DNA from: an uncultured Bacteroidales bacterium
Lineage (GTDB): Bacteria; Bacteroidota; Bacteroidia; Bacteroidales; UBA932
DNA length: 37,283 nucleotides
Assembly (NCBI GenBank): GCA_944323775.1
Contig: CALUTT010000032.1
Location: forward strand, 1-37,283
Direction of reading: 5' to 3'
The notes under the pieces are model-generated. The model did no database searches. It saw nothing but the letters and a program-made list of their open reading frames with translations, and was not told the DNA's origin. Positions 1 to 37,283 of the stretch are shown piece after piece (the stretch's first letter is position 1; each line of letters opens with the position of its first letter). A program made the position numbers and the translations under genes.

Positions 1-93
1 GAAGGGAAAAATAAAAAAATTCGGCTTTCACCTAAAAAATTTTTTTTTTAATGAATTTTCCAATTTTTTTTTTTTAAGTTTTCTTTCTTTTTT

Positions 94-110
94 CCCCCCC
101 CCCCCCCCCC
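94..110. repeat. 17-nt poly-C (poly-G on the other strand) homopolymer
   Basis: A run of 17 C bases follows T-rich sequence. It lies outside any recognisable gene. Runs of this length are prone to slippage and also to sequencing artefact, particularly at a contig end. Confidence 0.7.
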
Positions 111-154
111 GAAGATAAAACCCAACATCTTGAATTTCAGTATATTATGTTCAA

Positions 155-180
155 AATGGCAGGTCTGAAGACCTTCCATT
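155..180. repeat. imperfect palindrome (12-bp arms, 2-nt centre)
   Basis: The arms AATGGCAGGTCT (155-166) and AGACCTTCCATT (169-180) are complementary at 11 of 12 positions around a GA centre. There is no T-run directly after it, so it is not a classic terminator. It could be an operator, or a terminator for a gene lying off the window. Confidence 0.5.
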
Positions 181-320
181 TATGATTTAACTTATTAATA
201 TTCGGATATTTAATATAGAGGCAACTACGTAAAAACGGCAGACGAATTTCCTCCTGAGATTTGGTGAGTTCATCTTGTAAGTCCTAACTTTACATCATCA
301 TTGAACAAATTATTCCAGCC

Positions 321-690
321 ATGAAAAGAATTTTAATGTTATTGTCATTCATCCTCCTGCTTACATCGTCAAATTTTTTTTCAAGAAGAAGTTTATATAA
401 GAATAGACATTGAGAAGCCTGTAGAATTTGATCCGAGGTCTATCACTATATATCCCATGGACTGTATATACAGCATTCCTGATAAAGCCATATACATAGC
501 ATTCTTTGAAAATATAGGAGAAGTCGCGGTGGAAGTGACCAACACGACAACAGGTGAAAGCTACTATGAATATGTCGTTTCTGCCGACGGTCAGGCTGTA
601 GTCACAATCGCAGGAACAGAGGGAGAATACCTTCTGCAGATGACTACCGAGGACGGAGACCTCTATGAAGGCGTGTTCCGTATAGAATAA
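321..690 (+). pseudogene. DUF3244-like small secreted protein, frame interrupted at a T8 tract
   Basis: An ATG at 321 opens a hydrophobic signal peptide (MKRILMLLSFILLL...). This frame runs through a T8 tract (374-381) and stops about 30 codons in. The next forward frame, which ends at 690, continues a plausible beta-rich protein. If one T is removed the two parts join into a 122-residue protein, with NFFQEEVYIRIDI at the junction. Size, signal peptide and the C-terminal pattern (EGEYLLQMTTEDGDLYEGVF) resemble the DUF3244 family of small secreted Bacteroidales proteins, whose function is unknown. An automatic caller would probably report only 457-690 (77 residues, no signal peptide). The break may be a sequencing error, a real mutation or slippage-based switching. 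The receptor gene begins 33 nt downstream and could be co-transcribed. Confidence 0.6.
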
Positions 691-711
691 ATAACCTAAT
701 AGAATAAATAA
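683..711 (+). repeat. 12-bp direct repeat between the small secreted gene and the receptor
   Basis: TAGAATAAATAA occurs at 683-694, overlapping the stop codon, and again at 700-711. This may be a small duplication. No function is evident. Confidence 0.5.
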
Positions 712-722
712 TCCAGACACCC

Positions 723-3131
723 ATGAGACTACCGGCCAGATTATTCTGTACGCTCCTCGCGTGTATGTGTGCAATTTGCGGACTTTCCGCCCAGACGCCG
801 GAAGGGACTTCGGGGCGCGTGGTGGATGAGAATGGGGAGGCCGTCGCAGGAGCCTACCTGATAGCCGTGGATCCCGGAACTTCCGATGTGCTCGCCGCGA
901 CGGCATCGGATGCCGAGGGTGAATATACGCTGCCGACCCTTCCCGGAGATTTCATTCTCAATGTCTCGTGCATAGGCTACGAAAGCCTGGACATCCCTGT
1001 GGAGGGCGGCACCCAAGGTCTCGAGGCCGTCGGCACGATACGCATGCAGTCCGTAGCGACGCGCATTGATGAGGCCGTCGTAACGGCCGACGCTCCGAAG
1101 ATCGAGCGGGAACTGGGGAGGTTCGTGATGCGGGATGTATCGGCATCGCCGCTGGCGAAGGGCAGCAGCACCTACAACTTCCTGAAATTCATGCCCATGG
1201 TCAACGTCAAGCCGGAGGGCGGGGTGTCCGTGCTCAACAGGGACGCGAACATACGCATAAACGGGCGCGGGATCGGAAGAATGGCGGAGCAGATAATAAA
1301 GGGCATCCCGGCGGACGAGATAGAGCGCATCGAGATAACCCCCACGAGGCAGAGCTCGCAGTCGGCGCAGAGTCAAAAGGCGACGATAAACATAGTCCTG
1401 AAGCAGCGGCCCGACGAGGGCGTGCGTGTGGTGGCGACGGCGGAGGACAGCCAGAGGGGGCCGGAGAACTCCCCGAGCGGCACGCTCTTCATGAACTACG
1501 CGGGCAGGCGCCTCGCCGTGACCTCGGGCGTGTCGGCCTCGTACTACCGGTCGCGCTTCGAGTCCGACGAGGCATACGACTACTACGGGTCGGGTCTCTC
1601 CACGCGCCTCGAGTCCATAGAGACCGGCGCCTTGTTCAGCGCGGACGGGTACATTAACATGGACTACCGCATCGCCGAGCGCCACCGCATAGGCGCGCAG
1701 TTGCGTATCGGCGGGGATTGGAGCCGCGACAATGCGAGTTCCGTGACGGCCTACGGCAGGGTGGGGAGCGCCGGGGCGGTGGATTCGGTCTACAACGCCA
1801 GCTCGCGGACGGAGTCCCCGTGGCCCTCGCCGAACTGGAGCGCGAACCTGAACTACGTCTTCGACACGGACGGGAAGGGTTCGCGCCTGAGCGTCGACCT
1901 CGGCTACTGGAACTCCAGGCGCACCAGCAGTATCTACAGCCTCTACAGCAAGGACTCCGACGGCAGTTCCGTAGTGACGGACGACTTCCTCCAGCGGACG
2001 GCGAGGCGCACTTCGGCATACGCCGCGCGGGCCGACTACAGGCACATCTTCGACGCCGACAACACGCTTGAGGCGGGCCTTAGCGCCAACGCGGGGCGCG
2101 TGGACTACGACTACTTCTACGGCCTGCGCTCCGGGGACGGCTACGAGAGCGACCCTGGACGGACGAACCGCTTCGTCTACGACGACCTGAACTTCGCGGG
2201 GTATGCCAGCTACAGCCGCGCGTGGTCGGACAAGTTCGAGAGCGAGGTGGGCGCGAGGGTGGAGCTGTACCGCGCCCGGGGCACTCAGCTGACGGACTAC
2301 GGGACGGTGGACAGGAACGACTTCGGGGTCTACCCGACGCTCTCGCTGCTCTACATGCCCTCGGACGCGCACGAACTCTCGCTCGACCTCTCCACCTCCA
2401 TAGCCAGGCCGAGCTACATGATGCTCAACCCGTTCATAACCTATACCTCGCCCACGACCTGCACACAGTTCAACGCCGACCTGAAAGCCTCCAGAGACCT
2501 GGACCTGATGTTCTGCTATGTCCTGCTGGACGACTACATGCTGACGGTGGACTACTGGTACTGCTCCAACATATGGACGGAGTTCACTCTGCCGGACGGC
2601 GACATGACGCGCAACTTCACGGCCAACTACGGCAACAGCCACGACCTGTATGCCTCGCTGATCGTATCCAAGAGCCTGTTCAAGGGCCGCTGGAACCTGT
2701 CGGCAGAAGCGGAGCTGGACTACTCGTATGCATTCGGCGGGATAGAGGGACGGCCCGTGGACAGCCACAACCTCAACTGGGATATAACCCTGAAGAACAA
2801 TGTTGCACTCTCGAGGAGGCACGGCTGGTACCTCGACGTGAAATACATGTACCACAGTGCGAGCTCTTGGGTGGCCTATGACTTTCCTGCCAGGCAGGAA
2901 ATGGAGGCCTACCTGATGAAGGAGTTCGACAGGGCCTCGCTCTCGATAGGAGTGTACGGTTACCTGATGCCGGAGCTCGCCAGGAGCAAGACCTACGGCG
3001 ACTACGCCTTCACGATAAATGACAGGAGATATATCACGGGCGTAGTGACCTTCTCCTACACCTTCGGCAACAAGCGCGCCCGCAGGGTCGCGGCGCACAG
3101 CAACCAGGACATCGAGAGCCGCATACAATAG
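723..3131 (+). CDS. outer-membrane beta-barrel receptor (CarboxypepD_reg-like, OMP_b-brl_3 type)
   Basis: This 802-residue protein has a signal peptide ending around residue 23 (CGLSAQ). A carboxypeptidase-regulatory-like beta-sandwich follows at about 28-110 (SGRVVDENGEAVAGAYL). Next comes a TonB-receptor-like plug at about 115-230, with the motif IRINGRGI and the sequence IPADEIERIEI. The remainder is a long barrel with alternating aromatic residues, ending near TFSYTFGNK. This is the architecture of the Bacteroidota 'outer membrane beta-barrel family' related to TonB-dependent receptors. The substrate is unknown, and no SusD-type partner is adjacent. The gene is much richer in G+C than its neighbours on either side, and it carries a long accidental antisense reading frame as a by-product. 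Its different composition could reflect transfer or high expression. Confidence 0.85.
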   Translation: MRLPARLFCTLLACMCAICGLSAQTPEGTSGRVVDENGEAVAGAYLIAVDPGTSDVLAATASDAEGEYTLPTLPGDFILNVSCIGYESLDIPVEGGTQGLEAVGTIRMQSVATRIDEAVVTADAPKIERELGRFVMRDVSASPLAKGSSTYNFLKFMPMVNVKPEGGVSVLNRDANIRINGRGIGRMAEQIIKGIPADEIERIEITPTRQSSQSAQSQKATINIVLKQRPDEGVRVVATAEDSQRGPENSPSGTLFMNYAGRRLAVTSGVSASYYRSRFESDEAYDYYGSGLSTRLESIETGALFSADGYINMDYRIAERHRIGAQLRIGGDWSRDNASSVTAYGRVGSAGAVDSVYNASSRTESPWPSPNWSANLNYVFDTDGKGSRLSVDLGYWNSRRTSSIYSLYSKDSDGSSVVTDDFLQRTARRTSAYAARADYRHIFDADNTLEAGLSANAGRVDYDYFYGLRSGDGYESDPGRTNRFVYDDLNFAGYASYSRAWSDKFESEVGARVELYRARGTQLTDYGTVDRNDFGVYPTLSLLYMPSDAHELSLDLSTSIARPSYMMLNPFITYTSPTTCTQFNADLKASRDLDLMFCYVLLDDYMLTVDYWYCSNIWTEFTLPDGDMTRNFTANYGNSHDLYASLIVSKSLFKGRWNLSAEAELDYSYAFGGIEGRPVDSHNLNWDITLKNNVALSRRHGWYLDVKYMYHSASSWVAYDFPARQEMEAYLMKEFDRASLSIGVYGYLMPELARSKTYGDYAFTINDRRYITGVVTFSYTFGNKRARRVAAHSNQDIESRIQ

Positions 3132-3176
3132 ACCGTACCGGCCGAGCGGAACTTACGATATGCCGCTATAATGGAT

Positions 3177-4295
3177 TCAGCCGCTATCTCGAACTGGGCG
3201 ACTGATCGGCAAGGCGGTCTTGTATACCGCAGGCTCGCCGGATCCCGGGTCTTCGGTAAGCGTGTAAAGTGTGCCATCGTCCGGCGTCACTACGAAGTCA
3301 TAGAAAGGGATGTCGGTCGCGAAGCATCCAGCGAAGTTGCCGTCCCAGTCATAAACTTCGATTTCGTCAGCGCAGTACCATGGATATCCCTTGTAGGGCT
3401 TGTACTCGGGATTGTAAGGATTTAGCGAGATATATATGAAGCGGTCTGTCGTATATGCATCGATTCCCCGGTAGCTCGTCTCAAGAGGCTTGAAGTTCAG
3501 TCCGTCCGGCGTAGCCTCGTATACTGGAGGAATAGAATATATGCTTGTCTCGTGCGACAACTTGAAGTCTTTCCCAAGGCGCAGGATTTCAAGATACCTT
3601 CCCTCGCCCGAAGCGTATAGCAGCCTGTCTCCGTTTATGAATATGTCTGCATTGCCGGTGTAGATGCTTTGCTTTGGGATTACCGGGCCTGAATAATTGT
3701 CATCTATCCAGTAGTTCATTCCCCTGACAGTTCGCTCGGATATATTTATCGCGTTGAGCAGGTTCTCCTTTCCGAATTCCTCTCCTATGAGTATGAAGTC
3801 CTGTCCTCCGGCCGGAACGAAACTCATTCCCAACAGCATGGATCCTATCCATTGCAGGTCGTACTCTTTCCATTTGTCATATCCTGAGCCGCTCCTGAGA
3901 TCTTTGACGGCCGCGCATACTATCTTGGGCAGTTCTCCGGACAGGCTCGCATCGAGCATATACAGACTGTCTTGTCTGAGGTAGAATGAAGGATATGTGA
4001 ACTCGAACGGCCCCCTTCCTTTTATTCCGAAAGAGCCGTCGCGTTTCAGGGAATCTCCGGCGATGTCGTATATTACAGCAACGGTATCGGGATAAAAAGA
4101 CCGCATAATCAAACTGTTCCCTGATACGCATATGAACTCGCGTCCCATGAGGGCGTCGGCATGGAGTCTCGTGCCTTCGATTACGGCAGAAGGGCTTTTC
4201 TTGTCAGTCTGTCCTCCGCCGCATCCAGAAAGAAGGATAATGGTAGACAGTATCGAGAGTACCAATGGTTTGCGATAGAATGTCGCTATGTTCAT
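3177..4295 (-). CDS. six-bladed beta-propeller (TolB-like) lipoprotein
   Basis: The protein has 372 residues with a lipoprotein signal ending in LLSGC (Cys25), so it is probably anchored in the outer or inner membrane facing the periplasm or surface. The rest is beta-rich with repeated blade-like segments (for example DRLLYASGEGRYLEI and DGTLYTLTEDPGS). This fits the Bacteroidales 6-bladed beta-propeller / TolB-like families (PF15869, DUF5128 type), whose biochemical role is not known. Its start overlaps the end of the upstream NVEALA gene by 4 nt, so it is likely translationally coupled. Co-occurrence with NVEALA peptides is a recurring pattern in Bacteroidales, which suggests the propeller handles or senses the peptides (inference). 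It converges on the receptor gene, with a gap of about 45 nt between their 3' ends. Confidence 0.75.
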   Translation of the reverse strand: MNIATFYRKPLVLSILSTIILLSGCGGGQTDKKSPSAVIEGTRLHADALMGREFICVSGNSLIMRSFYPDTVAVIYDIAGDSLKRDGSFGIKGRGPFEFTYPSFYLRQDSLYMLDASLSGELPKIVCAAVKDLRSGSGYDKWKEYDLQWIGSMLLGMSFVPAGGQDFILIGEEFGKENLLNAINISERTVRGMNYWIDDNYSGPVIPKQSIYTGNADIFINGDRLLYASGEGRYLEILRLGKDFKLSHETSIYSIPPVYEATPDGLNFKPLETSYRGIDAYTTDRFIYISLNPYNPEYKPYKGYPWYCADEIEVYDWDGNFAGCFATDIPFYDFVVTPDDGTLYTLTEDPGSGEPAVYKTALPISRPVRDSG

Positions 4296-4537
4296 ATTCG
4301 TTGAGCATTGTTTATGTTGAAATAATGTAAGGATCCGTCTGCATAGCCAATTTGCACTTCACAGACTTGCCCTGGTACTTCAATGCACGGTAGGACATAT
4401 TGTCCTTCACCATTGGTTAATGCCTCTATATTGGCGTCAAGAATAGGATCTGTTTTATTGTCAACAATGCAATTAATTAAAATTAACGCACCTATGGCCG
4501 TCAGTATGGCTGTCAGGGATATTAAAAATCGTTTCAT
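4292..4537 (-). CDS. NVEALA-family peptide (second copy)
   Basis: This is an 81-residue protein when started at the ATG at 4537. A longer frame begins at 4567, but the shorter start is preceded by AAAAAAACAACC. That matches the leader of the upstream paralogue and places the basic residues and hydrophobic helix right at the N-terminus (MKRFLISLTAILTAIGALIL). After the helix comes the hallmark motif NIEALTNGE (a variant of NVEALA). A CX3PGX2C motif (CIEVPGQVC) follows, and then YADGSLHYF. NVEALA proteins (PF14055) are small exported Bacteroidales proteins of unknown function. The gene lies between its paralogue (10-nt gap) and the propeller lipoprotein (4-nt overlap). Confidence 0.75.
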   Translation of the reverse strand: MKRFLISLTAILTAIGALILINCIVDNKTDPILDANIEALTNGEGQYVLPCIEVPGQVCEVQIGYADGSLHYFNINNAQRI

Positions 4538-4547
4538 GGTTGTTTTT

Positions 4548-4823
4548 TTAACGTACATAGTAAACATTTATTGCATCAGGTAACCTGAACTTATGGTAAG
4601 AACCGTCTCCATAGTATGCATTTATCAAGCATTCTGACCCAGGGCTGTAAAAGCAATTAACCTCCAGATCAGCCTCACCACTGGCGAGAGCTTCGACATT
4701 TTCTGAGAAATAATACCCGCCTGTGATATGGTTCTTGCTTGAGAGATTAAGTGTAACGAAAAGTGACGCAGCTATTGATAATATGCCGATAGCTGTAATA
4801 AGATAAAATAGATTCTTCTTCAT
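4548..4823 (-). CDS. NVEALA-family peptide (first copy)
   Basis: A 91-residue protein with an N-terminal basic and hydrophobic export helix (MKKNLFYLITAIGILSIAAS). This is followed by the exact family motif NVEALASGE, a CX3PGX2C motif (CFYSPGSEC) and YGDGSYHKF. The second copy shares this order of motifs, so the two are tandem paralogues with diverged sequence. The paired cysteines could form a small disulfide loop after export (inference). It is the first gene of a three-gene minus-strand operon and has a good Bacteroidota promoter just upstream. Confidence 0.8.
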   Translation of the reverse strand: MKKNLFYLITAIGILSIAASLFVTLNLSSKNHITGGYYFSENVEALASGEADLEVNCFYSPGSECLINAYYGDGSYHKFRLPDAINVYYVR

Positions 4824-4839
4824 GGTTAGTTGTTTTTCT

Positions 4840-4870
4840 CAAAGGTATCATATTTTTTTTGAAATACAAT
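4840..4870 (-). promoter_or_regulatory. promoter of the NVEALA/propeller operon
   Basis: Read on the minus strand, a perfect -7 element TACCTTTG (4847-4840) lies 19 nt downstream of ATTG (4870-4867), a 3-of-4 match to the -33 element TTTG. The start codon is at 4823, so the leader would be only about 10 nt. Confidence 0.65.
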
Positions 4871-5241
4871 AGTTTATACATCAGATACATCAGATAAAGT
4901 GATTTGGGAAAGTACGGGCTGTTGTTTTGCCCATATAGATGAAAGAAATTCTGGGCGGCAGGTTGCACAAAAACGGCCTTGGAAGTTACGGATATTCCCG
5001 ACTCCTTCTTTTACAACCCACCTTCCACGCCGGAGGCCGTTGTGGCTGCTCCGGAGGCATGTGACCGTTGCAGGTGTGGCCAAATTGGGAGTATCTTCCA
5101 CACCGAATGGTCTCTTGAGCACCCGGGAGTAGGATTGATGTGGAAGGTGTTTTGCAGGAAGGGGCAGCTCTCAGGCACTTGCAAGGCATGCCGGGTGCGC
5201 CCTGCAAAATCCCCGGCCGGGTATCATAATGCAAAAATTGC
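4871..5241. other. gene-free, inverted-repeat-rich intergenic region
   Basis: Short frames exist on both strands but none has a convincing start, composition or family. The DNA contains several inverted repeats: CTTCCACA/TGTGGAAG at 5095-5102 and 5139-5146, and TTTTGCAGG/CCTGCAAAA at 5150-5158 and 5201-5209. A direct repeat CCGGAGGC lies at 5030-5037 and 5051-5058. It may be a dispersed intergenic repeat or a structured RNA. No known RNA family was recognised. Confidence 0.5.
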
Positions 5242-5249
5242 TATCTTTG
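5242..5249 (+). promoter_or_regulatory. -7 promoter element upstream of lgt
   Basis: TATCTTTG is a perfect match to the Bacteroidota TAnnTTTG element, 22 nt before the lgt start codon. No good -33 TTTG was found at the expected distance. Confidence 0.55.
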
Positions 5250-5271
5250 CAGTCTTGAAACTTATGCGCCT

Positions 5272-6108
5272 ATGTTCGCTCAACTTGTGGTATATTGGAA
5301 TGCCGACCCGGTGATGCTCCAGCTGGGAGGCCTGACCCTGAGGTGGTACGGCCTGCTCTTCGCGCTGGGCTTCGTGCTGGGCTGGTTCCTTTTCAAGTGG
5401 TTCTTCAAGACGGAGAAGCTCGACCAGAACCTGCTCGACCCGCTGTTCGTGACGGTGATCGTCGCGACGGTGGTGGGCGCCAGGCTCGGGCACTGCATAT
5501 TCTATCAGCCGGACTACTATTTCGGCTCGTGGAGCGGCTTCTGGGAGATTTTCATGCCGTGGAAGGGCGGGCTTGCCTCGCACGGCGGCGCGATTGCCCT
5601 GCTGATAGGCATCTGGTGGTTTGCGCGCAGGTACGGCCGCAGGGAGGGTATAGATTTCTTGTGGCTGATCGACAAGCTCTGCATCGCGGTGGCCTTCGCA
5701 GGCTGCCTGATAAGGCTCGGGAACCTGTTCAACTCCGAGATATACGGAGATGCCACCGACCTGCCGTGGGGCTTCGTGTTCGAGCGCAACGGCGAGACCG
5801 TGCCCAAGCATCCGACCCAGCTGTACGAGGCGCTGACCTACCTGATTCTCGGGCTCGTGATGCTCTGGATATACAGATACAGGCCCGGTAAGGTCTACAG
5901 GGGTTTCTATTTCGGCTTCTTCCTCGTAGGCTGCTTCGGCATGAGGTTCCTCATCGAGTTCATCAAGGAGCCGCAGGTGGGTTTCGAGGAGAACATGGTG
6001 CTGAACATGGGACAGCTGCTCTCTATACCGTTCGTCCTGCTCGGAATCGCGGCGCTCGTCTTCTCCTTTTCGAAGAAGATGCCGTCGCGCATAGCCCGGC
6101 AGCGCTGA
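5272..6108 (+). CDS. lgt: prolipoprotein diacylglyceryl transferase
   Basis: Lgt is an inner-membrane enzyme that moves the diacylglyceryl group from phosphatidylglycerol to the lipobox cysteine of prolipoproteins, the first step of lipoprotein maturation. The 278-residue length fits the family. Motifs seen are GGLASHGG (99-106, with the catalytic-region His104), the Lgt signature RLGNLFNSEIYG (148-159), HPTQLYEA (180-187) and LIEFIKEPQ near the C-terminus, among several hydrophobic membrane segments. It stands alone between intergenic regions, with a -7 promoter element just upstream. Its substrates would include the many lipoproteins encoded in this window. Confidence 0.97.
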   Translation: MFAQLVVYWNADPVMLQLGGLTLRWYGLLFALGFVLGWFLFKWFFKTEKLDQNLLDPLFVTVIVATVVGARLGHCIFYQPDYYFGSWSGFWEIFMPWKGGLASHGGAIALLIGIWWFARRYGRREGIDFLWLIDKLCIAVAFAGCLIRLGNLFNSEIYGDATDLPWGFVFERNGETVPKHPTQLYEALTYLILGLVMLWIYRYRPGKVYRGFYFGFFLVGCFGMRFLIEFIKEPQVGFEENMVLNMGQLLSIPFVLLGIAALVFSFSKKMPSRIARQR

Positions 6109-6118
6109 CAAATGGCAT

Positions 6119-6126
6119 AATATTTG
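6119..6126 (+). promoter_or_regulatory. possible -7 element for the RND efflux operon
   Basis: AATATTTG matches TAnnTTTG except at the first base and lies about 105 nt before the tolC-like start. The implied leader contains a 7-bp inverted repeat CGCGGAA/TTCCGCG (6178-6184 and 6194-6200). No -33 element was identified, so this is weak. Confidence 0.3.
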
Positions 6127-6230
6127 TCTGACGGTGCGCGGATATTTTGACGCCGCTTAATGATTGTCGCTGCGTTTCGCGGAAGTGCTTTTGTTCCGCG
6201 TGCAGGCTGCAGCGTTTATTATATTAGTGT

Positions 6231-7700
6231 ATGAAGAAAACAGTAATTTTGTTGGTTGCTGTCTCGTCCGTTTTCTGCATTGGGGCACACGCCCAGGACG
6301 TTGTACAGCAGGTCGATACGGCCTCAGCGCCCAAATCGATCACTCTCGAGCAGGCGCTTCAGATCGCACTGAGCGAAAATGCATCCGTCAAGGTGGCGGA
6401 CATGGAGATAGAGAGGACGGGATATGCCCGCAAGGGTACTTATGCCTCTCTTTTTCCGCAGATAGACGGTAACGCTTCCTACCAGCGCACTATCGAAAAG
6501 CAGGTGATGTATATGGACTTCGACATGGGCGGAGGTGCTTCCGGAGGCTCGTCGGAAGGTTCAGGCTCGGCCGCAGGCGGTTCGTCGGCCGCTACAAACG
6601 GAGGCGGAATCGAGGTTGGCCGCTGGAACACATGGTCTGCCGGAATCACGGCTTCCATGCCTCTGGTGAATGCCCAGCTCTGGAAGAGCCTGAAGATTTC
6701 CGACCAGGACGTGGAGCTGGCGGTCGAGGCCGCGAGGAGTTCGCGTCTCGAAATGGTCAACCAGGTGAAGCAGGCATATTTCGCCTGCCTGCTCGCGAAG
6801 GAGGCCTTCGAGGTGTACAAGTCGGTCTACGAGAACGCTCTCGAGAACTACAAGCTCACAGAGATGAAGTACAACGCCAAGAGGGCGTCGGAACTCGAGC
6901 TCACGAGGGCAAAGACCACCCTTGCGAACGCTATCCCGGACGTATATAATGCCGAAAGTTCAGTGATACTGTCACTCTGGCAGCTCAAGGCGGTCATGGG
7001 AGTCGACCTCGACGAGAATATCGACGTGGCCGAGACTCTTGAGAATTATGCCGACAGCATGCTCGGCGACCTGGCCGCTTCCGGCGACTCGCTCTCGCTC
7101 GAGAACAACAGCACGATGAGGCAGCTCGCCATCCAGGCCGAGCAGCTCGCCAATACGATCAAGCTGCAGCAGTACGCCAACATCCCGACGCTTTCGCTCG
7201 CGTTCTCCTACAATTTCAACGCGATGACCAATGACTTCAATTTCAGCGAGTACAGATGGTCACCGTATTCATATGTAGGTGTTACCCTGTCAATCCCTAT
7301 TTTTGCCGGAGGACAGAGGAGCAGCGCCATCAAGCAGGCCAAGGTACAGGCGGCCGAACTGAATGTCCAGAGGGCTGACACCGAGCGTCAGCTCAGAATC
7401 TCGATACGGCAGAACCTGAACCAGATGGAGACAGCCATGAAAAGCTATGGAGCGTCCCAGACGGCTCTTGAGTCTGCTCAAAAGGCTTATGACATTACGG
7501 CCAAGTCCTATGAGGTAGGAAGCAGCACGCTCACTGACCTTAACGACGCCCAGCTCGCGCTTACGCAGTCGCAGCTTGCCGTGTCTCAGGCCATCTATGA
7601 TTTCGTGATAGCGAAATCAAGTCTGGAAAGCGTGGTCGGGGCCGACTTCATCGATCCCGAAGGGAATGTTCAACTGAATAATACTTACGATAATGAATAG
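6231..7700 (+). CDS. TolC-family outer-membrane efflux channel
   Basis: A 489-residue protein with a signal peptide (about 1-22, ending GAHAQ) and two long alpha-helical halves typical of the outer membrane efflux protein (OEP) family. Examples are QALQIALSENASVKVADMEI near the start and SAQKAYDITAKSYEVGSSTL in the second half. It would form the outer-membrane and periplasmic tunnel for the RND pump encoded next. A glycine/serine-rich insertion at residues 100-126 falls in the position of a surface loop and is unusually long and low in complexity. Its 3' end overlaps the adaptor gene by 8 nt, indicating a single operon. Confidence 0.93.
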   Translation: MKKTVILLVAVSSVFCIGAHAQDVVQQVDTASAPKSITLEQALQIALSENASVKVADMEIERTGYARKGTYASLFPQIDGNASYQRTIEKQVMYMDFDMGGGASGGSSEGSGSAAGGSSAATNGGGIEVGRWNTWSAGITASMPLVNAQLWKSLKISDQDVELAVEAARSSRLEMVNQVKQAYFACLLAKEAFEVYKSVYENALENYKLTEMKYNAKRASELELTRAKTTLANAIPDVYNAESSVILSLWQLKAVMGVDLDENIDVAETLENYADSMLGDLAASGDSLSLENNSTMRQLAIQAEQLANTIKLQQYANIPTLSLAFSYNFNAMTNDFNFSEYRWSPYSYVGVTLSIPIFAGGQRSSAIKQAKVQAAELNVQRADTERQLRISIRQNLNQMETAMKSYGASQTALESAQKAYDITAKSYEVGSSTLTDLNDAQLALTQSQLAVSQAIYDFVIAKSSLESVVGADFIDPEGNVQLNNTYDNE

Positions 7701-8715
7701 AAGGTTAATCTTAGCAGGAGGTGCGCTGGCTGTGGTCCTGTCCAGCTGCGCCGGGAATAAGGGTGACGCACAGACGGCACCGGTCGCGGATGAGACGCGT
7801 AAGGTGACCGTGACGGTTACAACCAGGCAGAGCGTGCCCCAGACGGGAGTATACTCGTCTACAGTACAGGCCAACGTTGTCAACAACATCGCCTCGCAGA
7901 CAGCCGGACGTATCCGCAAGCTCAATGTCGAGGTAGGGGACTTTGTCGAGAAGGGGCAGATTCTTGCCGAAATGGACAGGGTGTCCCTGGACCAGGCTGC
8001 CCTGACTCTGAAGAACAACGAGACTGAACTTGAGAGGATCAAGGCTCTGTTCAATGAAGGAGGCGTGTCCCAGTCGGATTATGATACGGCTGAACTGACA
8101 TACGACGTCTCAAAGAGCAGTTACGACAATCTGCTTGAAAACACGATTCTGCGTGCTCCCGTAAGCGGCGTGATAACCGCAAGGAACTATGATACCGGAG
8201 ACATGTACGCAATGTCGTCTCCTATCTATACTCTGCAGCAGATCACCCCGGTGAAACTGCTTGTCCCCGTGTCCGAGATGGACTATACGCACGTAAAGCA
8301 GGGTGACAAGGTGTCCCTGACCGTAGATGCGATTCCCGGAAGGACATTCACCGGGTCAATAGTGAGACTCTATCCTGTAATCGACCCCACTTCTCATACT
8401 TTCAACGCTGAAGTGCATGTCGCCAATACCGACAGGGCGATACGTCCCGGCATGTATGCACGTGTGACTGTCACCTATGGAGTCAACAACAGCATTGTGC
8501 TTCCTGATACCGCTGTCCTCAAACAGCAGGGTTCTGGGGTACGCACTGTTTTCGTATTGAAGGATGACGGAACCGTCGAGTCCAGGATTGTTACGCTTGG
8601 CCTTCATTTCGACGGCAACTATGAAATCCTTTCCGGTCTTGAAGAAGGTGAAACAGTAGTCGTCACTGGTAATTCCAGCCTGAACGGCGGTGATAAGGTG
8701 GAGGTTGTAGAATGA
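7693..8715 (+). CDS. RND efflux periplasmic adaptor lipoprotein (HlyD/MFP family)
   Basis: This 340-residue protein has a lipobox LSSC with Cys19, so it is likely membrane-anchored in the periplasm. The membrane-fusion-protein order is visible: a lipoyl-like segment (QTAGRIRKLNVEVGDFVEKG), a short helical hairpin, the second lipoyl half (LRAPVSGVITARNYDTGD), a beta-barrel and a C-terminal domain (LEEGETVVVTGNSSLNGGDKV). It links the inner-membrane pump to the TolC-like channel. It overlaps both neighbours, by 8 nt upstream and 4 nt downstream. Confidence 0.94.
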   Translation: MNRRLILAGGALAVVLSSCAGNKGDAQTAPVADETRKVTVTVTTRQSVPQTGVYSSTVQANVVNNIASQTAGRIRKLNVEVGDFVEKGQILAEMDRVSLDQAALTLKNNETELERIKALFNEGGVSQSDYDTAELTYDVSKSSYDNLLENTILRAPVSGVITARNYDTGDMYAMSSPIYTLQQITPVKLLVPVSEMDYTHVKQGDKVSLTVDAIPGRTFTGSIVRLYPVIDPTSHTFNAEVHVANTDRAIRPGMYARVTVTYGVNNSIVLPDTAVLKQQGSGVRTVFVLKDDGTVESRIVTLGLHFDGNYEILSGLEEGETVVVTGNSSLNGGDKVEVVE

Positions 8716-11700
8716 GTATTATACGCTCTGCGGTCAACAAGCCGGTAACGACGACTCTTGTTTTCGTCGCCTTTGCGATATTGGGTGTCTTCTCGCTGGT
8801 TAAGACTTCAATAGCGCAGTTGCCGGAGTTTGACTCGAATGTCATAATGGTGATGTCCTCATATCCCGGTGCCAATGCCGAGGATATAGAGACGAATCTT
8901 ACTAAAGTCCTTGAGAACGCCCTCAACGGTGTTGAAGACCTCAAGGATCTTACTTCCCAGTCTAAGGAAAACATTTCTCTGCTTACTCTCGAATTCGAAT
9001 ACGGTGTCGACATCGAGGAGGCGACAAACAATGTTCGAGACAAACTGGACCTGGTCAATTCCAGCCTTCCTGACGGGGCTTCGGTGCCTGTGATCTTCAA
9101 GTTCAGCGCCGACGACATGCCTATCATGATGTTGTCTGCGACGGCGGACGTAAGTCTTGCGGGACTGGACAAGATTCTTGACGACAAGGTGACGACCCCG
9201 CTTGCGCGTGTGAACGGTGTCGGTACGGTGTCTGTGTCCGGTGCCCCCACACGTGAGATCCAGGTTTACTGCGACCCCAACAAGCTTGAGGCTTACGGCC
9301 TGAGCATAAGCGGAATATCATCTGCTATCGCTGCCGAAAACAAGAACCTGCCTTCGGGATACATTGACATAGGCTCAGAGACCTATACTCTGCGTGTCCA
9401 GAAAGAGTTCACCGATCCTTCGGAGCTGCTTGACATTGTTGTCGGCGTGTCTGACGGCAAGGTTGTGTACCTGCGTGACGTGGCGACTGTGAATGACGGC
9501 CAGGAGGAACGTGAGCAGGAGTCATATACCAACGGCATGCGCTCTGCGCGAATAATAATCCAGAAGCAGTCCGGCGCGAATACGGTCAATGTCATCAGGG
9601 GGGTCAAGGCCAGACTTGCCGAAATCGAGCCTACTCTGCCTTCCGATATACAGATTACTACTGTGTACGACGGGTCCACGGAGATTATCGATTCCATAAA
9701 TACTTTGGTGGAAACGATTATCACGACTCTCCTCATAGTAATATTTGTGGTGTTCGTGTTCCTGGGAAGCTGGAAGTCCACGGTGATAATCACCCTGTCC
9801 ATCCCTCTGGCGCTGCTGGCATCCCTGATATATCTTTATGCCACCGGCAATACCCTGAACATTATCTCAATGTCGGCGCTTTCCATTGCGATCGGAATGG
9901 TTGTCGATGACTCCATAGTCGTTCTTGAGAACATCACGACGCACTTGTCCAGGGGTGAAAAGCCCAAGGAGGCTGCCGTTCACGGAACTTCCGAGGTGGG
10001 TATTTCGGTAATTGCCTCCACGCTCACTATGCTGTGCGTGTTCCTTCCTCTGACGATGATCAGCGGCATGGCCGGAATCATGTTCCAGCAGTTGGGATGG
10101 ATAGTCAGCATCATCATGATCATATCAACGGCGGCGGCCCTTACGTTCGTGCCGATGCTGTGTTCAAGGTTGCTGAAGAACAACAATACTCACGGAAAAG
10201 CTTTCAATCTTGTCTTCGGACCCATTAACCGGTTCCTTGACTGGATATCAAGAGGATATGCCCATGTGATCCACTGGGCTACCAAGCGCAGACGTGTTGT
10301 CGTGCTGACCTTTGCCGCAGTGTTCGTCATCGCGATGGTGATCTTCATTCCGAGACTTACGACCGAATATTTCCCTCATCAGGATTCAGACCGTATTTCC
10401 GCGACTGTCGAGCTCCCCATGGGTACTGCCCAGGATGTCACCAGAGAGTTTGCCGCAAGGATGAATGACGATATCGTCGAGGCTGTTCCGGAAGTTCAGA
10501 TAATTAACTATACGTTCGGCCAGGCTGACAGTGACAATACCTTCGCGAGCATGCAGGACAACGGTACGCAGCTTATCTCGTTCACTCTGAACATCGGTTC
10601 AAGCGGGGAGCGTGAGCGCACCTCTGCCGAGATTGCGGATGTCGTCAGGGCCGTCGTTGCCAAATATCCCGAGGTCCGCCGTGCAATCATTACGGAAGGC
10701 GGCGGCGGAATGGGCGGCGCCTCGACCGTTGACGTAGAAGTATACGGCTACAGTTTTGACGAGACCGACCGTATCGCCGGAATCCTTCAGCAGAAGATGC
10801 TCGAGAGCCCTATGTACACTCAGGTTACGCTCAGCCGAGACGAGTATACCCCTGAACTTCAGATGGACTTTGACCGTACCAAACTGGCACTCAACGGCTT
10901 GAACTCTACGACGGCCGGCTCTGCATTCAGCGCTGCGATGAGCGGTTCGATGCAGTCGTATTACCGTGAGGACGGCGAGGAGTATGATATCCGCGTACGC
11001 TATTCTCCCGAGTACAGGACAAGGGTGGAGGATCTTGAGAACATTCTTGTTACCAACGGCTACGGCCAGCAGGTGAGAATGAAGGACCTTGGAAATGTCG
11101 TCGAGACTCTCGTGCCTCCTACCATCGAGAGAAAGGACCGTGAACGTCTTGTAACCGTTTCCGGAATCGTGGCTGACGGAGCGGCACTCAGTGAGGCTGT
11201 CGCCGTTGCCGAAGAGGCAATCAGGACCACCGAGATTCCGACTGAACTGTCTGTTGTCGTTGCCGGTGACTATGAGGACCAGCAGGACATGTTCGGCGAC
11301 CTGCTCGTACTGGTTGTGCTGATGATCATACTTGTATACATGGTGATGGCGTCACAGTTCGAGGCTCTCATGGCTCCGTTCGTCATAATGTTCTCTCTTC
11401 CTTTCGCGCTTGTCGGAGTGTTCCTCGGCTTGGAAATCACAGGAGAATCTCTCGGTGTCATGGCTCTGATCGGTATCATAATGCTTATCGGTATCGTCGT
11501 GAAGAATGGTATCGTGCTGATCGACTACACGATACTCTGTCGTGAGAGGGGCATGAACATCAGGGATGCATCTACGACAGCTGCGAGAAGCCGTCTGAGG
11601 CCTATCCTTATGACGACACTGACCACGGTGCTCGGTATGCTTCCTCTGGCTGTCAGCCAGGGTGAGGGAGCCGAGATGTGGAGGCCGCTGGGAATCACGG

Positions 11701-11801
11701 TTTGCTGGGGTCTTACAATTTCGACCCTGATTACGCTCGTGCTGATCCCGACGTTATATTGCTCACTGTCTTACAGAATGGAAAGGAGGAAAAAGAAATG
11801 A
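8712..11801 (+). CDS. RND-family efflux pump inner-membrane subunit (AcrB/MexB-like)
   Basis: The 1029-residue length is standard for the hydrophobe/amphiphile efflux RND family. The proton relay is intact: GMVVDDSIVVLEN places adjacent aspartates at 399 and 400 in TM4, and VVKNGIVLID places the partner lysine at 931 in TM10. Two large periplasmic loops lie between the TM1-TM2 and TM7-TM8 regions. The central-loop sequence lacks any metal-binding motif I could recognise, so a drug, bile-salt or lipophile substrate is more likely than metal, but this is inference. It is expressed with the adaptor and channel, and its stop codon overlaps the start of a PII-like gene. Confidence 0.95.
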   Translation: MSIIRSAVNKPVTTTLVFVAFAILGVFSLVKTSIAQLPEFDSNVIMVMSSYPGANAEDIETNLTKVLENALNGVEDLKDLTSQSKENISLLTLEFEYGVDIEEATNNVRDKLDLVNSSLPDGASVPVIFKFSADDMPIMMLSATADVSLAGLDKILDDKVTTPLARVNGVGTVSVSGAPTREIQVYCDPNKLEAYGLSISGISSAIAAENKNLPSGYIDIGSETYTLRVQKEFTDPSELLDIVVGVSDGKVVYLRDVATVNDGQEEREQESYTNGMRSARIIIQKQSGANTVNVIRGVKARLAEIEPTLPSDIQITTVYDGSTEIIDSINTLVETIITTLLIVIFVVFVFLGSWKSTVIITLSIPLALLASLIYLYATGNTLNIISMSALSIAIGMVVDDSIVVLENITTHLSRGEKPKEAAVHGTSEVGISVIASTLTMLCVFLPLTMISGMAGIMFQQLGWIVSIIMIISTAAALTFVPMLCSRLLKNNNTHGKAFNLVFGPINRFLDWISRGYAHVIHWATKRRRVVVLTFAAVFVIAMVIFIPRLTTEYFPHQDSDRISATVELPMGTAQDVTREFAARMNDDIVEAVPEVQIINYTFGQADSDNTFASMQDNGTQLISFTLNIGSSGERERTSAEIADVVRAVVAKYPEVRRAIITEGGGGMGGASTVDVEVYGYSFDETDRIAGILQQKMLESPMYTQVTLSRDEYTPELQMDFDRTKLALNGLNSTTAGSAFSAAMSGSMQSYYREDGEEYDIRVRYSPEYRTRVEDLENILVTNGYGQQVRMKDLGNVVETLVPPTIERKDRERLVTVSGIVADGAALSEAVAVAEEAIRTTEIPTELSVVVAGDYEDQQDMFGDLLVLVVLMIILVYMVMASQFEALMAPFVIMFSLPFALVGVFLGLEITGESLGVMALIGIIMLIGIVVKNGIVLIDYTILCRERGMNIRDASTTAARSRLRPILMTTLTTVLGMLPLAVSQGEGAEMWRPLGITVCWGLTISTLITLVLIPTLYCSLSYRMERRKKK

Positions 11802-12091
11802 AGGCGATGTTCATAGCCTATAACCAGGCGTTCAATGAGGAAATCGTAAATACGCTTGAGGAGTACGGCCAGAAAGGTTATACCAAATGGGAAGACATAG
11901 AAGGCCGCGGACATTTCAACGGAAAGCCAAGGCTTGGAAACCATGCCTGGCCGGAGCTGAACCAGGGAGTCCTGTCCGTGATGCCTGACGACAAGGTCGC
12001 CCCGATACTTGAGGCTCTCAAGGCAAAGGATGAGGCTGCGCCGGATCTTGGGCTCAGGGCTTACGTCTGGAATGTTGAAACTTATTATTAA
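11798..12091 (+). CDS. PII-like small protein coupled to the RND pump
   Basis: A 97-residue protein. The start chosen is the ATG at 11798, which overlaps the pump's stop codon (ATGA). An upstream extension would only read through the pump gene in another frame. The sequence has the feel of the PII/ferredoxin-like superfamily: an N-terminal beta strand (MKAMFIAYN), a helix (EEIVNTLEEYG), a strand ending in a GRG loop (EDIEGRGHFNGKPRLG, residues 33-47), a second strand and helix (GVLSVMPDDKVAPILEALK) and a C-terminal strand (LRAYVWNVE). Members of the PII superfamily encoded beside RND-type efflux genes are known as a group. It may sense a small molecule and modulate the pump. No ligand can be predicted here. 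Confidence 0.75.
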   Translation: MKAMFIAYNQAFNEEIVNTLEEYGQKGYTKWEDIEGRGHFNGKPRLGNHAWPELNQGVLSVMPDDKVAPILEALKAKDEAAPDLGLRAYVWNVETYY

Positions 12092-12104
12092 TTTGTTATC
12101 TTTG
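12074..12104 (+). promoter_or_regulatory. promoter upstream of trxA
   Basis: GTTG (12074-12077, a partial -33) is followed after 19 nt by a perfect -7 element TATCTTTG (12097-12104). The predicted start point near 12111 falls inside the left arm of the terminator hairpin that follows directly. Confidence 0.6.
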
Positions 12105-12141
12105 CATCTGTTGCCAACCGTTTGGCAACAGATGTTTTTTT
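12105..12141 (+). terminator. Rho-independent terminator between the efflux operon and trxA
   Basis: The perfect 13-bp stem CATCTGTTGCCAA (12105-12117) / TTGGCAACAGATG (12122-12134) has a 4-nt loop and is followed by seven T. It would end transcripts coming from the RND operon. It lies between the trxA promoter element and the trxA start codon. Confidence 0.88.
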
Positions 12142-12154
12142 AATATTCAGCATT

Positions 12155-12469
12155 ATGGCTAAAGTTGTAAATGATTCGAATATCGCCGAGATCCTTTCTT
12201 CATCTCAGCCTGTCATAATTGATTTCTGGGCTACATGGTGCGGCCCTTGCCGCGTCCTCGGTCCTACAGTCGAGGAGGTAGCATCTGAGTATGAGGGACG
12301 TGCGGTGGTCGCGAAATGCAACGTAGACGACTGTGAGGACATCTCTTACAAGTACGGAATCCGCAACATCCCGACTCTGCTCTTCTTCAAGGGAGGAGAG
12401 GTAGTGGACAGGACTGTAGGCGTCGTTTCCAAACAGGAAATCGTTTCAAAAATTGACAAATTAATTTAG
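12155..12469 (+). CDS. trxA: thioredoxin
   Basis: Thioredoxin is the cytoplasmic disulfide reductant, and this is a single-domain form of 104 residues. The active site WCGPC is present with Cys29 and Cys32, and the conserved cis-proline stretch NIPTLLFF lies later. The ATG at 12155 was chosen because it gives the normal family length. An in-frame upstream ATG at 12122 would begin inside the terminator hairpin and add an unlikely hydrophobic tail. It is the first gene of a long operon and is followed after 6 nt by a beta-barrel gene. Confidence 0.95.
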   Translation: MAKVVNDSNIAEILSSSQPVIIDFWATWCGPCRVLGPTVEEVASEYEGRAVVAKCNVDDCEDISYKYGIRNIPTLLFFKGGEVVDRTVGVVSKQEIVSKIDKLI

Positions 12470-12475
12470 TTCAAG

Positions 12476-13126
12476 ATGAAAAAACTTGTAGCAGTAGCAG
12501 TAGCCGCGCTTCTTGCGGCTGTCAGTGCTTACGCCCAGATTGGCGTCAGTGCAGGTCTAACCTCCGCTTCAACCACTCTAGAGGACGCAGCTGCATCCGT
12601 AAAGAGCGGTAATGTCAACCAGTACCATTTCGGTATCAACTACAAGATAGGGATAGGCAACATTCTCGCAATCCAGCCGGGAATCCTCTACAATGTCAAG
12701 GGCAGCAGTTTCGACGTGTCCAATATCGGCTCCACTTCAGTGGACTTCAAGACTGGCTTCCTTGAGATTCCTGTCCAGGTCCAGGCCGGAATCGGAATAG
12801 GAAAGATCGTAAGGGTCTATGGTCTTGCCGAGCCTTTCGTGGGCTATGCGATTACAAACCAGATTACCCTCAATTCGACGCTGGCCTCCGCCGTCGAGCC
12901 TCAGAAGACCTGGGACAATGTCAAGAACCGTCTCGAGTACGGAATTGGTCTTGGCGCCGGCGTCGAGCTCTTCAGGCATCTGCAGCTCAGCGTCAAGTAT
13001 TTCTGGACTTTCAGCGATCTTTACGGTGTCCAGAATCCCAATCTTGATGAAATCATCAACCAGGTGTCCAATATCAACAAGGGCAATGTCAACGGCATCG
13101 CCGCAACAGTAACCGTCCTATTCTAG
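12476..13126 (+). CDS. outer-membrane beta-barrel protein (PorT-like, PF13568 type)
   Basis: A 216-residue protein with a signal peptide (MKKLVAVAVAALLAAVSAYAQ). The remainder has alternating hydrophobic strands and a terminal aromatic residue (TVTVLF), as expected for a small eight-stranded outer-membrane barrel. Typical family features are KIGIGNILAIQPGILYNVKG and YLEIP-like FLEIPVQVQAG. Function is unknown and there is no sign of a specific ligand. It sits between trxA and the LOG-family gene with very short gaps (6 nt and 3 nt), so it is co-transcribed with cytoplasmic housekeeping genes. Confidence 0.85.
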   Translation: MKKLVAVAVAALLAAVSAYAQIGVSAGLTSASTTLEDAAASVKSGNVNQYHFGINYKIGIGNILAIQPGILYNVKGSSFDVSNIGSTSVDFKTGFLEIPVQVQAGIGIGKIVRVYGLAEPFVGYAITNQITLNSTLASAVEPQKTWDNVKNRLEYGIGLGAGVELFRHLQLSVKYFWTFSDLYGVQNPNLDEIINQVSNINKGNVNGIAATVTVLF

Positions 13127-13129
13127 AAT

Positions 13130-13660
13130 ATGTCAGGAAAGTCGGCGGTTATCTTCTGTTCCGCCAGTGATGATATAGATCCTAGTTACAATCAGGCTGC
13201 ACGGGAGATTGTCCGTGCGGCTTGTTTGTCTGGATATGACATCGTGTGCGGCGGTACTGTCAGAGGTACCATGCGCCACGTCTGTGATGAGGCTTCAAGA
13301 TGCGGTGCAAGAGTCAGAGGCGTTATTCCAAGGTTCATGAAAGGGCTCGAACATCCCGCCCTGACGGAGTGCGTATGGACGGACAGAATGTCTCAGCGCA
13401 AAGACGGAATGAGGGAAGGTACGTGCCTTGCAATAGGTCTTCCCGGAGGGATCGGGACGCTGGATGAACTGGCCGAAACATATTGCCTGGCCAAGATGGG
13501 CCTTTATCCCGGCCGGGTCGTGGCCTTTGACATGAACGGCTTCTATGAGCCGCTCAAGGCACAACTGGACCTGTATGTCGCAAAAGGCATGCTTGATACG
13601 GTTTCACGTGCGCTGATTTCTTTTCCTGAGACCATCGCAGAACTCGAGAAATTGTTGTGA
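13130..13660 (+). CDS. LOG-family protein (TIGR00730; possible nucleotide phosphoribohydrolase)
   Basis: A 176-residue Rossmann-like protein of the LOG / putative lysine-decarboxylase-like family. Several characterised members cleave nucleoside 5'-monophosphates to base plus ribose 5-phosphate. The key motif PGGIGTLDE is at 105-113, with the accompanying MSQRKDGM segment at 87-94. The first glycine-rich motif is weaker than usual, CGGTVRGTM (40-48) rather than GGGxxGLMG. The exact substrate cannot be assigned. The stop codon overlaps the GTG start of the polyprenyl synthase gene by 4 nt. Confidence 0.88.
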   Translation: MSGKSAVIFCSASDDIDPSYNQAAREIVRAACLSGYDIVCGGTVRGTMRHVCDEASRCGARVRGVIPRFMKGLEHPALTECVWTDRMSQRKDGMREGTCLAIGLPGGIGTLDELAETYCLAKMGLYPGRVVAFDMNGFYEPLKAQLDLYVAKGMLDTVSRALISFPETIAELEKLL

Positions 13661-14631
13661 CGAGGGAGGACGTAATTAAATATCTTGGAAAGGACTGGTC
13701 TGCCGTCATGGAACTGATGCGGACAGCCTTGCACAGCGATGTCGCATTGCTGGACACTACCAACGAGTCAATATCGTCGTCGTCCGGCAAGATGCTCCGT
13801 CCGATGATAAGCCTTCTTATGGCCAGAGCCATAGGTTCCACCAATGATGACAGCTGCAGGTATGCCGCCGCATGCGAGATGTTGCATAATGCGACACTTA
13901 TGCATGATGATGTCGCTGACGAAAGTGCGGAACGCCGCGGAAGGCCGACTGTAAGTGCTATGCTCGGCCCTTCGGCCGCGGTGCTTGTCGGTGACTTCTG
14001 GCTTTCGAAGGCAGTGGATCTGGCTGCCAACTCCCAGCATTTCGTCAAAGTCGTGAAGATACTCTCCAAGAGTCTTACCGATCTTGCCGAGGGGGAACTG
14101 TACCAGATGGAGAAGACTTTCAGCTGTGATACGACCGAGACGGACTATTACAGGATTATCAGGTGCAAGACAGCATCCCTGTTCGAGGCCGCCGGAGTTA
14201 CCGCGGCATGCTCAGTTGACGCTTCCGAGGAGATGACTGCCGCCGCACGGGAGTTCACTCTTTCGTACGGCATTGCCTTTCAGATAAAGGATGACATCCT
14301 TGACTATACCGGTACGGACGAACTAGGGAAGCCGCTGGGAGTCGACATCAGGGAAAAGAAAATAACTCTTCCGCTTCTCGGGGCCATGCAGTCTCTGCCG
14401 GAGTCCGGTCAGTCCCGTATACGCAAAATGGTCAGCGAAGTGGACACTCATCCGGAATACTGCCGGGAACTCCGGGATTTCACGGTTTCCTCCGGGGGCA
14501 TAGGATATGCATCGGCAAGACTTGACGAGTTTGTGGCCCGTGCGATCGCTGCCCTGGAACCTTTGCCTGAATCTCAAGCCAAGAGCTACCTTGAACAGAT
14601 AGCCAGGCAGAACGCATACAGGCAGATATGA
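13657..14631 (+). CDS. polyprenyl diphosphate synthase (trans-isoprenyl chain elongation)
   Basis: A 324-residue all-alpha prenyltransferase. The start is GTG at 13657, overlapping the previous stop (GTGA). The next in-frame ATG at 13708 would shorten the N-terminus. Visible motifs are GKMLRP (44-49), the first aspartate-rich motif DDVAD (84-88), and the second aspartate-rich motif DDILD (212-216) within FQIKDDILDY. It most likely makes the long side chain of menaquinone (octaprenyl or similar). Product length depends on residues before the first motif and cannot be stated firmly. It is overlapped at its end by the delta' gene. Confidence 0.93.
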   Translation: MTREDVIKYLGKDWSAVMELMRTALHSDVALLDTTNESISSSSGKMLRPMISLLMARAIGSTNDDSCRYAAACEMLHNATLMHDDVADESAERRGRPTVSAMLGPSAAVLVGDFWLSKAVDLAANSQHFVKVVKILSKSLTDLAEGELYQMEKTFSCDTTETDYYRIIRCKTASLFEAAGVTAACSVDASEEMTAAAREFTLSYGIAFQIKDDILDYTGTDELGKPLGVDIREKKITLPLLGAMQSLPESGQSRIRKMVSEVDTHPEYCRELRDFTVSSGGIGYASARLDEFVARAIAALEPLPESQAKSYLEQIARQNAYRQI

Positions 14632-15611
14632 ATTTTTCCGGGATAAAGGGGAACCGTGAGATCGTCAGGACTCTCGTGTCGATGGTGGATTCAGACAGGG
14701 TGCCTCATGCCATACTTTTTCATGAAGATGACGGCGGACAGGCTTTCCCGATATGCCTTGCCTTTCTGAAGTACCTTTACTGCCGGAACCGGGCCGGGGC
14801 GGATTCATGTTCCGTCTGCCCTTCGTGCAACAGGATCGACAAGCTGATCCATCCTGACGTCCATTTCGTGTTCCCGACTGCATCGTCATCTCTGACAGAG
14901 CAGTACATGCCTCAGTTGAGGGAACTGGCTGCCGGGCACATGCCGTTTACAGAGAAGGAAGTCAGCGAGGCTTTCGGCATTGACGGCAAGAAACAGATGA
15001 TAGCCGTAGGGGAGGCGCGGCATCTGCTGGACGAACTTTCAGTGAGCGCCCTTGAAGGAGGATACAGGTCTGTTGTTGTCTTCCTCCCTGAGAAAATGAG
15101 TCCGGAAGCTGCGAACAGACTCCTGAAAGTCATTGAGGAGCCGCCCGCCATGACACTTTTCCTGTTGATAACTCATCATCCGGAACAGGTCCTGCAGACA
15201 ATCTCGTCGAGATGCCAGAGGATCAGGGTACAGAGTTCCGGGGAAGAGGGCAAGGTCGAGTTCCAGTCTCCCGAACTTTTTGACGAGCTGATGGAAGCGC
15301 TTGTCTCGCGCAACCTGACTGCATGTCTGGACGTTGCCGACAAACTTTCCGCAATTCCGTCGCGCGACGGAGCCAAAGCTTTTTGTAAATTTGCGGCATA
15401 CAGGCTGCGCCATGTCTTTCTTGCCCAGCAGGGAATGCCTGTCCCCGCAGACGCGTGCGCTTCAAACGGAAGGTGGGCCGCCTCGTTGAGGAAGACCTTC
15501 CCCCGCAATGCGCTTGCCGTGCTGGACAGGGCATCAAGGATGCTTGACCTCAACGTGAATGTCAAGATCCTTTTCACTGACATGGCTGATAAACTTTTTA
15601 TGCAGATATGA
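14628..15611 (+). CDS. holB: DNA polymerase III subunit delta'
   Basis: A 327-residue clamp-loader subunit of the AAA+ type. A four-cysteine zinc module is present at Cys52, Cys61, Cys64 and Cys67. The SRC motif appears in ISSRCQRIRV, and EAANRLLKVIEEPP is a highly typical delta'/tau segment. The Walker A position reads HEDDGGQA and lacks a proper P-loop lysine, as expected for the non-ATP-binding delta' subunit. It overlaps the upstream prenyl synthase gene (ATGA) and the downstream PSP1 gene, a conserved neighbourhood in Bacteroidales. Confidence 0.9.
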   Translation: MNFSGIKGNREIVRTLVSMVDSDRVPHAILFHEDDGGQAFPICLAFLKYLYCRNRAGADSCSVCPSCNRIDKLIHPDVHFVFPTASSSLTEQYMPQLRELAAGHMPFTEKEVSEAFGIDGKKQMIAVGEARHLLDELSVSALEGGYRSVVVFLPEKMSPEAANRLLKVIEEPPAMTLFLLITHHPEQVLQTISSRCQRIRVQSSGEEGKVEFQSPELFDELMEALVSRNLTACLDVADKLSAIPSRDGAKAFCKFAAYRLRHVFLAQQGMPVPADACASNGRWAASLRKTFPRNALAVLDRASRMLDLNVNVKILFTDMADKLFMQI

Positions 15612-16795
15612 ACAATGAATCCATACAATATGACTGCTCCCGCGGTTGTGTAGTGACCCATGACAAGAATGGCGAGACGAACTGTACATACCGTGCCGGA
15701 TGCTGCAAGCTCGGCGACTACAACTGGCTCAAGGATGCGGCCGACGGGTCTTTCAGCGGCCTTTTCGAAGTAAGGTTCAAGAATACCCGCAAGGGAATAT
15801 ACGTCAATGACTCCCCTCAGAACATAAGGATAGGGGATATGGTGATGGTGGAGGCCGCCACCGGGATGGATCTGGGCATTGTGACCCTTGAGGGCCCCAT
15901 CGTCGGACGGCAGATGAAGTCGAGGGGCATCGATCCCTCTTCGGCCGTGTTCAGAAAGATTTACCGCAAGGCGAGGGCAGCTGACATCGAAAGATGGCAG
16001 AATGCGATCGCCAGGGAACAGGATACAATGATCAAGGCCCGCAGCATCGCTGCCGAGATGGGCCTTGAGATGAAGATAGGAGACGTGGAGTTCCAGGGTG
16101 ACGGATCGAAGGCGATTTTCTACTATATCGCAGACGGGCGTGTCGATTTCCGGCAGCTTATCAAGGCGTTTGCGGAAGAATTCAGGATCCGTATCGAAAT
16201 GAAGCAGATCGGAGCCCGTCAGGAGGCGGGACTCATTGGCGGTCTTGGAATCTGCGGACGAGAGCTCTGCTGCGCCAATTACATATCTTCGTTCCAGAGC
16301 ATATCCACTTCTGCCGCCAGGGTCCAGGACCTTTCTCTGAATCCCCAGAAGCTTGCCGGCCAGTGCGGCAAGCTGAAGTGCTGCCTGAATTACGAGGTTC
16401 CTTCATATCTTGACGCCCAGTCAAGGATCCCCAGGCTCGCCGGACCTCTTGAATTCGAGGACGGTCCAGCCTATCTGCGCAAGACTGATATCCTCAGGGA
16501 GACCATGTATTTTTCATATGACAAGTCTTCCGACGCCAACCTGTATGCACTTACCGCAGCTCAGGTGCGTGATGTCATTGAGAAAAACCGCGCCGGAATC
16601 AAGCCTGAGTCTCTGCAGGGTGAACGCAAACCCTCTTCGCCCGAGTTCGTCACGTCCGTCGGAGACGACAGCATAAGCAGGTTCGACTCTCCCAGGCGCA
16701 AGAAATCACGCGGCGGCAAGCCGGCCCGTCAGAATGCATCCAGGGGAGGGCAGCCGCGTCGCAGGCCGCAGAAAGGCCCGTCCGGCGAGAAATGA
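15608..16795 (+). CDS. PSP1 domain protein (RicT/YaaT-like)
   Basis: A 395-residue cytoplasmic protein with the PSP1 C-terminal domain. The family signature GGLGICGRELCCANYISSF and the following QCGKLKCCLNYE are clear. More cysteines lie at the N-terminus (Cys10, Cys14, Cys26, Cys32, Cys33), and such clusters can bind an iron-sulfur cluster, as in the B. subtilis Ric complex. The last 40 residues or so are basic, Gly/Arg/Lys-rich and probably disordered, which suggests RNA contact. In Firmicutes RicT acts with RNase Y; whether it does so here is not known. It lies between delta' and gldH, a typical order in this phylum. Confidence 0.92.
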   Translation: MNNESIQYDCSRGCVVTHDKNGETNCTYRAGCCKLGDYNWLKDAADGSFSGLFEVRFKNTRKGIYVNDSPQNIRIGDMVMVEAATGMDLGIVTLEGPIVGRQMKSRGIDPSSAVFRKIYRKARAADIERWQNAIAREQDTMIKARSIAAEMGLEMKIGDVEFQGDGSKAIFYYIADGRVDFRQLIKAFAEEFRIRIEMKQIGARQEAGLIGGLGICGRELCCANYISSFQSISTSAARVQDLSLNPQKLAGQCGKLKCCLNYEVPSYLDAQSRIPRLAGPLEFEDGPAYLRKTDILRETMYFSYDKSSDANLYALTAAQVRDVIEKNRAGIKPESLQGERKPSSPEFVTSVGDDSISRFDSPRRKKSRGGKPARQNASRGGQPRRRPQKGPSGEK

Positions 16796-17229
16796 CAATG
16801 CGTGGAGCGATGCCGTTTCTGGCGCTGGTCTGTGCCTGTATCGCGGCAGGTGCCTGTTCGGAGCCTTCCGCCCAGGACACGTTCATACGTAGTGACCGCA
16901 CAGAGAGCGGAGTGTATGGCTTCAGTATCGATCTGTGCGATACCTTGTCCTGCTATGACCTTTATTTCTATTCGTCCGTCGCCGGGACAGTCCCCATGGA
17001 GAACGTCCGGCTGGATATAGAGTGGGTGTCTCCTTCGGGTGAGAGGGCCTCGGAGAGCGTGTATTTCAGGGAAATAAGCGTGGACGGATCCAGGGAACTT
17101 TACCGCAGCGCGGTTGTCCCGGAAATTGCGGGAACATGGCGGCTTGAGGTGCGTCCCGATGTCGGGGAAGCGTCTCTTACAGGATTGGGATTGATTTGCA
17201 TCAGGAAGAATGGGACACGACAAACTTAG
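16792..17229 (+). CDS. gldH: GldH-family lipoprotein
   Basis: A 145-residue lipoprotein with lipobox AGAC (Cys22), followed by an all-beta domain (for example YDLYFYSSVAGTVPMENVRLDIEW, split across strands). Position directly after PSP1 and the family size support GldH. The name comes from gliding motility in Flavobacterium, but most gut Bacteroidales that carry it do not glide and its role there is unclear. Two starts are possible (ATG at 16792 or 16798). The first overlaps the PSP1 stop codon. The 3' end overlaps trmB by 20 nt. Confidence 0.8.
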   Translation: MTMRGAMPFLALVCACIAAGACSEPSAQDTFIRSDRTESGVYGFSIDLCDTLSCYDLYFYSSVAGTVPMENVRLDIEWVSPSGERASESVYFREISVDGSRELYRSAVVPEIAGTWRLEVRPDVGEASLTGLGLICIRKNGTRQT

Positions 17230-18061
17230 GAAATTTGCAGAGAACGAGACTTTCTCCTGTCTCGTGCAGGTATCGTCGAGGGACTTGCTTGCGGACGGAT
17301 ACCCTAATCTCCGTGATCACCGTCTGAAAGGCAGGTGGCGGGAGGATATGTTCCCCGGCTCGGATCCGGCAGCGCCTCTGGTGCTCGAACTTGGGTGCGG
17401 GAAGGGCGAATATACCGTGGACATGGCCGGAAGGTTTCCCGATTCGGTCTTTGTCGGGGTTGACATCAAAGGGGCGAGGCTGTGGAAAGGTGCGAAGTAT
17501 GTCGAGACTGCCGGAATCAGGAATGCGGCGTTTCTGCGGGCACGGATTGAGTTCATAACCGCCCTGTTCGCACCGGGTGAAGTGTCGCAGATATGGCTTA
17601 CGTTTTCGGATCCGCAGTTCCGCAGCGAGAATTCGAGGCTCACCTCGCCGCTGTTTCTCGACCGTTACAGGAGGATACTGAAAAAAGGCGGAATCGTCCA
17701 CCTTAAGACCGACTCCCGCTTCCTGCATGAATATACCAAGGCGGTGTGCCGTGTGAACGGGCTGGAAGTTATCGCGTGTACGGAAGACCTGTACTCTGAA
17801 GAGTCCCGCAAGTCACTCGAAGGGAAGGTAGGCGACGAGCTTTACGAGGTGCGTACATTCTACGAAAGGATGTTCCTTGAGCAGGGGTACCGGATCAATT
17901 ATCTCAGTTTCGTGATTGACCACGAAGGAGAGTATGCATATCCGCGCAAGCCCGAAGATTTCGACCCTGACAGCTGGCGCAAGGCCGAAGGCCCGAGGGT
18001 ACTTTTCGGGCGCGACTCGGCGGAGACGCGGAGACAGAAGCTCTATGGCTCCACCCAGTGA
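17210..18061 (+). CDS. trmB: tRNA (guanine-N7-)-methyltransferase
   Basis: TrmB makes m7G46 in tRNA using SAM. The 283-residue protein has the class I methyltransferase motif LELGCGKGEY (59-68), the acidic ribose-binding end VGVDIKGARLWKGA (82-95) and the family motif TFSDPQF (131-137) in place of FPDPW. The C-terminus carries a lengthened tail (PRKPEDFDPDSW). It is the last gene of the forward operon. It overlaps gldH by 20 nt and, tail to tail, the 3' end of miaA on the other strand by 19 nt. Confidence 0.92.
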   Translation: MGHDKLRKFAENETFSCLVQVSSRDLLADGYPNLRDHRLKGRWREDMFPGSDPAAPLVLELGCGKGEYTVDMAGRFPDSVFVGVDIKGARLWKGAKYVETAGIRNAAFLRARIEFITALFAPGEVSQIWLTFSDPQFRSENSRLTSPLFLDRYRRILKKGGIVHLKTDSRFLHEYTKAVCRVNGLEVIACTEDLYSEESRKSLEGKVGDELYEVRTFYERMFLEQGYRINYLSFVIDHEGEYAYPRKPEDFDPDSWRKAEGPRVLFGRDSAETRRQKLYGSTQ

Positions 18062-18876
18062 ATGCACACTCCGCTACGTTCCATTCCCCTGAACCAGGTC
18101 ATCTGTCTTTTCGCGAACTGGTGAATCGCTGTCGCGAGGCTGTCCCTCATGTCCTCCCGGCTTATCTTTCCTGTGAGATAGAGGGTCACGAATCTGTATT
18201 CGAGACCGTAGCCCAGCAGAGTCTCTTCGGGAACACCCCTCTCTAGCAGTCCTCTGACTTCGTCGACCATGCCCTCGTCAAGCCTGGCGTCAAGCCGTCT
18301 GTCGATACGTGCGTTCCGCTCCTCACGGCTTGCTAGCGTCCCTATGAAATAGGGTCTCGCAGGGTATCCGTGTCTCTCGGTCGTGTCTCTTGCGGCACTA
18401 AGTGGCTGTCTGTTCGTGAAATCGTATCCTGCGGTGACTGCATTGATGTACAGCCCGGTTCCTCCGCAGAGTATCGGTACAACCTTCCTGGAAAGCATGT
18501 CGGACCATACTCTCAGAAAGTCTTCGCAGAAACGGTAGACGTTGTATCTTTCTCCGGGATCGGCTATGTCTATCAAGTGGTATGGAATGCTGCCGTATTC
18601 GCACAGGTCCTTGCCTGTACCTATGTCCATCCCTCTGTATACCTGTCTGGAGTCTGCTGAAATTATCTCTGCCCCGCCGAACGTAATGCCGTCAGATTCA
18701 AGGGCTTCGCAGATTTCGCCGGCCATCCTGACGGCGTAGCGTGTCTTCCCGGAAGCGGTAGGCCCCAGAACGACGAACAGATCCGTACGGCCTTCCGCCC
18801 AGTCGGACGCGAGAGCGCGGAAATCCACGGTCTCCGGTTCGGGCAGGGCTGCAGCTATGTTCCTGACTTTTGGCAT
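18043..18876 (-). CDS. miaA: tRNA dimethylallyltransferase
   Basis: MiaA transfers a dimethylallyl group to A37 of tRNAs that read UNN codons. The 277-residue protein begins at the ATG at 18876. An in-frame GTG six bases upstream directly abuts the smpB stop codon and is an alternative. The P-loop GPTASGKT is at 38-45, the family sequence ISADSRQVYRGMDIGTGK follows, and CGGTGLYINA is also present. The end of the protein reads IHQFAKRQMTWFRG, typical of MiaA. It is the last gene of metK-smpB-miaA and converges on trmB with overlapping 3' ends. Confidence 0.95.
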   Translation of the reverse strand: MPKVRNIAAALPEPETVDFRALASDWAEGRTDLFVVLGPTASGKTRYAVRMAGEICEALESDGITFGGAEIISADSRQVYRGMDIGTGKDLCEYGSIPYHLIDIADPGERYNVYRFCEDFLRVWSDMLSRKVVPILCGGTGLYINAVTAGYDFTNRQPLSAARDTTERHGYPARPYFIGTLASREERNARIDRRLDARLDEGMVDEVRGLLERGVPEETLLGYGLEYRFVTLYLTGKISREDMRDSLATAIHQFAKRQMTWFRGMERSGVCIHWVEP

Positions 18877-18882
18877 AGGCAC

Positions 18883-19338
18883 CTATTCCCGGTCCATTTC
18901 CCGGCGTATGTCCTTTTCCTTGATGGAGGCTCGCTTGTCGTATTCCTTCTTTCCCTTCGCAAGGGCTATGTGCAGCTTGGCGTAGCCGTTGTCGGAAATG
19001 TAGAGCTTAGTGGCCACGATGGTCAGGCCTTTCGTTTTCACGGCCTGGGCGAGGTGGCGCAGCTCACGCCTGGTGAGCAGCAGCTTGCGGTCCCGCAAGG
19101 GTTCGTGGCTGCTCCAGGCCGAGGCCCAGAAGTATGTAGCCACGTTCATCCCCCGCACATAAAGTTCCCCGCCGGAGAAATAGCAGTATGCGTCCTGCAG
19201 CGATGCCTTGCCGGCACGTATTGACTTGATCTCGGTGCCGACAAGCACTATCCCCGCATCATAGCCCTCGAGGAACTCATACTCGTATGATGCCTTCTTG
19301 TTGTTGATCTGGACCCTGCGCTGCTTTTCTTTTGCCAT
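18883..19338 (-). CDS. smpB: SsrA-binding protein
   Basis: SmpB binds tmRNA and delivers it to stalled ribosomes for trans-translation. The 151-residue protein has the conserved core (NKKASYEYEFLEGYDAGIVL, GTEIKSIRAGKASLQDAYC), the KLHIALAKGKKEYDKR segment and a basic C-terminal tail that enters the mRNA channel. It lies 8 nt after metK and directly before miaA. The tmRNA gene itself is not in this window. Confidence 0.97.
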   Translation of the reverse strand: MAKEKQRRVQINNKKASYEYEFLEGYDAGIVLVGTEIKSIRAGKASLQDAYCYFSGGELYVRGMNVATYFWASAWSSHEPLRDRKLLLTRRELRHLAQAVKTKGLTIVATKLYISDNGYAKLHIALAKGKKEYDKRASIKEKDIRREMDRE

Positions 19339-19346
19339 TGCGCTGC

Positions 19347-20582
19347 TTACAGTTTGAATTCAGCCTTGATTCTATCCACGGCATCGAGCTTCTCCCATCC
19401 GAAGAACTGGATCCCGTCCTTGACATAAGGTTCCCTGCCCATGTGACCATAGGAGGCGCTGGGCTCGTAAATGGGGTTCTTCAGGGCGAAACGCTCGATG
19501 ATGGCCGCAGGGCGCAAGTCGAACATGTCCCTGATTCTGGAGGCTATGTAGGCATCTGCCTGAAGTCCGTCGTATCCCGGGATGGATGCCGTCCCGTATG
19601 TATCCACGAAAATGCTTACAGGCTCGGCTACACCTATTGCATATGCAATCTGAACCAGGCATTCCTTTGCCGCTCCGGCAGCGACCAGGTTCTTGGCGAT
19701 GTGCCGTGCCGCATATGAGGCGGACCTGTCGACTTTTGAAGGATCCTTCCCGGAGAAGGCACCGCCGCCGTGGGCGCCCCTTCCTCCGTAAGTGTCCACT
19801 ATTATCTTGCGCCCGGTCAGGCCTGTGTCTGCTGCAGGCCCTCCGATAACGAATTTCCCTGTAGGATTCACGTGAAGGATGAACTTGCCGTCAAACAGGG
19901 CCGCGGTCTTTTCGGGCAGCGATGCGATGAGCCTTGGCAGCACTATCTGGCGTATGTCTTCCTCGATGCGGGAATGCATCCTTTCGTCGGTGTCGAACTC
20001 GTCGTGCTGGGTGCTGACTACGATGGTGTGTATCCTCTCCGGGCAATGCTTGCGGGAGAACTCGACCGTGACCTGGGCTTTTGCGTCAGGGCGCAGGTAT
20101 GGCATCAGCTGGGGCTCGTTGTGACGGATGTCGGCGAGGGTGCGCAGCAGCTTGTGGGAAAGCGACAGGGCCAGCGGCATGTATTCTTCCGTATCGATTA
20201 CGGCATATCCGAACATCATTCCCTGGTCACCGGCCCCCTGCTCTTCAGGATTCGCTCGGACAACGCCACGGTTGATGTCGGCGCTCTGCTCGTGTATCGT
20301 TGAAATTATGCCGCATGAGGATGCGTCAAATCCGTATTCGGCCTTGTTGTAGCCTATCCTGTCTATGACCTTTCTGGCGACCGCCGGTATGTCCACGTAT
20401 GCATGCTCGGAGCTGACTTCCCCTCCCACGATTACGAGACCTGCGGTACAGAAAGTCTCGCAGGCGACTTTTGCTTCCGGGTCCTGGCGCAGGAACTCGT
20501 CAAGGATTGCATCTGAAATCTGGTCGGCAACCTTGTCAGGATGCCCTTCGGAGACTGACTCCGATGTAAAGAGATAGTTCAT
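19347..20582 (-). CDS. metK: S-adenosylmethionine synthase
   Basis: MetK makes SAM from methionine and ATP. The 411-residue protein has the N-terminal signature [20 protein letters not shown] (11-30), the methionine/ATP loop [12 protein letters not shown] and the glycine-rich [20 protein letters not shown]. Length is within the range of Bacteroidota enzymes, slightly longer than the E. coli protein. It leads the metK-smpB-miaA operon. Just upstream of its start codon lies a SAM-II type riboswitch, so end-product feedback on translation or transcription is likely. The operon also serves tRNA modification, and the SAM-dependent TrmB is encoded opposite. Confidence 0.97.
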
Positions 20583-20584
20583 AT

Positions 20585-20632
20585 TTTAGCATTTTTTTGT
20601 GCGAGGTTGCAAGCAGTCAAATCTTTCCCCGC
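20585..20632 (-). promoter_or_regulatory. SAM-II riboswitch in the metK leader
   Basis: The RNA reads toward metK. It contains the SAM-II core in order: a P1 stem GCGGGG (20632-20627) pairing with CCUCGC (20606-20601), the loop GAUUUGAC, UUGCAA, an A-rich stretch, and the terminal pseudoknot strand GCUAAA (20590-20585). The last element ends 2 nt before the metK AUG, so ligand binding would hide the translation start. The order and spacing match the well-known SAM-II aptamer closely. No alignment or covariance score was computed. Confidence 0.85.
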
Positions 20633-20651
20633 GTATGTTTTCTACAGACGG

Positions 20652-20659
20652 CAAAGATA
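20652..20659 (-). promoter_or_regulatory. -7 element of the metK promoter
   Basis: On the minus strand this is TATCTTTG, a perfect TAnnTTTG match. It is placed so that the transcript would begin about 10 nt before the riboswitch. No clear -33 TTTG is seen. Confidence 0.6.
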
Positions 20660-20680
20660 ATAAAAATTTAACATCTATGA

Positions 20681-20712
20681 TTTGCTCGATTCGGAGGAAA
20701 GGATTACCTTTG
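20681..20712 (+). promoter_or_regulatory. strong promoter of the TonB-dependent receptor operon
   Basis: TTTG (20681-20684), a 20-nt spacer and TACCTTTG (20705-20712) match the Bacteroidota consensus at both elements. The leader to the start codon at 20808 would be about 90 nt. It is back to back with the metK promoter. Confidence 0.75.
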
Positions 20713-20734
20713 CGCCCGAATTAGTTGTAGTTGT

Positions 20735-20767
20735 ATTGTTGAATTCTCAAAAATTAGTCTATATTTG
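20735..20767 (+). promoter_or_regulatory. second, tandem promoter of the receptor operon
   Basis: ATTG (20735-20738), a 21-nt spacer and TATATTTG (20760-20767). The -7 element is perfect and the -33 element is one base off. Confidence 0.5.
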
Positions 20768-20807
20768 CCGTTGGCAGTTAATTGTTCCAATTATTTATAA
20801 AAACAGT

Positions 20808-23800
20808 ATGAAAAAAACGATCAAAAGTCTATTGCTGTCTTTTGCGGCAATGCTTTTTGTAGTCTCTGCCTCTGCACAGGTCACGACCTCGGCCCTCAAC
20901 GGCAAGGTTGCTGAAAAGAGCGGAGAACCTATTCCCGGGGCGACAGTCATCGCCACCCACACGCCTTCTGGCACCCAGTACTATGCTGTGGCTAATGCCG
21001 AAGGCCGTTTCTTTATAAACGGTATGCGTTCTGGCGGCCCTTATACGGTTGAGGTGAGCTGCCTCGGTTACCAGACCGTCAACTACACTGACATCACCCT
21101 TCAGCTTGCCGAATCCTACAACCTCTCTGCCGAACTCGCTGTAGACAATGAGATGCTGAGCGAGGCGATTGTGGTTTCAACCGCCGCTTCAAGGCTTTCA
21201 GTCGAGAAGACGGGCGCTGCCACGAACATCTCCAACGCTCAGATCACCGCGCTTCCTACGGTGACAAGAAGCATTGAGGATGTCACGAGGCTGTCTCCCT
21301 ACGGTGGCAACGGAATGACTTTCGCCGGAGCTGACGGACGTACCGCCAACTTCACTGTGGACGGTGCCAACTTCAACAACAACTTCGGTCTGAGCGACGG
21401 CCTTCCCGGAGGCGGCAACCCTATTTCTATTGATGCCATCGAGGAACTCCAGGTCGTTATCTCTCCCTATGATGTTCGCCAGACGAACTTCATCGGCGGA
21501 GGTGTGAACGCCATCACCAAGTCAGGTACCAACACTCTCAAGGGAACCGCTTACGTTTATCACCGCAACGAGAATCTCCGCGGTGACACCATCGGAGGCG
21601 AGCAAATCGCAGGCGCACGTGCCGTAGACCGCAACACCACCTACGGTTTCACTCTCGGCGGACCTATCGTCAAGAACAAGCTGTTCTTCTTCGTGAATGC
21701 CGAGTATGTGAAGATCCCTACGATCGTGAACAGGTGGAGGGCTTCCGAGGACGGAGTAGCCGATCCTGACAACTACATCTCACGCACCACTGTCGCTGAC
21801 CTTCAGAGGGTCTCTGACTTCGTAAAGACAAAGTACGGCTACGATACCGGATCCTTCACTGATTTCCCTGCTGACGAGAGCAACCTCAAGCTCCTCGGAC
21901 GTATCGACTGGAACATCAACGACAACAACAAGCTTGCGCTCAGGTACAACTATACCATGAACAGGTACTGGCAGTCACCCAACGCAACATCAATGGACGG
22001 CGGTACCCGCTCTGCATATTCGAGAATGTCACAGTACTCGATGAGCTTCGCTAATTCGATGTACTCCATGGACAATATCGTGAGCACCCTCTCAGTGGAT
22101 CTCAACAGCCGTATCTCCGACAAGCTTTCAAACCAGCTGCTCGTCACCTACTCAAAGCTTGACGACGTGCGCGGAAGCAACTCTGACGAGTTCCCGTTCA
22201 TCGATATCCTCGACGGTACCGGTACCAACGGAAACTACATGGCTCTCGGATATGAGCTTTTCACCTGGAACAATGCGGTGCACAACACCCACTTCAGCGT
22301 GAAGGACGACCTCACCTACTATTCCGGAGACCACAAGATCACCGGAGGACTCAACTTCGAGTATCAGATGGCCGACAACATCTACATGCGCAACGGTACC
22401 GGTTATTACCGCTATGCCAGCGTTGATGACTTCATCAACGGAGCCGCTCCTGAGATTGTCTGCCTTACTTACGGTTATGACGGAGAATTCGCCCCTGCTG
22501 CCAGGGTACAGTTCTACAAGGCCGGCGTATATGCCCAGGACGAGTGGCAGGCAAGCGACGACTTCATGCTTACCTACGGCCTGCGTCTTGACGGTCTGTT
22601 CTTCGACAACTCGGACCTTATGACCAACAAGGCCATCTATGACCTCGAGTATCCTGACGAGAACGGCAACGTACGCCATATCGATACCGGAAGGTGGCCC
22701 ACTTCCAACATCACGGTTTCACCCCGTGTGGGCTTCACCTGGGATATCCTCGGCGACAACTCATTCAAGCTCCGCGGCGGTACCGGTCTCTTCTCCGGAC
22801 GTCTCCCTCTGGTGTTCTTTACCAACATGCCTACCAGCGGCGGTATGGTGCAGTACAACGCCCAGATCAACGAGTCCAGCCTGCAGAAAATGCTTGGCAG
22901 CAACTATGATCCTTCCAAGGGATCCGCTATGTCCCAGATATTCGGCGGCGGTCTGGTTACCGATGCCAACGGAAAGGCCACTGCCCAGGCTCTGCTCGAG
23001 AAGCTTGCAAGCATAGGCTATCCTACCACTGTAAAGCCTGAAGACGGTACTGTTCCTTCTTCAATTTCTGCGGTAGATCCCAACTTCAAGATGCCTCAGG
23101 TATGGAAGACCTCACTTGCGTTCGACTACGCATTCCCGACTTCATTCCCGTTCTCTGTAACGGCCGAGGCTATCTACAACAAGACCATCAACGGTGTGAC
23201 CATCTCTGACTGGAGCATCAAGCCTGTCGGCGGATTCGCAAGGTTCAACGGTGTGGACAACCGTCCTATCTATCCTACCGGCTTCCGTTCAAATACCAAG
23301 GCATTCGTGCTTGAGAACACCAACAAGGGTTACGGATACTCTGCCAGCGTCTCCCTCAACATGAGCCCTATAGAAGGACTTGACATCATGGCTGCATATA
23401 CCCACACCATGAGCAAGGAACTTACCGGAATGCCCGGATCAAACGCCGAGTCTGCATTCACTTATGTTCCGACCGTCGAGGGACCCAACAACATCAGGCT
23501 TCACAACTCACAGTATGTAACTCCTGACCGTGTGGTAGCTTCACTTACCCACAGCGACAAGAGCGGCAACCACTACAGCTTCATCTACGAGGCGTTCAGG
23601 GGCGGATACAACTACTCCTACATGACCACCAACGACATGAACGGAGACGGCTATGCATACGATGCCCTCTACATCCCTACCGACGAGCAGGTTGCCAACA
23701 GGGATTTCCGCTTCGCTTCAGAGGACGACGCTGCACGCTTCATGGATTTCGTCCACAACGATCCTTACCTGAGCAAACACCAGGGCCAGTATGCCGAGGC

Positions 23801-24140
23801 ATACAGCGTATACTCTCCTTGGGTCCACAGGCTCGACTTCAGCTACAAGCATGACTTCAAGGTCCAGATCGGAAAGACTACCAACACTCTCCAGCTCAGC
23901 CTCGACATCAAGAACCTTCTCAACCTCTTCAACTCTAACTGGGGTGTAATGAAGCAGCTCAATCCTGATGCCATCGGTGACGAGGCCCGCATCCTTACCT
24001 ATGACGGAGTTGACGCAGAAGGATACGCAGTATTCTCTACTCCTGACGGAATCAACGCCAACACCCAGACCTTCGTTCCTTACCATGGACTCGGACAGTG
24101 CTGGTATGCATCCATAGGTATCAAGCACATGTTCAACTAA
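20808..24140 (+). CDS. Oar-like TonB-dependent receptor
   Basis: A 1110-residue outer-membrane protein. The ATG at 20808 is chosen because it opens a clean signal peptide (MKKTIKSLLLSFAAMLFVVS, cut after SASA-Q); the longer frame upstream reads through the promoter region. A CarboxypepD_reg-like domain lies at about 25-105 (LNGKVAEKSGEPIPGATV). It is followed by a plug (about 115-250, with TVDGANFNNNFGLSDGLPGG and IDAIEELQVVISPYDVR) and a large barrel ending IGIKHMFN. This is the Oar-type class that has no SusD partner. It leads an operon with a BACON/OB lipoprotein (15-nt gap) and, beyond a terminator, two nucleases, so nucleic acid fragments or nucleoprotein are possible cargo (inference). 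It has two tandem promoters. Confidence 0.9.
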   Translation: MKKTIKSLLLSFAAMLFVVSASAQVTTSALNGKVAEKSGEPIPGATVIATHTPSGTQYYAVANAEGRFFINGMRSGGPYTVEVSCLGYQTVNYTDITLQLAESYNLSAELAVDNEMLSEAIVVSTAASRLSVEKTGAATNISNAQITALPTVTRSIEDVTRLSPYGGNGMTFAGADGRTANFTVDGANFNNNFGLSDGLPGGGNPISIDAIEELQVVISPYDVRQTNFIGGGVNAITKSGTNTLKGTAYVYHRNENLRGDTIGGEQIAGARAVDRNTTYGFTLGGPIVKNKLFFFVNAEYVKIPTIVNRWRASEDGVADPDNYISRTTVADLQRVSDFVKTKYGYDTGSFTDFPADESNLKLLGRIDWNINDNNKLALRYNYTMNRYWQSPNATSMDGGTRSAYSRMSQYSMSFANSMYSMDNIVSTLSVDLNSRISDKLSNQLLVTYSKLDDVRGSNSDEFPFIDILDGTGTNGNYMALGYELFTWNNAVHNTHFSVKDDLTYYSGDHKITGGLNFEYQMADNIYMRNGTGYYRYASVDDFINGAAPEIVCLTYGYDGEFAPAARVQFYKAGVYAQDEWQASDDFMLTYGLRLDGLFFDNSDLMTNKAIYDLEYPDENGNVRHIDTGRWPTSNITVSPRVGFTWDILGDNSFKLRGGTGLFSGRLPLVFFTNMPTSGGMVQYNAQINESSLQKMLGSNYDPSKGSAMSQIFGGGLVTDANGKATAQALLEKLASIGYPTTVKPEDGTVPSSISAVDPNFKMPQVWKTSLAFDYAFPTSFPFSVTAEAIYNKTINGVTISDWSIKPVGGFARFNGVDNRPIYPTGFRSNTKAFVLENTNKGYGYSASVSLNMSPIEGLDIMAAYTHTMSKELTGMPGSNAESAFTYVPTVEGPNNIRLHNSQYVTPDRVVASLTHSDKSGNHYSFIYEAFRGGYNYSYMTTNDMNGDGYAYDALYIPTDEQVANRDFRFASEDDAARFMDFVHNDPYLSKHQGQYAEAYSVYSPWVHRLDFSYKHDFKVQIGKTTNTLQLSLDIKNLLNLFNSNWGVMKQLNPDAIGDEARILTYDGVDAEGYAVFSTPDGINANTQTFVPYHGLGQCWYASIGIKHMFN

Positions 24141-24155
24141 TCTTGAAGGACAGTT

Positions 24156-25685
24156 ATGAAACTCAGATATTTACTAACATCTTTAGTTGCTGGAGCCGCG
24201 CTCCTCACCTCATGCGTGCAGGAGGCTCAGCAGACCTATCTCGACCAGATCCGCGTAAGCTCGTCTTACGTCGCCATCAGTGTCGAAGGCGGTTCCACTA
24301 CGATTACCCTTGACGCTACCGATGCCTGGACCATCACCGGTGTAGGCGATGCCGAGGGGGAACTCTCATGGGTTAAAGTAACCCCTATGGCAGGTGATGC
24401 CGGTGAAGACATCCAGCTCACCTTCTCCGCAGAGGCCGATGCCAGCGGAAGGGAAGGTTCCGTATATATCAACTGCGCCGGCGTACAGCAGATCATCAAT
24501 GTGATCCAGGGCGAGCCTGTCGCAGAGACCGTAAGTGTCAAGGATGTGCTTGACGGCATCGAGGGCAAGCTTTACCGTGTCACCGGAACCTGCACGTCAA
24601 TCGTGAACACCAGCTATGGTAACTGGTATCTGAACGACGGCACCGGCGAGCTTTACATCTACGGTACCGTTAACAACTCCCAGCAGTATGACTGGGCGTC
24701 ATTCAACATCGAAGTCGGAGACGAGGTTACCGTCGAGGGCAGGCGCACAACATACAACGGCACCATAGAGTTTGAGGACGCTCTCTTCATTGACGTGAAC
24801 AAGTCACTCATCAAGGTTGAGGAAACCAATCCCGAGGACGCTTCCTTCACCAAGGAAGGCAGCCAGGTGTCAGTGACCCTTACCTGCAAGGGCAACGGTC
24901 TCGCAGTCGAGATTCCGGAGGATGCAAAGAGCTGGCTCTCCATAGCTTCTATCGGAGGAACCACCACGAATCCTGTAGTTACCTTCCAGGCCGCAGCCAA
25001 CGAGCTCGGTGACCGTTCCACTACCGTGACATTCTCTACGGTTGACAGCGAGTCAAAGAACTATACCGCTCAGCTGACTCTCAGCCAGGCCGGTGCAATT
25101 ATCGATGCGACCGCTGCCGAGATCAACGCAGCCGAGGACGGCGAGACTCAGTACCGCATGACAGGTTACCTCAGGGAAGTCGCTAACGACATCTATGGCA
25201 ATCTCTATGTAACGGACTACTCAGGTGAGGTTTATGTGTACGGTGTGCTTGACGAGAACGGAGCGGCAAAGAACTGGGCGAACCTCGGAATCAACGAGGG
25301 TGACATTATCACCGTGGTAGGTCCCAAGACCTCATACAACGGCGCTCCTCAGCTCAAGAATGTCAGCGTCGAGGACCACAAGGCCGTTACCGGCGCTACT
25401 CTTGCCGAGTTCATCGCAGCCGAGCCCGCCGATGACGTATGGTATCGCCTCACGGGAACCGTTAAAGATATCTACAACACCGAGTACGGCAACTTCCACC
25501 TGCTTGACGATGCCGGAAACGACGTGACTGTCTATGGCCTCGTTGCCGGATGGGGCGGTCCCAGCAAGCAGTTCTCTTCTCTTGGAATCAAGGAGGGAGA
25601 CGTGATCACCATCGTCGGCGTACGTGACGAGTACAACGGTACCGTTCAGGTCGGAAAAGCGTTCTTTGTATCTGTAGCAGAATAG
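24156..25685 (+). CDS. surface lipoprotein with two BACON and three OB-fold-like domains
   Basis: A 509-residue lipoprotein (lipobox LTSC, Cys20). Visible order: BACON-like beta-sandwich 33-118 (SYVAISVEGGSTTITLDATD ... VIQGE), OB-fold-like 137-212, BACON-like 228-312, OB-fold-like 331-405 and OB-fold-like 427-505. The three OB units share an internal pattern: YRxTG, about 12 residues, YGN plus a strand, an xxYxYG or VTVYG strand, (N/S)LGI(N/K)EGD or NIEVGDE, then YNG. BACON domains commonly bind surface material in Bacteroidales, and OB folds often bind nucleic acids. The gene follows the Oar-like receptor by 15 nt and is followed by a terminator. It may capture nucleic acid and pass it to the receptor, which is inference from domains and neighbours. 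Confidence 0.8.
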   Translation: MKLRYLLTSLVAGAALLTSCVQEAQQTYLDQIRVSSSYVAISVEGGSTTITLDATDAWTITGVGDAEGELSWVKVTPMAGDAGEDIQLTFSAEADASGREGSVYINCAGVQQIINVIQGEPVAETVSVKDVLDGIEGKLYRVTGTCTSIVNTSYGNWYLNDGTGELYIYGTVNNSQQYDWASFNIEVGDEVTVEGRRTTYNGTIEFEDALFIDVNKSLIKVEETNPEDASFTKEGSQVSVTLTCKGNGLAVEIPEDAKSWLSIASIGGTTTNPVVTFQAAANELGDRSTTVTFSTVDSESKNYTAQLTLSQAGAIIDATAAEINAAEDGETQYRMTGYLREVANDIYGNLYVTDYSGEVYVYGVLDENGAAKNWANLGINEGDIITVVGPKTSYNGAPQLKNVSVEDHKAVTGATLAEFIAAEPADDVWYRLTGTVKDIYNTEYGNFHLLDDAGNDVTVYGLVAGWGGPSKQFSSLGIKEGDVITIVGVRDEYNGTVQVGKAFFVSVAE

Positions 25686-25707
25686 CTTGAATACTGCAAT
25701 TTGATTA

Positions 25708-25744
25708 AAAGGAATGGTTCTTTAACAGGAATCATTCCTTTTTT
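25708..25744 (+). terminator. Rho-independent terminator inside the nuclease locus
   Basis: The 13-bp stem AAAGGAATGGTTC (25708-25720) / GAATCATTCCTTT (25729-25741) has one G-T pair and ends in a run of six T. It would end most transcripts after the BACON/OB gene. Confidence 0.85.
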
Positions 25745-25746
25745 AT

Positions 25747-25754
25747 TATCTTTA
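25747..25754 (+). promoter_or_regulatory. probable -7 element for the nuclease genes
   Basis: TATCTTTA differs from TAnnTTTG only at the last base. It lies immediately after the terminator and about 30 nt before the NUC1-type gene. No convincing -33 element. Confidence 0.45.
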
Positions 25755-25783
25755 CCCCGTAAAGCAAACCAACATTATTAGCG

Positions 25784-27460
25784 ATGAAACGAAATCTCAT
25801 ACTTTTGGTATCGGCGGCTGTCCTTGCCGTCGTCGCAGGGTGCCAGAAACCTGCTCCGCAGGTGGTGCTGCCTGCGGAAATCAGCATAGATTCCGGCCCC
25901 GAGATCACGGTGCCTGTAAACGGTTACGGCTACTCTGTCGGCCTGACAGCCACAGTCGACTGGGAACTGCGGGGTTATGATGAAAAGGCCCAGTCGTGGC
26001 TGGTTGTCAATCCAACTTCCGGAAAAGCCTCTTCCTCAGTCCAGAAAGTCGCCATTACCGCTCTCGGGAACAGCGGTCCCGCACGCAGTGCGACTCTTAC
26101 CTTTTACGGGAACGACGACTGCAGCGCTTCTATCACCTTCACGCAGGAGGCCGGCGGTGGAGCAGTTTCTCCCGATGCAGGTTCTACGATCTATTCCATA
26201 TCCTTCCTTGAGGGCATGGGAGACTTTACGATCGAAGACAAGGACAAGCCTTCCGCGATAGATGAAGTGTGGAAGTGGTCCAGCCAGTACGGAATGGTAG
26301 GAACAGGATATGTTTCTGATTCCGGGACCAACTATGATTCCGAGAGCTGGCTTGTGTCTCCGCTCATAGACCTCAGCTTCGAGCAGTCTGCATACCTCAC
26401 CTTCAAGCATGCGACCAACTTCTTCAGCAATGTCTCTGTCCTTCCCGACCAGGCTTCCGTCTGGGCCAGGGAAGAAGAAGGCTCATGGGCCAAACTGGAC
26501 GGCATATACTATCCTGACCAGCTCGGATGGACTTTCGTGGATGCCGGCTATGCCGACCTCTCCGAATATGCCGGGAAGAAGATGCAGTTTGCCTTTGCCT
26601 ACAAGAGCACTGCCCAGAAGGCCGGTACCTGGGAGGTGAAGAGGGTCGCGGTCAGGAGGACGGCGCCTCCTGTAGCCATGACATCTGACAAGCCTGGCGC
26701 CTGGATGGAGATGCCTGCCTTCGACGGCAGCGATTCAGGTCTCTATCTCATCACTCATGACATGGAGCAGGGCGGCAAGTTTGTACGCAACTACACCTAC
26801 TGCTACAGCCCTGAGGACAGGGTGGCTGTCTGGGTGGCCTATCCGCTCAACCGGAGCCTCAAGGGGAACGGCAGCCGCACCGACGAGTGGGGCCTGGATC
26901 CCAAGGTGCCGAGAGAGTACCAGCCCATACTGTACAAGACATATGGCGACGGAATATATGACCGCGGACACCAGATCCCTTCTGCCGACAGGCTTGACGA
27001 AGATGCCAACATATCAACGTTCTATTTCACCAACATGGCTCCCCAGCTCAGCGAGCTCAACCAGGGTGCGATAGCGAATCTTGAGAACATGGTTCGAGAC
27101 TGGTCCTATCAGATGGATACCCTCTATGTGGTCACCGGAAGCGACCTCCAGGGTGCGACCAAAGTGGCCCACGACAACGAGGGCAACGAGGTCACTGTTC
27201 CGTCAGGTTTCTTCAAGGCTCTGCTCGGGTATGATGCGAGCGGCTCGGTCGGAGGAGACACCGGAGGCTATTTCGGCATTGCCTTCTACTTCGACCATAA
27301 GGACTATGCCGGCAGCAAGTCTGCCATCATGGAGCAGTCAATGAGCATCGACCAGCTGGAAGAGAAGCTCGGGTACGACTTCTTCGCCAACCTTCCGGCC
27401 AAGATAGGGGAAGAGGCCGCGGCTGCGGTTGAGTCTGGAGTGGATGACTGGTGGAAATGA
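25784..27460 (+). CDS. lipoprotein DNA/RNA non-specific endonuclease (NUC1 family)
   Basis: A 558-residue lipoprotein (VAGC, Cys20) with a BACON-like N-terminal domain (about 30-125). A jelly-roll segment of the choice-of-anchor type lies at about 135-290 (SWLVSPLIDLSFEQSAYLTF). The C-terminal DNA/RNA non-specific endonuclease domain spans about 305-540. The catalytic motif DRGHQ is at 393-397 (His396), and the metal-ligand asparagine region TNMAPQLSELNQG follows. Such beta-beta-alpha-metal nucleases cut single- and double-stranded DNA and RNA without sequence preference. The lipid anchor puts it at the cell envelope, consistent with degrading environmental nucleic acid. The stop codon overlaps the start of the next nuclease (ATGA). 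Confidence 0.92.
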   Translation: MKRNLILLVSAAVLAVVAGCQKPAPQVVLPAEISIDSGPEITVPVNGYGYSVGLTATVDWELRGYDEKAQSWLVVNPTSGKASSSVQKVAITALGNSGPARSATLTFYGNDDCSASITFTQEAGGGAVSPDAGSTIYSISFLEGMGDFTIEDKDKPSAIDEVWKWSSQYGMVGTGYVSDSGTNYDSESWLVSPLIDLSFEQSAYLTFKHATNFFSNVSVLPDQASVWAREEEGSWAKLDGIYYPDQLGWTFVDAGYADLSEYAGKKMQFAFAYKSTAQKAGTWEVKRVAVRRTAPPVAMTSDKPGAWMEMPAFDGSDSGLYLITHDMEQGGKFVRNYTYCYSPEDRVAVWVAYPLNRSLKGNGSRTDEWGLDPKVPREYQPILYKTYGDGIYDRGHQIPSADRLDEDANISTFYFTNMAPQLSELNQGAIANLENMVRDWSYQMDTLYVVTGSDLQGATKVAHDNEGNEVTVPSGFFKALLGYDASGSVGGDTGGYFGIAFYFDHKDYAGSKSAIMEQSMSIDQLEEKLGYDFFANLPAKIGEEAAAAVESGVDDWWK

Positions 27461-28524
27461 GAAAGACATTGATATTTCTGGTCCTGCTGCTTTCTGCTGG
27501 CCTTTGGGGCTGCGGGCAGCAGGAAAAGTATGTAGTGGGATTCTACAACGTGGAAAACCTGTTTGACACGGTCGACGATCCTGCTACCAGTGACGAAGAG
27601 TTCCTGCCTGACGGCCGGAATCATTGGACTCAGGACAAGTATGAGACGAAACTCCACAATATAGCGAGCGTAATCGCGGCTATGAAGGAGGAGACAGGAG
27701 TGTTCCATACGGTGCTTGGCCTCGCCGAGGTCGAAAATGCCGGAGTGCTCGAGGATCTTGTCAGCGAACCGGAGATCGCCGGTGCCGGATATTCGTTCGT
27801 GCATCATGACAGCCCGGACCGCAGAGGCATAGATGTCGCTCTTCTCTACCGTCCCGACCAGTTCCAGGTCCTTGACAGCGAGGTGATTCCGTTCTCGTTC
27901 GACGGCACTGCGGTTGAGGTGTCCCTCTCTGACGAGGAAAAAGAGTCTTTCCGCACCCGTGACATACTCATGGTGCGTGGCCTTCTGGACGGGGAGCAGT
28001 TTGCGTTCTATGTCGCTCACCTGCCTTCGCGGGTGGGAGGCAAGGGCGGAGACCTTCGCAGCCTCGGCGCCGAAACGATATACAACCACTCAAGGCAGCT
28101 GATGCGCGACTATCCGGGCATCAAGATTGCAGTGATGGGTGACATGAACGACAATCCCACCGACGAGAGCATGGCCGTATGGCTTCATGCGCGCGCGGAC
28201 ATTGATGATGTGGACTCCGAAGAGGATTTTTTCAGTCCCTTCACCAGTATGCTTGAAGACGGATACGGTTCGCTTGAGTACAGGGGAGAGTGGAACATCT
28301 ATGACATTATCCTTGCAAACTATTATCTTGCAGACGCCCCCGACGGAGGGCTCCGTCTGTGCGAGACTGACGGGGAAGGACATTATGGCATCGTGTTCCA
28401 CAGGCCTTTCATGGTCCAGCAGAGCGGCCAGTACGCGGGGACGCCTTTCCGGACATTCTCTCACGGGGAGTTTATCGGAGGATATTCGGACCATTATCCG
28501 ACATATGTCGTGCTCGGAAAGTGA
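27457..28524 (+). CDS. lipoprotein of the endonuclease/exonuclease/phosphatase superfamily
   Basis: A 355-residue lipoprotein. The ATG at 27457 overlaps the previous stop and gives a clean lipobox LWGC (Cys19); a GTG two codons earlier is less likely. The EEP (DNase I-like) motifs are intact: FYNVENLFD with Asn31, LAEVEN with the metal-binding Glu91, AHLPS with His188, GDMND with Asp229 and Asn231, and the C-terminal SDHYP with Asp345 and His346. Family members hydrolyse phosphodiesters in DNA or RNA, or sugar and lipid phosphates. Translational coupling to a non-specific nuclease favours action on nucleic-acid fragments (inference). It is followed 19 nt later by an M3 peptidase gene. Confidence 0.9.
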   Translation: MRKTLIFLVLLLSAGLWGCGQQEKYVVGFYNVENLFDTVDDPATSDEEFLPDGRNHWTQDKYETKLHNIASVIAAMKEETGVFHTVLGLAEVENAGVLEDLVSEPEIAGAGYSFVHHDSPDRRGIDVALLYRPDQFQVLDSEVIPFSFDGTAVEVSLSDEEKESFRTRDILMVRGLLDGEQFAFYVAHLPSRVGGKGGDLRSLGAETIYNHSRQLMRDYPGIKIAVMGDMNDNPTDESMAVWLHARADIDDVDSEEDFFSPFTSMLEDGYGSLEYRGEWNIYDIILANYYLADAPDGGLRLCETDGEGHYGIVFHRPFMVQQSGQYAGTPFRTFSHGEFIGGYSDHYPTYVVLGK

Positions 28525-28543
28525 GAAACAATATTAGAAGTGT

Positions 28544-30544
28544 ATGAAGAAGAAGTTATTTTCATTTTTAGCGATTGCCATTGCCATGACAGCTTGCGGA
28601 AGAGTCAATCCGTTCCTTGAGGAGTGGGATACCCCGTATGGTATTCCTCCCTATGACCAGATAGAGATAGGTGACTATATACCGGCAATCCAGGCGGGAA
28701 TCAAACAGCAGAATGATGAAATCGCCGCAATAGTGTCGAATGCCGACACTCCGACGTTTGACAACACCATAGCGCCTCTCGAACTTTCGGGAGAGATTCT
28801 TGACAAGGTGCTTGGTGTCCTCTACAATGTCAGCGAGACTGACCGGAGCCCTGAGCTCGATTCAGTGATGGTGCTTGCGATACCGATGCTCAGCGAGCAT
28901 TCGGACGACATCTCGTTCAATAAAGGACTCTACGAGAGGGTCAAGGCCGTGTATGAAGCCGACCAGAGATCTCTGAGCCGTGAGCAGCAGGTCGTCCTCA
29001 AGAGGCATTTCGACAGTTTTGAGAGGGAAGGTATCGGGCTTGACGAGGCCGCACAGTCGGAGCTGCGTGAGATTAACGGAAGGATAGCGGAACTTACCCA
29101 GAAAATCGGCAACAACATACTGGCCGAGTCCAATGCATTTGCAGCGAAGTTCGGCTTCAGCGTGTCTGAGTATCCTACCCGCATGACAACGACTGAGGAC
29201 CGCGACCTGCGCCGCCAGTACAACGAGGCTTACACAATGCGCGGACATAACGGTAATGAATATGACAACTCGGACCTCATCCTCGAACTCGTGGGCCTTC
29301 GCATAAGGAAGGCCAACATCCTTGGGTATGAGACTCCGGCTGCCTATACTCTTGCCGACAAGATGGCTGGAAACCCCCAGACCGTGGATTCTTTCCTTGA
29401 CAGTATCATGGTTGCCGCGGTAGGCAAGGCCAGGGAAGAGCTTTCGGAACTCCAGTCCATGATGGACGAAGATATCAAGGCCGGCAAACTTCCCGAGGGG
29501 TCGAAGATAGAGCCCTGGGACTGGTGGTACTATGCCGAGAAGGTGCGCAAGGAAAAATATGACCTTGACGAGTCTCTGACAAAACCCTATTTCAAGCTTG
29601 ACAATGTTGTCAAGGGCGTTTTTGCCGCCGCCAAGACACTCTACGGGATCAATGCCGAGAAACTTGAGGGTGTTCCTGCATACAACCCCGAGGTGACTAC
29701 GTACAGGATAACCGATGAAAACGGATCGCTTGTCGGAATATTCACCACTGACTATTTCCCCCGCGAGAGCAAGAGGGGTGGCGCATGGATGAACAACGTG
29801 CGCAACCAGTATGTCGATGCAGACGGTAACGATGTGCGTCCCATAGTCGTCAATGTGGCCAACCTGCCGGAATATCTCAGCACTGACGAGGTGCTTACGG
29901 TGTTCCATGAGTTCGGACACGCGCTGCACGGACTTCTGTCCAAGTGTACATACCCGTCAGTCAGCGGTACCGGTGTCACCCGCGATTTCGTTGAGATGTT
30001 CTCGCAGTTCAACGAGAACTGGGCCTTCCAGCCTGAGCTGCTTGAACAGTATGCGAAGAACGAACGCGGCGAGGTGATACCGGAGGACCTTGTACGCAAG
30101 ATCAACGAGTCGCTCAAGTTCAACCAGGGCTTCATGACGACAGAACTCTGCGCCGCATCAATGCTTGACATGAAATGGCATGAGCTGAAAAGCGTGGAGG
30201 GTGTTGACATTGACAGCTTCGAGGCTGCCGTGGCCGAACAGATAGGACTGATACCTGAAATAACTTTCCGTTACCGCAGCACGTATTTCAATCATATTTT
30301 CGGCGGAAGCGGCTATGATGCCGGATATTACGGCTACCTTTGGGCCGAGGTCCTGGACAAGGACGCGTTCAGCATATTCCAGAATTCTCCCAACGGGGTA
30401 TGGGATCTGAACCTTGCAAGAATTTTCAAGCAGACATTCCTCGAGAGGGGAGGTTCCGAGGATCCGATGGTCCTGTACAAGTCTTTTGCAGGACGCGAAC
30501 CTGATTCGAAGGCCATGCTCCGCGGAAGGGGACTTATTGACTGA
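28544..30544 (+). CDS. M3-family zinc metallopeptidase lipoprotein (dipeptidyl carboxypeptidase-like)
   Basis: A 666-residue peptidase with a lipoprotein-type N-terminus (MTACGR, Cys18). The zinc site HEFGH is at 455-459 with the third ligand Glu484 (RDFVEMFSQ). The C-terminal SGYDAGYYGYLWAEVL segment is typical of the M3 (thimet/Dcp) family, and overall length matches. It probably removes dipeptides from, or trims, oligopeptides in the periplasm. It lies 19 nt after the EEP nuclease, so it is likely in the same transcript. Whether it belongs functionally to nucleoprotein degradation or is just a neighbour is not settled. Confidence 0.93.
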   Translation: MKKKLFSFLAIAIAMTACGRVNPFLEEWDTPYGIPPYDQIEIGDYIPAIQAGIKQQNDEIAAIVSNADTPTFDNTIAPLELSGEILDKVLGVLYNVSETDRSPELDSVMVLAIPMLSEHSDDISFNKGLYERVKAVYEADQRSLSREQQVVLKRHFDSFEREGIGLDEAAQSELREINGRIAELTQKIGNNILAESNAFAAKFGFSVSEYPTRMTTTEDRDLRRQYNEAYTMRGHNGNEYDNSDLILELVGLRIRKANILGYETPAAYTLADKMAGNPQTVDSFLDSIMVAAVGKAREELSELQSMMDEDIKAGKLPEGSKIEPWDWWYYAEKVRKEKYDLDESLTKPYFKLDNVVKGVFAAAKTLYGINAEKLEGVPAYNPEVTTYRITDENGSLVGIFTTDYFPRESKRGGAWMNNVRNQYVDADGNDVRPIVVNVANLPEYLSTDEVLTVFHEFGHALHGLLSKCTYPSVSGTGVTRDFVEMFSQFNENWAFQPELLEQYAKNERGEVIPEDLVRKINESLKFNQGFMTTELCAASMLDMKWHELKSVEGVDIDSFEAAVAEQIGLIPEITFRYRSTYFNHIFGGSGYDAGYYGYLWAEVLDKDAFSIFQNSPNGVWDLNLARIFKQTFLERGGSEDPMVLYKSFAGREPDSKAMLRGRGLID

Positions 30545-30565
30545 TTTTTTTCAATTGAACCGTTT

Positions 30566-32086
30566 ATGGAAAGAAAAGTACTTTTGATGATTCTGGACGG
30601 CTGGGGTGAAGGCCGTCATGATAAATCCAACGCCATCTATACCCAGGGGACTCCGTACATCGACTCTCTTAGGGCAAAGTATCCGATGTCTCATCTGCAG
30701 GCTTGTGGCGAATATGTCGGCCTGCCTGACGGCCAGATGGGCAATTCCGAGGTCGGACATATGAATCTCGGTGCAGGAAGGGTCGTTTACCAGGACCTTG
30801 TCAAGATCAACATGGCCTGCCGTGAGCACAGGCTCCTCGAGAACAAGGAGATAAAGGCGGTATACGACTACGTAAAGCAGTCCGGGAAGAAACTTCATTT
30901 CTTCGGGCTCTGTTCCCATGGAGGAGTCCACTCAAGCCTTGACCACCTGTATGAATTCCTTGACGATGCCGCGAAATACGGCCTGGACAAAGTCTATGTG
31001 CACTGCTTCATGGACGGAAGAGACACGGACCCGCACAGCGGATACGGATTTGTCGAGGAACTGGAGAACAAAATGAAACAGAGCACCGGAAAGATCGCTA
31101 CCGTATGCGGCCGTTTCTATGCAATGGACAGGGACAAGCGCTGGGCCAGGGTCAAGGAGGCCTACGACATGCTTGTCGACGGCAAGGGTGCCGAGTTCAC
31201 TTCCGCCCTCGATGGAATCAAGGCTTCCTATGATGCCGGAGTGACCGACGAGTTCATAAAGCCTGTCGTAATCACCGAAGGAGGAAAGCCTGTCGCGAGG
31301 GTCGAGGATGGCGATGCGGTGATATTCTACAATTTCCGCAATGACAGGGCAAGGGAGCTTACGGCAGTCCTTACGCAGAACGACATGCCTGAGGAAGGAA
31401 TGCACACCCTGCCTCTCTACTATTGCTGTCTGACTCCTTATGATGCGTCGTTCAAGGGTGTCCATATCCTTTTCGACAAGGAAGAGGTGAAGGATACTCT
31501 CGGCGAGACTGTCGCCAAGGCCGGAAAGAACCAGCTCAGGATAGCCGAGACGGAGAAGTATGCCCACGTGACGTTCTTCTTCAACGGCGGGCGCGAGACT
31601 CCGTTCGAGAACGAGGACAGGATTCTCGTGAATTCGCCCAAGGTTGCGACCTATGACCTCCAGCCGGAGATGAGCGCGGTCGAGGTGACTGACAGGCTTT
31701 GCGAAGCTCTCCGTAGCGAGAAGGAGGATATGATAATCCTCAATTTTGCGAACGGAGACATGGTAGGGCATACCGGTGTGTACAAGGCTATCTGCAATGC
31801 CGTCGGATGCATAGACGGATGCGTGGAGACCGTGGTCACCACGGCTCTCGCTCACGGTTATGTCGTGCTGCTCACTGCGGATCACGGCAATGCCGACCAT
31901 GCCGTAAACGATGACGGAACTCCGAATACCGCACACTCTCTTAACGTGGTACAGTTCATCGTGATCGGTGCCGGGGATGACGTGAAGACCGTGAAGGACG
32001 GTGCGCTGTGCAATGTCGCACCGACCATACTCAAGCTCATGGGAATCCCTCAGCCTGCCGCGATGACTGCAGAGCCGCTGATATAG
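30566..32086 (+). CDS. gpmI: 2,3-bisphosphoglycerate-independent phosphoglycerate mutase
   Basis: A glycolytic/gluconeogenic enzyme that interconverts 3- and 2-phosphoglycerate using manganese. The 506-residue length is standard. The N-terminal [11 protein letters not shown] carries a metal-binding aspartate. The phosphoserine nucleophile lies in [15 protein letters not shown] (Ser61), and [11 protein letters not shown] and the C-terminal [12 protein letters not shown] complete the metal sites. It begins 21 nt after the M3 gene without a visible terminator, so read-through is possible. A short weak hairpin (GACTGC/GCAGTC, 32086-32101) covers its stop codon. Confidence 0.97.
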
Positions 32087-32185
32087 ACTGCCGCTGCAGT
32101 CTTAAAAAAACAGTCTTTTCCTGTAACCTTTTGTGATGTCGTACGTCTAATGTTCAGGAAAAGATTGTTTTTAAATTTATTAGAT

Positions 32186-33061
32186 ATGAGAACGACTATC
32201 AAGATTCTGGCAATGTTTGCCGGTGTGGCGGGGCTGCTGCTGGCAAGCCAGGCTGCCGGCTCGGCCCAGGTGTGGCCCGGCCTGTTCGGAGGAAAGACCG
32301 TCAAGGCGAGCAAAGTGTTCGTTACAAAGGAAATCAATGTGCCGGACTTCAGCGGCATCAGCGTTTCAGGCAGCCCGGATGTCATATATGTCCAGAAGCC
32401 TGGCAAGCCCGAGGTTGTAGTCAACGGCCCGGACAATATTGTTGATCTGCTGGACATTTGTGTCGAGAACGGTTCCTTGAACGTAAGGTTCAGGAAGGGG
32501 GTCAGCGTGTCGTATGACAAGCTGGAGATCCGTGTGTCATCGGAACGCATTAACCGCATCAATGTGTCCGGTTCCGCGGATGTCGAACTTGGCTCATACA
32601 TCAGGACTGACCGTATGGACATGTCGATTTCAGGATCTGGTGATATCAAGGGAGACCGCATCGACTGCTCGGGAGATTTCAGCATGAGAATAAGCGGATC
32701 AGGAGATGCCGTCCTGCTGGGAGTCAGGTCCAGAGCCATGGAGATGTCTGTCTCTGGATCTGGTGATGCTCATCTCGGCAGGGTGTCCGTTCCCGGGAAA
32801 ACAGGCATTTCAGTTACCGGGTCCGGGACTGTCTCAATTGAAGGGAACACTGACAAAGCCGAGTTCAGGGTTTCGGGATCGGGAGACATCTTTGCCGGAA
32901 ACTGCCAGGCACGCGAAGTATCTGCGACAGTCAGCGGCTCCGGAAACATCGAATGCAACGCGATTGAATTCCTGAAGGTCCGCACAAGCGGAAGCGGGGA
33001 TGTCGCCTACAGGGGAAATCCCCGGATCGACTATCCCCGCAAGGGCCTTCGCCGTCTCTGA
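32186..33061 (+). CDS. GIN-domain (DUF2807) secreted beta-helix protein
   Basis: A 291-residue protein. The ATG at 32186 gives a proper signal peptide (MRTTIKILAMFAGVAGLLLA); an upstream in-frame ATG at 32150 would bury it. After the leader come about nine copies of an SGSGD-like motif with a period near 20 residues (around 61, 128, 149, 170, 190, 211, 230, 250 and 268). This is the hallmark of the head-GIN/DUF2807 domain, which folds as a right-handed beta-helix. It is exported to the periplasm or cell surface; some relatives are labelled putative adhesins without proof. It is followed by a perfect terminator and is probably a single-gene unit. Confidence 0.88.
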   Translation: MRTTIKILAMFAGVAGLLLASQAAGSAQVWPGLFGGKTVKASKVFVTKEINVPDFSGISVSGSPDVIYVQKPGKPEVVVNGPDNIVDLLDICVENGSLNVRFRKGVSVSYDKLEIRVSSERINRINVSGSADVELGSYIRTDRMDMSISGSGDIKGDRIDCSGDFSMRISGSGDAVLLGVRSRAMEMSVSGSGDAHLGRVSVPGKTGISVTGSGTVSIEGNTDKAEFRVSGSGDIFAGNCQAREVSATVSGSGNIECNAIEFLKVRTSGSGDVAYRGNPRIDYPRKGLRRL

Positions 33062-33082
33062 CTTTCATGGGTTTAGGCTCGG

Positions 33083-33120
33083 GATGTGCCGGCAATAATG
33101 CCGGCACATCTTCATTTTAT
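33083..33120 (+). terminator. terminator after the GIN-domain gene
   Basis: The perfect 12-bp stem GATGTGCCGGCA (33083-33094) / TGCCGGCACATC (33099-33110) with loop ATAA is followed by a T-rich tail (TTCATTTTAT). The T-run is interrupted but the stem is very strong. Confidence 0.8.
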
Positions 33121-33152
33121 GCCTCGGGGTGGCGTTATATCTTGTTTATCAC

Positions 33153-33160
33153 TATATTTG
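33153..33160 (+). promoter_or_regulatory. -7 element upstream of the ThrE-type exporter
   Basis: TATATTTG is a perfect TAnnTTTG match, 32 nt before the start codon at 33193. No good -33 element. Confidence 0.5.
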
Positions 33161-33192
33161 CCGGCGGAAACAAATGCTGTAGTCATTGAATC

Positions 33193-33969
33193 ATGGCAGT
33201 TATGGAGGAAAAGGCGAGGCTTTCTGATGTCGGAGAGTTCATTTCGGAGTATTCCGCACACATGATGGGGTGCGGAGTCCATACTTCACGTGTCATACGC
33301 AGTGCCAGGAGAATAGGTGTGGCGTACGGCTATGACGTGAAGATAAGCGTGTTCCAGAGAACGATAATACTTACTTTGTTTGACAGGGAAACGCATGAAC
33401 ATTTCAACGATGTGGTCGAGGTCCAGCCGCTGCCCATCAGTTTCGAGCATAATGCCAGACTGAGCGCGTTGAGCTGGAAGGCCTTTGACGAGCATCTGCC
33501 GCTGTCGGCCGTTAAGGAGGAGTACCAGCGTGTGCTTGAAAGCCCTGCCATCCATCCTTTCTTCGTACTCATGATGGTGGGCATAGCGAATGCCTCGTTC
33601 TGCCGGCTGTTCGGCGGGGACTGGCTGTCGATGGGGATAGTGTTCTCGTCGACGGTGTGCGGCATGTTCCTGAGACAGAAAATGACTGGTGCCGGAATAA
33701 ACAACTATATAGTGTTCGTGGTGTCCGCGTTCATCGCGTCACTGTGTGCGTCGGCTTCGTTGATATTCGACACCACTTCCGAGACAGCCATTACTACCAG
33801 CGTGCTTTTCCTTGTTCCGGGAGTGCCTCTGATTAACGGTGTGATAGACATTCTGGAAGGCCATGTGATGACAGGCGTGTCGCGTCTTGTACAGGCCGGG
33901 CTTCTGATAATATGCATCGCCATCGGGCTTTCGTTTACATTGTTGCTGGTTAAAGACAGTTTGCTATGA
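33193..33969 (+). CDS. threonine/serine exporter ThrE family, large half (PF06738)
   Basis: A 258-residue protein. The N-terminal soluble part (about 1-115) has the family's EYSAHMMGCGVHTSRVIRSA and a beta-rich section. About five membrane segments follow, containing the conserved FLVPGVPLINGVIDILEGH near residue 210. In Corynebacterium ThrE both halves are fused; many bacteria, as here, have them as two genes. It exports small amino acids such as threonine and serine across the inner membrane (family knowledge). Its stop overlaps the start of the small half (ATGA). Confidence 0.9.
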   Translation: MAVMEEKARLSDVGEFISEYSAHMMGCGVHTSRVIRSARRIGVAYGYDVKISVFQRTIILTLFDRETHEHFNDVVEVQPLPISFEHNARLSALSWKAFDEHLPLSAVKEEYQRVLESPAIHPFFVLMMVGIANASFCRLFGGDWLSMGIVFSSTVCGMFLRQKMTGAGINNYIVFVVSAFIASLCASASLIFDTTSETAITTSVLFLVPGVPLINGVIDILEGHVMTGVSRLVQAGLLIICIAIGLSFTLLLVKDSLL

Positions 33970-34457
33970 TAGTTGTGGACATCCTTTCCGACGCGTTGTT
34001 TGCGGCTCTGGCCGGCGTCGGTTTCGGTGCGATATCCGATCCGCCCATGAGGGCGTTCAGGTTCATCGCTGTGCTGGCGGCGGTAGGACATGCCTGCCGT
34101 TATTGCCTGATGACCTATGCAGGGATCGACATCTCCACCGCCTCCTTCATCGGGGCGCTGAGCATAGGCTTCGGGGCCTTGTGGCTTGGAAAAAGTGCAC
34201 GGACTCCCATGACTGTCCTTTATATTCCGGCGCTGCTGCCGATGATACCCGGAAAGTATGCATACAACATGGTGTTCTCCCAGATAATGTTTCTCCAGAA
34301 TCTGGGAAACGCCGTTGAACGTACCAGATACATGGAGATGTTCTTCTCGAATGCGATGGTTACATGCACCGTCGTGTTCATGCTGGCCGTAGGGGCGACT
34401 CTGCCCATGTTCATCTTCCCTGCGCGTGCCGCTTCGCTCACGAGGGTAAAATACTGA
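33966..34457 (+). CDS. threonine/serine exporter ThrE family, small half (PF12821 type)
   Basis: A 163-residue protein made mainly of membrane segments. It has the typical LSIGFGALWLGKSARTPMTVLYIPALLPMIPG region (quoted from two adjacent helices, around residues 70-105). It overlaps the large half by 4 nt and presumably forms the same transporter with it. A conserved pairing in Bacteroidota. Confidence 0.88.
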   Translation: MIVVDILSDALFAALAGVGFGAISDPPMRAFRFIAVLAAVGHACRYCLMTYAGIDISTASFIGALSIGFGALWLGKSARTPMTVLYIPALLPMIPGKYAYNMVFSQIMFLQNLGNAVERTRYMEMFFSNAMVTCTVVFMLAVGATLPMFIFPARAASLTRVKY

Positions 34458-34463
34458 TGTCCG

Positions 34464-35195
34464 ATGGAAACGTTCTGGAAAACCATAGCGTCATATAACT
34501 CCTCGACCTGGATATGCCAGATCGTCATCGTCCTGGTTGCAGTCATACTGACCGTCTGGCTGCTTAGGAAGCGTTCCAGGGCGATCGTTGTCGGGATGAA
34601 GCTGTTCCTGATAGCCCTTTATGTGTGGATTGCCCTGGTCTACTACTATGTATACTGTTCGGAGCGGAGCTATAACAGCATAATGGTCATTTTCTGGCTG
34701 GTCCTTGCGGTCTCCTGGCTGTGGGACATGGTGTCTGGGTATACGACTTTCGAGCGCGACGGCCGTTATACCAAACTGGCGCTTGTGCTGCTGTGCATGC
34801 CTTTCCTGTATCCCGTGGCGTCAATCCTGAGGGGCATGAGCTTCCCTGCGATCACCTCTCCGGTAATGCCGTGTTCAGTAGTGGTGTTCACCATAGGCCT
34901 GCAGCTGATGTTTTCGCGCAAGGTCAACCTTTTCATCGTGCTTCTGCTATGCCACTGGTCGATGATAGGGCTTTCAAAAACGCTGTTCTACAATATTCCC
35001 GAAGACTATATCATGACCATGGCGTCAGTGCCTGCGGTTTATCTTTTTGTAAGGGATTATTTCCTTTCGGGGATACACACCATGACCAAGCCTCAGGTAA
35101 AATACATGAGGTGGCTTCTCGCCGCCCTGTGTGTGGGCGTGTGCCTGATTCTTGTCTGGACCCTGTATCTGGAATTCGCGCGTGGTATCTTATGA
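34464..35195 (+). CDS. multi-pass membrane protein, probably DUF6064 family
   Basis: A 243-residue protein with about seven hydrophobic segments and no catalytic motif. The N-terminus (METFWKTIASYNSSTWICQI) resembles the DUF6064 family, whose function is unknown. It starts 6 nt after the small ThrE gene, so it is likely in the same operon. Family assignment is from memory of the N-terminal pattern and is moderate. Confidence 0.6.
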   Translation: METFWKTIASYNSSTWICQIVIVLVAVILTVWLLRKRSRAIVVGMKLFLIALYVWIALVYYYVYCSERSYNSIMVIFWLVLAVSWLWDMVSGYTTFERDGRYTKLALVLLCMPFLYPVASILRGMSFPAITSPVMPCSVVVFTIGLQLMFSRKVNLFIVLLLCHWSMIGLSKTLFYNIPEDYIMTMASVPAVYLFVRDYFLSGIHTMTKPQVKYMRWLLAALCVGVCLILVWTLYLEFARGIL

Positions 35196-35216
35196 TGGCC
35201 CGGGGGAGCGAGCCTC

Positions 35217-35978
35217 TCAGAACACCCATTTGATCCCGGCGCACGGACGGCACCAGAATCCCTTGGTTGTCCCGAAATCAAAGGACAGCTCCACTTCTCC
35301 TCCGACGTTCAGATTCTCACATCCGAAATGACGGCCGACGTTGTACCACAGCTGCGGCTCGGAAATGAATACTGCATGTGATGTCTCAGGGAGTATCTCC
35401 CCGTAGCGGTCCGCAAACAGTGTGTGTTCCTCCCACCAGAAGTCGGCGAAGCCTGAGAAGGTCAGGCCTTTGAGACCGAACAGGTCGTTCAGGGTCCACA
35501 CTCCGGTGAACTGAAGGGGGACTCTGCTGCGGGTATCGTGGCTGGCGTAGCTGATGTATTTGTACAGTACCTTTATGTTGAAGGTGTTGCGGTAGTCTGC
35601 GCTGTGAAGGAACCAGTCTATTCCAGCGAGGAAGGCGTTGTTGATCGTGTAGCCTTTGTAGACTCCACCGTCATATTCGAGGTGCAGGCTGAACGGAGCA
35701 AGCGCAGTCTCCTGCCAGAAATTCAGACATCTCGAAAACTCCATGTATGTTCCGCTCGGCGCATTGACCTTCCCTTCGGCGTTGCGTGAATTGAAGTCAT
35801 GGTCCACAAAGAAGAAAGTGGTCCCCCATGGGTCATTGTACAGGCCTTCTATTGTAGTGGTAATGTATCCGCGGTCTGATCCGAGGTCATACAGAACCTG
35901 GACATTAGTCTGTGCAGAAGCATTCTGTGCCGCGGAAATGGCAGCGGCAGCGGCAAGGAAACAGAGAATTCTTTTCAT
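35217..35978 (-). CDS. DUF5020 outer-membrane protein (Tsx-like barrel)
   Basis: A 253-residue protein with a signal peptide (about 1-22, SAQNASAQ). It is followed by beta-strand-rich sequence with many aromatic residues, ending CAGIKWVF as expected for an outer-membrane barrel. The start of the mature part (TNVQVLYDLGSDRGYITTTI) and the FFFVDHDF segment are typical of DUF5020, which is distantly related to the Tsx nucleoside channel. If that relationship holds, a nucleoside-like substrate is possible but not shown. It converges on the membrane-protein gene and is divergent from the RNase R-like gene. Confidence 0.8.
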   Translation of the reverse strand: MKRILCFLAAAAAISAAQNASAQTNVQVLYDLGSDRGYITTTIEGLYNDPWGTTFFFVDHDFNSRNAEGKVNAPSGTYMEFSRCLNFWQETALAPFSLHLEYDGGVYKGYTINNAFLAGIDWFLHSADYRNTFNIKVLYKYISYASHDTRSRVPLQFTGVWTLNDLFGLKGLTFSGFADFWWEEHTLFADRYGEILPETSHAVFISEPQLWYNVGRHFGCENLNVGGEVELSFDFGTTKGFWCRPCAGIKWVF

Positions 35979-36018
35979 TGACTGGTGAAATGGGTGTAAA
36001 ACAACTTAACCAAGGGCG

Positions 36019-36026
36019 CAAATTTA
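36019..36026 (-). promoter_or_regulatory. -7 element of the DUF5020 promoter
   Basis: On the minus strand TAAATTTG, a perfect TAnnTTTG match, 40 nt before the start codon. It forms an inverted pair with the element at 36049-36056. Confidence 0.55.
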
Positions 36027-36048
36027 GGAATATTATGCAAGAATTCAC

Positions 36049-36056
36049 TAAATTTG
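36049..36056 (+). promoter_or_regulatory. -7 element of the RNase R-like gene
   Basis: TAAATTTG, a perfect TAnnTTTG match, 18 nt before the start codon at 36075, so the leader would be short. It is the inverted copy of the divergent element. Confidence 0.55.
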
Positions 36057-36074
36057 TCAAGTTATAGTAGATTT

Positions 36075-37283
36075 ATGCGTAAAGGTACTGTTCAGAAAAA
36101 GCTCAGGACGCACCGCAAGAAGGTGTTTCCCCAGGTTGAGGGACGGGTTCAGATGACCCGTGAGGGCTATATTTTCGTCATCGTGGACGGAGAGGAAGAT
36201 GATGTTTTCGTAAAGGCCTCGAAGACCAGACATGCGCTTGACGGGGACATCGTCAGAGTCGCGGTCACCAAGCCGGGCGACAAGCAGAAAGGGAAGAGGA
36301 AGGAAGGCGAGGTAGTCGAGATACTCAGGCGCTCCGGCAAGCCTTTCGTAGGAATATACCACAGCATAGGCGATCAGGCATGGGTGCTTATGCAGAGCAA
36401 GTCCATGCCCTATGACATACAGGTCGACCCTGCAGCCGCATCCGGGATGGGGGCCGTGAACGGAATGAAGGTGGCGGTAGTCGTCGACGGATGGGAGCGC
36501 AAGGAAACCAGCCCCCGCGGTCACCTTACCGACGTTCTCGGAGAGCCCGGAAAGAATGACACCGAGATGCACGCCATTCTGGCGGAGTTCAATCTTCCGT
36601 ACCGTTTTTCTGCGGAGGTGGAGTCCGCGGCTGACGGCATATCCGATTCGATAGGGGAGAGGGAGCTGAAGGGCCGCAAGGATTTCAGGAATACCTTTAC
36701 GTTTACGATCGATCCGGCCGATGCCAAGGATTTTGACGACGCCCTCTCGTTCAAGCCTCTTCCTGACGGCAACTTCGAAGTCGGAGTCCATATTGCCGAC
36801 GTATCGTGGTATGTAAGGCCTGGCAGTGTGGTCGACAAGGAGGCACGGGACAGAGGCACATCCGTGTATCTGGTAGACAGGACCGTCCCCATGCTTCCGG
36901 AAAAGCTGTGCAACAAATTGTGTTCGCTCCGCCCCAATGAGGAAAAGCTGACTTTCTCTACAGTGTTCGTGATGACACCGAAGGCGGAGATAAAATCCCG
37001 GTGGATAGGAAGGACAGTCATATGTTCAGACCGCAGGCTCAACTACGACGAGGCCCAGAGTTATATCGAGGCGGAAAAGACGGATGACTCCGACATGCTC
37101 TCAGTGGCCATCCGCACCCTTAACGGTATGGCTGCAAGGCTGAGGGAGAACGAGAGGAAGGCCGGGGCCATTGACTTCGACCGTCCTGAAATGAAAGTCG
37201 AGGTGGATGCAGAAGGAAAGCCAGTCAGAGTGTACGAGAAGATCTCGAAGGAGGCCAACTGGCTGATCGAGGAGTTCATGCTG
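36075..37283 (+). CDS. rnr: ribonuclease R / RNase II family exoribonuclease, 3' end beyond the window
   Basis: A 403-codon open frame that runs off the window, so the last part of the RNB domain and the S1 domain are not seen. The start at 36075 gives MRKGTVQKKLRTHRKK, then a cold-shock-like segment (GRVQMTREGYIFVIVDGEED). The catalytic start of RNB follows, with DAKDFDDA at 216-223 (metal-binding aspartates), VHIADVSWYV and DRTVPMLPEKLCNKLCSL. The enzyme degrades structured RNA from the 3' end. The helix-turn-helix domain that usually precedes the first cold-shock domain in RNase R is absent, which places the catalytic aspartates about 60 residues earlier than in E. coli RNase R. Confidence 0.9.
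   Translation, partial: MRKGTVQKKLRTHRKKVFPQVEGRVQMTREGYIFVIVDGEEDDVFVKASKTRHALDGDIVRVAVTKPGDKQKGKRKEGEVVEILRRSGKPFVGIYHSIGDQAWVLMQSKSMPYDIQVDPAAASGMGAVNGMKVAVVVDGWERKETSPRGHLTDVLGEPGKNDTEMHAILAEFNLPYRFSAEVESAADGISDSIGERELKGRKDFRNTFTFTIDPADAKDFDDALSFKPLPDGNFEVGVHIADVSWYVRPGSVVDKEARDRGTSVYLVDRTVPMLPEKLCNKLCSLRPNEEKLTFSTVFVMTPKAEIKSRWIGRTVICSDRRLNYDEAQSYIEAEKTDDSDMLSVAIRTLNGMAARLRENERKAGAIDFDRPEMKVEVDAEGKPVRVYEKISKEANWLIEEFML

Follow-up and report, generated by a model that had tools for sequence, protein, structure and literature searches.

A NUC1-EEP-M3 gene group in an uncultured Bacteroidales bacterium as a probable reduced relative of a Bacteroidia DNA-uptake locus

What would a receptor, a binding lipoprotein, two nucleases and a peptidase, encoded side by side in an uncultured Bacteroidales bacterium, do for the cell, and are they one system at all? 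The genes lie in what we call the window, the whole 37,283-nucleotide stretch of DNA that was analyzed. A sequence-only reading had proposed that they capture, cut and import nucleic acid as a polysaccharide utilization locus (PUL) does for glycans. The answer bears on how these bacteria bring DNA across the outer membrane.

Five genes in two units

All five consecutive genes, each on the forward strand, were present on re-examination. P0001 (20808..24140, 1110 aa) is an Oar-type TonB-dependent receptor, whose likely start we place at the ATG at 20808, and not at 20681/20682, because a signal peptide comes after that ATG; Pfam matched CarboxypepD_reg (69 bits) and OMP_b-brl_4 (155 bits), and the TonB plug and barrel models were both under their cut-offs. 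Its partner P0002 (24156..25685), also a lipoprotein gene product, has two BACON stretches (50 bits) together with three OB-like repeats judged by eye, the OB-fold model PF01336 scoring slightly below its cut-off (25.9 against 27 bits). Neither protein matched a solved structure in a sequence search. The lipoprotein P0003 (25784..27460) carries BACON (34 bits), Endonuclease_NS (NUC1; PF01223, 139.5 bits against a curated cut-off of 23) and a choice-of-anchor J domain absent from the earlier reading (NCBIfam, 35.8 against a cut-off of 30). P0004 (27457..28524) is an EEP lipoprotein (PF19580, 297.7 bits against a curated cut-off of 27), and P0005 (28544..30544) is an M3 family metallopeptidase lipoprotein (Peptidase_M3, 381 bits). 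The motifs earlier described as intact, DRGHQ in P0003, SDHYP and HEFGH (the last in P0005), were all found, and a lipobox-like Cys, seen by eye in each of P0002 to P0005, agrees with the four lipoproteins that had been counted. In an alignment of EEP proteins, N31, E91, H188, D229, N231, D345 and H346 were invariant, and we take these to be the catalytic residues. A sequence search of P0004 against solved structures gave matches at chance level only; a fold search with its predicted model (pLDDT 75.7) returned TDP2, a Bacteroides EEP protein, CNOT6L and Nocturnin at 11–15% identity, matches which are EEP-type phosphodiesterases and which do not separate a nuclease from other activities.

The locus is two units, the Oar receptor with its BACON/OB lipoprotein and NUC1-EEP-M3. 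A 98-bp gap between P0002 and P0003 contains a terminator-like hairpin (25707..25742, forward strand, 16 pairs with a T-rich tail), which makes it likely, judging from sequence, that this boundary separates two transcription units; a hairpin scan of the region gave 7 terminators against a shuffle mean of 8.6, so there was no excess. The earlier proposal of a single five-gene system is not supported, because Oar-OB is separable from NUC...M3 across same-genus regions. Among 36 regions (the window and 35 regions of same-genus relatives, G027 being represented twice), the Oar and OB-lipoprotein genes were adjacent 17 times, with a median gap of 15 bp. Oar and NUC shared a region in 18 of the 36, in 7 of which the receptor was only 31–45% identical to P0001, and in one genome (G033) they lay 167 kb apart on one contig. 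Homologs of P0001 with 61–78% identity over nearly the full length were found in 18 same-genus genomes.

The receptor might instead export or display a protein, such as the nucleases or the peptidase, and import no nucleic acid at all. We regard this as unlikely, since the candidate cargoes are lipoproteins, which are exported by routes other than an Oar-type receptor. In its favor, the M3 gene comes straight after Oar or Oar-OB, without an intervening nuclease gene, in three relatives (G029, G025 and G010), and the Oar protein of Myxococcus is reported to be required for secretion of the protease PopC (PMC6434023).

Gene order in relatives and the Riemerella transformation genes

Conservation of gene order in relatives, which the sequence-only reading had proposed as a check, held for the nuclease pair: with neighbors defined as lying within 1.5 kb, NUC and EEP were adjacent in 31 of the 36 regions (median gap, 12 bp), far above chance. 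The EEP-M3 junction, 19 bp long in the window (28525..28543, forward strand), is the site at which relatives carry OMP and then DUF5689: a ∼980-aa outer-membrane protein (OMP) followed by a DUF5689 lipoprotein stood after EEP in 25 of 36 same-genus relatives (25 of 37 genomes including the window's). EEP-OMP, OMP-DUF5689 and DUF5689-M3 were neighbors in 27, 26 and 21 of the 36 regions, respectively, the median gaps of these pairs and of NUC-EEP being 1–12 bp (1 bp for DUF5689-M3), and the gene before M3 was DUF5689 in 21, EEP in 3, NUC in 3 and an OMP remnant in 1. In family f26 of the same order, NUC lay near the EEP-OMP-DUF5689 triad in 4 of 4 genomes sampled. The fullest version of the locus reads NUC-EEP-OMP-DUF5689-M3. 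That M3 and Oar-OB stand beside the nuclease pair by chance is very unlikely; some genomes do carry Oar-OB and M3 without NUC or EEP between them, and others Oar-OB alone, but the frequency and tight spacing of NUC-EEP and DUF5689-M3 argue against it, and chance adjacency was already disfavored for NUC-EEP-OMP-DUF5689.

The triad is widespread in the class. The OMP family was found in 62 of 395 genomes of the phylum, every one in the window's class, and 61 of the 62 also had DUF5689; in the 20 of these that were sampled, DUF5689 lay no more than 600 bp from OMP in 18, and EEP no more than 1.5 kb from it in 17. DUF5689 also occurred without OMP in 108 of the 395, mostly with lower scores, and the domain alone is therefore no marker of the module. 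Among named genomes, EEP, OMP and DUF5689 were all present in 76 of 80 loci, including those of Riemerella anatipestifer and R. columbina, although these loci are not independent because they come mostly from Chryseobacterium and its kin; three of the four incomplete loci were truncated by a contig end. The three genes lie together in R. anatipestifer, whose proteins scored 439 (OMP), 77 (DUF5689) and 432 bits (EEP) against the profiles built here. In the EEP tree, the EEPs of this locus (45 in all, among them P0004 and that of R. anatipestifer) formed one clade (100/100) that left out 20 other EEPs.

Two of these genes have a published role. In R. anatipestifer, markerless deletion of either the OMP gene (RA0C_RS04915, CarboxypepD_reg) or RA0C_RS04920 (DUF5689/choice-of-anchor J) is reported to abolish natural transformation (PMC8459023). 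The view that the gene set had gone undescribed must be given up to that extent, as two core genes, missing here, had already been published as natural-transformation genes (PMC8459023), and the triad extends to orders beyond the family in which those authors reported OMP. Transformation is also said to be lower in tonBA and tonBB mutants (PMC8383284), and Flavobacterium johnsoniae, which has the homologs, is described as showing no transformation under the conditions tested (PMC8459023; PMC7965970). The Riemerella model has no assigned nuclease for converting double- to single-stranded DNA (PMC8459023), and the main Bacteroidetes type of ComEC is described as having no Lactamase_B nuclease domain (PMC6299819). 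The EEP of the locus is a candidate for the nuclease lacking from this model, and its linked, co-inherited clade makes it a direct candidate for the one left unassigned by the published screen. It is a candidate only, because the gene upstream of OMP is missing from the 16 genes given for a 3,000-mutant screen (PMC8459023) and because EEP is divergent in Riemerella, as against co-directional in the window's genus. In the open-licence literature, we found nothing relevant beyond the Riemerella papers on a nucleic-acid utilization locus or on a transformation nuclease of these bacteria.

Where the locus is complete, double-stranded DNA would be bound at the cell surface by the OB-fold DUF5689 lipoprotein, the CarboxypepD_reg outer-membrane barrel would move it across the outer membrane, the EEP nuclease (with NUC1 where present) would nick or trim it, and ComEC would bring one strand into the cell; we infer the order in which OMP and DUF5689 act and any role of a nuclease. 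The OB profile matched the DUF5689 profile with 77% probability (P 2e-5); against six further profiles, including two for EEP, it reached at most 0.6%. When the Riemerella DUF5689 protein was modeled (pLDDT 84.4), the model aligned with gingipain cleaved-adhesin domains across ∼190 columns, and no title among its top 50 fold matches named an OB fold, so the OB assignment of DUF5689 derives from comparison of profiles only.

Apparent loss of OMP and DUF5689 in the window genome

OMP had no match in the window or its own genome at E≤1e-5, and DUF5689 had none in that genome at E≤1e-3 and none beside P0004. The window genome seems to have lost both, although at 94.5% completeness they could sit elsewhere, unassembled. 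ComEC, as a short ORF (410 aa), and DprA are present (G000:C11 and G000:C1), and the sister genome (G031) has the order NUC-EEP-OMP-DUF5689-M3. Across 37 same-genus genomes, OMP was present in 25, a remnant in 1 (G019) and absent from 11, the window's included. On an M3 tree covering 31 of the 37, OMP presence changed at least 8 times, and clustering was not above shuffle (9 changes against a shuffled-label mean of 8.7); because genomes of a single genus differ in whether they lack the translocator, nature has in effect set up an experiment on DNA as genes versus DNA as food. Long nucleases were found in 6 of 8 OMP-lacking versus 1 of 24 OMP-bearing genomes, a contrast that ignores kinship and uses a limit (>450 aa) chosen after the data were seen; P0003 is a long one.

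We thus think it probable that NUC-EEP-M3 is a reduced descendant of the Bacteroidia DNA-uptake locus, decayed to degradation or salvage. The idea of a nucleic-acid locus is supported, since the enzyme families fit, the order is kept in relatives and there is kinship to the Riemerella locus; import in the manner of a PUL is not, as the OMP-DUF5689 pair is absent from the window and no substrate is assigned to Oar. In the window species, the NUC1 nuclease has its own added binding domain, choice-of-anchor J, and the enzymes, with the neighboring Oar and OB lipoprotein, would most likely bind and degrade extracellular or periplasmic DNA or RNA. Because OMP and DUF5689 seem lost, this version probably digests stray DNA or RNA; it would most likely serve salvage or matrix clearance and not transformation, and nutrient scavenging is a fair guess for what remains.

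Alternatively, the window locus may still import DNA for transformation, with Oar and the OB lipoprotein substituting for OMP-DUF5689. The two pairs do have a common design of CarboxypepD_reg barrel and OB-type lipoprotein, the OB and DUF5689 profiles are related, and ComEC and DprA are retained, but Oar-OB coexists with OMP-DUF5689 in many relatives and is therefore not simply a substitute. It is frequently away from the nucleases, and outside the genus no OB partner stood beside Oar in any of six regions (one cut by a contig end), so we hold substitution to be quite unlikely.

A possible but less favored explanation is that nucleic-acid utilization was always the function, DNA or RNA being captured, cleaved at the cell surface and taken in via Oar (and OMP where present) to supply phosphorus, nucleosides and carbon, with Riemerella transformation as a by-product. 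Two nonspecific nuclease families and a peptidase appear digestive, Oar-OB resembles a receptor/surface-binder pair, and transformation is reported to respond to phosphate in both Riemerella species (PMC8383284; PMC7965970). Phosphate removal, however, is described in those papers as acting oppositely in the two species, the sole genetic data concern transformation (PMC8459023), and none of the five genes is for nucleoside or phosphate uptake, a weak point given that the relatives' neighboring ORFs are mostly unannotated. Beyond descent by reduction, we tentatively suggest that the Bacteroidia EEP beside OMP/DUF5689 might be the nuclease that has yet to be assigned in a TonB-linked machinery for DNA uptake, and that the window's genus might have gained a second receptor, Oar with the OB lipoprotein, beside NUC1 and repeatedly lost the translocator, leaving surface DNA digestion.

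Comparison with known systems

The Riemerella pair is the closest parallel: P0004 belongs to the EEP clade found beside OMP-DUF5689, and homologs of both genes directly follow EEP in most relatives, whereas the window has neither, and NUC1, OB/BACON lipoproteins, Oar and the M3 peptidase are additions of the genus. EndA is likewise a nuclease tied to DNA uptake and presumably carries a DRGH-type motif in common with P0003, but P0003 is a lipoprotein with binding domains. EndA is the DNA-entry nuclease of Streptococcus pneumoniae (cited in PMC6299819). Extracellular nucleases of the ExeM/NucH type share the EEP domain of P0004, which nevertheless matched NF033681 weakly (30 bits), far below the family cut-off of 300, and here the OB portions belong to proteins other than the nuclease. 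PULs of the SusC/SusD type similarly place an outer-membrane receptor beside lipoproteins and degradative enzymes; the receptor here, in contrast, is Oar-like, the five genes include no glycan enzymes, and no SusD-type Pfam match was found among the five proteins.

Five genes and their order in the genus

All five genes that the sequence-only reading had placed at 20681-30544 were found in the window: an Oar-type TonB-dependent receptor (P0001, whose start is better placed at 20808), a BACON/OB lipoprotein (P0002), and lipoproteins with a NUC1 (Endonuclease_NS) nuclease (P0003), an EEP (PF19580) nuclease (P0004) and an M3 peptidase (P0005). Their families were as that reading had them, save that it had missed a choice-of-anchor J domain additionally detected in P0003. 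The 98 bp gap between P0002 and P0003 contains a terminator-like hairpin, and terminator-like sites were no more frequent in the region than in shuffles; EEP and M3 are separated by 19 bp. By the look of their sequences, we take the left flank to hold smpB- and metK-like genes and the right flank a phosphoglycerate mutase-like gene, downstream of which is a DUF2807 head-GIN domain gene (32195-33058). Elsewhere in the window, a gene matching outer membrane efflux protein (OEP; 6231-7697) precedes two large ORFs, also forward, and the three probably form an efflux operon.

Each protein was searched against 61 genomes: the window's own, 36 of the same genus and 24 drawn from other families of the order. 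Matches to P0001 were present in 40 (E<=1e-60), to P0003 in 51 (E<=1e-3), to P0004 in 57 (E<=1e-20) and to P0005 in 55 (E<=1e-40), and those to P0002 in 28 (E<=1e-10), all of the same genus. Genes were then mapped with profiles built for this analysis in 36 regions, comprising the window and 35 regions around same-genus nuclease matches (G027 twice), with profile-matched genes <1.5 kb apart counted as neighbours. Of the co-localisation that the sequence-only reading had proposed checking in relatives, the NUC-EEP part was conserved, the two adjoining in 31 of the 36 regions. At its fullest the order comprised Oar, OB/BACON lipoproteins (one or two), NUC, EEP, a ∼980-aa outer-membrane protein (OMP), a DUF5689 lipoprotein and M3. 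Because several regions end at contig ends, the neighbour counts over the 36 regions are lower bounds: EEP-OMP 27, OMP-DUF5689 26, OB lipoprotein-NUC 26, DUF5689-M3 21 and Oar-OB lipoprotein 17. M3 did not come next in G013 and G016, and the arrangement in the window (Oar, OB, NUC, EEP, M3) recurs in G008 and, as two pieces, in G015.

Oar and NUC shared a region in 18 of 36 cases, in 7 of which identity between the receptor and P0001 was just 31-45%; on one contig of G033 the two genes lie 167 kb apart. M3 came after Oar without an intervening nuclease in three regions (L136 of G029, L139 of G025 and L146 of G010), the first two with an OB lipoprotein, and in G025 the nuclease locus is on a different contig from this Oar-OB-M3 set. 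The M3 peptidase may belong with the Oar receptor.

The OMP-DUF5689 pair and its absence from the window

In relatives, the OMP has a CarboxypepD_reg domain and gave no plug match. The gene after it matches DUF5689 (157.5 bits) and, in part and far under the cut-off, the NCBIfam M949_1556 lipoprotein. Neither was found in the window genome, for the OMP at E<=1e-5 with 8/8 candidates scored and for DUF5689 by profile search, and the pair is absent from the window. Across the genus, 25 of 37 genomes carry the OMP, 11 have none and G019 has a remnant, a shortened gene of 542 aa that scores 152 bits and lies between EEP and M3 (L065, 3277-4905), which looks like decay in progress; DUF5689 was not found at that locus.

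When 31 of the 37 genus genomes were placed on an M3 tree, OMP presence and absence needed 9 changes, at least 8 of them forced, a history that is approximate because the M3 tree stands in for the species tree. The OMP label clustered on it no more than shuffled labels did, and the window's sister, G031 (99/98), carries NUC-EEP-OMP-DUF5689-M3. Nucleases longer than 450 aa, a limit chosen after the data were seen, occur in 6 of 8 OMP-lacking versus 1 of 24 OMP-bearing genomes (Fisher p 0.0002, ignoring kinship). The extra part is an anchor J domain in three genomes (the window genome, G021 and G024), an OB domain in two (G008 and G015) and BACON-like stretches in G019; the sole OMP-bearing genome with a long nuclease, G016, carries BACON and an F5/8-type domain.

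Riemerella transformation genes and the spread of the locus

The sole paper found with DUF5689 is a Riemerella anatipestifer screen (PMC8459023), in which markerless deletion of RA0C_RS04915 (a CarboxypepD_reg OMP) or of RA0C_RS04920 (choice-of-anchor J, DUF5689) abolished natural transformation. R. anatipestifer CCUG25054 (L226) has a reverse-strand EEP gene, then OMP (935 aa) and DUF5689 (469 aa); against our profiles these score 432, 439 and 77 bits, respectively, and we infer that this EEP is RA0C_RS04910 of that paper. Between the window's genus and the class, OMPs share 27-43% identity in alignments of ∼900-1020 columns.

The authors of that paper found the OMP in Flavobacteriaceae only. 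When an alignment of 22 OMPs was searched against 395 phylum genomes (E<=1e-20), relatives were present in 62, every one in the window's class, and 61 of these 62 also had DUF5689. DUF5689 overall was present in 169, so that 108 genomes carry it without the OMP, mostly at weaker scores. In the 20 OMP regions fetched from these 62 genomes, DUF5689 lay <=600 bp away in 18 and EEP <=1.5 kb away in 17, the exceptions being L116 (no EEP) and L118 and L129 (neither). NUC was also nearby in 4/4 sampled genomes of another family of the order (f26), in the order NUC-EEP-OMP-DUF5689 in two, and was not found in the other 16 fetched regions. Named genomes were scanned using three class OMPs as queries, and the best 80 of 342 relatives were kept (CCUG25054 and R. 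columbina DSM 16469, L203, among them). EEP, OMP and DUF5689 occurred together in 76 of these 80 loci, which are not independent cases because most are Chryseobacterium and kin. Three of the four loci without EEP begin near a contig end, and L193 has 4 kb lacking it. Outside the genus, an Oar-like receptor adjoins a second, weaker OMP-family member (853-857 aa) in L254 (6503-12534) and L255 (3591-9958).

Nucleases and DNA uptake

When 65 EEPs were placed on a tree, 45 formed one clade (100/100): P0004, 13 others of the same genus, 22 from class or order regions, 8 from named genomes and one from G059. All of them come from this locus, the G059 EEP likewise adjoining an OMP. Clade membership is confined to locus EEPs, and this EEP clade therefore goes with the OMP locus. 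A few of its members belong to loci from which the OMP has been lost (the window, G001 and G008) or where a remnant survives (G019). EEPs of same-class genomes group with those of Chryseobacterium indologenes and Epilithonimonas hungarica, which points to Bacteroidia as the class of the window genome. One member, from L113, is an extra copy lying 4.4 kb away from the OMP; this f26 region has two locus-type EEP genes, at 12209 and 16567, on opposite strands. Outside the clade are 20 EEPs: the second EEP of the window genome (G000:C5:44788-45420) and 19 others from the order and genus. Linkage to the OMP-DUF5689 pair is conserved for one EEP clade and, in two families, for NUC1.

In this locus DUF5689 would bind DNA, the OMP would conduct it and EEP and NUC would process it. 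P0002-type OB repeats match the DUF5689 profile at 77% probability (P 2e-5), compared with 0.1-0.6% for six other profiles. ComEC and DprA are both present in the window genome. The genus ComEC ORFs are short, mostly 350-417 aa (the window genome's at G000:C11:157306-158031), versus mostly 500-770 aa in other families of the order. Their Competence match usually ends around position 240 of the 270, and in some it continues across a stop. According to PMC6299819, Bacteroidetes mainly have a ComEC of the DUF4131-Competence type without Lactamase_B, which leaves room for a separate nuclease, and the authors of the Riemerella screen describe the protein converting dsDNA to ssDNA as unidentified. 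Transformation was reduced in tonBA and tonBB mutants, the latter perhaps via iron, according to PMC8383284. Counting against a necessary role for EEP in transformation, the 3,000-mutant screen (PMC8459023) did not hit it, its gene is divergently transcribed in Riemerella, and it may be redundant.

The main rival is that scavenging was the original function of the locus. Under the transformation reading, the enzymes remaining in the window probably serve today to break down nucleic acid, either for salvage or to clear matrix. No published report linking an EEP nuclease to the transformation pair was found in the open-licence PMC literature. The window locus falls short of full membership of the transformation locus, because two defining genes were looked for without success; it represents a reduced variant, and not the new self-contained, polysaccharide-utilisation-like import system for nucleic acid that had been proposed. 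The more valuable result lies in its relatives, which supply a nuclease candidate for a DNA-uptake machine so far known only in part.
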